Position numbers and translations under genes: made by a program. The notes under the pieces were generated by a model. It did not search any database. It was not told the origin of the DNA and saw only the letters and a program-made list of their open reading frames with translations. DNA of 47,591 bases from Myxococcota bacterium (GTDB lineage Bacteria; Myxococcota_A; UBA9160; SZUA-336): the NCBI GenBank assembly GCA_035498015.1, contig DATKAO010000032.1, forward strand, positions 1 through 47,591, in the 5' to 3' direction. The number at the start of each line of letters is the position of its first letter. Within the stretch, counting starts at the first letter, position 1. This document shows, in pieces, positions 1-47,591 of this stretch.

Positions 1-422
1 GCGCTCGCGGCCTGCGCCACCGACTGAATCACTTCCCAGTCCAGGACGCTCGTCGTGTTTCCCTGCTCGTCGATGAACTGCACGGCGCCGTGGTTGGTGA
101 ACAGGAACTCCGATTCCTCGGGGAAGTAGGTGTGATCGTGAATCACACTCACGGGCTCCCAGCCGTAGTCACCGGCCAGCGCGGTGGTGCCGCCGTTCTG
201 CACGCCGCCGCGGACTTCCATCTTGCCGCGGATCATGAAGTACTCGCCGGCGCCCAGATGGCGGTGGCGGGGGAACGAGGCGCCGGCGTCGGCCTGGAAC
301 AGCACCGTCCAGGTCCCGCTCTCGGCAGAGAGACGACACACCTTCATGCGGATGCCGGGGACCAGCACGGACCAGGGCAGCGAGCGGGTCGAGACGTACT
401 CCTCGGACTGCGGGCGCACCAT
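1..422 (-). CDS. Cupin-domain protein, 3' end cut by window edge
   Basis: At least 140 residues read from an ATG at 422 down to base 3 without a stop; the C-terminus lies outside the window. The centre shows a cupin barrel signature: FPRHRHLGAGEYFMIRGKMEV (residues about 51-71), with the His-x-His and Glu of the metal site, then a Gly-Asp-Tyr-Gly-Trp-Glu-Pro turn and a second half containing HDHTYFPEESEFLF. This pattern is typical of ChrR-type cupins and of small non-haem iron dioxygenases such as the 2,4'-dihydroxyacetophenone or acetylacetone dioxygenase groups. There is no signal peptide, so it is probably cytoplasmic. It is divergent from the fucosidase gene, with 68 bases between the starts. 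The substrate cannot be read from sequence. Confidence 0.8.
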   Translation of the reverse strand, partial: MVRPQSEEYVSTRSLPWSVLVPGIRMKVCRLSAESGTWTVLFQADAGASFPRHRHLGAGEYFMIRGKMEVRGGVQNGGTTALAGDYGWEPVSVIHDHTYFPEESEFLFTNHGAVQFIDEQGNTTSVLDWEVIQSVAQAAS

Positions 423-490
423 GACGGGCCTCCTCGATTCGGGGCGGACATCGTAGCGCGGCGGACGGGTCGGCCGTCTATGCTGGGCCG

Positions 491-1951
491 ATGGTCGCGC
501 CCAAGCCTGCGTACGAGCCCACCCTCGCGAGCCTGAAGCGGCATACGGCGCCGCCTTGGTACGACGAGGCCAAGCTCGGGATCTTCGTCCACTGGACCCC
601 GGCCTCGGTGATCGGCTTTGCGCCGCGCGAGAAGGAGATCAACGAGCTGCTCGTCGAGCGCTACGACGACATGCAGGTCGAGGTGCCGTACACCGAGTGG
701 TACGAGAACTCACTGCGCTTCCCGGGCTCGAGCGTCGCGAAGTACCACCGCGAGCACTTCGGCTCGAAGCCCATGCACGAATTCGCGGCCGACTTCGCCG
801 CCGCGATCGACAAACACTGGGATCCCGAGGCGTGGGCCGACGCGTTTGCGGCGGCGGGAGCGCGCTACGTGGTGCTCGTGACCAAGCACCACGACGGCTT
901 CTGCCTCTGGCCTACGCGCGTGCCGAACCCGAAGCGGCCCGGGTTCAACCTGCGGCGCGACGTGGTCGGCGAGCTGGCGCGCGCCGTGCGTGCGCGCGGC
1001 ATTCGCTTCGGTGTCTACTACTCGGGCGGGCTCGACTGGACCTTCGACGCGCGGCCGATTGCGAACATTGGTGACTTGATCGCGGCCGCGCCCGGCGGCG
1101 CCTATCCGCGCTACGCGGACGCGCATTTTCGCGAGCTCTTGGAGCGCTACCGCCCCGACGTGCTGTGGAACGACATCTCGTGGGCCGGTGACCGGGGCTC
1201 CCTCTTGCGGCTGTTCGCCGACTACTACAACGGGAACCCGGACGGCCTGGTGAACGATCGCTGGACGCCCGTGTACCCGCTCGGCCGGCTGCTGCGCGTG
1301 GCGTTCCTGCGCAACTTGTTCAACCGGCGGGTCAAAGCGGCGGTGCTGAAGCACGGCGGCGCACTGACTCCGCCGCCCGCGCTTCACTCCGACACGCGCA
1401 CGCCCGAGTACGCGACCTTCGCCGAGATCCGCGCCGAGAAGTGGGAGTGTGTGCGCGGCATGGACAAGAGCTTCGGCTTCAACCGCGCGTCGCTGCCCGG
1501 TGACTTCCTCTCGCGCGAGGCGCTGATCCACTCACTGGTGGACATCGCGTCGAAGAACGGAAACCTCTTGCTGAACGTCGGGCCGCGCGGCGAGGACGCG
1601 CAGATCCCGGATCCCCAGCTCGAGCGGCTGCGCTGGCTGGGCAGCTTCACGCGGCGCTACGGCGAGGCGCTCTACGGCACGCACCCGTGGCAGCGGGCGG
1701 AAGGGGAGACGGCCGAAGGCTGGAAGGTGCGCTTCACCGCCCGCGGCGAGACACTCTATGCCTGGCTGCTCGGCGCGCCCCGGGCACAGTCGACGATCGA
1801 GCTCCTCGGCCTGCGCGCCGACTCGGCGCAGCTCGCGGGCGGGCCTGCGCTCGCGCTCGAGCGCACCGGCCGCGGGACACGTTTCCTGCTCCCCGAGCTT
1901 CCCGACGAGCCGGCCCACGCCATCGCGCTGCGCGGGGTGAGCGCGCTCTAG
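491..1951 (+). CDS. GH29 alpha-L-fucosidase
   Basis: A 486-residue retaining glycoside hydrolase that would release terminal L-fucose. Family marks in order: WYDEAKLGIFVHW at residues 23-35, TKHHDGFCLWP at 131-141, the GIRFGVYYSGGLDW strand at 170-183, and RPDVLWNDISW at 221-231. In the last motif Asp228 is at the position of the family nucleophile. SLVDIASKNGNLLLNVGP closes the barrel, and a short beta-rich C-terminal domain follows. There is no recognisable signal peptide, unlike many secreted fucosidases, so it may act on imported oligosaccharides. The gene ends 4 bases inside the convergent phosphoesterase gene. No other glycan-degradation gene adjoins it. Confidence 0.88.
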   Translation: MVAPKPAYEPTLASLKRHTAPPWYDEAKLGIFVHWTPASVIGFAPREKEINELLVERYDDMQVEVPYTEWYENSLRFPGSSVAKYHREHFGSKPMHEFAADFAAAIDKHWDPEAWADAFAAAGARYVVLVTKHHDGFCLWPTRVPNPKRPGFNLRRDVVGELARAVRARGIRFGVYYSGGLDWTFDARPIANIGDLIAAAPGGAYPRYADAHFRELLERYRPDVLWNDISWAGDRGSLLRLFADYYNGNPDGLVNDRWTPVYPLGRLLRVAFLRNLFNRRVKAAVLKHGGALTPPPALHSDTRTPEYATFAEIRAEKWECVRGMDKSFGFNRASLPGDFLSREALIHSLVDIASKNGNLLLNVGPRGEDAQIPDPQLERLRWLGSFTRRYGEALYGTHPWQRAEGETAEGWKVRFTARGETLYAWLLGAPRAQSTIELLGLRADSAQLAGGPALALERTGRGTRFLLPELPDEPAHAIALRGVSAL

Positions 1952-3315
1952 CCTCCTCCATCCTGGGGAACCGAAACTGGCGGCGGAACTCGCGGCAGCA
2001 ACGCCAGCTCCGGGAACCTCTTCAGGGCGCTTCTTCGATTCTTCGCCAGCGCGAGCCGGGCCGCTGTGGCGAAGGCTTGCTGGTGCTCCGTGAGTACCTT
2101 CTTTGGACTGCCGCTAAAGAGCGTCGTGGCCAAGATCGGGTCAGCCGGCGCGGGCGGGAGGTCTGCCCGCGCTTGGGAGAGAGTGAGCACCGACGAGAGA
2201 CTCGCAATTCCCTGTTGCTTGCGGCGAGTGACTTCGTCCGAGTACTTGTCGGCTCCACCCGCGAACTTCTCGCCGATGAGCTGCAGAATCGAAGTGTGGT
2301 CGAAGACAAGATCGCTCACGCCCCCACGAGGCACCCATGGCGAGGCCACGAAGGTAGGAACCCGCACGCCGGTCGTCGTGAAGGCGTCCTTGTAGTGAGC
2401 GCCGTTCGGTGGATCCATCCGGACCGGGTGGGGCTCGACGTGGTCGAAAAAGCCGCCGTGCTCGTCGTAAGTCACGACGAGCAGAGTTCGTAGCCAGCGT
2501 TTGGGAACGTTGGCAAGCGCCGAGTAGATCATGTGCAAGAAGGCCTCTCCGGGGCCGATCGCGAGCGGCGGGTGGTTGTCGTTGGGCGTGAATCCCATGT
2601 GCACCGGTGAGTCCACGTATTCGGGCTCAACGAAGATGACCTGAGGGACGGTCTTCTTCTGAAGATCCGCCGGGAGATCGCGCACACTGCGAAAGTTCTT
2701 GCCGAGCGCGTGATCAGTGCCGAAGAGCAGGAAGAACGACAGACCGCTGTGGTAGACGCGCCAGGAGACGTGGTGTCGTTCGAGCCAGTCGAGCACGAGC
2801 TCGTCGTGGGGAATGATCCCGATGACGTTGTCCTCGATGAGCGAGTTGCCGCTGAAGGCCACGGCGCGATTGGGCTGAGTCCCTGCGGGGAGCGGCGAAT
2901 ACCAGTAGTTGCAGACCAGATACTCCGAGGCAAGGAACCCGGACATGCGAACGTCCTTCGGCGTGAGAAAGCCAAGGGGAGGTGGATCTTGGACCACGCT
3001 GTGGGTTGCCTCGACGTAGGCCTCGACGAAGCCAGACATGGTGGCCTGACCGTTCTGGACGGCGATCTGAGTCGCGATGCTCGCGCGCTCGTGTGGGAAG
3101 TCATGAGGCAGAGGCCCGTCGGGAGCCGCAAACGGCTTGTACGCCCTTTCCAGATAGAAGTTGTCGTAGTGATTGGTCGAAGCGGGGTCTGCGAGACCTT
3201 GGATCTCTGGGCGATTGCCATAGGCGGGGTGATGCAGGTGACCGAGCACGTTGTCGAAGGAACGGTTCTCCATCATCACGATCACGATGGTGTCGATGTC
3301 GTTGATCGTCGCCAT
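1948..3315 (-). CDS. Phospholipase C / acid phosphatase-like phosphoesterase
   Basis: A 455-residue member of the phosphoesterase family that includes non-haemolytic phospholipase C and AcpA. The metal and nucleophile motif MMENRSFDNVLGHLHHP sits at residues 15-31. Later come VVTYDEHGGFFDHV (about 280-293) and FDHTSILQLIGEKF (about 340-353), all typical of the alkaline-phosphatase-like fold. The likely reaction is phosphodiester or phosphomonoester hydrolysis, possibly on phospholipid headgroups. No Sec or Tat signal peptide is present at the ATG at 3315, although most family members are exported. It is the last gene of a six-gene run, starting 5 bases after the stop of the Ig-like lipoprotein gene. 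The substrate is unknown. Confidence 0.82.
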   Translation of the reverse strand: MATINDIDTIVIVMMENRSFDNVLGHLHHPAYGNRPEIQGLADPASTNHYDNFYLERAYKPFAAPDGPLPHDFPHERASIATQIAVQNGQATMSGFVEAYVEATHSVVQDPPPLGFLTPKDVRMSGFLASEYLVCNYWYSPLPAGTQPNRAVAFSGNSLIEDNVIGIIPHDELVLDWLERHHVSWRVYHSGLSFFLLFGTDHALGKNFRSVRDLPADLQKKTVPQVIFVEPEYVDSPVHMGFTPNDNHPPLAIGPGEAFLHMIYSALANVPKRWLRTLLVVTYDEHGGFFDHVEPHPVRMDPPNGAHYKDAFTTTGVRVPTFVASPWVPRGGVSDLVFDHTSILQLIGEKFAGGADKYSDEVTRRKQQGIASLSSVLTLSQARADLPPAPADPILATTLFSGSPKKVLTEHQQAFATAARLALAKNRRSALKRFPELALLPRVPPPVSVPQDGGG

Positions 3316-3320
3316 CTGAC

Positions 3321-3944
3321 CTATCTCGTGCAGAGTCTGTAGAACGTGAACTCGAGCCGCTGCCTCAATGAGCGAAGCGCCGAGTCACAAGACTCGCCCT
3401 GCGCGAGGCGCGAGTCCAGCTGCCAGGCGCCTCGCGCTGCGAGGCCGTTCAGTGCATCACTCTTGGCCCCAGGCGCGAGTGAAACGCGGCGCGCATCCTT
3501 CTCGATCTCGAGCGCCCGGTCCAGAGGATTTGCAACGGAGCCGACACGCAGCCCCGAGCCAACCTGCTGGTCGAGGTCGAGGCGGGCAGCAATGACACGT
3601 GTGTTCGCGTCACAGCTTGCGATGGCGCCGTAGCTCAGGGGCTGCAAAGGCTCGACGTTCACGTCGGCGTCTGCCGATGTGTCGCGCAACACGTTCCAAA
3701 CCTTCAACGTGAAGCGGGTCGAGTGGGGAACCTGAAAGGAGCGCGTTCCCTCGGATGGCTGAGGGCCGGTCCCCGGCAGCTCCGGAGAGCTCTTGAGCGT
3801 CGCCCGGCCGAACACGTCCCAGTGGATGGAAACCGCCTCGCCTGCGCAGACCTCCAGAGGATCGACCCGGAATTCGCTGATGGAGGCGCAGCCGACACTG
3901 AGGCCGATTGCCAGCCAGCAGACCCAGAAGCGATGAGTCCTCAC
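3321..3944 (-). CDS. Lipoprotein with Ig-like domain
   Basis: A 207-residue protein of unknown function. The open frame extends upstream to 4115, but the GTG at 3944 is chosen because it gives VRTHRFWVCWLAIGLSVGC, a lipoprotein signal ending in a lipobox-like SVGC. It also overlaps the stop of the preceding gene as GTGA (4 bases), a sign of translational coupling. The first 100 mature residues resemble a bacterial Ig/PKD-like beta sandwich: a P-L-E-V-C-A-G-E-A-V-S-I-H-W strand pair, then R-F-T-L-K-V-W-N. The C-terminal half is charged, with several Cys. It is the fifth gene of the YEATS-like cassette and is probably anchored in a periplasm-facing leaflet. No family name is recognised with confidence. 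Confidence 0.72.
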   Translation of the reverse strand: MRTHRFWVCWLAIGLSVGCASISEFRVDPLEVCAGEAVSIHWDVFGRATLKSSPELPGTGPQPSEGTRSFQVPHSTRFTLKVWNVLRDTSADADVNVEPLQPLSYGAIASCDANTRVIAARLDLDQQVGSGLRVGSVANPLDRALEIEKDARRVSLAPGAKSDALNGLAARGAWQLDSRLAQGESCDSALRSLRQRLEFTFYRLCTR

Positions 3945-4915
3945 TTCGTGTCCTTCTTGCCTCCCACTCCCTGAGACAGAATGTACCCGGAGAGCGCGCC
4001 CAGGAGAGTGCCGATCGACTGCGATTCGATTCGGCCCGACAGCGCAAGCGCGAAGACCACGATGATCAGCAGCGTAGCCGACGCGAACTGCACCACCTGG
4101 CCCGAACGGACCCACTCTGCCTGAATCTCGGTTTCGAAGCGCCGGATCAGCAGGACGAGGGTCGAGACTCCGCCGAAGAACAGCGCCATCATCCAGGGGA
4201 AGCTCGTGATGAAGCGCCCGCGCGAGACGAGCTCCGAGAGCGTCGCTTCATTGGCGTGCGCGCGTTTTGCTCTGGCATCGATCAGTCTCACCGCGCACTT
4301 CTGCTGGGCCTCGTGCTCCTTGAACTGATCGATAGCGAGCTGGTCGGAGTAACCCCAGTAGTCGTAGACGGCATTGATGAGCTCGTCGCGCGGACCCGTC
4401 GCAGGAGCGGCGAAGTCTCTGCACAGGCGGGCGCGATCCTTGAAGCGCTCGAGCAGATCGTCGAGCTTGCCGGCGGCTTCCTTGGGCTGCTCGAACTGAA
4501 GTCTCGACATGAGCTGGACGTCGGCCTTGATGCTGTCGATGCGCTGTGAGAAGGCCTCCAAGCCGTCTTGAGTGCCGCAGTTCGGCGGCGTTTCCTTCAG
4601 CACTTTGAACCCGAGATCCAGTCGCGAGCGGGCGGGATCGGCGATCTGGGGCGGGTAGGCCAGGGGTGTCGCGCGCAGACTCTCGAGTCGAGACACCTCC
4701 CGTGAGTTGTCGAGCGCGAACCGGATCAGTGTTCCGGAGTCGTCCGAGTCAGCCTCGGCCGAGTCCGAAATGCTGCGCACTTCGCGATCGCAGTCGTTCG
4801 GGTCCGCGGGGACGGTCGCTTCATCGGCGAGCGCGTTTGCGGAGAGCGCGAGGAAGGCGACCGTTGCGGCAAAGCTAAGCAACTCCCGAGTCCTCGTAGA
4901 AGGCCGCGACGCCAC
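3941..4915 (-). CDS. Signal-peptide membrane protein, YEATS-cassette partner
   Basis: A 324-residue protein of unknown function. A GTG at 4915 gives a basic n-region followed by a hydrophobic stretch ending ANALADEA, a good Sec signal. A TTG at 4882 with a GAGG upstream is an alternative start. The middle (about 30-235) is helical, charged and Cys-containing, probably periplasmic. Two transmembrane helices follow near residues 240-262 and 275-297, then IGTLLGALSGYILSQG and a Lys-rich end. The 5' end overlaps the upstream gene by 41 bases. The terminal glycine-rich hydrophobic segment resembles those of other small membrane sensors, but no family is assigned. Confidence 0.7.
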   Translation of the reverse strand: MASRPSTRTRELLSFAATVAFLALSANALADEATVPADPNDCDREVRSISDSAEADSDDSGTLIRFALDNSREVSRLESLRATPLAYPPQIADPARSRLDLGFKVLKETPPNCGTQDGLEAFSQRIDSIKADVQLMSRLQFEQPKEAAGKLDDLLERFKDRARLCRDFAAPATGPRDELINAVYDYWGYSDQLAIDQFKEHEAQQKCAVRLIDARAKRAHANEATLSELVSRGRFITSFPWMMALFFGGVSTLVLLIRRFETEIQAEWVRSGQVVQFASATLLIIVVFALALSGRIESQSIGTLLGALSGYILSQGVGGKKDTK

Positions 4916-5942
4916 CCGGAATCTCGTGCAGGTTCAGCTCGAGGCGCGCAAGCTCCCTCCCGTCCGGGGCGAGAACCTGGGCTCCCACCGTGAAGTAGCC
5001 CCAGGCCACGATTTGAAGCCGTGCAGCGCCGTCTACGAGTTGGACGGTCTCGACGTTGCGAGCGAATGTAGGGTGAAGCAAGAAACGCACCGAGCCCGTG
5101 CGAGACGGGACGGTAGTCGAGCTAGTGACTCGTAGATCGATCCAATTCGCTCTGTTGTCGATCTGTGGCGCTGGCTGGATGGCTGCGGACAACGTGTAGC
5201 CATTGGCCGCGCTCTGTCCGTTGGCGTAGCCGGCATGGGGATCGGACTCCCACATCTCCTGGGCGTTCTTGTAGCCTTCGCGTGCGGGCGCAGTCACTGG
5301 ATTGCGCGCCGCCGCGGCTACCACGGCCGCGGTCTGCGATACGTCGGCGAGCTTCTTCTCGAACATCTTCTGCAGCCGCCCCAGTACGCCCGACTCGGCG
5401 TATGCGAGCGCCGGTCCGAGATACAGCCGCGTGGCCAGGTAGATGCCGAGAAATCCAAAGACCGGATAGAAGATGACCAGAGCCACCGCCGCGGCCTTCG
5501 CGCCCTCTCCGGTACAGGCCGCCCCAGCGCACTCGCCGAGCGAGCCGCGGACCGACTCGGCCAACTCCAAGCCGAGGCTCTTGATCGTGCCCAGCTCGAC
5601 GAGCGAGATCCCGACCAGCGCCTTCGTGAGCCAGTCGGAGATCTGCGCCAGGCTGTCGTTCACCAGGGGGCGATAGATCGGCGCCTTGGCGTCCGAGCTC
5701 CCGGCATCCGCAGAGATGTCCGCGCCATTCTCGTGGACACGCGGCAGTCCGAAGAGGAAGCCGGGAACGGCACCTACGGCAGTGAGTGCCAGGCTCCACA
5801 GCGCGCCGGCGAACGCTGGGCGCCACCCGAGCTGCAGGGCGAAGAGCACGACGAGGAAGGTACTGGCTCCCCAGGTTGCAAGGAGGATCCAGGCCAGCTG
5901 GAGTGAGGTCTCTTCGGATGCATCCGTCGTGTCTGCTGCCAC
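4875..5942 (-). CDS. Multi-TM protein with C-terminal YEATS-like domain
   Basis: A 355-residue membrane protein. The GTG at 5942 is the only usable start, because an in-frame stop lies 9 bases upstream. Hydrophobic segments lie near residues 15-37 and 44-66, the second ending in GFLFGLPR. A conserved-looking YRPLVNDSLAQISDWLTKALVG follows at 90-111, and another helix at 149-171. Residues about 283-341 look like a YEATS beta-sandwich: VRFLLHPTF (285-293), then AWGYFTVGAQV (313-323), DGRE and LARLELNLHEIPG. These match the YEATS pattern of a V-x-Y-x-L-H-P-x-F strand followed by G-W-G-x-F. Prokaryotic YEATS-like domains in membrane proteins have been described as predicted conflict-system components (recollection). 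Third gene of a six-gene run. Confidence 0.68.
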   Translation of the reverse strand: MAADTTDASEETSLQLAWILLATWGASTFLVVLFALQLGWRPAFAGALWSLALTAVGAVPGFLFGLPRVHENGADISADAGSSDAKAPIYRPLVNDSLAQISDWLTKALVGISLVELGTIKSLGLELAESVRGSLGECAGAACTGEGAKAAAVALVIFYPVFGFLGIYLATRLYLGPALAYAESGVLGRLQKMFEKKLADVSQTAAVVAAAARNPVTAPAREGYKNAQEMWESDPHAGYANGQSAANGYTLSAAIQPAPQIDNRANWIDLRVTSSTTVPSRTGSVRFLLHPTFARNVETVQLVDGAARLQIVAWGYFTVGAQVLAPDGRELARLELNLHEIPGGVAAFYEDSGVA

Positions 5943-5964
5943 GCCGGCGATTCAATCACTGACC

Positions 5965-6192
5965 TCAGGGCGTCAACAAGTGATTCGCTCGAGATCCCAA
6001 GTTGTCGCCAGGTTCCGAAGCCGCGTCCTTGCTCGGCTCGTGCCGGATCGTCCACTCGAGATCGGTGTTGGTCGAGATCCCTTTGTCGCTGTCGATCCGG
6101 CCGAAGTCACGCGGGACCGCTTGGTGGTGCGCGCAGGCGGAGAGCCCGAGCGAAGCCAGGACCCAGACCCAAGCCACGACGAGCGACTTCAT
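5965..6192 (-). CDS. Small lipoprotein, 75 residues
   Basis: A short lipoprotein: MKSLVVAWVWVLASLGLSAC gives a clear n-region, hydrophobic core and LSAC lipobox with Cys20. The mature part is only 55 polar residues, containing a TNTDLEW segment, and has no recognisable domain. The ATG at 6190-6192 overlaps the stop of the upstream lipoprotein gene (ATGA). The next gene starts 22 bases downstream, so it sits in the middle of the transcription unit. It could be an accessory of the upstream lipoprotein. Function unknown. Confidence 0.65.
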   Translation of the reverse strand: MKSLVVAWVWVLASLGLSACAHHQAVPRDFGRIDSDKGISTNTDLEWTIRHEPSKDAASEPGDNLGSRANHLLTP

Positions 6193-6860
6193 CGCGCCGC
6201 GGCCTCCGAATTCGTGAGATCGAAGCTCGAGCCGCCCGCGTCGCCGAGCTGCGGATACTTGTCCATCAGCTCGACGATCGCTCGAACCATCTCCTCGAGT
6301 GTCTGCTGGGTCGCGCGGTCCAGGGCGATGTTGTAGGGGCCGGTCACGGAGGCGATCTGACCACCTCGCCAGCCTTTCACGAAGAAGCCGCGGTCGGCCT
6401 CGAGGCCGGTGTCGCTCGACACGCGCAGGCGCACGAACAGGTCGGCCTCGAGACTTCCCGTCCAGAAGCCGTGGATGGGCTCGACGAAGAGCTTGGCGAG
6501 GGAGCCCTCGACTCGCAGCGCGCCAGGCTTGTGCGGCGCGTCGGGCGTGAGCACGGTGAAGCCGGTCGTGCGGAGCTCGTTGGCCAGGATCTGCGCGAGC
6601 CACACGTTGGGATCGCCCTGGCAGACCGCGTCTGCGGTATCCATGTCGTAGCCGTTGGTCTGCATGCCGCAGCGCCACTTGGTCTCGCGCTCGTCTGCGA
6701 ACGGACTCACTACGACGACCTGCCGGCCGTTGCCACCGGTCACGGGATGCTCGAGCCCACGCGTGGGCAGCGTGAGGTCGATGTTCGAGAAGGCGCAAGC
6801 GCTCGACAGCAAGGAGGTTGCGAGGAGTAGGAGTAGGAGTGGCGAGCGTAGCTGGAACAT
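6189..6860 (-). CDS. YajG-like lipoprotein
   Basis: A 223-residue predicted lipoprotein that opens the six-gene run. The signal ends LLSSACAF, with the acylated Cys near residue 21. The mature protein reads like YajG-type or related lipoproteins: a VVVVSPFADER strand, a helix NVWLAQILANELRTTGFTV, then alternating strands (ALRVEGSLAKLFVEP, EADLFVRLRV) and a C-terminal helix TQQTLEEMVRAIVELMDKYPQL. Such proteins usually sit on the periplasmic face of the outer membrane. An insert MQTNGYDMDTADAVC with paired Cys is unusual. The product of the YEATS-like gene lies two genes downstream. Function is inferred from shape only. Confidence 0.68.
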   Translation of the reverse strand: MFQLRSPLLLLLLATSLLSSACAFSNIDLTLPTRGLEHPVTGGNGRQVVVVSPFADERETKWRCGMQTNGYDMDTADAVCQGDPNVWLAQILANELRTTGFTVLTPDAPHKPGALRVEGSLAKLFVEPIHGFWTGSLEADLFVRLRVSSDTGLEADRGFFVKGWRGGQIASVTGPYNIALDRATQQTLEEMVRAIVELMDKYPQLGDAGGSSFDLTNSEAAAR

Positions 6861-7021
6861 CGCGACGCAGGATACTGCCTCTCTCGACGCTCCGGGTGCA
6901 AGAGCGCTTGCGGGTCAGGGGCGTGTCTGGCCAGGGCGTGTCTGGCCAGGGCGTGTCTGGGACTGACTCTTCTGTTCTCGCTCGTGGCGGCGTCGAGCCG
7001 CGCGGGCATGGAGGGAAGAGG
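6861..7021 (+). promoter_or_regulatory. Intergenic control region upstream of the YEATS cassette
   Basis: This 161-base gap separates the first gene of the minus-strand six-gene run from the small plus-strand peptide gene, so it should carry promoters for both. A 15-base tandem repeat lies inside it (6921-6960). No convincing -35/-10 pair was recognised by eye. Confidence 0.4.
6921..6960. repeat. 15-bp tandem repeat, 2.7 copies
   Basis: Unit GCGTGTCTGGCCAGG occurs at 6921-6935 and 6936-6950, with a partial third copy at 6951-6960; the copies are identical. The unit contains the palindromic core TGGCCA. It lies 61 bases upstream of the first gene of the YEATS-like cassette and could be a slippage product or a repeated protein-binding site. 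Confidence 0.85.
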
Positions 7022-7159
7022 ATGAGACGAGATCTGCTCGCCGCATCGGTGTTGCTCTCCGCAGCGCTCGCCTGGCTGGCGCTCACGGTGCGCGCCGACG
7101 ACCTGTCACCCTCGACGCCCGGCGTGACCGTTCAGACCGAGCAGCCGGCGGCGCGCTAG
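7022..7159 (+). CDS. Small secreted peptide, 45 residues
   Basis: The ATG at 7022 follows a purine-rich Shine-Dalgarno sequence (GGAGGGAAGAGG). The product begins MRRDLLAASVLLSAALAWLA, a compact Sec-type signal ending near VRADD, which leaves about 20 polar residues (TPGVTVQTEQPAAR). It is convergent with the catalase-like gene, and a hairpin at 7175-7196 follows the stop. Mature peptides this short are hard to verify. The start context and signal peptide argue for a real gene, but no family is known. Confidence 0.42.
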   Translation: MRRDLLAASVLLSAALAWLALTVRADDLSPSTPGVTVQTEQPAAR

Positions 7160-7174
7160 CTTTCGCAGACCACG

Positions 7175-7196
7175 CCGCATCCTTCTAAGGATGCGG
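7175..7196. terminator. Bidirectional hairpin between convergent genes
   Basis: CCGCATCCTT and AAGGATGCGG form a perfect 10-base inverted repeat separated by two bases, which would fold as a 9-bp stem with a TCTA loop. It lies 15 bases after the small peptide gene and includes the stop codon of the convergent catalase-like gene (7185-7187). There is no clear T-run, so factor-independent termination is uncertain. Confidence 0.45.
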
Positions 7197-8186
7197 GGCA
7201 GGCGGAGCGCTGCGCCGCGCGAACGAGATGATGTAGGCCTGGGTGCGCAAGAGGATCAGCGGGTCGTCCGAAGGCGCGATCCCGTCCGTGAGCAGGGTGG
7301 GCAGGAAGAGCAGCTTCTTCTGCGCTTCGGCGCTGTCGGGGTCCGCCTTGGTGAGGGTGAGCACGCCGAGCGGCGCGATCGGGCGGTCGTCGGGCCAGGC
7401 CTGTGTCGCATCCCGGGTCGGATCGGAGGGCGCTGCGAGCTGCGCCTTCAGCTGAAAAGTCACCGGCCCTTTCGCGAGCCGTTTCTGCAGCTCGTCGGCG
7501 AGATAGTCCGGGGGTAGCTTCGCCGCATCCTCGGCACTCAGGTGCACCAGCTTCTCGGGGGAGATCACGTAGCGCACCGCCTGCTTCTGACCCGCCGCGT
7601 TGCTGAACACGAAGGCGTTCACGCCGTGGTACTCCTCGTCGGCGAAGCTTCCGGGAATGCCCACGCTGCCCAGCGCCTTGGGCACGCTCGGGTGACTCGC
7701 GATGAAGGTGTCGAGCGGGGTGGGCTTGGGCGCGTCGGGCGGGCTCGCGGCAATCGCCAGGTGCAGATCGCGGAACTCTTCGCCGGTCGCCACCGGAAAG
7801 GTCTTGAGCGAGTTCGTGACCATGTCGGTGTCTCCGCCCGCGAGATGGAACTTGACGGCCAGTCCGTGCGGGTTGGCCCCGGGGGAGAGGTCCGGTACGG
7901 TCGGGACGCCACCCGCGTCGGAGAAACGGACGGTGACCGGGACCTTCCCGCTCGAGAACAGCGGCGAGACACTGAGCTTCGAGGCTTCGGGCGCAGGCTC
8001 GAAGCTTCCCTCTGCCACGATGCCCTTCGCGTGGTTGGCCCGGAAGCCGGGGTGCACACCGTAGACCTTGTTCATGGCGTCGACGATCTGCACCGCGAGC
8101 GAGTCATCTGCGCGGCCCGTGACAGCGGTCGTCAGGATCGCAGCGGCCAGCGTCGTCGCTCGCAGAATTCTCATAGGTGTAGACAT
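7185..8186 (-). CDS. Exported catalase-related peroxidase
   Basis: A 333-residue haem protein of the short catalase-related group (SrpA-like), about 150 residues shorter than a true catalase. An N-terminal signal peptide (residues about 1-26, ending VTGRADD) sends it to the periplasm. The distal haem motif is FRANHAKGI with the catalytic His. VTVRFSDAGG, a GANPHGLAVKFHL strand and TNSLKTFPV follow. The proximal Arg-x-x-x-Tyr haem ligand appears as RTQAYIISFARR near the C-terminus. Family members use peroxides to oxidise organic substrates and have weak catalase activity. It is divergent from the DUF1329 gene. Confidence 0.87.
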   Translation of the reverse strand: MSTPMRILRATTLAAAILTTAVTGRADDSLAVQIVDAMNKVYGVHPGFRANHAKGIVAEGSFEPAPEASKLSVSPLFSSGKVPVTVRFSDAGGVPTVPDLSPGANPHGLAVKFHLAGGDTDMVTNSLKTFPVATGEEFRDLHLAIAASPPDAPKPTPLDTFIASHPSVPKALGSVGIPGSFADEEYHGVNAFVFSNAAGQKQAVRYVISPEKLVHLSAEDAAKLPPDYLADELQKRLAKGPVTFQLKAQLAAPSDPTRDATQAWPDDRPIAPLGVLTLTKADPDSAEAQKKLLFLPTLLTDGIAPSDDPLILLRTQAYIISFARRSAPPAPHP

Positions 8187-8240
8187 GATCGGCCGAGCTT
8201 AGCAGGCCGCGCGGCGCTCGTGACCCCGCTACAATGAAAC

Positions 8241-8250
8241 GAGGGGGGAG
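8241..8250 (+). promoter_or_regulatory. Ribosome binding site that sets the DUF1329 start
   Basis: GAGGGGGGAG lies 4 bases before the ATG at 8255. An in-frame ATG at 8234 lies upstream of this element and has no such sequence in front, so 8255 is preferred. Confidence 0.7.
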
Positions 8251-8254
8251 ATTC

Positions 8255-9586
8255 ATGCGGATCACGTCGCTCTTGCTGCTCGGACTGGCGCTGCTCGCGA
8301 TCGCGCGGGTGAGCCACGCCGAGGTGAAGGCGGGGGACGTGATCACCGCCGCGAACGCGAGCGCGGTGCACGGGCTGATTCCCGACGAGCTGGTCCAGTA
8401 CACGATCCAGAACTTCCCCGAGCTCGAGATGAAGATCGTGGCCACGGAGTCCTTCACGCCCGACGTGAAGTACGTCGACGCGACCGTCCGCTACGCCTGC
8501 CAGGCGAAGATCGGGCCGCGCGGGGAGCTCTTGAACTACACCGCCGGCCAGCCCTTCCCGTTCTCGGAGTGGGCCAAGGCGGCGACCGAGCACAAGTGCG
8601 ACCTCAGCGCCGACGACCCGCAGGTCGCGCTCAAGCTGGCCTGGGATTTCAACTACCGCTGGCAGGCGGGCGGGACTCACATGCCGCACACCGGGCAGAG
8701 CTACTGGCGCGGGAAGGGCGACAACACCTGGAAGATCGCGCAGGGCCAGTACCGCCGGACCTACTTCAGTCACCGCGCCGATCTCCTGCCGCAGACCACC
8801 GACCTCGTGCCCAATACCGACCTCGAGTACGCCGAGTACAACGAGACCGCGGCGCCCTTCGACATTCGCGGGCAGCGCTTCCTCGTGTACCGCTACAAGA
8901 ACGCGCTCGAGCGCGACGACGACGCCTGGGCCTACATTCCGCAGCTGCGCCGAGTGCGGCGGATCTCGGCCACCGAGCGCGCCGACTCACTCTTCGGCAC
9001 GGACTTCACGTTCGAGGACCTGTATCTGTTCTCGGGTCACATCTGGGAGCACGACTGGAAGTACCAGGGCGACCAGACGGTGCTGGCGGCCATGGACTCG
9101 CAGCGCAAGTGCTTCCCGCTGAACGTCTCGGGCTGGAACGCCAACGAGATCGCCCAGCTCGGCAACGACGCGCAGTTCCTGGCCTGCAAGTGGGGCCCCT
9201 ACCGGGCGCTGCCGTTCGTGGGCGAGACCTGGCAGAAGCGCGTGGCCGTGAAGCTCGAGCAGGTGCCCAAGAGCCCCTCGCACCCCTACAGCCGGCGCAT
9301 CCTCTGGTACGACAAGGAGACCTTCTCGCCGCTGATGGGTCTCTCGTGGGACCGCGAGGGCAAGCCGTTCCGACTCACCTGGTACGTCGGCCGCTGGAGC
9401 GAGCACACCGGCATCGCGGGCGACCGGGGCAAGCGCGTGAATCACATGGCGGCCTCGATGGTCGTGAACGTTCGCGACCAGCTCTCGAACCTGTTCCTGT
9501 TCTACAGCGCGAACGCGCAGACCTTCGGCGCGGCGGAGTCGCTGAAGTACTTCGACACCACGCGGCTCAAGACGGAAGGGCGTTGA
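8255..9586 (+). CDS. DUF1329 family exported protein
   Basis: A 443-residue protein of the DUF1329 family. These have a LolA/LppX-like fold and are often encoded beside RND exporters or lipid-modifying genes. MRITSLLLLGLALLAIARVSHAEV is a clear signal peptide, so the protein is periplasmic or outer-membrane linked. Family features include GELLNYTAGQPFPF (about 94-107), LAWDFNYRWQAGG, the aromatic-rich YAEYNETAAPFDIRG, WAYIPQLRRVRRI (about 228-240) and FTFEDLYLFSGHIWEHDWK. A likely role is carrying a hydrophobic molecule. The stop overlaps the TTG start of the PhyH gene by 4 bases, so the two are translationally coupled. Confidence 0.85.
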   Translation: MRITSLLLLGLALLAIARVSHAEVKAGDVITAANASAVHGLIPDELVQYTIQNFPELEMKIVATESFTPDVKYVDATVRYACQAKIGPRGELLNYTAGQPFPFSEWAKAATEHKCDLSADDPQVALKLAWDFNYRWQAGGTHMPHTGQSYWRGKGDNTWKIAQGQYRRTYFSHRADLLPQTTDLVPNTDLEYAEYNETAAPFDIRGQRFLVYRYKNALERDDDAWAYIPQLRRVRRISATERADSLFGTDFTFEDLYLFSGHIWEHDWKYQGDQTVLAAMDSQRKCFPLNVSGWNANEIAQLGNDAQFLACKWGPYRALPFVGETWQKRVAVKLEQVPKSPSHPYSRRILWYDKETFSPLMGLSWDREGKPFRLTWYVGRWSEHTGIAGDRGKRVNHMAASMVVNVRDQLSNLFLFYSANAQTFGAAESLKYFDTTRLKTEGR

Positions 9587-10326
9587 AGCTCAGCCACGCG
9601 CAGAAGGCGGCATTCCGCGAGCAGGGCTACTTCAAGCTCGGCCGCGTGTGGAGCGACAGCGAGCTGGCGGAGATCGGCGCCGCCTACGACGCGGCGCTCG
9701 CGAGCCCCATGCGCATCGGGGAGCTCGGCAAGTCGAAGTTCGAGTACGGCCCGCTGCTCCAGCTGCGCGATCCCGTGCTGCGCCGCTACGCGAGCTCGCG
9801 CGCACTGGTCGAGCCGCTAGTCGACCTGCTCGGCCCCGACGTGCGGCTGTACTGGGACCAGGCGGTGTCGAAGCCGCCGGGCACCGGCTCGGAGACACCC
9901 TGGCACCAGGACAACGGCTACGGCGAGGTCGTGCCCGCCGAGTATGTCACCACGACGCTCGCGCTCGACGCGATGACGCTCGAGAACGGCTGTCTCTGGA
10001 TCCAGCCCGGCAGTCACCACGCCGGACCCCGGCCGCATCGCGACACGGGCGGCTTCTTCCAGATCGGCTACGACGGCGACGAGCGGGGCGAGCCCCTGGT
10101 GCTGGGCGCGGGCGAGGTCGGTGTGTTCTCGTCACTCACCATGCACCGCGCGGGCGCGAACCCGAGCAGCGGCCCGCGCCGCTCGTGGGTGATCCAGTTC
10201 ATTCCCGCGCATGCGCGCAAAGGCGAGGGCGGCCCGCTCTTCGACGACCGGCTCTGGGTCGCGCGCGACGGGCGCGTGGTCGACGAGCCGTGGTCGGAGC
10301 GGCCGTTCGATCTCTCCGGTATGTGA
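9583..10326 (+). CDS. Phytanoyl-CoA dioxygenase (PhyH) family protein
   Basis: A 247-residue Fe(II)/2-oxoglutarate dioxygenase. The iron triad is WHQDNGYGEV (His-x-Asp) near residue 108 and the distal His in MHRAGANPSS near 187. The Arg of RRSWVIQFIP would bind 2-oxoglutarate. The start is a TTG at 9583 overlapping the DUF1329 stop (TTGA), with GGAAGGG just upstream; no ATG or GTG nearby fits the family N-terminus LSHAQKAAFREQGYF. It probably hydroxylates a lipid or other hydrophobic compound. Its coupling to DUF1329 and closeness to an acyl-CoA dehydrogenase hint at lipid metabolism. Confidence 0.87.
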   Translation: MKLSHAQKAAFREQGYFKLGRVWSDSELAEIGAAYDAALASPMRIGELGKSKFEYGPLLQLRDPVLRRYASSRALVEPLVDLLGPDVRLYWDQAVSKPPGTGSETPWHQDNGYGEVVPAEYVTTTLALDAMTLENGCLWIQPGSHHAGPRPHRDTGGFFQIGYDGDERGEPLVLGAGEVGVFSSLTMHRAGANPSSGPRRSWVIQFIPAHARKGEGGPLFDDRLWVARDGRVVDEPWSERPFDLSGM

Positions 10327-10339
10327 GCCACGCACGCGC

Positions 10340-11128
10340 ATGGCGCTGGAGGTAGACTGCGTCGCCGTGAGTCCGCTTGCGGCGGCTGGGGGGGTCTGGG
10401 CGTGCACCTTCGGGGGTGCGCTCGCGGGCATGCTGCTGGGCGCGGCCTTGCCGGCCCATCACCTGAACGAGGCGTCGAAGAGCACCGTGAACGTGGGCAT
10501 CGCGCTGATCGCGACCATGACCGCGCTGATCCTCGGCCTCGTGACCGCATCGGCCAAGTCCACCTTCGACGCGTCGGATCAGGACGTGCGGCGGATCTCG
10601 GCCGAGGTTCTGTCGCTCGATCGGATCCTGGCGCGCTACGGGCCGGAGACGGCTCCCGTGCGCAAGGCCCTGCACGACGCACTCGCGGCACGGGTCGAGC
10701 GGGTCTGGCCCCCGAGTGGCGATGCGGTCGCCGATTTCGACCCGGTCCAGGGCGGGGCCGAGCTCGAGCAGCTGGTCGCGGCCCTGCACGGCCTGACTCC
10801 CAAGACCGATGACCAGCGCTGGCTCCAGGGCCGCGCCGAGGAGACCGCCGAGTCACTGTTGGCGTCGCGCTGGCTCGCCTTCGGTGACACGCACGGTTCG
10901 GTGCCGCACGCCTTGCTCGTGATCGTGGTCTTCTGGCTGTCGATCACGTTCGTGAGCTTCGGCATGTTCGCGCCGCCCAACGGGACGGTGCTGACCATCC
11001 TGTTCCTGTGCGCGCTCTCGGTCGCGGCCGCAGTGTTCCTGATCCTCGAGCTCGAACAGCCCCTCACGGGCCTGATCCGGATCTCACCGGAGCCCCTGCG
11101 CTACGCGATCGCGCACCTCGCGCAGTAG
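10340..11128 (+). CDS. DUF4239 (bestrophin-like) membrane protein
   Basis: A 262-residue integral membrane protein. Two N-terminal helices carry the family pattern: GGALAGMLLGAALPAHHLNEASK, then NVGIALIATMTALILGLVTASAKSTFD. A cytoplasmic helical part with LDRILARYGPETAPVR follows. Two more helices (HALLVIVVFWLSITFVSFGMF and TVLTILFLCALSVAAAVFLILEL) precede a short tail. DUF4239 proteins are distantly related to bestrophins, but their transport role is unproven. The ATG at 10340 is chosen; a GTG at 10367 is an alternative. It starts 13 bases after the PhyH stop and is probably cotranscribed. It ends 2 bases before the convergent acyl-CoA dehydrogenase. Confidence 0.82.
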   Translation: MALEVDCVAVSPLAAAGGVWACTFGGALAGMLLGAALPAHHLNEASKSTVNVGIALIATMTALILGLVTASAKSTFDASDQDVRRISAEVLSLDRILARYGPETAPVRKALHDALAARVERVWPPSGDAVADFDPVQGGAELEQLVAALHGLTPKTDDQRWLQGRAEETAESLLASRWLAFGDTHGSVPHALLVIVVFWLSITFVSFGMFAPPNGTVLTILFLCALSVAAAVFLILELEQPLTGLIRISPEPLRYAIAHLAQ

Positions 11129-11130
11129 GC

Positions 11131-12468
11131 CTACGGTCCGCTGAACACCTTGCCCGAGGGGTTGCCATCCTTCGGCAGCGACATGTAGGCGGTCTTCGGG
11201 TCGTACTGACTCGCGCCTTGCTCGACCCAGCGCGCCAGCTCGGCGCGGCCGACGACGAACCAGTGCACCTCGTCGGGGCCGTCCGCCAGGCGCAGCGTGC
11301 GCTGACTCGCGTACATGTCGGCGAGCGGCGTCCACTGCGAGACACCGGTCGCGCCGTGGATCTGGATCGCCTCGTCGATGATCTTGCACACGCGCTCGGG
11401 CACCATGGCCTTGATCGCGCTCACCCACACGCGCGCCGCCTGGTTGCCGAGCACGTCCATGGCCTTCGCGGCCTTCAGCACCATCATGCGCATGGCCTCG
11501 ATCTCGACGCGGGCGCGCGCGATCACCTCGGTGTTCTTGCCCAGGTCGGACAGGCGCTTGCCGAACGCCTGCCGAGTGAGTCCGCGTTTGGCCATGAGCT
11601 CGATCGCGCGCTCGGCGGCGCCGATCGAGCGCATGCAGTGGTGGATGCGGCCCGGGCCCAGGCGCACCTGCGAGATCTCGAAGCCGCGGCCTTCGCCGAG
11701 CAGCATGTTCTCTTTCGGTACGCGGCAGTCGGTGAAGCGGATGTGCATGTGACCGTGCGGCGCGTCGTCTTTGCCGAACACGTGCATGGGGCCCAGGATC
11801 TCGAAGCCCGGCGCGTCGGTCGGGACCAGGATCTGTGACTGGCGCAGATGCGGCGGCGCGTCGGGGCTGGTCTGCACCATCACGATCATGATCTTGCAGC
11901 GCGGGTCACCGACGCCCGAGATGTAGTACTTCTCGCCGTTGATCACCCACTGATTGCCCTCGAGCACGGCCTGACACGAGATGTTCTTCGCGTCGGAAGA
12001 GGCCAGGTCGGGCTCGGTCATGGCGTACGCGGAGCGAATCTCGCCCTGCAGCAGCGGCTCGAGCCAGCGCTTCTTCTGCTCGGGCGTGCCCACGCGCTCG
12101 AGCACCTCCATGTTGCCCGTGTCGGGCGCCGAGCAGTTGAGACACTCCGACGCCAGGGGGTTCTTGCCCAGCTCGGAGGCGATGTACGCGTAGTCCAGGT
12201 TCTTCAGGCCCTCGCCGGTGTCGGCGTCGGGCAGGAAGAAGTTCCACAGGCCCTGCTTCTTGGCCTTGGCCTTGACTGAGTCGAGCAGCTCCAGCTGACC
12301 CGGCGCCCACGACCAGCGCTCGGCGCGGTTCGCGCCCAGCCGGAAGAACTCGTAGGTGATCGGCTCGACCTCCTTCTTCACGAATTCCTTGACGCGCGCG
12401 AGCAGCGGCTTCGCGCCCTCGGACATGCGCAGGTCGAACAGCTCGTCGGGGTTCTCGAGTCCGGCCAC
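11131..12468 (-). CDS. Acyl-CoA dehydrogenase, ACAD10/11-like
   Basis: A 445-residue flavoenzyme that would oxidise an acyl-CoA to the enoyl-CoA. DELFDLRMSEGAKPLLARV begins the N-terminal helical domain. AYAMTEPDLASSDAKNI carries the flavin-binding motif, GEKYYISGVGDPRCKIMIVM is the beta domain, and the C-terminal helical domain holds KRGLTRQAFGKRL and IIDEAIQIHGATGVSQWTPLA with the catalytic-region HGATG. The GTG at 12468 is preferred because AAGGAG lies 6 bases upstream. A GTG at 12501 would add 11 residues but lacks a Shine-Dalgarno sequence. Electron transfer flavoprotein genes are not in the window. The acyl chain specificity is unknown. Confidence 0.9.
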   Translation of the reverse strand: MAGLENPDELFDLRMSEGAKPLLARVKEFVKKEVEPITYEFFRLGANRAERWSWAPGQLELLDSVKAKAKKQGLWNFFLPDADTGEGLKNLDYAYIASELGKNPLASECLNCSAPDTGNMEVLERVGTPEQKKRWLEPLLQGEIRSAYAMTEPDLASSDAKNISCQAVLEGNQWVINGEKYYISGVGDPRCKIMIVMVQTSPDAPPHLRQSQILVPTDAPGFEILGPMHVFGKDDAPHGHMHIRFTDCRVPKENMLLGEGRGFEISQVRLGPGRIHHCMRSIGAAERAIELMAKRGLTRQAFGKRLSDLGKNTEVIARARVEIEAMRMMVLKAAKAMDVLGNQAARVWVSAIKAMVPERVCKIIDEAIQIHGATGVSQWTPLADMYASQRTLRLADGPDEVHWFVVGRAELARWVEQGASQYDPKTAYMSLPKDGNPSGKVFSGP

Positions 12469-12474
12469 GGGGGT

Positions 12475-12480
12475 CTCCTT
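12475..12480 (-). promoter_or_regulatory. Ribosome binding site that sets the acyl-CoA dehydrogenase start
   Basis: AAGGAG on the minus strand, 6 bases before the GTG at 12468, supports that start over the GTG at 12501. Confidence 0.6.
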
Positions 12481-12522
12481 CGTCTGCTGGATCGCAGGCA
12501 CAAGGATACTAGAGCCGCGCGA

Positions 12523-12966
12523 CTAGTTCTTCGGCGCGGTCCAGAGCCGGGTGCGACGCGTCGCCAGGTGCACCTCGCGCAGGAAGAACGCCAGGCCGAC
12601 GACGAGCGCCAGGGTCGAGCCGGTGAACAGCCCGCCCACGAGCCAGTGGAGCGGCGCCCCGATCATGTACTCGAGAAACAGCGACGCGATCACCGTGCAC
12701 AGCAACAGGGCGGCCACCGTGCACGCGGTGATGGCGATGCCCACGCAGCGTCTGCGCCGCTCCAAGTCGACCAGCTCGCGCTCGACGTCGGCCGTCGGCG
12801 CCACGCCCGGGCGGCCCTCGGTGAGTGCGCGGCCGCGGTCGACGATCCGCGAGAGCCGGCCGGTCATCACGTTCAGCATGCCGGCGATGCCGGTCAGCAG
12901 GAACACGGGCGCGAGCGCGAGCTGGATCGCCCGGGGCAGGTCGTTGATCGCGTCGGGGTAGGGCAT
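12523..12966 (-). CDS. DUF2721 family membrane protein
   Basis: A 147-residue protein with the DUF2721 signature AIQLALAPVFLLTGIAGMLNV followed by TGRLSRIVDRGR (residues about 14-46). The N-terminal helix and two further ones (about 75-97 and 106-129) make it an inner-membrane protein with a charged cytoplasmic segment VERELVDLERRRR between them. Function of the family is unknown. The start is the ATG at 12966. It lies between the acyl-CoA dehydrogenase and FAD oxidoreductase genes on the same strand, with 17 bases to the upstream stop, so cotranscription is likely. Confidence 0.83.
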   Translation of the reverse strand: MPYPDAINDLPRAIQLALAPVFLLTGIAGMLNVMTGRLSRIVDRGRALTEGRPGVAPTADVERELVDLERRRRCVGIAITACTVAALLLCTVIASLFLEYMIGAPLHWLVGGLFTGSTLALVVGLAFFLREVHLATRRTRLWTAPKN

Positions 12967-12983
12967 GGCTGGTGACTGAGTCG

Positions 12984-14363
12984 CTAGCGGACTGCGAGCT
13001 TGGCGAGCCAGCGGTCCGCGAAGCGGGCGGCGTGCCCGGCCGAGGAGGCGCGGTCGGCGGCCGCTGCCGCGCCCAGCGCGCCGCGCACCGCGAGCCAGCG
13101 CAGCGGCTCCGGCTCCCACGCGCGCGAGGGCGCGCCGACCAGCGCGAGCTTCGTGCGTTCGGTGTCTGCACCCGCGATCAGCTCGGCGAGCGTGTGGCCG
13201 GCCAGGTTCGAGGCTGCGACGCCCTCGCCGAAGTAGCCGCCGATCCAGCCCAGCCCGCGCGCGCGGTCGAGCCCCACGCGCGTCTGCAGGTTGCGCGGGA
13301 CGCCCAGCGTTCCCGCCCAACGATGCGTGATGCGCGCGTCGCCGAGCGGAGGCAGGAGCGCGCGCACGATGCGCTCGAGCTCGGCGAAGTTCTCGTGAGT
13401 CACCGGGAAGTCGCGCAGGATGCGCGAGCCGTAGCGGTAGGTCCCGCAGCCGCCGAACGCGAGCCGGCCGTCGGCCGTGCGCTGGCCGTAGGTCGTCACG
13501 CGCCGGCCGTCGCCGAAGGTTTCGGCGTTCGGCAGCCCGATCTCCTTCCACACCGAGTCGGGCAGCGGCTCGGTCGCGAGCATCCACGAATGCATCGGCA
13601 GGAGCGCGCGGTGGTGACCGGGCAGCTCGGGGGTGTAGCCCTCGGTGGCGCGCACCACGAGCGGCGCGCGCACGGTGCCGCGCGCGGTCTGCGCGAAGCC
13701 GGGCTCGAGCCGGAGCACCGGAGACCCCTCGAAGATGCGCACGCCCAGGCGCTCGACACACTCGGCGAGACCGCGCGCCAGCCGGGCGGGGTGGAGCGCC
13801 GCGCAGTGCGGCGTGTACATGCCGCCGCGGCCCCCGGCGAGCCGCACGTGAGTCGCGGCCTCGTCCGGCTCGAGCCAGCGGAAGTTCTCGCTCCCGAACC
13901 AGTCCGCGAGTGAGTCGCTGAGCTTGCGCAGGTCGCGCTCTTCGGCCCGGGTCACTGCGACTCGCGCCGAGCCGCCCTTGCGAAAGTGGCAGTCGATGCC
14001 TTCCGCCGCCGCCACGCGGCCGACCTCGTCGACCGTGGCGTACATCTCGCGCTGCAGCGCGAGCCCGTCGGCGCGACGCTCCGGCCGGTGCATCAGGCCC
14101 TCGACCCCGGCCAGGAGACCGACGCACCAGCCGCCGTTGCGACCCGAGGCGCCGTATCCGGCGACCTCGGACTCGACGATCCCGATGCGCAGCTCGGGGC
14201 GCAGGCGCTTCAGGTAGTACGCGGTCCACAGCCCCGAGTAGCCCGCGCCCACGATCGCCACGTCGAAGTCCGCGTCGCCCTCGAGCGGCGCGCGCGGCTG
14301 GACCGCGCCTTCGGGCAGTGTGTCGAACCAGAGCGAGACTTCGCGGTAGTCGGGCGTGCGCAT
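12984..14363 (-). CDS. FAD-dependent amine/amino-acid oxidoreductase (DAO family)
   Basis: A 459-residue oxidoreductase of the D-amino-acid oxidase / gamma-glutamylputrescine oxidase type. The dinucleotide fold is DVAIVGAGYSGLWTAYYLKR (residues about 34-53, GxGxxG), followed by E65 and the FAD-contact motif GYGASGRNGGWC. The C-terminal FAD half is GLGWIGGYFGEGVAASNLAG. The substrate may be an amine, polyamine conjugate or amino acid. It is divergent from the EmrA-type gene with 70 bases between starts. No polyamine pathway gene is adjacent, so the substrate is left open. Confidence 0.85.
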   Translation of the reverse strand: MRTPDYREVSLWFDTLPEGAVQPRAPLEGDADFDVAIVGAGYSGLWTAYYLKRLRPELRIGIVESEVAGYGASGRNGGWCVGLLAGVEGLMHRPERRADGLALQREMYATVDEVGRVAAAEGIDCHFRKGGSARVAVTRAEERDLRKLSDSLADWFGSENFRWLEPDEAATHVRLAGGRGGMYTPHCAALHPARLARGLAECVERLGVRIFEGSPVLRLEPGFAQTARGTVRAPLVVRATEGYTPELPGHHRALLPMHSWMLATEPLPDSVWKEIGLPNAETFGDGRRVTTYGQRTADGRLAFGGCGTYRYGSRILRDFPVTHENFAELERIVRALLPPLGDARITHRWAGTLGVPRNLQTRVGLDRARGLGWIGGYFGEGVAASNLAGHTLAELIAGADTERTKLALVGAPSRAWEPEPLRWLAVRGALGAAAAADRASSAGHAARFADRWLAKLAVR

Positions 14364-14433
14364 GCTGCGATTCTAGCTGTGGCAATGAACCTCGCCGGAG
14401 GGGTAAAACCGGACTTCGGAGAGGTGATCGACC

Positions 14434-15885
14434 ATGCCCGCGAGCGAGGAAACGGCCCCCAAAACCGACCCCCACCCGGCGCCCCCGCCCGCGAGAGCGC
14501 TCTCCCGTCGTCCGGGCGTGCTCGCCGGCTCGGCGCTCGCTGCCCTGGTGGCGCTCTTCCTGCTCGTGCCGCGCCTCTACCGCGCCTTCACCACGGTCTC
14601 GACCGACGACGCCTACGTGAGTGGCCACGTGACCTACGTGGCGGCGCGCGTGCCGGGTCAGGTGGCCCGGGTGCTGGTCGACGACAACAACCGCGTGCAC
14701 AAGGGCGACCTCTTGGTGGCGCTCGACAAGGAGCCGTACGAGGTGCGGGTCTCGATCGCGCAAGCGGCCGTGACCTCGGCGCAGGCCAACTTCGACGCCA
14801 TGCTGGCGCAGACACGAGGCCTGGCCGCTGACGCGCGCAGCCTGCGTTACACGCTGCAGCGTGCCGGCGAGAACGTGAACGACCAGGTCGCGCTGCTCCA
14901 CGCCAAGATCGCCACGCTCGAGTCGAAGAAGGCCACCCTGGCGCGCGTGGAGGTCGACTACAAGCGCGCGGAGGCTCTGGTGAAGGCCGACGCCGCCAGC
15001 CGCCAGCAGTTCGACAACGCGAACGAGGCGCGCCGCGTGGCGCAGGCCGAGGTCGAGCGCGCGCAGCAGGAGGTGTACCAGGTGCGCGTGGGCCTGGGCC
15101 TCTCGCCGCAGCCGCCGCCGGGTGAGGACCTGGCTTCGGTTCCGCGTGACTTGCAGCAGACCTACTCGAAGGTGAAGGAGGCGCAGGGCAAGCTGATGCA
15201 GGTCGCGTCGCGGCTGGGCGTGGTGCAGCCCTTCAACGTCACTCCCGAGGAGATGCTCGCCGAGTTCTACCGCCGCGACCCCGACGGCAACGTCGACCGC
15301 ATTCTCGAAGCGCTGGTCCGCAGCGCCCCCGCCGTGAAGCAGGCCGAGGCCAAGGTGGGGGAGGCGCAGCGCAACCTCGACGAGGCGCAGCTGCGCCTGC
15401 GCTACTGCGACGTGGTGGCGGAGATCGACGGCGTGGTCACGCGCCGCAGCGTGAACCCGGGCAACAACATCGTCGAAGGTCAGTCACTCATGGCGCTGCG
15501 CTCGCTCTCCGAGATCTGGGTCGATGCCAACTTCAAGGAGACCCAGCTCGCCTCGCTGCGCATCGGCCAGCCGGTGGACCTCGACGTCGACATGTACGGC
15601 AGCGCGAAGCGCTTCCAGGGCCGCATCAGCGGCTTCGCCAACGGCACGGGCGCGACGCTGGCGCTGCTCCCGCCCGAGAACGCCACGGGCAACTTCGTGA
15701 AGGTGGTGCAGCGGCTGCCGGTGCGCATCGACCTGGTCGACTACGACCCCAATCAGACGCCGCTCTTCGTGGGTCTCTCGGTCACGCCGCGCGTGCACGT
15801 GCACGAGACACCGACCGGACCCCACGCGGGGCAGGTGCTGCAGCCCTATCTCGCCGCCCCCGAGGCTGCAAAGACCGGACAGTGA
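14434..15885 (+). CDS. HlyD/EmrA-type membrane fusion protein, long form
   Basis: A 483-residue periplasmic adaptor of a tripartite drug pump. One N-terminal helix (about 28-47) precedes VSTDDAYVSGHVTYVAARVPGQV, the standard EmrA beta-barrel/lipoyl opening. A long coiled-coil hairpin follows. The C-terminal lipoyl half reads DGVVTRRSVNPGNNIVEGQ, then LSEIWVDANFKETQL and LALLPPENATGNFVKVVQRLPVRI. It is about 100 residues longer than typical EmrA because the hairpin contains an extra segment near residues 220-300 (LGLSPQPPPG through LEALVRSAPAVKQ). GGAGAGG precedes the ATG. The stop overlaps the GTG start of the EmrB-type gene. Confidence 0.9.
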   Translation: MPASEETAPKTDPHPAPPPARALSRRPGVLAGSALAALVALFLLVPRLYRAFTTVSTDDAYVSGHVTYVAARVPGQVARVLVDDNNRVHKGDLLVALDKEPYEVRVSIAQAAVTSAQANFDAMLAQTRGLAADARSLRYTLQRAGENVNDQVALLHAKIATLESKKATLARVEVDYKRAEALVKADAASRQQFDNANEARRVAQAEVERAQQEVYQVRVGLGLSPQPPPGEDLASVPRDLQQTYSKVKEAQGKLMQVASRLGVVQPFNVTPEEMLAEFYRRDPDGNVDRILEALVRSAPAVKQAEAKVGEAQRNLDEAQLRLRYCDVVAEIDGVVTRRSVNPGNNIVEGQSLMALRSLSEIWVDANFKETQLASLRIGQPVDLDVDMYGSAKRFQGRISGFANGTGATLALLPPENATGNFVKVVQRLPVRIDLVDYDPNQTPLFVGLSVTPRVHVHETPTGPHAGQVLQPYLAAPEAAKTGQ

Positions 15886-17447
15886 ACCCCTGGCTCGTCG
15901 CGGCGGCCGTCGTCGTGCCCACCTTCATGGAGGTGCTGGACACGACCATCGCCAACGTGGCGCTGCGCTACATCTCCGGAGGGCTCTCGTCGCCGGCCAC
16001 GGACAGTGAGTGGGTGATCACGAGCTACCTCGCCGCCAACGCGATCGTGCTGCCCATCTCGGGCTGGCTGGCCGCGCGCCTGGGCCGGCGCAACTACTTC
16101 CTGACGTCGATCGCGGTGTTCACGATCGCGTCGGCGCTGTGCGGCATGGCCCCGAGCCTGGGCTTCCTGATCGGCGCGCGCGTATTGCAGGGCCTGGCCG
16201 GCGGCGGGCTCCAGCCCTCGAGTCAGGCGATCCTGCTCGACGCCTTCCCGGTCGAGAAGCAGGGCGCCGCGCAGACCGTGTTCGGCGTGGCCGCGCTGCT
16301 GGCGCCGGTGTTCGGACCGACGCTGGGCGGATACATCACCGACAACTACGGCTGGGAGTGGATCTTCTACCTGAACGTGCCGGTGGGTCTGTTCGCGTTC
16401 CTGACCTGCCGCAGGCTGGTCCGGGACCCCGAGTATCTCGTGGCGGAGCGCGAGCGCAGCCGCAGCCAGCGCCGGCCGTTCGACACGCCGGGGCTCGTGC
16501 TGCTGGCCGTGACGATGATTTCCTGGGAGATCCTGCTCAGCAAGGGGCAGGAGTGGGACTGGCTGGGAGATCCCTTCCTCCGGATCCAGACGCTGCTGGC
16601 GTTGTTCGTGCTCGGGCTGGGCGGGCTGGTCTGGCGCGAGCTGCGCGTCGCGAACCCGCTGGTGAACCTGCGGACGCTCGCCGACCGGAACTTCCGCTCC
16701 TGCTGCATGATCATCTTCGTGCTGTTCGGCGTGCTCTACGCCAACACGGTGACGCTCCCGGCGCTGCTGCAGTCACTCTTCGGCTACGACGCCACCACCT
16801 CGGGGCTGGTGCTGTCGCCGGCCGGGCTCGCGGCCGTCGTCATGCTGGTGGTCTCGGGCACGCTCCTGCAGCGCGGAGTCGACGCGCGCTACCTGATGAG
16901 CGCGGGCGTGATCCTGCTGGCCGTGGGCAACTTCTGGCTGGGACAGCTCACGCTCGACGTCGGCCCGTGGCACGTGGTGTGGCGGCGGCTGGTCGTGGTT
17001 GCCGGTCTGTCCATGTGCTTCCCGCCGTTGAACGTGGCGGCCTTCCTCTATCTGCCCAAGGAGACGCGGGGCGCGGCGGTGGGGCTGCTTGCGCTCTTGC
17101 GCAACGAGGGCGGCAGCGTCGGGACGTCGCTCGCGCAGATCATCCAGCAGCGCCGCGAGCAGTTCCACACGCTGCGGCTGGGCGATGGTCTCGACGCGCT
17201 GAACCCGGCGCTCGCCGACTGGCTACGGCGCGCGCAGGAGTTCTTCATGCAGCAGACCGGCGACGCGCCGCTCTCGAGCCAGCTCGCGCTCGAGGCGCTG
17301 GCCCGCCTGCGCCAGCGGCAGGCGCTGTCACTCGCGTTCTTCGACGTGTTCGTGATCCTGGCGGTCGTCTCGGTCGTGCTGGTGCCGCTCCTGCTCTTGA
17401 TGCGCCGCTCGGTCGCCGACAAAGGGGCTCACGTCGCGGCCGAGTGA
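15882..17447 (+). CDS. DHA2 (EmrB/QacA) family MFS exporter
   Basis: A 521-residue proton-driven multidrug exporter with about 14 transmembrane helices. Family motifs include FMEVLDTTIANVAL in helix 1 (motif D1), WVITSYLAANAIVLPISGWLAARLGRR (motif A), ARVLQGLAGGGLQPSSQAIL (motif B) and APVFGPTLGGYITDNYGWEWIF (motif C). The GTG at 15882 overlaps the adaptor stop (GTGA). With the preceding adaptor it forms an EmrAB-type pump that would need a TolC-like outer-membrane channel encoded elsewhere. The last 19 bases overlap the convergent MFS gene. Confidence 0.92.
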   Translation: MNPWLVAAAVVVPTFMEVLDTTIANVALRYISGGLSSPATDSEWVITSYLAANAIVLPISGWLAARLGRRNYFLTSIAVFTIASALCGMAPSLGFLIGARVLQGLAGGGLQPSSQAILLDAFPVEKQGAAQTVFGVAALLAPVFGPTLGGYITDNYGWEWIFYLNVPVGLFAFLTCRRLVRDPEYLVAERERSRSQRRPFDTPGLVLLAVTMISWEILLSKGQEWDWLGDPFLRIQTLLALFVLGLGGLVWRELRVANPLVNLRTLADRNFRSCCMIIFVLFGVLYANTVTLPALLQSLFGYDATTSGLVLSPAGLAAVVMLVVSGTLLQRGVDARYLMSAGVILLAVGNFWLGQLTLDVGPWHVVWRRLVVVAGLSMCFPPLNVAAFLYLPKETRGAAVGLLALLRNEGGSVGTSLAQIIQQRREQFHTLRLGDGLDALNPALADWLRRAQEFFMQQTGDAPLSSQLALEALARLRQRQALSLAFFDVFVILAVVSVVLVPLLLLMRRSVADKGAHVAAE

Positions 17448-18592
17448 CCCTCCGCGGACAGCCGCGCGTAGTAGCGGCCCAGCAGGAGCACCATCGCCGT
17501 CACGCCCACGAACCCGAGCAGCATGACCGCGCCGAGCGGCGCGCCCAGCCCGACCAGCCCCGCCGCGGTGAGACAGCCCGCGCAGCAGCCCACGTCCCAG
17601 CCGCCTTCGGCGGCGATGTGGAAGCGCAGCGTGCACGGCGAGAGCTTGGCCAGGTTGTAGACCGGCACCATCTGCACCGGCACGAGCAGGCACAGAGCCA
17701 CCGCGCCCAGCGCGTTGGCCGACACGGCGAGCCACGGCGTGGTGAGGCTCACCGCGCGCGTGAGCAGAGTCGCCGAGACCACCGTGAACGCGATCGACAC
17801 GCCGTGACGCCAGTGACCCGCGTCGATGTGCCGGCCGAGGAACAAGCCGCTCACCGCCCCCACGAGCGCGGCCAGCGCCATCGCGCCGCCGTAGGCGGCG
17901 AGGTTGGAGCCGAGCGACAGGAAGAGCGCGATCTGCCACAGCATCTGGAAGGAGACCGCGAACCAGCCGTCGCTCATGAACAGCCACAAGCCGGGCAGTG
18001 ACTCCCGGAGTGCGCCGGGCGCGCGCTCGGGGATGGTGACTTGCGGCAGCGCGAACAAGGGCAGGGCCGCCAGCGCCTGCACCGCTCCCACCGTGCCGAA
18101 CGCCACCGTGGGGCCGAACGCGGTGAGCAGCCAGGCGCCGGCCAGCGGCGCGACGATGCCCACCACCGTGCCCAGCGCCATGCCCGCGCTGATCTGGTGG
18201 CCGCGGTGCTCGCTGTCCCCCACCGCCGCGTAGTAGGCGTGCTGCGAGGTCCAGTAGAAGGTGCCGCCGAGCGCGGCCACCAGACAGTAGACCAGCAGTG
18301 ACTCGTCGACGCCGTGCACCCGCGCCAGCAGTGGATACTCGATCGCCATCACCAGGTTGCCCGCGATGATCGCGGGCCGCAGCCCGAGTCCGCGCGCGAA
18401 GGGCAGGACCGCCGGCCGGATCGCGAACCGGCCGGCGACGATGAGCGCCATCGCGCACAGACTCGCGGGGATCGAGAAGCCCGCACGCAGCAGATAGATC
18501 AGCACGAACAGTCCGCCCATGCCTTCGGCCAGGGAGCGGATGCCCGCGTGGAAGTTGAGCCAATTGACCGCGCGGTTGCGCAGGAATGCCAT
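17429..18592 (-). CDS. MFS transporter, 12-TM type
   Basis: A 387-residue membrane protein with about 12 hydrophobic helices, starting MAFLRNRAVNWLNFHAGIRSLAEGMGG. It has an MFS-like layout with a central loop near residues 190-210 (ALPQVTIPERAPGALRES). A Cys-rich segment GGWDVGCCAGCLTAAG near residues 330-345 is unusual for a transporter helix. The substrate is unknown, and it does not look like the DHA2 exporters nearby. It overlaps the convergent EmrB-type gene by 19 bases. No adaptor or regulator is linked to it. Confidence 0.75.
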   Translation of the reverse strand: MAFLRNRAVNWLNFHAGIRSLAEGMGGLFVLIYLLRAGFSIPASLCAMALIVAGRFAIRPAVLPFARGLGLRPAIIAGNLVMAIEYPLLARVHGVDESLLVYCLVAALGGTFYWTSQHAYYAAVGDSEHRGHQISAGMALGTVVGIVAPLAGAWLLTAFGPTVAFGTVGAVQALAALPLFALPQVTIPERAPGALRESLPGLWLFMSDGWFAVSFQMLWQIALFLSLGSNLAAYGGAMALAALVGAVSGLFLGRHIDAGHWRHGVSIAFTVVSATLLTRAVSLTTPWLAVSANALGAVALCLLVPVQMVPVYNLAKLSPCTLRFHIAAEGGWDVGCCAGCLTAAGLVGLGAPLGAVMLLGFVGVTAMVLLLGRYYARLSAEGHSAAT

Positions 18593-18714
18593 GGGAGCCG
18601 CCTTCGAGTGAGAGGAAAGGGAACGGGGCAGTCTCTAGCTGCGAGTTCTTTCCGTGCTCATCATCAGCGCACCTCGTACTGGCACCGGCAATATATCATG
18701 CTCAGGCTCGAATC

Positions 18715-18725
18715 GAGGGAGGGAG
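18715..18725 (+). promoter_or_regulatory. Ribosome binding site for the small secreted protein
   Basis: GAGGGAGGGAG precedes the ATG at 18728 and decides it over an in-frame ATG at 18698, which has no such element. Confidence 0.65.
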
Positions 18726-18727
18726 TC

Positions 18728-19147
18728 ATGTCTCGAATCGCCACAGCCCTGGCGCTGATGGCCCTCTGGGCTGCGCCCGCGTTCGGCCGCGACGTGTGCG
18801 TGACGGACGATCTCAAGAACCCCAACCGCTTCGTGTTCTCGGGCGTCAGCGTGCCGCCCAAGGGCAAAGCGCACTCGGTCGCCGGGGTCTATCTGAGCGG
18901 GAGCGGGCCGTCTGCGCCGTTCAGCGGATCGATCTACCGCAGGAAATCCGACGGCATGCTCGAGATCGGGGTCTTCGTCCACTCGATGCTCGGCAACGCG
19001 AATGATTTGACGGCCGTCTGGGTCGGCGACCCTTCGGAGTTCAAGGGCACGGGCAAGTACGATTCGGACGGGGACTTCTTTCCCGACGTCGGTCTCAACG
19101 CCGTGGAGTTCTCGGGCATCGAGTGCAGGACGGTCGTGTTGCCTTGA
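18728..19147 (+). CDS. Secreted protein of unknown function, 139 residues
   Basis: MSRIATALALMALWAAPAFGRD is a Sec signal cut near AFG-RD. The mature part (about 118 residues) is beta-rich, with a Cys near the start (RDVCVTD) and another near the end (IECRTVV) that could form a disulfide. It contains FVFSGVSVPPKGKAHSVAGVYLSG and an Asp-rich loop KYDSDGDFFPDVG. No family is recognised. The stop shares a base with the ATG of the M48 protease gene (TGATG), so translation is probably coupled and the two products may act together outside the cytoplasm. Confidence 0.65.
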   Translation: MSRIATALALMALWAAPAFGRDVCVTDDLKNPNRFVFSGVSVPPKGKAHSVAGVYLSGSGPSAPFSGSIYRRKSDGMLEIGVFVHSMLGNANDLTAVWVGDPSEFKGTGKYDSDGDFFPDVGLNAVEFSGIECRTVVLP

Positions 19148-20595
19148 TGTGCGCGGGCAATCGAGTGAGCATCCGGCGCGCCATCGTGAGCGCGGCGTTG
19201 GCCCTGGCGCTGGCGGGCTGCATCACGCAGTCCGGCGAACAGCAGCTCGGCGACGAGGAGGCCAAGAAGGTCGAGGAGCAGATGGGCTTCGTGCGCGATC
19301 CCGCGCTCGTGGCCTACGTGCGCGCGCTCGGCGCGAAGCTCGTGGCCGTGTCGGAGCGGCCCGAGGGCCCCTGGACGTTCGAGGTGGTCGACACGCGCGA
19401 GCCCAACGCGTTCGCGCTGCCGGGCGGGCACGTGTACGTGACGCGCGGGCTGCTCGTGCTGACGAACTCGGAGGACGAGCTCGCGGGCGTGATCGGGCAC
19501 GAGATGGCGCACGTGACCGCGCGCCACTCGGTGAAGCGCATCGGGGCGGCGGTCGCGACCGCGCCCGTGACGATCGCGACCGGTCTCGCGGGCTTCGCGG
19601 TCGGCATCGTGAGCCCCATGCTCGGCAGCGCCGTGGCGGGCACGGGGGAGATGATCACGAACGGGCTCGTGATCGCGCCGTACAGCCGCGAGCAGGAGCA
19701 CGATGCCGACGAGATCGGTCAGGCACTCGCGGCCAAGGCGGGCTACGACCCCGCCGCGCTCGCGCGCTTCCTGCACACGCTCGACCGCGACTTCGCGCTG
19801 CAACCGGGCGAGAAGCGGACCTTCCACTTCCTCGACAGTCACCCGCTCACTCCGGATCGCGTGGCGCGGCTCGAGGAGCGCGCGCCCACGCTGACTCGCG
19901 CCGCGTCGAGTCCGATCGCGGCGGGCCGGAGCGCGTTCGTGACTCGGCTCGACGGGCTCGTGGTCGGTGAGGACCCGGCCCAGGGCGTGTTCCAGAACGA
20001 GCGCTTCCTGCACCCCGACCTCGGCTTCGCGCTCGACTTCCCGGCCGGCTGGACCACGCAGAACACGAACGAGTCCGTGGGCGCGATCAGCCCGTCGAAA
20101 GACGCGGCGGTCGTGCTCCACCTGGCCGCGCAGGACTCGAGCCTCGATCAGGTGTTGAAGGAGCTGACCGAGAAGCAGAGCGACTTGAGCTTCGAGCGCA
20201 TCCGGGTGAATGGCCTGCCCGCGGCGCGCACCACGCTCTCGGGGCGGGGCCAGGTCAACGTGATCACGCTGATCGAGCTCCAGAAGACCGTCTATGGCGT
20301 GGTGGGCCAGAGTGCGGACTCGACCGCCAAGCAGTACGGCCGCGTGTTCCGCAGCACGGCAGGCAGCTTCCGCGCGCTGTCCGCGAAGGAGCGCCAGTCG
20401 ATCCGCGAGTCACGGCTGCGAGTGCGGCCGGCGCGCGCAGGCGAGACACCGGCCGCGATCGCCAAGCGCACGAGCTCGACCTGGGACGCCGACCGCGTGG
20501 CGGTGGCGAACGGCGTCGCCGCGACCGACGCCTTCCAGGCGGGCTGGCCGGTGAAGCTGGCCTTGCCGCAGGCCTACGCGCCGCGCGGCCGCTGA
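19147..20595 (+). CDS. M48 family lipoprotein metalloprotease
   Basis: A 482-residue zinc protease of the BepA/LoiP-like group, probably anchored to the outer membrane by Cys25 (ALALAGC lipobox). The zinc site is GHEMAHVTARHS (HExxH), and the third ligand comes from EQEHDADEIG. AFALPGGHVYVTRGLL is the conserved preceding strand. After the catalytic domain (about 35-260) come a PsbP/DUF1795-like region (HPDLGFALDFPAGWTTQ) and a C-terminal LysM-like segment (LRVRPARAGETPAAIAKRTS through VKLAL). The family is linked to outer-membrane protein quality control. The ATG at 19147 is chosen over an upstream GTG at 19123 because of the TGATG junction. Confidence 0.87.
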   Translation: MCAGNRVSIRRAIVSAALALALAGCITQSGEQQLGDEEAKKVEEQMGFVRDPALVAYVRALGAKLVAVSERPEGPWTFEVVDTREPNAFALPGGHVYVTRGLLVLTNSEDELAGVIGHEMAHVTARHSVKRIGAAVATAPVTIATGLAGFAVGIVSPMLGSAVAGTGEMITNGLVIAPYSREQEHDADEIGQALAAKAGYDPAALARFLHTLDRDFALQPGEKRTFHFLDSHPLTPDRVARLEERAPTLTRAASSPIAAGRSAFVTRLDGLVVGEDPAQGVFQNERFLHPDLGFALDFPAGWTTQNTNESVGAISPSKDAAVVLHLAAQDSSLDQVLKELTEKQSDLSFERIRVNGLPAARTTLSGRGQVNVITLIELQKTVYGVVGQSADSTAKQYGRVFRSTAGSFRALSAKERQSIRESRLRVRPARAGETPAAIAKRTSSTWDADRVAVANGVAATDAFQAGWPVKLALPQAYAPRGR

Positions 20596-20602
20596 GCCGC
20601 GG

Positions 20603-20617
20603 CGGGAGTCACTCCCG
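20603..20617. terminator. Short palindrome at convergent gene ends
   Basis: CGGGAGT and ACTCCCG face each other across a single C, between the M48 gene and the convergent adaptor gene; the palindrome includes the adaptor stop codon. As a hairpin it would be a 5-bp stem with a GTCAC loop. It has no T-run, so a terminator role is weakly supported. Its centre is the AGTCACT motif seen across the window. Confidence 0.3.
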
Positions 20618-21721
20618 GGTCTGCTGCCGGAGCTCTTCCTGGCCCTGCGAGGCGAGCAGCGGACCGTGGGTGTCGCGCACGTCGACCACGGCCTCGACCG
20701 AGAGTCCCATGCGCAGCGGCTTGTCGGCGGGGCGCGGTGTGTCGAGCACGAGCTTCACCGGCACGCGCTGCACCACCTTCACCCAGTTGCCCGTGGCGTT
20801 CTCGGGCGGCAGCAGCGCGAAGGCGGCGCCGGTGCCCATGGCGAGTGAGTCGACGTGGGCGTGGAAGACCGTGCCGGGGTAGATGTCGGCTCGGACCTCG
20901 GCGGCCTGGCCCACGCGCAGGTCTTCGAGCTGGGTCTCCTTGAAGTTGGCAGTCACGTACAGCTCCGACGGCGGCGGCACCAGGTTCATGAGCGGCTGCC
21001 CGGACTGCACGCGGTCGCCCACCTCGACGTGCTTGTTGATCACGGTGCCGGCGAGCGGCGCGCGGATCTCGGTGTACGACAGGTCGAGCTTGGCGGCCGC
21101 GACCGCGGCCTCGGCCTCGTGCACGAGCGGCGTGTCGTAGGGATCGGCGGCGTCGGGCGCGGCGCCGAGCGCTGCGGAGGCCTGCTGCACGCGGTGCTCG
21201 GACAGGTCGCGGTCCGCGCGCGCGACGCGCAGCGCGGTGCTCGCGTGGTCGTAGCTCTCGCGCGAGTTCACGCCCGCCTTCGTGAGCTTCTCGGCGCGCG
21301 CGAAGTCGAGCTCGGCCTGGTGGAGCTTTTCGTCCGAGAGCGCGAGGGCAGACACGGCAGCCCCGTACTCGGCGTGGAGCTGGTCGACGGTCTGGCGCGC
21401 GCGCTCGAGCCGCGCCTGCGCCTCGTCGAGCTTCACTTGGAAGTCGCGCGGGTCGAGCTGCACCAGGGGCTGGCCCGGCTCGACCGACCAGTTGCTGCCG
21501 ACCCCGACCGAGATCACCGTGCCCTCGATGCGCGGAGTCACCGTGGCGGTGCCGCCGTCCACGTAGGCGTCGTCGGTGGACGCATGCGCGCGCGCGAACG
21601 CCAGCCAGCGGACGCCGAACGAGAGGGCGAGGGGCAGGGCGACGAGCGCCACCAGGACCACGATCCTCATTCGGCGCGAAAGGCCGCGCAGCGACTTCGG
21701 AGTGAATCGCTCCAGGGTCAT
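20609..21721 (-). CDS. HlyD/EmrA-type membrane fusion protein
   Basis: A 370-residue adaptor of normal family length. One helix (about 18-40) is followed by ARAHASTDDAYVDGGTATVTPRIEGTVISV. A coiled-coil hairpin spans about 90-210. The lipoyl return half has IRAPLAGTVINKHVEVGDRVQSGQPL, then LYVTANFKETQLEDLRVGQ and FALLPPENATGNWVKVVQRVPVKL. The ATG at 21721 overlaps the tetR stop (ATGA), so regulator and adaptor share one transcript. The matching EmrB-type exporter is on the other strand across the operator. It is a paralogue of the adaptor at 14434. Confidence 0.9.
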   Translation of the reverse strand: MTLERFTPKSLRGLSRRMRIVVLVALVALPLALSFGVRWLAFARAHASTDDAYVDGGTATVTPRIEGTVISVGVGSNWSVEPGQPLVQLDPRDFQVKLDEAQARLERARQTVDQLHAEYGAAVSALALSDEKLHQAELDFARAEKLTKAGVNSRESYDHASTALRVARADRDLSEHRVQQASAALGAAPDAADPYDTPLVHEAEAAVAAAKLDLSYTEIRAPLAGTVINKHVEVGDRVQSGQPLMNLVPPPSELYVTANFKETQLEDLRVGQAAEVRADIYPGTVFHAHVDSLAMGTGAAFALLPPENATGNWVKVVQRVPVKLVLDTPRPADKPLRMGLSVEAVVDVRDTHGPLLASQGQEELRQQTRE

Positions 21722-22347
21722 GACCGCCCTCGCGCGAGCGCGCCGCGCAGAAACAAGTTCGAGATCACCGACACCACGTCATCGTCCGACATGGGGTGCA
21801 GCTCGCGCTCGCCCATGAGCTCCTGCGAGAGCAGGAACGACCAGAGCATTCCGAACAGGCACTGCGCGCTGGCCCACGGGTCGGCGGTCGAAAGCTCACC
21901 GCGCGCCATGCGCGACTCGAGGTAGTCGGCGAGCGCCTGGTAGGCCGGCATCCGCACACGCTGGGCGTAGAGCCGGGCGCGCTCGGGCACGCTCTGGACC
22001 TCGCGCACCAAGACCCGCGCCAGCTCGCGCCGCTCGCGGATGCGCGGCCAGATCGCCCCCACCAGGGTAGGGATGCCGCGCTCGGCAGGCAGCGCGCGCA
22101 CCCCGTCGATCAGCTCCGACAGCTCGGGCAGCAAGCTGAAGCGCTGGACCAGCTCCTGGAGGAGCGCATCTTTGGTGGGGAAGTACGTGTAGAGACAGGC
22201 TTTCGAGACGCCGACCGTGTCGGCCACCGCGTCCATCTTGGTCTCGGCGAAGCCGCCGCTCGAGAACACCTTGAGGGCGGCCTCGAGGATCTGCTCGCGG
22301 CGGGCCTCGGCGTACTCCTCGCGTTTGCTTGCGGCGACTCTGGGCAT
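21718..22347 (-). CDS. TetR family repressor of the adjacent efflux pump
   Basis: A 209-residue regulator. The N-terminal helix-turn-helix covers residues about 12-58: REQILEAALKVFSSGGFAETKMDAVADTVGVSKACLYTYF, with the recognition helix in VSKACLYTYF. The rest is a helical ligand domain similar to the AefR-like group. It is divergent from the DHA2 exporter and in an overlapping operon with the adaptor. A perfect 20-bp palindrome lies between the divergent starts. It should repress both itself with the adaptor and the exporter until a pump substrate binds. Confidence 0.9.
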   Translation of the reverse strand: MPRVAASKREEYAEARREQILEAALKVFSSGGFAETKMDAVADTVGVSKACLYTYFPTKDALLQELVQRFSLLPELSELIDGVRALPAERGIPTLVGAIWPRIRERRELARVLVREVQSVPERARLYAQRVRMPAYQALADYLESRMARGELSTADPWASAQCLFGMLWSFLLSQELMGERELHPMSDDDVVSVISNLFLRGALARGRS

Positions 22348-22353
22348 GCCTTG

Positions 22354-22382
22354 TTGATAACTGACGCGTCAGTTATTTTCAA
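22354..22382. promoter_or_regulatory. TetR operator within a divergent promoter
   Basis: ATAACTGACGCGTCAGTTAT at 22357-22376 is a perfect 20-bp palindrome. On the minus strand TTGAAA (22382-22377) and TATCAA (22359-22354) are exactly 17 bases apart, a good -35/-10 pair for tetR, and the spacer holds most of the palindrome. The predicted start point falls at the tetR ATG, suggesting a leaderless message. A weaker pair (TTGATA, 17 bases, TTTCAA) reads toward the exporter gene, which also has no Shine-Dalgarno sequence. Confidence 0.72.
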
Positions 22383-22387
22383 GCCTC

Positions 22388-23992
22388 ATGCAGGCAGGAC
22401 CGGCAGCCGCCACGGGGGCGGTCGAGGGCCGCGACCCGGCCGCCAGCCGCAAGTGGCTGGTGACGATCGCGGTCATGCTCGGCGCCACGCTCGAGATCCT
22501 CGACACCTCGATCGTGAACGTGGCCCTGCCTCACCTGCAGGGCAGCTTCTCGGCGAGCACCGACGAGATCACCTGGGTGCTCACGAGCTACATCGTGGCC
22601 AACGGCGTGATGATCCCGCTCACCGGCTGGATCTCGGCGCGCTTCGGCCGCAAGCGCTACTTCGTGACTTCGGTCGTGGTGTTCGTGATCGCGTCGGCTC
22701 TGTGCGGCGCCGCGCAGTCACTCGGCCAGATCGTGGCGTTCCGCGTGCTGCAGGGCGTGGCGGGCGCGGCGATGATTCCCTCGTCTCAGGCGATCCTGAT
22801 GGAGACCTTCCCGCCCGAGGAGCAGGGGGTGGCCATGGCCATGTGGGGCGTGGGGCTGATGGTGGCGCCCATGCTCGGCCCGACGCTCGGCGGCTGGATC
22901 ACCGACAACTGGAGCTGGCGCTGGAACTTCTACATCAACCTCCCGACCGGCGCGCTCGCGGCGGTGATGGTGATGATGTTCGTCGAAGACCCCGAGTATC
23001 TGCGCAAGACGCGCAGCTCCCCGCGCCGCGTCGACGTGCTGGGCATCGTGTGTCTCGTGCTCGGGCTCGGTCTGCTGCAGATCGTGCTCGACCGCGGCCA
23101 GCGCGCCGAATGGTTCGCGGCGCCCTGGGTATGCGCGTTCACGGCCATCGCGGTGGTCGCGCTCGTGGTGCTGGTGGTGCACGAGCTGCGCTTCTCGGAT
23201 CCGATCCTCGACCTCACGATCCTGCGCATTCCCACCTTCAACGTGTCGGTCGCGATCATCAGCGTGATGGTGCTGGTGGTCTACGGCGCGAACCTGCTGA
23301 ACCCGCTGTTCTTTCAGGACCTGCTGGGCTATTCCGCCTGGCGCGCGGGGCTGGCGCTCGTGCCGCGCGGCGTGGGCACGTTCCTCGGCATGCTGTTCAT
23401 CGGCCAGCTCGCGCGCCTGCGTTTCGACACGCGCTGGCTCGTGGGCGTGGGCTTCGGGCTGTTCGCCGCCTCGCTCTGGGCGATGAGTGAGTGGACGTTG
23501 GGCGTGAGCTCGCGCGAGGTCATGGTGCCGATCTTCTTCTCGGGCCTCGCGGGCGGCCTCATCTTCCCCACGCTGTCGGCGAGCACGCTGGCCTGCGTGG
23601 AGCGTGAGCGCATGGGCTACGCGGCGAGTCTCTACAACATGATGCGCAACACGGGCTCCGCGATCGGCATCTCGGTGGTGAGCAACCTCTTGGTGAGTCG
23701 CTCGCAGGTCCACCAAGCCTATCTCGGCCAGCACTTCACCGGCTGGGACGCCTGGCAGATGTCGCACCCCGGCCGGCTGCTGCCGGGCGCGCCGCACTGG
23801 GACTTGCTCGGCGGCATGGTGACTCACCAGCTCGAGGGCTTCGGCATGGTCTACCACATGATCCAGCAGCAGGCGGCGCTCATGGCCTACAACGACATCT
23901 ACCGCCTGCTCGCCTTCCTGGCCGCAGCGTTCCTGCCCACGTTCCTGCTGCTGCGCCGGCCCGGGAACGGGGCGGGAGCGGCGGGGCACTGA
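22388..23992 (+). CDS. DHA2 (EmrB/QacA) family MFS exporter, TetR-controlled
   Basis: A 534-residue exporter with about 14 helices. Motifs: LEILDTSIVNVALPHLQG in helix 1, WVLTSYIVANGVMIPLTGWISARFGRKR (motif A), FRVLQGVAGAAMIPSSQAIL (motif B) and VAPMLGPTLGGWITDNWSWRWNFYIN (motif C). Its adaptor partner is encoded divergently at 20609-21721. The ATG at 22388 has no Shine-Dalgarno sequence. A long periplasmic loop near residues 430-480 (HQAYLGQHFTGWDAWQMSH) is typical of EmrB. It probably exports a hydrophobic toxic compound or siderophore-like molecule. Confidence 0.92.
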   Translation: MQAGPAAATGAVEGRDPAASRKWLVTIAVMLGATLEILDTSIVNVALPHLQGSFSASTDEITWVLTSYIVANGVMIPLTGWISARFGRKRYFVTSVVVFVIASALCGAAQSLGQIVAFRVLQGVAGAAMIPSSQAILMETFPPEEQGVAMAMWGVGLMVAPMLGPTLGGWITDNWSWRWNFYINLPTGALAAVMVMMFVEDPEYLRKTRSSPRRVDVLGIVCLVLGLGLLQIVLDRGQRAEWFAAPWVCAFTAIAVVALVVLVVHELRFSDPILDLTILRIPTFNVSVAIISVMVLVVYGANLLNPLFFQDLLGYSAWRAGLALVPRGVGTFLGMLFIGQLARLRFDTRWLVGVGFGLFAASLWAMSEWTLGVSSREVMVPIFFSGLAGGLIFPTLSASTLACVERERMGYAASLYNMMRNTGSAIGISVVSNLLVSRSQVHQAYLGQHFTGWDAWQMSHPGRLLPGAPHWDLLGGMVTHQLEGFGMVYHMIQQQAALMAYNDIYRLLAFLAAAFLPTFLLLRRPGNGAGAAGH

Positions 23993-23994
23993 GC

Positions 23995-24324
23995 GTGACC
24001 GGTCACTTCGTCGAGTGGTCGGAGCCGATCGTGCGGGTCGAGGACGCGCTGCGCCTGGTCGAGGCGGGCTACGAGTGGGACACGCAGGCCTTCCTGATCG
24101 GCGAGCGTTTGCTGCCGGCGGAGTTCTTCGACCTGCGCACGCGCTTCGCGGGTGAGTTCGTGCAGAAGCTCGTGAACTACCAGCTCCGTGTCGCGGCCGT
24201 GGTCGCGCCCGACGTGGACCGGGGAGCGCGCTTCGCGGAGTTCGTGCTCGAGCTCCGGCGCCATCCGGCGTTCCGGGTGTTCGCGGAACGGGGCGAGGCG
24301 GAGGCGTGGCTCTCGGCAGGCTGA
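23995..24324 (+). CDS. DUF4180 family protein
   Basis: A 109-residue soluble protein starting with GTG 2 bases after the exporter stop. It matches the DUF4180 pattern: VRVEDALRLVEAGYEWDTQAFLIGERLLPAEFFDLRTRFAGEFVQKLVNYQLRVA, with the strongly conserved AGEF-x-QK-x-NY core at about 52-62, and a C-terminal helix-strand unit. The biochemical function of DUF4180 is unknown, although members often sit beside regulators or transporters. It is probably cotranscribed with the pump. Confidence 0.75.
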   Translation: MTGHFVEWSEPIVRVEDALRLVEAGYEWDTQAFLIGERLLPAEFFDLRTRFAGEFVQKLVNYQLRVAAVVAPDVDRGARFAEFVLELRRHPAFRVFAERGEAEAWLSAG

Positions 24325-24349
24325 GTCCTCGTTGCGGTAGCCTGTGTCC

Positions 24350-24739
24350 ATGGCAGAGAGAATTCCCCGCTGGTTGACCGGCCTCCTGGGCGTCGTGCTC
24401 GCGTTTCCGTTCGCGCTGCGCTGGGTGTTCACGCCCGTTCCGATGAGCGCCGAGTCCGGGATCTCGCTCGGAAGCCCGGCCGCGTTCAGTCACATGCGCG
24501 GAGACACCGGCGGTGCGTTCTTCGCGGTCGGCTTGCTGTTGCTGCTCGGCCTGTGGCGGCGGGAGCCCGGCTATCTCGAGGCGGTGGCGCTGATCATGCT
24601 CGGCATCATCGGCGGCCGACTGCTCGGGATCGCGCTCGACGGCTTCCTGCCACAGATCGGTGTCGCCATGGCGGTCGAGGCGGTGACCGCGGTCGCGGCG
24701 CTCGCCACCGCCCGCCAGATGAGGAGCGTTGCGTCATGA
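24350..24739 (+). CDS. DUF4345-like small membrane protein
   Basis: A 129-residue protein with four predicted helices: about 8-27, then one around GGAFFAVGLLLLLGLW, one around AVALIMLGIIGGRLLGIALDG and one near the C-terminus. The layout and the segment HMRGDTGGAFFAVG resemble DUF4345 proteins. The start is the ATG at 24350; a GTG at 24344 is possible, and neither has a clear Shine-Dalgarno sequence. The stop overlaps the ATG of the SDR gene (ATGA). Function unknown. Confidence 0.68.
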   Translation: MAERIPRWLTGLLGVVLAFPFALRWVFTPVPMSAESGISLGSPAAFSHMRGDTGGAFFAVGLLLLLGLWRREPGYLEAVALIMLGIIGGRLLGIALDGFLPQIGVAMAVEAVTAVAALATARQMRSVAS

Positions 24740-25512
24740 AGCTCGAGAACAAGGTCACCGTGATCACTGGCGCCGCGAGCGGCATCGGCGCGGCCAGCGC
24801 GCGGGCGTTCGCGAAGCGCGGCGCGCGCGTGGCCGTCGTCGACGTGAACGCCGACGGCGCCCGGGCCGTGGCCAAGGAGATCGGCGGTCTCGCGCTCCCG
24901 TGCGACCTCGGGCGCGAGGCCGAGGTGACCGCGATGATCGCGCAGGCCGAGAAGTCGCTCGGACCGATCGACCTCCTGTTCAACAACGCCGGCGTCGCCA
25001 CGGGCGGCGACCCGCTGAAGACGCCGATCTCGGTCTGGGATTCACAGTGGCAGATCAACGTGATGAGCCACGTCTACGCGCTGCGCGCCGTCCTGCCCGG
25101 CATGCTCGCGCGCCGCTCGGGCTATCTCGTCCACACCGCTTCGATGGCGGGCATCCTCACGAGTCAGGGCAACCTGACCTACGCAGTCACCAAGCACGCC
25201 GTGGTGGGGCTCGCCGAGTGGCTCTCGATCACCTACCACGACAAAGGCATCCGCGTGTCGCTCCTGGCTCCGCTCGGCGTGCGCACGCCCATGCTCGGCG
25301 ACGTGGACTCCGCCTTCGCGCGCAATGCGGCCGGGCCGATCAAGGAGCCGGAGGAGGTCGCGGAGATGGTCGTCGAGGCCGTCGACGCCGAGCGCTTCCT
25401 GATCCTCACCGATCCGATCGCGCAGAAGTGGATGAACAACAAGACCAACGACCTCGAGCGCTGGCTCGAGGGCATGCGCAGACTGCAGAAGACGCTCGAG
25501 GCGGGGAGCTGA
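24736..25512 (+). CDS. Short-chain dehydrogenase/reductase
   Basis: A 258-residue classical SDR. The NAD(P) motif TGAASGIG lies at residues 11-18, and Asp36 after the second strand favours NAD(H). NNAG is at about 84-87, the catalytic Ser is in TASMAG, and Tyr and Lys are in YAVTK. The substrate loop contains APLGVRTPML, and the C-terminal tail WMNNKTNDLERWLEGMRRLQ is long and charged. GAGGAG precedes the ATG, which overlaps the upstream membrane-protein stop. Substrate unknown; such SDRs often act on steroids, fatty acyl or other alicyclic alcohols. Confidence 0.9.
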   Translation: MKLENKVTVITGAASGIGAASARAFAKRGARVAVVDVNADGARAVAKEIGGLALPCDLGREAEVTAMIAQAEKSLGPIDLLFNNAGVATGGDPLKTPISVWDSQWQINVMSHVYALRAVLPGMLARRSGYLVHTASMAGILTSQGNLTYAVTKHAVVGLAEWLSITYHDKGIRVSLLAPLGVRTPMLGDVDSAFARNAAGPIKEPEEVAEMVVEAVDAERFLILTDPIAQKWMNNKTNDLERWLEGMRRLQKTLEAGS

Positions 25513-25833
25513 CTACTTCTTCGGCGCGATCTTGCAGCAGTCGCGGTCACTCGGCACGAGCTTCTTCAGCGCGAGCTGAGTTCCCTGCATGCAGAAGCCC
25601 TGCGCCCGCGTGCCGGTCACCTCGACACACTGGTTCGCTTGCGCGGGAGTGCCCGTGAAGCTGTAGCTGATGCCGCGTTCGTCGGTCAGCACCCAGCAGT
25701 TGACCTCGGTTCCCTTCGAGACGCAGCCCGTGACGCGGACCTCGTCGGGACCGGGTGATTGCGCCCGCGCTGCCGGACCGAGGAGAGCGGCCACGAGCAC
25801 GAGCAAGCCGCTCGCTCCACTCCGAAGATTCAT
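25513..25833 (-). CDS. Small secreted Cys-rich protein, DUF5818-like
   Basis: A 106-residue exported protein. Its signal runs to about residue 24 (GLLVLVAALLGPAARAQ). The mature domain is beta-rich: VRVTGCVSKGTEVNCWVLTDERGISYSFTG, then CVEVTGTRAQGFCMQGTQLALKKL, with four Cys probably in two disulfides, and a C-terminal CC pair. The GC-x-K-G strand and repeated V-x-G-T resemble DUF5818, a small OB-like secreted domain, but identity is tentative. It is divergent from the helical periplasmic protein gene, 70 bases away. Stop-to-stop it abuts the SDR gene. Confidence 0.65.
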   Translation of the reverse strand: MNLRSGASGLLVLVAALLGPAARAQSPGPDEVRVTGCVSKGTEVNCWVLTDERGISYSFTGTPAQANQCVEVTGTRAQGFCMQGTQLALKKLVPSDRDCCKIAPKK

Positions 25834-25903
25834 GCCTGAGCTCCTTGTGGGTTCGTCGTTGGTTCATGATAGGGTTCACCAAGCTCGAAAAACGAGGACG
25901 AAC

Positions 25904-26398
25904 ATGACTCAATCGCGTCTCTGGCTGGCGGCAATCCTGTCACTCTCGCTGTCGGGCGCGGCCTTCGCCGCCGACACCACGCAGAGTCAGCAGTCGATCC
26001 TGCTCGAGACCATCCGCGCGAACCGCAAGGCGTTCGTGGCCGTGAACCTGGACCTGAGCGCCGAAGAGGCCAAGGGCTTCTGGCCGATCTACGACAAGTA
26101 CCAGGGCGAGCTGAACCCGATCTCCGACAAGGTGGTCGCGCTGGTCGCGGAGTACACCTCGCACTACGCCGAGCTCAAGGACGAGCGCGCGGTCGAGCTG
26201 ATGAAGGAGTATCTCGCCGCGGAGGCCGAGCGCAACAAGGTGCGCCAGAGCTACATCCCGGAGTTCTCGAAGGTGGTCTCCGGGCGCACCGTGGCCCGCT
26301 TCTACCAGCTCGAGAACAAGATCGACGCGCTGCTGCGCTACGAGCTGGCGGAGAAGATCCCGGTCATCGAGCAGAAGGCCGCGCCGGCGGCGAAGTGA
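25904..26398 (+). CDS. Periplasmic helical protein of unknown function
   Basis: A 164-residue protein with a signal peptide MTQSRLWLAAILSLSLSGAAFAAD. The mature part is almost wholly helical and charged. It includes LSAEEAKGFWPIYDKYQGELNPISDKVVALVAEY, then LMKEYLAAEAERNKVRQSYIPEF and TVARFYQLENKIDALLRYELAEKIPVIE. It resembles small periplasmic CpxP/Spy-like or related 'FWP-x-Y-x-x-Y' helical proteins seen in many proteobacteria. A chaperone-like role is only a guess. GAGGA lies upstream of the ATG. Confidence 0.7.
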   Translation: MTQSRLWLAAILSLSLSGAAFAADTTQSQQSILLETIRANRKAFVAVNLDLSAEEAKGFWPIYDKYQGELNPISDKVVALVAEYTSHYAELKDERAVELMKEYLAAEAERNKVRQSYIPEFSKVVSGRTVARFYQLENKIDALLRYELAEKIPVIEQKAAPAAK

Positions 26399-26399
26399 G

Positions 26400-28379
26400 T
26401 CACAGCCGCCCGGCGGCACCGCGGAACAGCGCGGCGCCTTCGGCCGAGAAGTGCATCGCGGACAGAAAGTCCTCGATGCCGTAGCCGGGGCGCGTGCGGC
26501 GAATCAGCGCGAGCTGCGCGCGCGCCTCGTCGAGCCGGCCCGCCAGCGCGAGACAGTAGGCCGCGATCCCGAAGATGTGCTCGTGCGCGTTCGGCCGCAT
26601 GCTGGCGCGCGTGGCCCACTCCGCGGCCTCTTCCGCGCGGCCCAGGCGCGCGAGCGCCATCGCGCGCGCGCCCAGCATGGCGAAGAGCAGCGGGTCGAAC
26701 GGCGAGAGCAGGCGCGAGTGGTCCGAGAGCTCGATCGCGGCCTTCGCATCGCCCGACTGCGAGTGCACGAAGGCCAGCGCGTAGTGACCGGTCGCGAAGT
26801 TCGGGCTGAGCTCGATCGAGGCCTCGAGCTCGGCGATGGCGTGGCCATGACTCCCGCGCAGCCAGAGCGCGCGGCCCATGGCGCAGTGCGCGGCCGGGTC
26901 GCGGTCGTCGGCCAGCAGGCTCTGGCCGGCGGCGGCGTAGGCGCGCTCGATCTCGGGCGCGCGCTCGGACCAGCCCTGGAAGACGTTCTGGAAGTGCGTG
27001 AACGAGAGCGCGGCGTGCGCGCGCGAGAACGTGGGATCGAGCCGGATCGCGGTCTCGAAGAAGCTGCGCGCGCGGGCGTTGTCGTCGCGGTTGAAGCGGT
27101 ACATGTGCCAGAGGCCGCGGTGGTGCGCCTCCCAGGCGTCGAGTGAGCTGGGGGGGCGCAGGATCGCGCGGTTGCGCTCGGCGCTCTCGATCTCGCTCGC
27201 GACCGATGCGACGATGCGGTTCCCGATCTCGTCGATCACCGCGAAGGCCTCGTCGCCCGCGAGGTCGAACTCCTCGGCCCAGACCACGCGCGCGCTGCGC
27301 GTCTCGCTGAGCTCGGCAGTGACTCGGAAGCGCCGGCCCAGCCGGCGCAGCGAGCCGCTCACCGCGTAGTCCACGTCGAGCATGCGTGCGGCCTCTTCCG
27401 GCGCCACGCGCCGGTCGCGCAGCGCGAAAACCGAGCCTTCGGCAATCACGAACAGGCTGCGCAGCTTGGCGAGCCGCGTGATCACGTCGTGAGTCAGGCC
27501 GTCGGCGGCGCCGCCGGGGCTGCCGTCTTCCGAGAAGGCCAGCACCGCGACCGAGGCGCGGCGTGCGGCGCTCGGCGGCGTCTCCGGCGTGGCTGCGTCC
27601 GCTCGCACCCGCACCCGTGCCGCCCGCCACGCGTCGCGCAGCGGCGCCGGGTCGAAGCCCTCGGCCTCGAAGCGGCGCGCGGTCGCCGCCAGGTGCTCCT
27701 CGGCCTCGCCGGCCCGGCCCTCCTTCACCAGCGCCGCGAGCAGCGCCTCGTGGGCGCGGCGGTCGAACGGCGCCAGCTCGAGCCACTTCTCGAGCTCGGG
27801 GAAGGGGTCGTCGCCGGGCGCGGCGCGCACCAGATGCTCGAGCAGCGCCGTGTGACAGCCGCGGAAGCGCCGGCGCTGCCCGGCGAGCCAGGCGGCGAAC
27901 GCGGGGCTTCCGTCCAGCTCGAGCCCCTCGAGAAACTCACCCTCCACCTGCGCGGCGAGCGCGCGCAGTCGCTCCACCGGCAGTGACTCGAGCCCTTCCT
28001 GCACCGCGTCCGCCACGTCGAGCGCGTCGACCCCGCAGTCCGACAGGTCCAGCCGGATCGCGTCGTCCTCGGCATCCACGCGCCGCCGCCCCGGATCGTC
28101 GACGAGCTTGCGGATCTTCGACAGACACCAGCGCAGCTCCCCGCGCGGGTCGTTGGGCACGTCCCACAACAGGTCGCACAGCTGCCCGCGCGTCTGCGCG
28201 CGGGGCGCGAGCGCCAGGTACGCGAACAGCGCGCGCACCTTGCGCGAGGCCGGCAGCTCGAGCGCAACGCCGCCGCGCGTGATCGCGAACGGTCCGAGCA
28301 GCCGCACTTCGATTTCCACTGGCTTTTCCACGCCGGCTCCCACGCGCGCAACCACGCGCGGGGTCGATGTTTCCTGCAC
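26400..28379 (-). CDS. BTAD/SARP-like transcriptional regulator with TPR domain
   Basis: A 659-residue, multi-domain regulator. Residues about 22-98 form an OmpR-type winged helix (VEIEVRLLGPFAITRGG through RWCLSKIRKLVDD). About 100-250 form the bacterial transcriptional activation domain of TPR-like helices. About 270-395 form an FlgO/TolB-like region (RRASVAVLAFSEDG, then DYAVSGSLRRLGRRFRVTAEL). TPR repeats run to the end. This architecture matches CadC/adenylate-cyclase-like TPR regulators. The GTG at 28379 leaves 20 bases to the divergent methyltransferase start; a GTG at 28319 directly before the winged helix is an alternative. No DNA target site was identified. Confidence 0.82.
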   Translation of the reverse strand: MQETSTPRVVARVGAGVEKPVEIEVRLLGPFAITRGGVALELPASRKVRALFAYLALAPRAQTRGQLCDLLWDVPNDPRGELRWCLSKIRKLVDDPGRRRVDAEDDAIRLDLSDCGVDALDVADAVQEGLESLPVERLRALAAQVEGEFLEGLELDGSPAFAAWLAGQRRRFRGCHTALLEHLVRAAPGDDPFPELEKWLELAPFDRRAHEALLAALVKEGRAGEAEEHLAATARRFEAEGFDPAPLRDAWRAARVRVRADAATPETPPSAARRASVAVLAFSEDGSPGGAADGLTHDVITRLAKLRSLFVIAEGSVFALRDRRVAPEEAARMLDVDYAVSGSLRRLGRRFRVTAELSETRSARVVWAEEFDLAGDEAFAVIDEIGNRIVASVASEIESAERNRAILRPPSSLDAWEAHHRGLWHMYRFNRDDNARARSFFETAIRLDPTFSRAHAALSFTHFQNVFQGWSERAPEIERAYAAAGQSLLADDRDPAAHCAMGRALWLRGSHGHAIAELEASIELSPNFATGHYALAFVHSQSGDAKAAIELSDHSRLLSPFDPLLFAMLGARAMALARLGRAEEAAEWATRASMRPNAHEHIFGIAAYCLALAGRLDEARAQLALIRRTRPGYGIEDFLSAMHFSAEGAALFRGAAGRL

Positions 28380-28385
28380 CTGAAC

Positions 28386-28391
28386 AGGAGG
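28386..28391 (+). promoter_or_regulatory. Ribosome binding site that sets the methyltransferase start
   Basis: AGGAGG lies 8 bases before the ATG at 28400 and argues against the in-frame upstream ATG at 28367. Confidence 0.75.
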
Positions 28392-28399
28392 CTTCGATC

Positions 28400-29254
28400 A
28401 TGGTGACATCCACTTCCCAGGTCGGCCAAGTGCCGGCATCCGCGCCCGCTCCCCTGGACCTCGCGGCCGTGAAGACGCGCCAGCACGGCGCGTGGTCGTC
28501 CGGCGACTACGCGATCGTGGGCACCACGCTGCAGATCGTGGGCGAATCGCTGTGCGAGGCGCTCGACCTGCGTGCGGGCCTGCGCGTGCTCGACGTCGCG
28601 GCCGGCAACGGCAACGCGTCGCTCGCCGCCGCGCGCCGCTTCTGCGAGGTGACTTCGACCGACTACGTACCGGCGCTGCTCGAGCGCGGACGCGAGCGCG
28701 CCGCCGCCGAGCACCTGCCGATCGAGTTCCGCGAAGCCGACGCCGAGGCGCTGCCATTCGCCGACGCCAGCTTCGACGTGGTGCTCTCGACCTTCGGAGT
28801 CATGTTCACGCCCGACCAGGACAAGGCCGCGGCCGAGCTGGCGCGCGTGTGTCGGCCCGGCGGCCAGATCGGGCTCGCGAACTGGACGCCCGAAGGCTTC
28901 ATCGGCCAGCTCTTCAAGACCATCGGCAAGCACGTGCCGCCCCCGGCGGGAGCGAAGTCACCCGCGCTCTGGGGCACGCGCCCCCGGCTCCAGGAGATGT
29001 TCGGCCCGGCGGCGCGCGCGATCGACGCGACCTCGCGCTGGTTCGCGTTCCGCTACCGCTCGCCCGAGCACTTCCTCGACGTGTTCAAGACCTTCTACGG
29101 CCCCACGCTCAAGGCCTTCGCCGCGCTCTCGCCCCAAGGTCAGACGGCGTTGCGCGACGACATCCTGGCCCTGGTGTCGCGCTTCAACCGCGCCGACGAC
29201 GGCACGATGGTGGTGCCGAGCGAGTATCTCGAGGTCGTAGTCCAGCGGAAATGA
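28400..29254 (+). CDS. Class I SAM-dependent methyltransferase
   Basis: A 284-residue methyltransferase of the UbiE/Methyltransf_11 type. Motif I is VLDVAAGNGNASLAAARRF (about 67-85). A strand LPIEFREADAEALPFADASFDVVLSTFGVMF carries the acidic and motif-IV positions, and LARVCRPGGQIGLANW is motif post-IV. The C-terminal part (FRYRSPEHFLDVFKTFYGPTLKAF) would form the substrate lid. AGGAGG precedes the ATG. It is divergent from the BTAD regulator, which may control it. Substrate unknown. Confidence 0.87.
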   Translation: MVTSTSQVGQVPASAPAPLDLAAVKTRQHGAWSSGDYAIVGTTLQIVGESLCEALDLRAGLRVLDVAAGNGNASLAAARRFCEVTSTDYVPALLERGRERAAAEHLPIEFREADAEALPFADASFDVVLSTFGVMFTPDQDKAAAELARVCRPGGQIGLANWTPEGFIGQLFKTIGKHVPPPAGAKSPALWGTRPRLQEMFGPAARAIDATSRWFAFRYRSPEHFLDVFKTFYGPTLKAFAALSPQGQTALRDDILALVSRFNRADDGTMVVPSEYLEVVVQRK

Positions 29255-29348
29255 CGTGCATCCGTGAGCGCGGATCCCGGGTAGGATCGGCCCTGTCTCT
29301 ACCTGGACCTGGAGAAGGAGGCGCAGAGGCTGTTGATGGTCCAGTGAC

Positions 29349-30686
29349 TCAGCGTTCCAGGTGGACCCGCAGCCCGATCACCGACACCGGGCCGCGGTCG
29401 CGGTTGTAGGCCGGGTTCTGGATCAGCTGGTAGTCGAGCCCGAGCGACAGCCAGCTCGCCACGCGGAACGAGTACCAGGTCTCGACGATGCTCTCCGCCC
29501 CGTAGTGCGGGAGGCGGCCGTCGCCGATCAGGATGCCCAGGCCCCCCGCCGCGAAGTAGTCGCGCGCGCCGCCCGAGATGCCGTTCACTACGGCGGCCAG
29601 GCCGAACGTGTCGTCGGGGCGGCCCCAGAGACTCCCGCTGAGTGACAGCCCCGCGGCCGCCGAGCGGTTGATCTCGGTGAACTCGAAGGCCTCCTTGCGC
29701 CCGTCGTCGGAGCTGAGCCGGAGAAACACGCCCAGACCGGCGGTGACTTCCTGCTCCACGTTCAGCGCGATCCCCAGGCGCTCCTGGCGCTGGCGCACCA
29801 GCGCGACGTCGGGCGTGGAGGCGGTCGCGGCGCCGAGCGCCACCGCGTCGCGGTAGCTGGCCATGCGCGCGCGGTTCAGGAAGCCGAGCAGCTTCAGCTC
29901 GCCCGCGTGGCCGAACAGCGTGTGACGCTCTTCGAGCTCGAGCAGGAACTCGACCTGCGAGAAGCCGCGGTCGAGGTGCTTGCTGTTCGGGACCTCGGAC
30001 ATGTCGAACACGCCGCCGCGGAACGTCCACCACGACTGGGTCCACTCCGCCGCCATGCCGTACGTGTAGCCCCAGGCGTCGGCCGCGTAGTCGAACGCGC
30101 CGGAGTCGATGATCGCCCAGTTCAGGAAGTCGGCGTGCGGGTCGTGCGCGTAGCGGTTGGTGTCGAACAGGTCGACCGCGCTGAGCTTGCCGGCGGTGAG
30201 CGTGAGATGGTCTCGAGTGTGAGTCCCGCCGACTTCGTTGGGGCCGGGCGGGACTTCCTCGGCTTCGCCGCCCAGGTCGATCACCTGCCGGAAGAAGGCG
30301 CGGGGCAGCCGGAAGTAGGGCGCGTTCTGCCCGACCTTGTACGCCTCGCCGCTTGGGAAGCCCGCCACGCCGAGTGTGTCGGACAGGCCGAAGCCCTGGT
30401 CGATCTCGGGGTTCGCATACACGGCCGCGCCGCGCCACAGGCGCAGGCCCGCGAACAGCGTCGCATCGACCGTCTCTTTCGCGTGCGTGTCGGGGTCGAG
30501 GCTGTTCGCGCCTTCATAGGGTGAGTGGAACGCCGGCTGGAGCTGGGTCACGTTGGTGAGCTGCGCGTGCAAGCTCCACCACGGCGACTCGGCGGCGTCT
30601 TCGGCGCGGACGGGCAGGGCGCAGGCGAGCGCGAGCATGAGTGGCGCGAATGGCCGCAAGACCTGCGGAGCGTACACTCTCGGCAT
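29349..30686 (-). CDS. OprB-family carbohydrate-selective porin
   Basis: A 445-residue outer-membrane beta-barrel. After a signal (about 1-27, ending LPVRAED) the sequence alternates aromatic-tipped strands. The family C-terminus is clear: SLWGRPDDTFGLAAVVNGISGGARDYFAAGGLGILIGDG, HYGAESIVETWYSFRVASWLSLGLDYQ and NPAYNRDRGPVSVIGLRVHLER. It probably admits sugars or other small solutes. The ATG at 30686 faces the ATG of the divergent lipoprotein gene on the same CATG; a GTG at 30677 and a TTG at 30659 are alternatives that would also keep a signal. Confidence 0.86.
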   Translation of the reverse strand: MPRVYAPQVLRPFAPLMLALACALPVRAEDAAESPWWSLHAQLTNVTQLQPAFHSPYEGANSLDPDTHAKETVDATLFAGLRLWRGAAVYANPEIDQGFGLSDTLGVAGFPSGEAYKVGQNAPYFRLPRAFFRQVIDLGGEAEEVPPGPNEVGGTHTRDHLTLTAGKLSAVDLFDTNRYAHDPHADFLNWAIIDSGAFDYAADAWGYTYGMAAEWTQSWWTFRGGVFDMSEVPNSKHLDRGFSQVEFLLELEERHTLFGHAGELKLLGFLNRARMASYRDAVALGAATASTPDVALVRQRQERLGIALNVEQEVTAGLGVFLRLSSDDGRKEAFEFTEINRSAAAGLSLSGSLWGRPDDTFGLAAVVNGISGGARDYFAAGGLGILIGDGRLPHYGAESIVETWYSFRVASWLSLGLDYQLIQNPAYNRDRGPVSVIGLRVHLER

Positions 30687-31161
30687 GCGCTCCACCCTCT
30701 CGGCGCTCGCGCTCGGCCTCGTGCTCGCGAGCGCAATCTCCTGTGCGGTGCCCTCGCCGGTCGTTCCGCCGCTGCCTGAAGGGCCCGGAACTCCCGCGCC
30801 GCAGCCCGACGCCACCCTGGAGATCTCGGCGAAGTCACTCGCCGCGGGCGTGGGCTACTCGTGGGGCCGCGGCTCGCTCGAGTATCAGGGCAAGACCTAC
30901 GGCGTCACGATGGACGGCTTGTCGATCATCGCGCTGGGCTTCAACTCCGTGACCGCCAAAGGGGGGATCTACCACCTGGCGAGCCTCGACGACTTCGAGG
31001 GCGACTACTGGGCCGTGAAGGGCGGGCGCACGCTCGGTGAAGGCGGAGCGGGCGTCGCCATGACCAACGCGAAGGGCGTCGAGGTCCGGCTCGTTTCCGA
31101 CACGCAGGGAGTCACTCTGACCCTGGGTGAGGGCAAGGTTAAGCTCGCGCTCGTGAAGTGA
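30685..31161 (+). CDS. Lipoprotein of unknown function, 158 residues
   Basis: MRSTLSALALGLVLASAISC is a lipoprotein signal with Cys20. A Pro-rich linker leads into a glycine-rich beta domain: LAAGVGYSWGRGSLEYQGKTYGV, then GLSIIALGFNSVTAKGGIYHLASLDDFEGDYWAV, AMTNAKGVEVRLVSDTQGVTLTLGEGKVKLALVK. The G-x-G-Y-S-W-G-x-G-x-L start resembles EipA/DUF1134-like envelope proteins, but similarity is partial and the call is left open. Its ATG overlaps that of the divergent porin. A VWA protein gene starts 39 bases downstream on the same strand. Confidence 0.72.
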   Translation: MRSTLSALALGLVLASAISCAVPSPVVPPLPEGPGTPAPQPDATLEISAKSLAAGVGYSWGRGSLEYQGKTYGVTMDGLSIIALGFNSVTAKGGIYHLASLDDFEGDYWAVKGGRTLGEGGAGVAMTNAKGVEVRLVSDTQGVTLTLGEGKVKLALVK

Positions 31162-31200
31162 AGGCGCGCGCTTTCGCCGCCGCGGCGATACACTGTCGGC

Positions 31201-32388
31201 ATGCGCTTCACCCCCGGGGCGCTGGCTGCGCCGCTGCTGCTCGTGGCAGCGATCTGCTCCGCGGCCAACGCCGACGCTCCCGCTCCCGCCAACGCCGCGG
31301 GCCCCGAGATCAAGCTCACGCTCGACACCGTCGACGTGGTGCGTCGCCCGTCGGGACAGCCGGGCGTCGGGTTCCTGTCGGGCACCGCGTTCGCCTTCCA
31401 GGGCGAGCTCGAGCTGTTCGACGTGATCTTCGTGCTCGACACGTCGGGCAGCACGGCGGAGCCCTCGGGCCTGGGCGGCCGCTCGAGCTGGATCGCGCAC
31501 CTGCCCGGCATGAGGGTCTCGCGCGCCGACAGCATCCTGGGCGCCGAGGTCGCGTCGGTCGAGTCACTGCTCGACGGCTTCGACCCGCGCACCACGCGCG
31601 TCGGCATCGTGAGCTTCGCCGGCGACGAGAGCCCCTACTCGTCGCACGCCTCGACCGATGCGCCACTCACCTCGGACTACCAGGAGATCCGCGACGCGCT
31701 CGCGGAGCGGATGCTGGTCGCGCCCGAAGGCGGGACCGACCTGGCCGCAGGGCTGCTGCGCGCGGCGATCGAGCTGCTCGGCACGAAGAGCGCCGACAGC
31801 AAGCCGCGCGCGCACGCGACCAAGCACGCCGTGGTGTTGACGGACGGCCTGCCGACCCTGCCCGCGTACCGCGCCGTGCCGGCGGCCCGCCGCGCCGCGC
31901 GCTCGCTCGCGAACCACGACATTCGCGTGCACATCTTCGCGATCGGCTCCGCCGCCGAGGACGAAGGCCGCGAGATCGAGCCCGTGGCCACGGTGACTCA
32001 CGGCGAGTATCACGCCGTGAAGGACGTGAAGAACCTCGCCCCGCTGCTGAAGCAGATCGAGTTCCGCTCGCTCAAGGAGCTGCGCGTCGCGAACAAGACC
32101 ACGGGCGCTCCCGCGCTCGAGCTCAACCGCGACGAGCACGGCGCCTGGTCGGCGCTCGTTCCCTTCATCTCGGGGCCCAACCAGATCGAGGTCATCGCGG
32201 TGGCGAGCGACGGCCGCGAGCAGCGCATCGAGCGCGAGCTCACCTTCGGCAACGTCGCCCTCGACGCCGACCAGAAGGCCAAGCGCGACCGCCTGATGCA
32301 GCTCGAGGTCGAGACCGAGGACAAGGCGAAGGCGCACCAGAAGCCGGGCAAAGAGCTGACCGTGCAGCCAGAGTCGGCGAAACCCTGA
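31201..32388 (+). CDS. Secreted von Willebrand factor A-domain protein
   Basis: A 395-residue protein with a signal peptide (about 1-24, ANADAPAP). A VWA domain spans about 70-290. The MIDAS motif is DVIFVLDTSGST with the following Thr in PEGGTDL and Asp in VVLTDGLPTL. A loop of about 20 residues after the DxSxS (EPSGLGGRSSWIAHLPGMRV) is longer than usual. The C-terminal region (LKELRVANKTTG through ELTFGN) looks like an Ig/beta-sandwich, followed by a Lys- and Glu-rich helical tail. It would bind a divalent metal and a protein ligand in the envelope. Partner unknown. Confidence 0.82.
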   Translation: MRFTPGALAAPLLLVAAICSAANADAPAPANAAGPEIKLTLDTVDVVRRPSGQPGVGFLSGTAFAFQGELELFDVIFVLDTSGSTAEPSGLGGRSSWIAHLPGMRVSRADSILGAEVASVESLLDGFDPRTTRVGIVSFAGDESPYSSHASTDAPLTSDYQEIRDALAERMLVAPEGGTDLAAGLLRAAIELLGTKSADSKPRAHATKHAVVLTDGLPTLPAYRAVPAARRAARSLANHDIRVHIFAIGSAAEDEGREIEPVATVTHGEYHAVKDVKNLAPLLKQIEFRSLKELRVANKTTGAPALELNRDEHGAWSALVPFISGPNQIEVIAVASDGREQRIERELTFGNVALDADQKAKRDRLMQLEVETEDKAKAHQKPGKELTVQPESAKP

Positions 32389-32488
32389 GCCCCAAGGCTC
32401 GAGAGACACGAATCACACGAAGAGCGCCCGGCCGGTGGGGCCCGGGAAGTTCGTGACTCGGAAGGAGCCCCGGGAGTAGGATCCAGGC

Positions 32489-36034
<3,546 letters not shown>

Positions 36035-36059
36035 GTCACGGTCGGCGTATGCTGGCGAC

Positions 36060-37694
36060 ATGCCCGGTTACCGCAGGGAATGGCTCGCGGCGGACCTCAC
36101 CGCGGGCGTGGTCGCCGCCGCCGTCGTGATTCCCAAGGCGATGGCCTTCGCCACCATCGCCGGTCTGCCGGTCGCGGTCGGGCTCTACACGGTGCTCCTG
36201 CCGCCGCTGGTCTACGCGGCGCTCGGCACTTCGCGCCCGCTCAGCGTGTCGACCACGACCACGATCGCGATCCTGGTGTTCGCCGGCCTGCGCGCCGTGG
36301 TGCCGGGCGGCGACGCGGCGCAGCTCGCGCAGGCCACGACCACGCTCGCGGTCCTGGTGGGCGCGATGCTCTTCGGCGCGGGGCTCTTGCGGCTGGGGTT
36401 CGTGGCGAACTTCATCTCCGATCCCGTGCTCGCGGGCTTCAAGTCGGGTGTCGGGCTCGTGATCGTGGCCGATCAGCTGCCCAAGCTGCTCGGGATCCAC
36501 ATCGAGAAGACGGCGTTCCTGCGCGACCTGTGGTCGGTCGCGCAGCAGCTGTCTCAGATCTCGACGCCCACGCTGGGGCTCTCGCTGGCGGTGCTCGCGC
36601 TGATGTTCGCGCTCGAGCGCTTCGCGCCGCGCTCGCCGGTGCCGCTGATCGCGATCGCGGTCGGGATCGCGGCCTCGCATTGGCTGGGCTTGAGTGTCTC
36701 GACCGTGGGTGACGTTCCGCGCGACCTGCCCGTGCTGACGCTGCCGCACCCCGAGCTCGCGCTGCGCATGTGGCCGGGCGCGATCGGCATTGCGCTCATG
36801 AGCTTCACCGAGAGCATCGCCGCCGCGCGCGCCTTCGCGCATCCCGACGAGCCGCGGCCGCAGCCCAATCGCGAGCTGCTCGCGCTGGGGCTGGCGAACG
36901 CGGCGGGCGGTCTGTTCGGCGGCATGCCCGCGGGCGGCGGCACGACCCAGACCGCGGTGAATCGCCTGGCCGGCGCGCGCACGCAGGTCGCCGAGCTGGT
37001 GACTGCCGCGACCGCCCTGGGCGCGCTGCTCTTGCTGGCGCCGGTGATCGCGCAGATGCCCAATGCGGTGCTGGCGGCGGTGGTCGTGGTGTACTCGGTG
37101 ACTCTGATCAAGCCGGCCGAGTTCCGCGCGATCGCGCGCGTGCGCAGAACCGAGTTCTGGTGGGCGCTGATCGCGTTCGCCGGTGTGGCGCTCTTGGGCA
37201 CTCTGCAGGGGATCGTGGTGGCGGTGATCGCCTCGCTGCTCTCGCTCGCGCACCAGACCTGGGACCCGCCCGTGTACGTGGTCGGCCGCAAGCGCGGCAC
37301 CGACGTGTTCCGGCCACTCACTTCCGAGCATCCCGACGACGAAACGTTCCCGGGGCTGCTCCTGCTGCGGCTCGAGGGACGGCTGTTCTTCGCCAACGCG
37401 CAGCGCGTGGCCGACAAGATCCTGGCGCTGATCGAGGCGCAGCATCCGTCGGTGGTGGTGCTCGATTGCAGCGCGCTCGTCGACATCGAGTACACGGCGA
37501 TGAAGATGCTGGTCGAGGCCGAGCCCAAGGCGCGCAAGGCGGGAGTCGAGCTGTGGCTGGCCGCGCTGAACCCCGAGGTGCTGGCGGTGGTGAAGCGCTC
37601 GCCGCTCGGGGACTCACTCGGCCGGCACGGCCTGGTGTTCAACCTGGAGCTGGCGGTCTCGCAGTTCGAGAAGACGCTCCGGCCGACTCACTAG
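36060..37694 (+). CDS. SulP family inorganic anion transporter with STAS domain
   Basis: A 544-residue SLC26/SulP protein. The membrane part starts REWLAADLTAGVVAAAVVIPKAMAFATIAGLP, the SulP signature, and continues through STTTTIAILVFAG, VLAGFKSGVGLVIVADQLPKLLG and NAAGGLFGGMPAGGGTTQTAVNRLAGARTQ. The cytoplasmic STAS domain covers about residues 430-540 (FPGLLLLRLEGRLFFANAQRV, VVLDCSALVDIEYTAMKML). Likely substrates are sulfate, bicarbonate or organic anions. It ends 4 bases inside the convergent creatininase-family gene. Confidence 0.9.
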   Translation: MPGYRREWLAADLTAGVVAAAVVIPKAMAFATIAGLPVAVGLYTVLLPPLVYAALGTSRPLSVSTTTTIAILVFAGLRAVVPGGDAAQLAQATTTLAVLVGAMLFGAGLLRLGFVANFISDPVLAGFKSGVGLVIVADQLPKLLGIHIEKTAFLRDLWSVAQQLSQISTPTLGLSLAVLALMFALERFAPRSPVPLIAIAVGIAASHWLGLSVSTVGDVPRDLPVLTLPHPELALRMWPGAIGIALMSFTESIAAARAFAHPDEPRPQPNRELLALGLANAAGGLFGGMPAGGGTTQTAVNRLAGARTQVAELVTAATALGALLLLAPVIAQMPNAVLAAVVVVYSVTLIKPAEFRAIARVRRTEFWWALIAFAGVALLGTLQGIVVAVIASLLSLAHQTWDPPVYVVGRKRGTDVFRPLTSEHPDDETFPGLLLLRLEGRLFFANAQRVADKILALIEAQHPSVVVLDCSALVDIEYTAMKMLVEAEPKARKAGVELWLAALNPEVLAVVKRSPLGDSLGRHGLVFNLELAVSQFEKTLRPTH

Positions 37695-38632
37695 GCGCGC
37701 GACACGCCCAGCGCCCAGTCGGCCAGGCGCACGGCGGCGCGGTTCACGAACAGGTGGCGCAGGCGCCAGAACGGCGAATGCCATTTCTCGGCCGGCAGCG
37801 TGCCGTCGAGGAGCTCGGCGACGGCCTCGGCCGCGCGGCCGGCCAAGGTGTCGAGGATGCGCTCGCCGACCTCGGCCGATGCCCCGGCGGGCGCGCCCGA
37901 GTAAGTCTCCTCGCGGAAATACTCGATCCCGGTGCGCAGCCCGCCCAGCACGCCACCGGCCGGCGCTCGCCCGCGCTCGCCCAGCCAGATCTCCGCCGTG
38001 CGCCGCGGAAGCGACTTGTACTCGGGGTCGACCCACTCGGGATGGAGCGCCAGGAGCTGCGAAGTCTCGACGAAGCCGGCGTGGGTGTCTCCGGCCAGGT
38101 CCGCCTTCACCACGCCCTCCAGGTGTCCGAGCACGTCGCCGAGCTCCGAGCCGCGCACGCCCAGCCGGGTCAGCATGAGCGAGAAGATCGACACCATGCG
38201 GATCCCGCGCGCGCGCGACACCCGGTGGCACGCCGTTTCGATGGCCAGGAAGTGGCGCGGGCTGCCGTGGAAGTTCGAGACCAGCACGTTCTGGAAGCCC
38301 TGGCGCGCGAGTGACTCGCCCATGTCGCGCAGGAACGCGATCGTGGTCGAGGGCCGGAACGACACCGTGCCCGGCTGCGGCACGGCGTCGCACGCGGCCC
38401 ACACGAACGGCAGGCGCAGGAAGCTGCGCCCGCGGTGGCGCTCGGGCAGGAAGGCGAGCGCGCGCTCGGCCAGGCCCGCGCCTTCGAGACAGTCGGCGCC
38501 GAGCGGCAGGTGCGGACCGTGCACCTCCATCGGCGAGCAGGTCACGACCACCACGGCCTGCGCGCGGTCGATCGCGTCGAACTGCCTCTTGGTGAGGGTC
38601 TCCCAGCGGACGCTGCGCGGGCTCGGGCTCAT
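37691..38632 (-). CDS. Creatininase (creatinine amidohydrolase) family protein
   Basis: A 313-residue member of the creatininase fold. Metal motifs: SPMEVHGPHLPLGADCLEG (Glu-x-x-Gly-x-H-L-P-x-x-x-D region, about 34-51), then SNFHGSPRHFLAIE (about 115-128) where the family usually has N-x-H-G-G-N, and GDTHAGFVETSQLLAL (about 181-196). The family also includes MftE-like peptidases and GTP/purine-derived amide hydrolases. The changed NFHGSP motif suggests a non-creatinine substrate. The start is the ATG at 38632. No mycofactocin genes are present. Confidence 0.82.
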   Translation of the reverse strand: MSPSPRSVRWETLTKRQFDAIDRAQAVVVVTCSPMEVHGPHLPLGADCLEGAGLAERALAFLPERHRGRSFLRLPFVWAACDAVPQPGTVSFRPSTTIAFLRDMGESLARQGFQNVLVSNFHGSPRHFLAIETACHRVSRARGIRMVSIFSLMLTRLGVRGSELGDVLGHLEGVVKADLAGDTHAGFVETSQLLALHPEWVDPEYKSLPRRTAEIWLGERGRAPAGGVLGGLRTGIEYFREETYSGAPAGASAEVGERILDTLAGRAAEAVAELLDGTLPAEKWHSPFWRLRHLFVNRAAVRLADWALGVSRA

Positions 38633-38669
38633 GCGCAGAGCCTAGCGCGACGCCGAGGGGCGAGGGGAG

Positions 38670-39104
38670 CTAGCGCGTGGTGCGCAGCTCCTTGCGAACC
38701 ACCCAGGCGCCGAGCACGGCCGCCAGCGCGTAGAGCACCCAGGTGCGGGGCTCCGGAATCGGGTTCACGCCCGGAAGGCCGATCGTGATGGGGCCGGGCT
38801 TGCCGCCGCCGATCAGGCCGGCGAAGAAGCCACCGGGATTGGCGGGGAGGTGCACGGGGCGGCTCGACTTCAGCTGGTCGAGAATCCCCTGGATCGTCCC
38901 ATTCGTCTGGGGGTTTCCGCCGAGCGCAGAGCTGAGCTGTGCCTGCAGGACGAGCCGCAACGAGTCCGAACCCTGCAGGTCCTGGGTGATCTTCAGGTCG
39001 ACGCCCTGACCGGGCGAGATCGATCCGGCATGCACGCCGCCGGCCAGCAGGCAGGAGGTCACGGCGAAGACGGCGCCGTATCTAAGAATTCGAGCTCGCT
39101 TCAT
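38670..39104 (-). CDS. PEP-CTERM protein
   Basis: A 144-residue exported protein with a C-terminal sorting tail: PIPEPRTW, then the hydrophobic VLYALAAVLGAWVV and the basic end RKELRTTR. This matches PEP-CTERM anchors processed by exosortase. The N-terminal signal MKRARILRYGAVFAVTSCLLAGGVHAG is clear. The passenger is about 85 residues, Gly/Pro-rich near the tail (GGFFAGLIGGGKPGPITIGLPG). The ATG at 39104 is preferred; in-frame ATGs at 39116, 39122 and 39140 are possible. Exosortase is not encoded in this window. Confidence 0.75.
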   Translation of the reverse strand: MKRARILRYGAVFAVTSCLLAGGVHAGSISPGQGVDLKITQDLQGSDSLRLVLQAQLSSALGGNPQTNGTIQGILDQLKSSRPVHLPANPGGFFAGLIGGGKPGPITIGLPGVNPIPEPRTWVLYALAAVLGAWVVRKELRTTR

Positions 39105-39385
39105 CGGGCGAAACATACCCATTCTCACGCGTGATGCCAATCACAATCTGTACGACCGGGTGGACGGATTGGATTGCGGGTGTAGTCGCCTCGACCGGCA
39201 AGTCGCGGCCCAACCAGGGGTGACTGCTGGAGATCCGACCCGGGCAGGGGCGGGTCCCCCCGGCTCGGCCGCGACTGACCCGACGGTAGGGGCAGGGCCC
39301 GGCCACGCGCTTCGCCGAGGCGAATCTCTCCCAGGCCTCGAGTGACTCGCGCGGGCGCGAGTGACTGAGCCCGAGATCGCGCGCC
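39105..39385. other. Longest intergenic stretch, no gene recognised
   Basis: About 280 bases between the PEP-CTERM and amidohydrolase genes, both on the minus strand. It holds a short hairpin at 39345-39362 and two AGTGACT copies (39341 and 39360). No tRNA-like fold, coding frame with a start site or clear promoter was seen. Confidence 0.5.
39345..39362. terminator. Hairpin downstream of the amidohydrolase operon
   Basis: ACTCGCGC and GCGCGAGT form a perfect 8-base inverted repeat around GG, 24 bases after the amidohydrolase stop on the minus strand. It has no T-run; it could end the catabolic operon transcript or be a protein site. Confidence 0.4.
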
Positions 39386-40519
39386 TCACGCCGGCAGCTT
39401 CGACAGATCGACCCGGTACAGCTCGGTCGCGGTCTTGAAGCACATCTGCTCGATCTCGGCTTTCGGCACGCCGGCCATCACGCGCTCGAGCACGTGCATG
39501 GAGTTGGGCCAGATCGCGTCGTGATGCGGGTAGTCGTTGCCCCAGACCAGGTTGCGCAGGCCGATCTCGTGGCGCGTGCGCACGCCGATCTCGTCGTCTT
39601 CGAAGGTCACGTGGAAGTTGCGGTGGAAGTACTCACTCGGCTTCATGGTGAGATAGTCCACGGCGAAGCGCGGCGTGCGGTAGGTCGCGTGGTCGAGTCG
39701 GTGGACCACGTGCGCGACCCAGCCGGTCTCGAACTCGGAGATCACGAGCTTGAGCCGCGGGAAGCGCTCGACCACGCCGCCGCAGATCAGGTCGATCATG
39801 GTGTTCACCGCGGTGGTGAAGGCGAGCGTGTAGCCCTTGATCGTGCCCGCCGGCGTGCCCCAGTGCGCCGGCATGCCACCGTCCCACGAGGTGCCCACGA
39901 AGATGTGCATGGTGAGCGGCAGGTCCATGGCCTGTGCGGCGGCCCAGAAGCGGTCGTAGTCGGGGTGACAGTAGGGCCGGTCGGGAGACACGTGGGCGGG
40001 GATCATGAAGCCGCGCACGCCCCGGCGCGCCGCGCGCTCCATCTCCGCGAGCGACGCGTCGACGTCGGGGATCGGGAGACACCCGATCCCGATCAGCCGT
40101 TCGGGCGCCACCGCGCAGTAGTCGGTCACCCAGTCGTTGTGGCGCTCGAACACGGCGCGCGCCACGTCCTGCTCGGGCGACGCGTAGGTGAACATGTTGA
40201 GGCTGGGGTACATGACCTCGCCGCAGATGCCGTCGCGCGCCTGCTCGTCGAGACGCTTGGCGGGGTCGCGCACGCCCGGGTTCAGGCCGTCGTAGCCGCG
40301 CGCGATCAGCTCGTCGGTGGCGGGGTCGTCGAGCCGGTGACCCGCGATGCCCAGCCGCCCGATCGGAATCGGCGGCACCCCGGGAAGCAGCAGCCAGTCG
40401 CCGCGGTTCCCCTTCCAGTCTCGAATCACTTGGGGGGCGCGCGTGCCGAAGCGCGGCTCGAGGCCCGTGAAGACCTCGCGCGCCTCGACCAGGTGAGAGT
40501 CGCACGAGTAGTAGCGCAC
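39386..40519 (-). CDS. Amidohydrolase-2 family metal-dependent hydrolase
   Basis: A 377-residue TIM-barrel protein of the ACMSD/amidohydrolase-2 group (decarboxylases and ring hydrolases). The N-terminal metal motif is altered: YYSCDSHLVEAREVF has D-x-H. The barrel continues with RLIGIGCLPIPDVDASLAEMERA, the metal His in LPLTMHIFVGTSWDGG, SEFETGWVAHVVHRLDH, and the final Asp in NLVWGNDYPHHDAIWPNS. AGGAAGGAGA precedes the GTG start. It lies 12 bases after the D-2-hydroxyacid dehydrogenase stop, closing a three-gene catabolic operon. It may decarboxylate or hydrolyse an aromatic-derived acid. Confidence 0.86.
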   Translation of the reverse strand: MRYYSCDSHLVEAREVFTGLEPRFGTRAPQVIRDWKGNRGDWLLLPGVPPIPIGRLGIAGHRLDDPATDELIARGYDGLNPGVRDPAKRLDEQARDGICGEVMYPSLNMFTYASPEQDVARAVFERHNDWVTDYCAVAPERLIGIGCLPIPDVDASLAEMERAARRGVRGFMIPAHVSPDRPYCHPDYDRFWAAAQAMDLPLTMHIFVGTSWDGGMPAHWGTPAGTIKGYTLAFTTAVNTMIDLICGGVVERFPRLKLVISEFETGWVAHVVHRLDHATYRTPRFAVDYLTMKPSEYFHRNFHVTFEDDEIGVRTRHEIGLRNLVWGNDYPHHDAIWPNSMHVLERVMAGVPKAEIEQMCFKTATELYRVDLSKLPA

Positions 40520-40531
40520 CGTGTCTCCTTC

Positions 40532-41527
40532 CTAGTAGCCCAGGCGTTTGTCGACCACGCCCACCAGCGGCTCGCCGCGCTGCGCGCGGCGCAGGTTCTC
40601 GCAGAAGCGGGCCACATTGCGCGGAGCGCGCAGCTGACTCGCGCCGGCCGTGTGCGGCGTCATGACCACGTTGGGCAGCGTCCAGAGCGGGTGGTCGGCG
40701 GGCAGCGGCTCCTTCGGCGCCACGTCGAGCGCCGCGCCGCCGAGCCGCCCGTCGCGCAGCGCGGCCACGAGCGCGTCGCCATCGACGATCTCGCCGCGGG
40801 TCACGTTCACGAGATAGGCGCCGCGCTTCAGCTTCGCGAACGCCTTCTCGCCGAACAGCCCGCGCGTCTCGGCCGTGAGCGGCGCGCCGATCGCGACCAC
40901 GTCCGACGCGGCCAGGAGCTCGTCCAGCCGGTCGAGGCCCCAGACCTCGCTCGCGCCGTCGGAGGCGGGCACGGGCCAGGCGTCGACCGCGAGCACGCGC
41001 ATGCCGAAGGCCACGGCGCGGCGGGCGAACGCGCGGCCGGTGCCGCCGAAGCCCACGATCCCCATGGTGAGTCCTTCGAGCTCGAGCTCGGAGCGGCGCA
41101 TCTTCTCGCGGTGGTTCCAGCCTTCGGGGCCCATGCGGATCGCGGTCGCGATCTGGCGAGTGAGTGCCAGAAGCAGCCCGAAGCCCGTGTCGGCCAGGTG
41201 CCCGCCCACGAGGCCCTTCTCGCCGGTCAGCACCACGGCCGAGTCACGCATGGCCGGGTAGAGGAAAGCGTCCATGCCCGAGGCGATGGCGTGCACCCAA
41301 CGCAGCCTGGGCGCCGCCTGGAACAGCGGCTCGGGGATGAAGCCCAGGATGACCTCGGTCGCCGCGGCCAGCTCGAGCGCCTCGCGCATGCGCGGCGCCA
41401 CGCGCACCGTGGAGCCGGGCGGGGCCGCGGCGCGGATCGCGTCGAGCTCGCCCTCGGCGATCTCGGGCAGGGTGAGTCCCAGCACCACCAGCACGTCGAT
41501 CGGTCCGCGCAGCGCGAGCTCGGTCAC
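40532..41527 (-). CDS. D-2-hydroxyacid dehydrogenase family protein
   Basis: A 331-residue NAD(P)-dependent oxidoreductase. The nucleotide-binding motif is TMGIVGFGGTGRAFARRA (about 154-171), with VDAW after the second strand. The catalytic Arg lies in VNVTRGEIVDGDAL, the Glu in DVAPKEPLPADHPLW and the His in VMTPHTAGAS. Family members interconvert 2-oxo and D-2-hydroxy acids. The GTG start overlaps the stop of the hydratase gene (GTGA), so the two are coupled. With its neighbours it suggests handling of a 2-oxo acid from ring cleavage. Confidence 0.88.
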   Translation of the reverse strand: MTELALRGPIDVLVVLGLTLPEIAEGELDAIRAAAPPGSTVRVAPRMREALELAAATEVILGFIPEPLFQAAPRLRWVHAIASGMDAFLYPAMRDSAVVLTGEKGLVGGHLADTGFGLLLALTRQIATAIRMGPEGWNHREKMRRSELELEGLTMGIVGFGGTGRAFARRAVAFGMRVLAVDAWPVPASDGASEVWGLDRLDELLAASDVVAIGAPLTAETRGLFGEKAFAKLKRGAYLVNVTRGEIVDGDALVAALRDGRLGGAALDVAPKEPLPADHPLWTLPNVVMTPHTAGASQLRAPRNVARFCENLRRAQRGEPLVGVVDKRLGY

Positions 41528-42294
41528 GTGAAGCCCACCTCCACCTCGCCCACGCCGCCATACTCGGCGCGCCAGCGCTGGCCGGCCGCCGCGTCGAAGC
41601 GCGCGAAGGCGCCCGTGATCACGACCTGCCCGGGCTCGAGCGCGCGCCCGTGCGCGCCCAATACCGCGGCCAGGCGCGAGAGTGACTCGAGGTGGTCGTC
41701 GAGCTCGTCGCGGCTCACGCCTTCGTAGACCTTCTCGCCGTCGCGCAGCAGCGCGCAGTGCACGGCGTTCAAGTCACCGGCCTCGGCCAGAGTCACCCCG
41801 CTGCCGCGCACCACGCCCCACTGGGTCAGGCCGTCGGTGACGAAGGCGCCGAAGTCGGGCCGGGTCGAGCCCGCGCGCCGCTCGTTCAGCTCGAAGCCCG
41901 CGCACACGCGCGCAAGCCCCGCCCGCACCTGGTCGCGCGACAGGCCTGGACCCGCGAGACGCCGGCCGATCTCGAAGCACAGCTCGGGCTCGATCGACGG
42001 CTTGGCGATCGACGCCGCGGGCACGCGCGCGCCGCTCGCGAACAGGTGACTCGCCAGCACGTGCCCGAACGGCCGCGCGTCGACGCCCAACGCCGTGCGC
42101 GCGCGGTTCGAGGTCAGGCCGACCTTCCAGCCCGCGAGCTTCTCGCCGGCCGCGAGCTTGCGCTCGAGCAGCGCGAGCTGCACGTCGAGCGCCTCGTCGA
42201 GCGAGAGCCCGGCGAGCCAGGCGGGGGAGACGTCGCCGCGCGCGCGCGACTCGAAGAGCCGGTCGGCGAGGGCGGTGCGGTCCGGCGAAGCCAC
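41524..42294 (-). CDS. 2-oxopent-4-enoate hydratase / FAH-family protein
   Basis: A 256-residue protein of the MhpD/fumarylacetoacetate hydrolase group. It shows GWKVGLTSNRARTALGVDARPFGHVLASHLF (about 55-85), the metal-binding EPELCFEIGRRL (about 103-114) and CAGFELNERR. The usual reaction adds water to a 2-hydroxy-2,4-dienoate in meta-cleavage of aromatics, or decarboxylates 4-oxalocrotonate. The start is a GTG at 42294. It is the first gene of the three-gene operon and is divergent from the methyltransferase at 42357. No ring-cleaving dioxygenase is present here. Confidence 0.86.
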   Translation of the reverse strand: MASPDRTALADRLFESRARGDVSPAWLAGLSLDEALDVQLALLERKLAAGEKLAGWKVGLTSNRARTALGVDARPFGHVLASHLFASGARVPAASIAKPSIEPELCFEIGRRLAGPGLSRDQVRAGLARVCAGFELNERRAGSTRPDFGAFVTDGLTQWGVVRGSGVTLAEAGDLNAVHCALLRDGEKVYEGVSRDELDDHLESLSRLAAVLGAHGRALEPGQVVITGAFARFDAAAGQRWRAEYGGVGEVEVGFT

Positions 42295-42356
42295 GGCGCA
42301 GAGTGTACTGCGGGCGGACGAGCGACTGGCACGGCGCGTGCTCGAACCGGGAGCGA

Positions 42357-43352
42357 ATGGCCGATTCCGCCGTTGCGCTCACGCCCGAGGTCGACGTCGC
42401 GTGCGCGGTTTGTGGAGAGCTCGCCGCCGACGAGGTCGCGAGCCCCGAGACGCTCGCTGCGCAGGCCGAGCTCGCCCGGCGCTTCCACCGCGCGCGGCTC
42501 ACTCGTCGCTCCCGCGCCGCGCTGGAGGAGCGCGCGAGCTTCACCCAGGACTACCCGACCCGGCTCCTGGCGTGCCGCGCGTGCGGGCTCCTGTACCGCT
42601 CGCCCCGGCCGGCCGCCGGCGCGGTGCTGCGCGCCTACGAGTCCGACCGCTACCCGGCGGAGCGCCTGCCGCAGATGATCGCCTCGCAGCGCGCGCTCTT
42701 CCGGCCCAAGGCGCGCGCACTCGCGGCCCAGCTGGGCCGCGGGGCGCGCGTGCTCGAGGTCGGCTCCTTCGTGGGCGGCTTCCTGGCCGAGGCGCGCGCT
42801 GCCGGGCTCGAGGCGATCGGCATCGATCCGGGTGAGCAGGCGGTCGAGATCTGCCGGCGACTCGGGCTCCCGCTCGTGCGCGGCACGCTCGAGAACGAGC
42901 CGGCGCTCGCCGACTTCGACGCGGTCGCGATCTGGAACACCTTCGACCAGCTGCCGCGCCCGCGCGAGTCTCTGGCGGCGGCGCTGCGCGTGCTGCGTCC
43001 CGGCGGGCGGCTCTTGCTGCGCTTCCCGCACGGCGCGTGCTTCGCGCGCTGGCTGCGCCGGCGCCCGCTGCCGGTGCGCGCCCTGGCCTGGAACAACCTG
43101 CTCGGCTTCCCGTACCTGCACGGCTTCGGCCTCGCGTCGCTCGACTCACTGGCCCGCGAGTTCGGGCTGACCCGCACCGCCCTCGCCGGCGACGTGCTGG
43201 GCGGCGTGGCCGACCGGCTCTACGCGCCCTGGGCGCGCGTCGAGGAACGGGCCGTGAAGGCCGCCCTGCGCGCGCGCTTCGCGCACGACCCCGGCGCGGC
43301 ACCGTGGCTCGACGTGGAGCTCGTCAGCCGGCGTCGAGCTCGAGCAGCGTGA
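42357..43352 (+). CDS. Methyltransferase with N-terminal zinc-ribbon Cys pairs
   Basis: A 331-residue class I methyltransferase. Two Cys pairs, CAVC and CRAC (residues about 16-19 and 73-76), flank a helical insert and form a zinc-ribbon-like N-terminus, followed by LLYRSPRPA. This is common in sugar or natural-product methyltransferases. Motif I is VLEVGSFVGGFLAEARAAGLEAIGIDPGE. Further down come LRVLRPGGRLLLRFPHG and a C-terminal part GFPYLHGFGLASLDSLAREFG. GGGAG precedes the ATG at 42357. The 3' end overlaps the convergent gene by 29 bases. Substrate unknown. Confidence 0.83.
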   Translation: MADSAVALTPEVDVACAVCGELAADEVASPETLAAQAELARRFHRARLTRRSRAALEERASFTQDYPTRLLACRACGLLYRSPRPAAGAVLRAYESDRYPAERLPQMIASQRALFRPKARALAAQLGRGARVLEVGSFVGGFLAEARAAGLEAIGIDPGEQAVEICRRLGLPLVRGTLENEPALADFDAVAIWNTFDQLPRPRESLAAALRVLRPGGRLLLRFPHGACFARWLRRRPLPVRALAWNNLLGFPYLHGFGLASLDSLAREFGLTRTALAGDVLGGVADRLYAPWARVEERAVKAALRARFAHDPGAAPWLDVELVSRRRARAA

Positions 43353-43914
43353 ATACGATCCGGTCGCGGGTGACTCGCTCGCTGCGGATCGCCACGCCCT
43401 TGCGGTCGAGCGCGTTCTGCCACAGGTAGGTGATGAAGCCTTCGCTGGTGAAGCGCAGGCACTCGGGGAAGTCGCGCGCCTCGTCGACCAGGATCCGGCC
43501 GTGCGCTTCCGCCGAGCCCTCTTCGTAAGACCAGCGCGAGAAGTTGTACGCCACGGCGCCGAAGGTCGCGAAGATGCGCCCGACGCCCGAGCCCCACTTC
43601 GCGGACTTGGCCTCGAACTGCTGGTAGACGCCCGCCTTGCGCAGGTCCACGGCCGCGCAGGCGCCCAGGCAGCGCAGGTACTCCTGCGGATTGCCGCCGC
43701 CCTCGAGCGCCACCAGGACCTCGATCAGCCGCGCCTGGGTCGCAACCGGGATCCAGCTCGTGAGCGCATGACGCTTGCCGAGGTACTGCCAGTCCTGCGG
43801 CTGCAGGTACTCGTCGAGCGCGGCGCGCGCGAGGCGGCCCGACTCGAGCAGCCGCGCCACCTCGTCTGCCGCGAGCTGGAAGAACGCAGCCTTTACCGAC
43901 GGGATGGTACGCAA
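43324..43914 (-). CDS. Protein of unknown function next to PII-like gene
   Basis: A 196-residue soluble protein with helices MRTIPSVKAAFFQLAADEVARLLESGRL, a segment WQYLGKRHALTSWIPVATQARLIEVLVALEGGG and a beta-rich second half (AYNFSRWSYEEG, CLRFTSEGFITYLW, VFTLLELDAG). Its layout vaguely recalls myxobacterial DUF2378-type and haem-NO/V4R-like proteins, but no family is assigned. Its only start is a TTG at 43914. The frame is the same as that of the upstream PII-like gene, separated from it by a TAG stop and 67 bases with no other stop codon. It is probably cotranscribed with the PII-like gene. Confidence 0.6.
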   Translation of the reverse strand: MRTIPSVKAAFFQLAADEVARLLESGRLARAALDEYLQPQDWQYLGKRHALTSWIPVATQARLIEVLVALEGGGNPQEYLRCLGACAAVDLRKAGVYQQFEAKSAKWGSGVGRIFATFGAVAYNFSRWSYEEGSAEAHGRILVDEARDFPECLRFTSEGFITYLWQNALDRKGVAIRSERVTRDRIVFTLLELDAG

Positions 43915-43980
43915 GAGGACACTCCGGACAACGGTTGCCCGGCCGTATCGGTGGGCGATCCCCGGGGATTGAGCGGGCGG

Positions 43981-44325
43981 CTAGTAGAACGCGATCTCGC
44001 CGCGGCGCGCCGTTCGGACACGCAGCGCGTCGTCGACCTCGCTCACCAGGATGGCCTCGTCCTTCTTCCGGTCGCGGTCGAGCAGCCCAGCGAGCGTGCC
44101 CAGCACGCTCTCGGTCTCCTTGCTCGAGACCACGATCTCGAGCCGCGCCCGTGTCTCCCAGGGAGTCTCGTAGGACACCCCCCGGTACTCCTGCCGGTGT
44201 GTGACTGTACCGTCGGCGTAGCGCACGCCGGTAGCGCTCATCTGGCAGCGCACGCGCAGTGCGAGCACCGCCCGCATCACCTCATCCAGCTCGTCCAGCG
44301 GCACCATGGCCACGATCTTCTGCAT
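43981..44325 (-). CDS. Divergent PII-like (GlnB-related) protein
   Basis: A 114-residue protein of PII size. MQKIVAMVPLDELDEVMRAVL matches the first strand and helix. EYRGVSYE (46-53) aligns with the T-loop, keeping Tyr47 and Tyr52 at the spacing of GlnB Tyr46 and Tyr51. RLEIVVSS is the third strand, and VDDALRVRTARRGE aligns with the V-x-R-I-R-T-G-E C-loop. The B-loop that normally reads T-G-x-x-G-D-G-K is replaced by DRDRKKDEA (83-91), without glycines. AGGAGG precedes the ATG. No amtB, glnA or glnD is nearby. It may sense something other than ATP and 2-oxoglutarate. Confidence 0.65.
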   Translation of the reverse strand: MQKIVAMVPLDELDEVMRAVLALRVRCQMSATGVRYADGTVTHRQEYRGVSYETPWETRARLEIVVSSKETESVLGTLAGLLDRDRKKDEAILVSEVDDALRVRTARRGEIAFY

Positions 44326-44404
44326 GCGGCCCTCCTGACCTTGCTTTTCATCTCATCGGCAGCCGGCAAAATACTTGACCGAAGCGGTGTGGGAGCCGGT
44401 GAAG

Positions 44405-45085
44405 ATGCCCGAAATACGGCTGGCCAGCGACCGGAGCAAGGGCCCGGTGAGTGGCATCCTGCACTGGTCCGACGACTCGTTCGCGCTGCTCGTGCTGGCG
44501 CACGGGGCGGGCGCCGACATGCGCCACCGCTTCCTCGCCGCCGTGGCCGACGACCTGGCGGGGCAGGGCGTGGCGACCCTGCGCTTCAACTTTCCCTACA
44601 CAGAACTGCGTAGGCGGGCGCCCGACCCGCAGCCCGTGCTCGAGGCCTACGTGCGCTCGGTGTGCGCCGAGGCCCGCGCGCTCGCGCCCGGGCTGCCGCT
44701 GTTCGCGGGCGGGAAGTCCATGGGCGGGCGCATGACCTCGAACGCGTTCGCGAAAGAGCCCCTCGAGGGCGTGCGCGGGCTGGTGTTTCTGGGCTTCCCC
44801 CTGCACCCGCCGAAGCAGCCCGCGAGCGCGCGCGGCGATCACCTGGCGTCGGTGACCGCGCCCATGCTGTTCCTGCAGGGCACGCGTGACGACTTGGCCC
44901 AGATCGGGCTGGTGCGCGCGCTGTGCGTGAAGCTCGGGCCGCGCGTCACGCTGCGGGAGTTCGAGGGCGCGAATCATTCCTTCGAGGTCACGAAGGCGAG
45001 CGGGAAGACGAGCGAGGCGGTCCGCAAGTCACTCGCGGTCGTCGTGGCCGGGTGGCTGCGCGAACGATCAGGAGCGCCAGGCTGA
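44405..45085 (+). CDS. Alpha/beta hydrolase, KANL3/Tex30-like
   Basis: A 226-residue hydrolase fold protein. VLAHGAGADMRHRFLAAVADDLAGQGVATLRFNFPY (about 30-65) contains the oxyanion region. The nucleophile elbow is GGKSMGGRM (Ser in G-K-S-M-G). The acid lies in FLQGTRDDLA, and the His in FEGANHSFEV. The KANL3/Tex30 or dienelactone-hydrolase-like groups share the GGKSMGGR elbow. GGGAG lies 9 bases before the ATG at 44405; a TTG at 44375 would lengthen it by 10 residues. It is divergent from the PII-like gene. The 3' end overlaps the convergent PEP-CTERM gene by 98 bases. Confidence 0.85.
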   Translation: MPEIRLASDRSKGPVSGILHWSDDSFALLVLAHGAGADMRHRFLAAVADDLAGQGVATLRFNFPYTELRRRAPDPQPVLEAYVRSVCAEARALAPGLPLFAGGKSMGGRMTSNAFAKEPLEGVRGLVFLGFPLHPPKQPASARGDHLASVTAPMLFLQGTRDDLAQIGLVRALCVKLGPRVTLREFEGANHSFEVTKASGKTSEAVRKSLAVVVAGWLRERSGAPG

Positions 45086-45686
45086 CCGCGGTCGCGCACG
45101 CGACCAGCGCTCCGGCGGGCTCGGGCGCCACGGCCGGGCGGACGGCAGCCAGGAAGATCTGGTCGTCGTCGTCGAACACGCGGTCGCCGAACACGTCGTT
45201 CTCGAGCAGGTCCGCGGCCTGGGGGCGCAGGAACAGCCCGAACTCGTTGCTGGCGCCGCTGGCACCCGTACAGGGGACTTCGGCGCCGGCCGCAGCGACG
45301 CAGTTCTTCAGGTTGAACACCTGGAACGAGAGCGCGAACGGTCCTGCGGACAGGTCGGCGTCGACCTGCATCTCGGAGAGATCGAAGCGCAGGTTGGTCA
45401 TGCGCAGGGTGACTCCGCCGAAGTCGAAGTCGAAGCCCGAGCCCTGGTGCTCGATCGAGCCGGTCGCGAGGTCCTGGGTGACTGCCCCGCCCGTGATCGG
45501 CACGACGAACGCGCCGCCGCCGAGCGGGGTGGTGTCACCGACGGGCGAGACGTCGACGCCCAGCGCGCTGCTGTCGACCGTGAGGGTGAAGGTGGTGTCG
45601 CCGCCGGTCACCGCGGCGGCGTGAGCCGCGCCCGAAGCCCAGACCACGGCACACACGAACAGACCCGAGACGAAGAGCTCTCTCAT
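44988..45686 (-). CDS. PEP-CTERM protein, long C-terminal tail
   Basis: A 232-residue exported protein. The signal MRELFVSGLFVCAVVWASGAAHAAA is followed by a beta-rich passenger (TTFTLTVDSSALGV through VFDDDDQIFLAAV). The sorting signal is VAPEPAGALVACATAVSLALLIV followed by RAATRPRRPR. About 14 residues (VTCGPPRSSSRSPS) extend past the basic cluster, unusual for this motif, and that part overlaps the convergent hydrolase gene. The ATG at 45686 is chosen; one at 45704 is possible. Passenger function unknown; no exosortase is in view. Confidence 0.75.
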   Translation of the reverse strand: MRELFVSGLFVCAVVWASGAAHAAAVTGGDTTFTLTVDSSALGVDVSPVGDTTPLGGGAFVVPITGGAVTQDLATGSIEHQGSGFDFDFGGVTLRMTNLRFDLSEMQVDADLSAGPFALSFQVFNLKNCVAAAGAEVPCTGASGASNEFGLFLRPQAADLLENDVFGDRVFDDDDQIFLAAVRPAVAPEPAGALVACATAVSLALLIVRAATRPRRPRVTCGPPRSSSRSPS

Positions 45687-45767
45687 GACTCGGGCGCATT
45701 GCACGGCGTGTGCCCGGGCACTGCGGGCGCCGCAGCGCCCCGCGCGCGGCGGCGTGCCTGGACGGAT

Positions 45768-46481
45768 CTACAAAGTCGGAAACAGAGACTCGAATTTCTT
45801 CGCGAGCTTCGGACCCGTGCCCTCGTCCTCGTGCTTGAAGAACACGAACACGTCGCCCCACGCCGGCTCGGCGATGCGCGCGGCCCACTTTTCGAGCTCA
45901 CCCGGCCCGTAGCTCACCTTGCGCAGGCGCAGGTAGCTCCAGTCGGCGGTCGCCACGAAGGGTGTCTGCACCGCCCCTTCCTCTTCCTCGGTGTGCGCGA
46001 TGCACAGCGCCGCGTTGCGCTCGCGCAGCGCCCCGAACACGTCTTCGTCGAACCAGCTCGCGTGGCGGAACTCGAGCGCGGGTCGCACGTCGGGGCGCAC
46101 GCGGGCCAGGAAGGTCTTCAGCCGCTCTACGTCCTTCTTCATGTTCGGCGGCAGCTGGAACAGGATCGGCCCGCGCCGCTCGCCCAGGGACTCGGACTGC
46201 TTCTGCAGATACTCGACGGGCTGTGGCTCCTTCAGCCGGGTCATGTGCGTGATCTGGCGCGAGGCCTTGAGCACGAAGCGGAAGTCACCGGGCACCTGCG
46301 CGGCCCAGTCGCGCAGCACCTTCTCGCTGGGCATGCGGTAGAAGGTGTTGTTGATCTCCACCGACCCGAAGTGCTCGCCGTAGAAGTGCAGCATCTTCGC
46401 GTCGGGCAGGTCCTCGGGGTAGAAGGACCCTTTCCATTCCTTGTAGGCGAAGCCGCTGGTGCCGGTGAACAGCCTCTTCAT
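45768..46481 (-). CDS. DUF72 family protein
   Basis: A 237-residue protein of the DUF72 (YecE) family, a TIM-barrel fold of unsettled function. The N-terminus LFTGTSGFAYKEWKGSFYPEDLPDAKMLHFYGEHFGSVEINNTFYRMPS is the family hallmark, followed by FRFVLKASRQITHM, GPILFQLPPNMKKD, LEFRHASWFDEDVF and WSYLRLRKVSYG. The start is the ATG at 46481. The open frame runs 27 codons farther upstream to 46562, but the family begins at this ATG. It is divergent from the PQQ dehydrogenase gene, with 102 bases between starts. Confidence 0.88.
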   Translation of the reverse strand: MKRLFTGTSGFAYKEWKGSFYPEDLPDAKMLHFYGEHFGSVEINNTFYRMPSEKVLRDWAAQVPGDFRFVLKASRQITHMTRLKEPQPVEYLQKQSESLGERRGPILFQLPPNMKKDVERLKTFLARVRPDVRPALEFRHASWFDEDVFGALRERNAALCIAHTEEEEGAVQTPFVATADWSYLRLRKVSYGPGELEKWAARIAEPAWGDVFVFFKHEDEGTGPKLAKKFESLFPTL

Positions 46482-46583
46482 CCGCTCGGTCCAGGCTACA
46501 CCACACGGGAGCGGCGCGCGCCGCAGCGTTGTACGATGCGCCCGCGGGCGTGTTTCGCCCATGCAAGGGGAGGGGGTTCGGTC

Positions 46584-47591
46584 GTGACCAAGCGCTCATG
46601 GATTTGGGGGCTCGCGCTCGTGTTCGCCTGCGGCCAGGTCGCGGCGGCGGCGGAAGGGGAGCAGCCGGCGGAGATCCAGCTGCCGCCGGTGCCGACTCAC
46701 TGGAAGGCCGAGAAGCCGGTGGGCGGCGCGGCCGGCCCGGTGACTCAGGACATGCTGAACGTGGCGGTGACTCCGCCGGATCGCTGGATCCAGTACGGCG
46801 GGAACTACCGCAACTTCCGCCACTCGCCGATCAAGGCGCTGACGCCCGAGAGCGCCAAGAAGCTCTCGGTCGCCTGGGCCTTCCCCACGGGCACCACGGG
46901 TCAGTTCGAGGCGTCGCCCGTGGTGTACGGCGGAGTCATGTACGTGACTTCCTCTTACAACCGGCTGTTTGCGCTCGACGCGAAGACCGGCGAGCTGCTC
47001 TGGCGCTACGACCACAAGAACGGCGAGAACCTGCGCCTGTGCTGCGGCCCGCCGAACCGCGGCGTGGGCATCGCGGGCGACCTGGTGATCATGGGCACGC
47101 TCGACGCGCACCTGATCGCGTTCAACCGCAAGACCGGCGAGATCGCCTGGGACATCACGGTCGCCGACTACAAGGCCGGCTTCAGCCTGACGTCGGCGCC
47201 GTTGATCGTGCACGACCTCGCGATCATCGGCGTGGCGGGCGGTGAGTACGGCGTGCGCGGCTTCTTCGACGCCTACGACGCGAAGACGGGCAAGGCCGTG
47301 TGGCGCAAGTACACGGTGCCCGGCAAGGGTGAGCCCGGCGCAGACAGCTGGGCGGGTGACTCGTACGAGCGCGGCGGCGCGCCGGCCTGGACTTACGGCG
47401 CCTACGATCCCGAGAGCGACACACTCTACTGGACCACCGGCAATCCCGCGCCCGACTGGGACGGCGACGGCCGCAAGGGCGACAACCTGTACTCCGACTC
47501 CGTGCTGGCGCTCGACCCGAAGACGGGCAACACGAAGTGGTACTTCCAGTTCACCCCGCACGACGTGTGGGACTACGACGGAAACACCCAG
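46584..47591 (+). CDS. PQQ-dependent alcohol dehydrogenase, lanthanide-type motif, 3' cut
   Basis: The first 336 residues of a periplasmic quinoprotein methanol/ethanol dehydrogenase. The GTG at 46584 follows GGGGAGGGGG, and a signal ends near AAAAEGE. The WIQYGGNYRNFRHSPIKAL start is typical. The adjacent Cys pair is LCCGPPNRG (Cys153-Cys154). Metal-site residues are Glu221 (GGEYG), Asn287 (TTGNPAPDWDGDG) and the catalytic Asp330 in HDVWDYDGNT. Asp332, two residues after the catalytic Asp, is the mark of lanthanide-dependent enzymes; calcium MxaF has Ala there (recollection). The rest, including the tryptophan-docking repeats, lies beyond the window edge, and any cytochrome partner is unseen. 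Confidence 0.9.
   Translation, partial: MTKRSWIWGLALVFACGQVAAAAEGEQPAEIQLPPVPTHWKAEKPVGGAAGPVTQDMLNVAVTPPDRWIQYGGNYRNFRHSPIKALTPESAKKLSVAWAFPTGTTGQFEASPVVYGGVMYVTSSYNRLFALDAKTGELLWRYDHKNGENLRLCCGPPNRGVGIAGDLVIMGTLDAHLIAFNRKTGEIAWDITVADYKAGFSLTSAPLIVHDLAIIGVAGGEYGVRGFFDAYDAKTGKAVWRKYTVPGKGEPGADSWAGDSYERGGAPAWTYGAYDPESDTLYWTTGNPAPDWDGDGRKGDNLYSDSVLALDPKTGNTKWYFQFTPHDVWDYDGNTQ

What the first reader, a model, noticed from the sequence alone, without database searches (positions are those of the whole stretch)
1948..6860. Six-gene envelope cassette built around a YEATS-like membrane protein
Seen: six same-strand genes joined by overlaps or gaps of 22 bases or less. They encode a YajG-like lipoprotein, a 75-residue lipoprotein, a multi-TM protein with a YEATS-like C-terminus, a signal-peptide two-TM protein, an Ig-like lipoprotein and a phospholipase C-like phosphoesterase without a signal peptide. 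Known (recollection): prokaryotic YEATS-like domains in membrane proteins have been noted in predicted conflict systems, and phospholipases serve as effectors in some of those. Inference: this could be an envelope-stress or defence module with a membrane sensor and a lipid- or phosphoester-cleaving effector. I know of no description of this exact gene set.
Basis: partly seen in the sequence, partly recalled or inferred. Interest (0 to 1): 0.75.

Follow-up and report, generated by a model that had tools for sequence, protein, structure and literature searches.

The report
Bacterial YEATS membrane sensor–phospholipase operon
A run of six genes in an uncultured bacterium holds an apparently imported four-gene unit that pairs a membrane protein carrying a bacterial version of the eukaryotic acyl-lysine-reading YEATS domain with an intracellular phospholipase C, and relatives of that membrane protein often sit beside membrane- or nucleic-acid-destroying enzymes, so it is probably a self-destruct or conflict module, although nobody has tested it.

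Summary
The six genes are real, co-directional and tightly packed. The 4875-5942 product is a genuine pYEATS protein (Pfam PF20305, E=1e-11; its model matches YEATS crystal structures), and 1948-3315 encodes an intact PF04185 phospholipase C-like enzyme without a signal peptide. As a conserved six-gene cassette the finding fails. The two lipoprotein genes form a separate pair, found elsewhere without the rest. None of about 13 independent TM-pYEATS loci has homologues of the flanking genes. What hangs together is the four-gene P0003-P0006 block: unusually low GC3, and a YEATS-type gene found in 1 of 91 genomes of its class. P0003 joins a widespread 4-TM domain (conserved SDWLTK; no family model covers it) to pYEATS. 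Elsewhere the 4-TM domain carries receiver, TPR or HEAT-like modules, and pYEATS follows SIR2, TIR, FRG or trypsin. TM-pYEATS genes recurrently adjoin unrelated hydrolases: patatin, Tle1-like phospholipase, LpxR, PLD-like, trypsin-nuclease. P0003 keeps the acyl-lysine pocket of eukaryotic YEATS domains (T292, F293, W314, G315 = Taf14 T61, F62, W81, G82). Best reading: a membrane-anchored pYEATS sensor or adaptor controlling a cytosolic membrane-damaging phospholipase, a variant of predicted pYEATS conflict systems. Function is untested and no defence island surrounds it.

The parts
6189..6860 (-). P0001, 223-aa lipoprotein, weakly YajG/Lipoprotein_16-like; first gene of a separate two-lipoprotein module
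   Evidence: PF03923 E=0.0014, below cut-off; 61% identical homologue in G034/L037, paired with a P0002 homologue, without P0003-P0006
5965..6192 (-). P0002, 75-aa small lipoprotein, partner of P0001 (4-base overlap)
   Evidence: 34% identical partner in L037
4875..5942 (-). P0003, 355-aa 4-TM + pYEATS membrane protein
5403..5903 (-). P0003 residues 14-180: 4-TM domain with GFLFGLPR and QISDWLTK motifs, not covered by any Pfam/NCBIfam model
   Evidence: conservation; hydropathy; helices; no family shared by the domain
4887..5252 (-). P0003 residues 231-352: extended pYEATS domain (DPxxG...NG signature plus YEATS beta-sandwich)
   Evidence: pLDDT about 80-93; Taf14/YEATS2/GAS41 YEATS top hits
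4998..5075 (-). P0003 H290-x-T292-F293 and W314-G315: equivalents of Taf14 H59/T61/F62/W81/G82 acyl-lysine pocket
   Evidence: profile alignment to Taf14/YEATS2; PMC6212594 names F62, T61, W81, G82; T/S 22/22, F 21/22, aromatic at W314 15/22
3941..4915 (-). P0004, 324 aa: Sec signal peptide, Cys-containing predicted helical periplasmic region, C-terminal TM hairpin; orphan
   Evidence: one weak C-terminal hit in 266 genomes; low-confidence helical model
3321..3944 (-). P0005, 207-aa lipoprotein with four further Cys; distant paralogue elsewhere in the same genome
1948..3315 (-). P0006, 455-aa PF04185 phospholipase C-like phosphoesterase, no signal peptide, ENRSFD / TQPNR / TYDEHGGFFDHV motifs intact

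Best explanation
The functional core is the four-gene unit P0003-P0004-P0005-P0006, probably acquired horizontally and placed behind an unrelated resident lipoprotein pair (P0001-P0002). P0003 is an inner-membrane protein: a 4-TM domain with, by hydropathy and positive-inside reasoning, a cytoplasmic C-terminal pYEATS domain that retains the YEATS acyl-lysine pocket. I propose that the pYEATS domain is a sensor or adaptor that binds an acylated protein, peptide or small acyl ligand in the cytoplasm. Binding recruits or releases the cytosolic phospholipase C-like enzyme P0006 at the inner membrane, which cleaves phospholipids and damages the cell's own membrane (abortive-infection-like). P0004 and P0005 would be periplasmic partners that gate or anchor P0003. 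Shown: gene order, domains, fold, pocket residues, intact catalytic motifs, distinct composition, sporadic distribution, recurrent hydrolase neighbours. Inferred: topology, ligand, activation of P0006, physiological role, role of P0004/P0005.
For: pYEATS above its cut-off and YEATS fold. Pocket residues aligned with Taf14 and YEATS2. pYEATS is fused in relatives to SIR2, TIR+ParA-like ATPase, FRG and trypsin domains, i.e. to domains known as conflict effectors. In rhizobial conjugative plasmids it is operonic with caspase, alpha/beta hydrolase and patatin genes. Of about 13 independent TM-pYEATS loci, 9 have an effector-type hydrolase within three genes and 6-8 of these may act on lipids: window PLC, L068 patatin, L104 Tle1-like plus CHAP, L063 papain plus PLAT protein plus muramidase, L047 LpxR plus trypsin, L048 PGAP1-like (weak), L049 PLD-like (opposite strand), L143 patatin; the ninth is L089 trypsin-nuclease. 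L114: 4-TM gene with a P0006 homologue two genes downstream. PADLOC phospholipase-effector and trypsin/MBL models hit some chain neighbours. P0003-P0006 have third-position GC of 0.78-0.81 against about 0.85-0.95 for neighbouring genes. P0003 occurs in 1 of 91 genomes of its class.
Against: No homologue of P0004 or P0005 accompanies any other TM-pYEATS gene. Several TM-pYEATS genes stand alone or lack a recognisable hydrolase (L043, L044, L053, L056). The hydrolase neighbours are not homologous to one another and the count is small and post hoc; my near/far comparison (7/427 vs 1/571, p=0.013) used queries drawn from near genes, so it is biased. No PADLOC hit in the cassette and no defence island. 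7 of 22 pYEATS domains lack the aromatic at the W314 position, so acyl-lysine binding may not be the common function. Orientation of P0003 rests on hydropathy and a medium-confidence model.
Confidence: 0.45

Rival explanations
1. Envelope or lipid homeostasis operon: P0006 turns over phospholipids (for instance phosphate release) and P0001-P0005 are envelope maintenance or stress proteins; the pYEATS domain is a structural or regulatory beta-domain without an immune role.
For: Five of six products are exported or membrane proteins; TM-pYEATS genes in Bacteroidota can sit among secreted and envelope proteins (L043, L047); window neighbourhood is metabolic.
Against: P0006 has no signal peptide, so it does not scavenge outside the cell; sporadic distribution and deviant composition do not suit housekeeping; pYEATS relatives are fused to NADase-type and protease domains.
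Confidence: 0.2
2. Not a functional unit: several independently acquired genes that happen to run in the same direction; the pYEATS gene and the phospholipase gene are unrelated in function.
For: No other genome shows the set; P0001-P0002 is demonstrably separable; PF04185 genes are common and the genome has another one.
Against: P0003/P0004 overlap by 41 bases and P0004/P0005 by 4, P0005/P0006 gap is 5 bases; shared low GC3 of P0003-P0006; repeated co-location of hydrolases with TM-pYEATS genes in unrelated phyla and of a P0006 homologue with a 4-TM gene.
Confidence: 0.22
3. Interbacterial antagonism or lysis module: the hydrolase is a toxin for competitors or a lysis enzyme, and the membrane and lipoproteins are immunity or release proteins.
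For: Neighbours in relatives include Tle1-like T6SS-type phospholipase, CHAP/PG-binding lysin and N-acetylmuramidase.
Against: No secretion genes, export signal or delivery marker on P0006; no immunity-type pairing is conserved; viral collection holds only two distant 4-TM relatives and phage records none.
Confidence: 0.13

Closest known systems
pYEATS (Pfam PF20305), described as a component of predicted prokaryotic immune systems by Burroughs and Aravind 2020 (J Bacteriol 202:e00365-20; not readable here, content recalled)
   Same: P0003 carries the domain above the curated cut-off, with the YEATS fold and pocket residues; relatives are fused to or beside effector enzymes
   Different: Here the domain is fused to a 4-TM domain, and the neighbours are a PF04185 phospholipase and two orphan exported proteins; I could not check whether that paper lists this arrangement
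Eukaryotic YEATS acyl-lysine readers (Taf14, YEATS2, AF9)
   Same: Fold; H-x-T/S-F and W-G motifs
   Different: Bacterial membrane protein; no histones; ligand unknown; sequence similarity only marginal (E about 0.005-0.03 by profile)
Phospholipase C / PF04185 phosphoesterases (PC-PLC, plant NPC4, AcpA)
   Same: All hallmark motifs
   Different: No signal peptide; far below the PC_PLC equivalog cut-off (127.6 against 580 bits), so substrate is not established
CBASS patatin-like phospholipase effectors (CapV type)
   Same: Would act alike: an intracellular lipase damaging the cell's own membrane; patatins do sit beside TM-pYEATS genes in L068 and L143
   Different: No nucleotide cyclase is encoded in the cassette, the lipase is of an unrelated fold family, and PADLOC finds nothing in the cassette

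Membership tests
pYEATS domain PF20305 | Profile score above curated cut-off | tested here: met
   44.7 bits against 26.9
YEATS superfamily | YEATS beta-sandwich fold | tested here: met
   Taf14, YEATS2 and GAS41 YEATS structures dominate the hits, TM-score by target up to 0.58; domain pLDDT about 80-93
YEATS acyl-lysine readers | Aromatic sandwich and T/S, G pocket residues | tested here: met
   T292, F293, W314, G315 equal Taf14 T61, F62, W81, G82
YEATS acyl-lysine readers | Binding of an acylated lysine | not testable with these tools
   needs binding assay
Predicted pYEATS conflict systems | pYEATS fused to or operonic with an effector enzyme | tested here: inconclusive
   met in relatives; in the window P0006 is three genes downstream of P0003, a different lipase family
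Predicted pYEATS conflict systems | Located in a defence island | tested here: not met
   flanked by fucosidase, catalase-like, DUF1329, acyl-CoA dehydrogenase genes; no PADLOC hit among the six proteins
Predicted pYEATS conflict systems | Protects against phage or plasmid | not testable with these tools
   needs experiment
PF04185 phosphoesterase/phospholipase C | Profile and metal-site/catalytic motifs | tested here: met
Secreted phosphocholine-specific PLC (TIGR03396) | Equivalog cut-off and export signal | tested here: not met
   127.6 against 580.25 bits; no signal peptide
CBASS | CD-NTase gene in the operon | tested here: not met
   none among the six proteins
   none beside TM-pYEATS genes in 80 loci; only a PF04185 gene near a 4-TM gene in L114; P0001-P0002 occur apart

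The most novel reading that the evidence does not exclude
A bacterial transmembrane receptor uses a YEATS domain to read lysine acylation (or another acyl mark) on cytoplasmic proteins, and switches on an intracellular phospholipase that destroys the cell's own membrane. The 4-TM domain, covered by no family model, would be a general platform onto which different sensor modules (pYEATS, receiver-like, TPR, HEAT-like) are fitted.
Probability: 0.15. Interest if true: 0.85.

Novelty: new variant of a known kind. Interest (0 to 1): 0.52.

Why it matters
Prokaryotic YEATS domains have been noted only computationally and, to my knowledge, no ligand or function has been shown. A bacterial membrane protein that keeps the full acyl-lysine pocket and is encoded near a membrane-cleaving enzyme gives a concrete testable case: it asks whether bacteria read protein acylation to decide on self-destruction, and where the eukaryotic chromatin reader came from. 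The widespread 4-TM 'SDWLTK' domain with interchangeable sensor modules is a separate lead covered by no current Pfam or NCBIfam model.

Tried and rejected
Six-gene conserved cassette: rejected. Full-length P0003 homologues in the phylum: none found with P0003 or with the TM-pYEATS profile, only single-domain relatives. L011/L021 hit to the N-terminal half: judged chance, removed. P0004 similarity to a gene in L016: chance level. P0004 versus the signal-peptide + TM gene of L114 (4569-5762): similar layout (signal peptide, C-terminal TM hairpin, GYL-type end) but no sequence support; not claimed. P0004 structure: single-sequence model too poor for fold search (mean pLDDT 52.6). First genome-contig scan with P0003 alone found nothing. 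Literature searches for prokaryotic YEATS returned no held paper on it; the 2020 source paper is not held. TM-pYEATS proteins in phage records: none.
Full report
What is there. Six minus-strand genes fill 1948-6860 with overlaps of 4, 41 and 4 bases and gaps of 22 and 5 bases. P0003 (5942-4875) has four predicted TM helices and a C-terminal pYEATS domain (PF20305, 44.7 bits against a cut-off of 26.9). P0006 (3315-1948) is a PF04185 phosphoesterase related to solved phospholipases C and plant NPC4, with ENRSFD, TQPNR and TYDEHGGFFDHV motifs intact and no signal peptide. P0004 has a signal peptide, a Cys-containing exported region and C-terminal TM segments. P0005 has a lipobox and four further Cys. 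P0001 and P0002 are lipoproteins. P0002, P0004 and P0005 have no Pfam family, and none of the six has a PADLOC family.

The six do not form one conserved cassette. In a relative of the same class, P0001 (61% identity) and P0002 (34%) occur as an overlapping pair with nothing of P0003-P0006 around them. P0003-P0006 have third-position GC of 0.78-0.81, while P0001 is at 0.86 and clear genes of the window at about 0.85-0.95. The P0003 architecture is found in 1 of 91 genomes of the class, and in the phylum only single-domain relatives appear. The simplest history is a four-gene import set behind a resident lipoprotein pair.

Architecture of P0003. Its N-terminal half belongs to a widespread 4-TM domain with conserved GFLFGIPR and N-x-N-L-x-Q-I-SDWLTK motifs, found in Actinomycetota, Bacteroidota, Pseudomonadota, Acidobacteriota, Cyanobacteria and others (at least 160 encoded relatives, list truncated). 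Neither Pfam nor NCBIfam has a model shared by its members. The domain is followed by pYEATS, receiver-like, TPR or HEAT-like regions, or nothing (HEAT-like by my reading of the sequences). The pYEATS half is likewise mobile: elsewhere it follows SIR2, TIR plus ParA-like ATPase, FRG and trypsin-like domains. About a dozen independent loci carry the same 4-TM plus pYEATS fusion; L143 has a shortened membrane part.

Fold and pocket. A model from the 12-sequence alignment gives a confident beta-sandwich for residues 240-350, whose best PDB matches are YEATS domains of Taf14, YEATS2 and GAS41. A profile of 22 pYEATS domains aligns LHPTF and AWGAF with LHPTF and GWGGF of Taf14. Published Taf14 pocket residues F62, T61, W81 and G82 (PMC6212594) therefore correspond to P0003 F293, T292, W314 and G315. 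Across the 22 domains the T/S is kept in 22, the F in 21, and an aromatic at the W position in 15. Residue conservation is shown; acyl-lysine binding is not.

Neighbours in other genomes. Yet hydrolases recur next to TM-pYEATS genes: patatin (L068; L143), Tle1-like phospholipase with a CHAP/peptidoglycan-binding protein (L104), papain-like protease, PLAT-domain protein and N-acetylmuramidase (L063), LpxR with a trypsin-like peptidase (L047), a weak PGAP1-like alpha/beta hydrolase (L048), a PLD-like protein on the opposite strand (L049) and a trypsin-nuclease fusion (L089). L043, L044, L053 and L056 have none recognised. In L114 a 4-TM gene is followed two genes later by a PF04185 enzyme homologous to P0006 and also lacking a signal peptide. 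In rhizobial plasmids pYEATS genes sit with caspase, alpha/beta hydrolase, S8 protease and patatin genes. A rough near/far count (7 of 427 against 1 of 571) favours association but its queries were chosen from near genes, so it is descriptive only. The locus set was also seeded on the SDWLTK motif and cut at 80, so it is not a random sample.

Mechanism. The best-supported reading is a membrane-anchored pYEATS sensor or adaptor governing an intracellular lipase: cytoplasmic pYEATS (topology inferred from hydropathy and charges) senses an acylated ligand (inferred from the pocket), and the cytosolic PLC-like P0006 is the membrane-damaging effector (inferred from its family, lack of export signal and analogous neighbours). 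P0004 and P0005 are likely periplasmic partners, role unknown. I hold this at 0.45. Rivals are an envelope-lipid housekeeping operon, an accidental assembly, and an antagonism or lysis module.

Comparison with the known. P0003 belongs to the pYEATS domain family by test. The unit resembles, but is not shown to be a member of, the predicted pYEATS immune systems of Burroughs and Aravind (2020), which I could not read here. It would work like CBASS patatin effectors but fails CBASS membership (no cyclase). The locus is not in a defence island. I rate it a new variant of a known kind.

Noticed in passing
L043-L122, window 5403-5903: A widespread 4-TM 'SDWLTK' membrane domain with interchangeable C-terminal modules (pYEATS, receiver-like, TPR, HEAT-like, PASTA or Ig in single cases) has no shared Pfam or NCBIfam model; chain neighbours include S8, trypsin, patatin, endonuclease and PLC genes.
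   Followed up: partly
L143, L144, L145 (rhizobial plasmids): Conjugative plasmids of Mesorhizobium, Rhizobium and Sinorhizobium carry tight clusters of pYEATS genes with patatin, caspase-family, alpha/beta hydrolase and lysozyme genes; more tractable than the window for tests.
   Followed up: partly
L089:1-3323: TM-pYEATS gene followed after 27 bases by a fused trypsin-like protease and DNA/RNA non-specific endonuclease, reminiscent of protease-nuclease pairs recurrently acquired by antiviral systems (PMC12799240).
   Followed up: no
L036:6163-7763 (G000:C99): A second PF04185 gene in the same genome has a signal peptide but looks split by a frameshift or assembly error.
   Followed up: no
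L035:8546-9172 (G000:C219): A stand-alone lipoprotein gene distantly homologous to P0005 (about 28-31% identity) elsewhere in the same genome, without the other cassette genes.
   Followed up: partly
window 6918-6962: Three tandem copies of a GTGTCTGGCCAGGGC-like unit just upstream of P0001.
   Followed up: no
L052:4000-12170: 4-TM gene with a receiver-like C-terminus near a patatin gene and two subtilase-like genes (Ignavibacteria).
   Followed up: no
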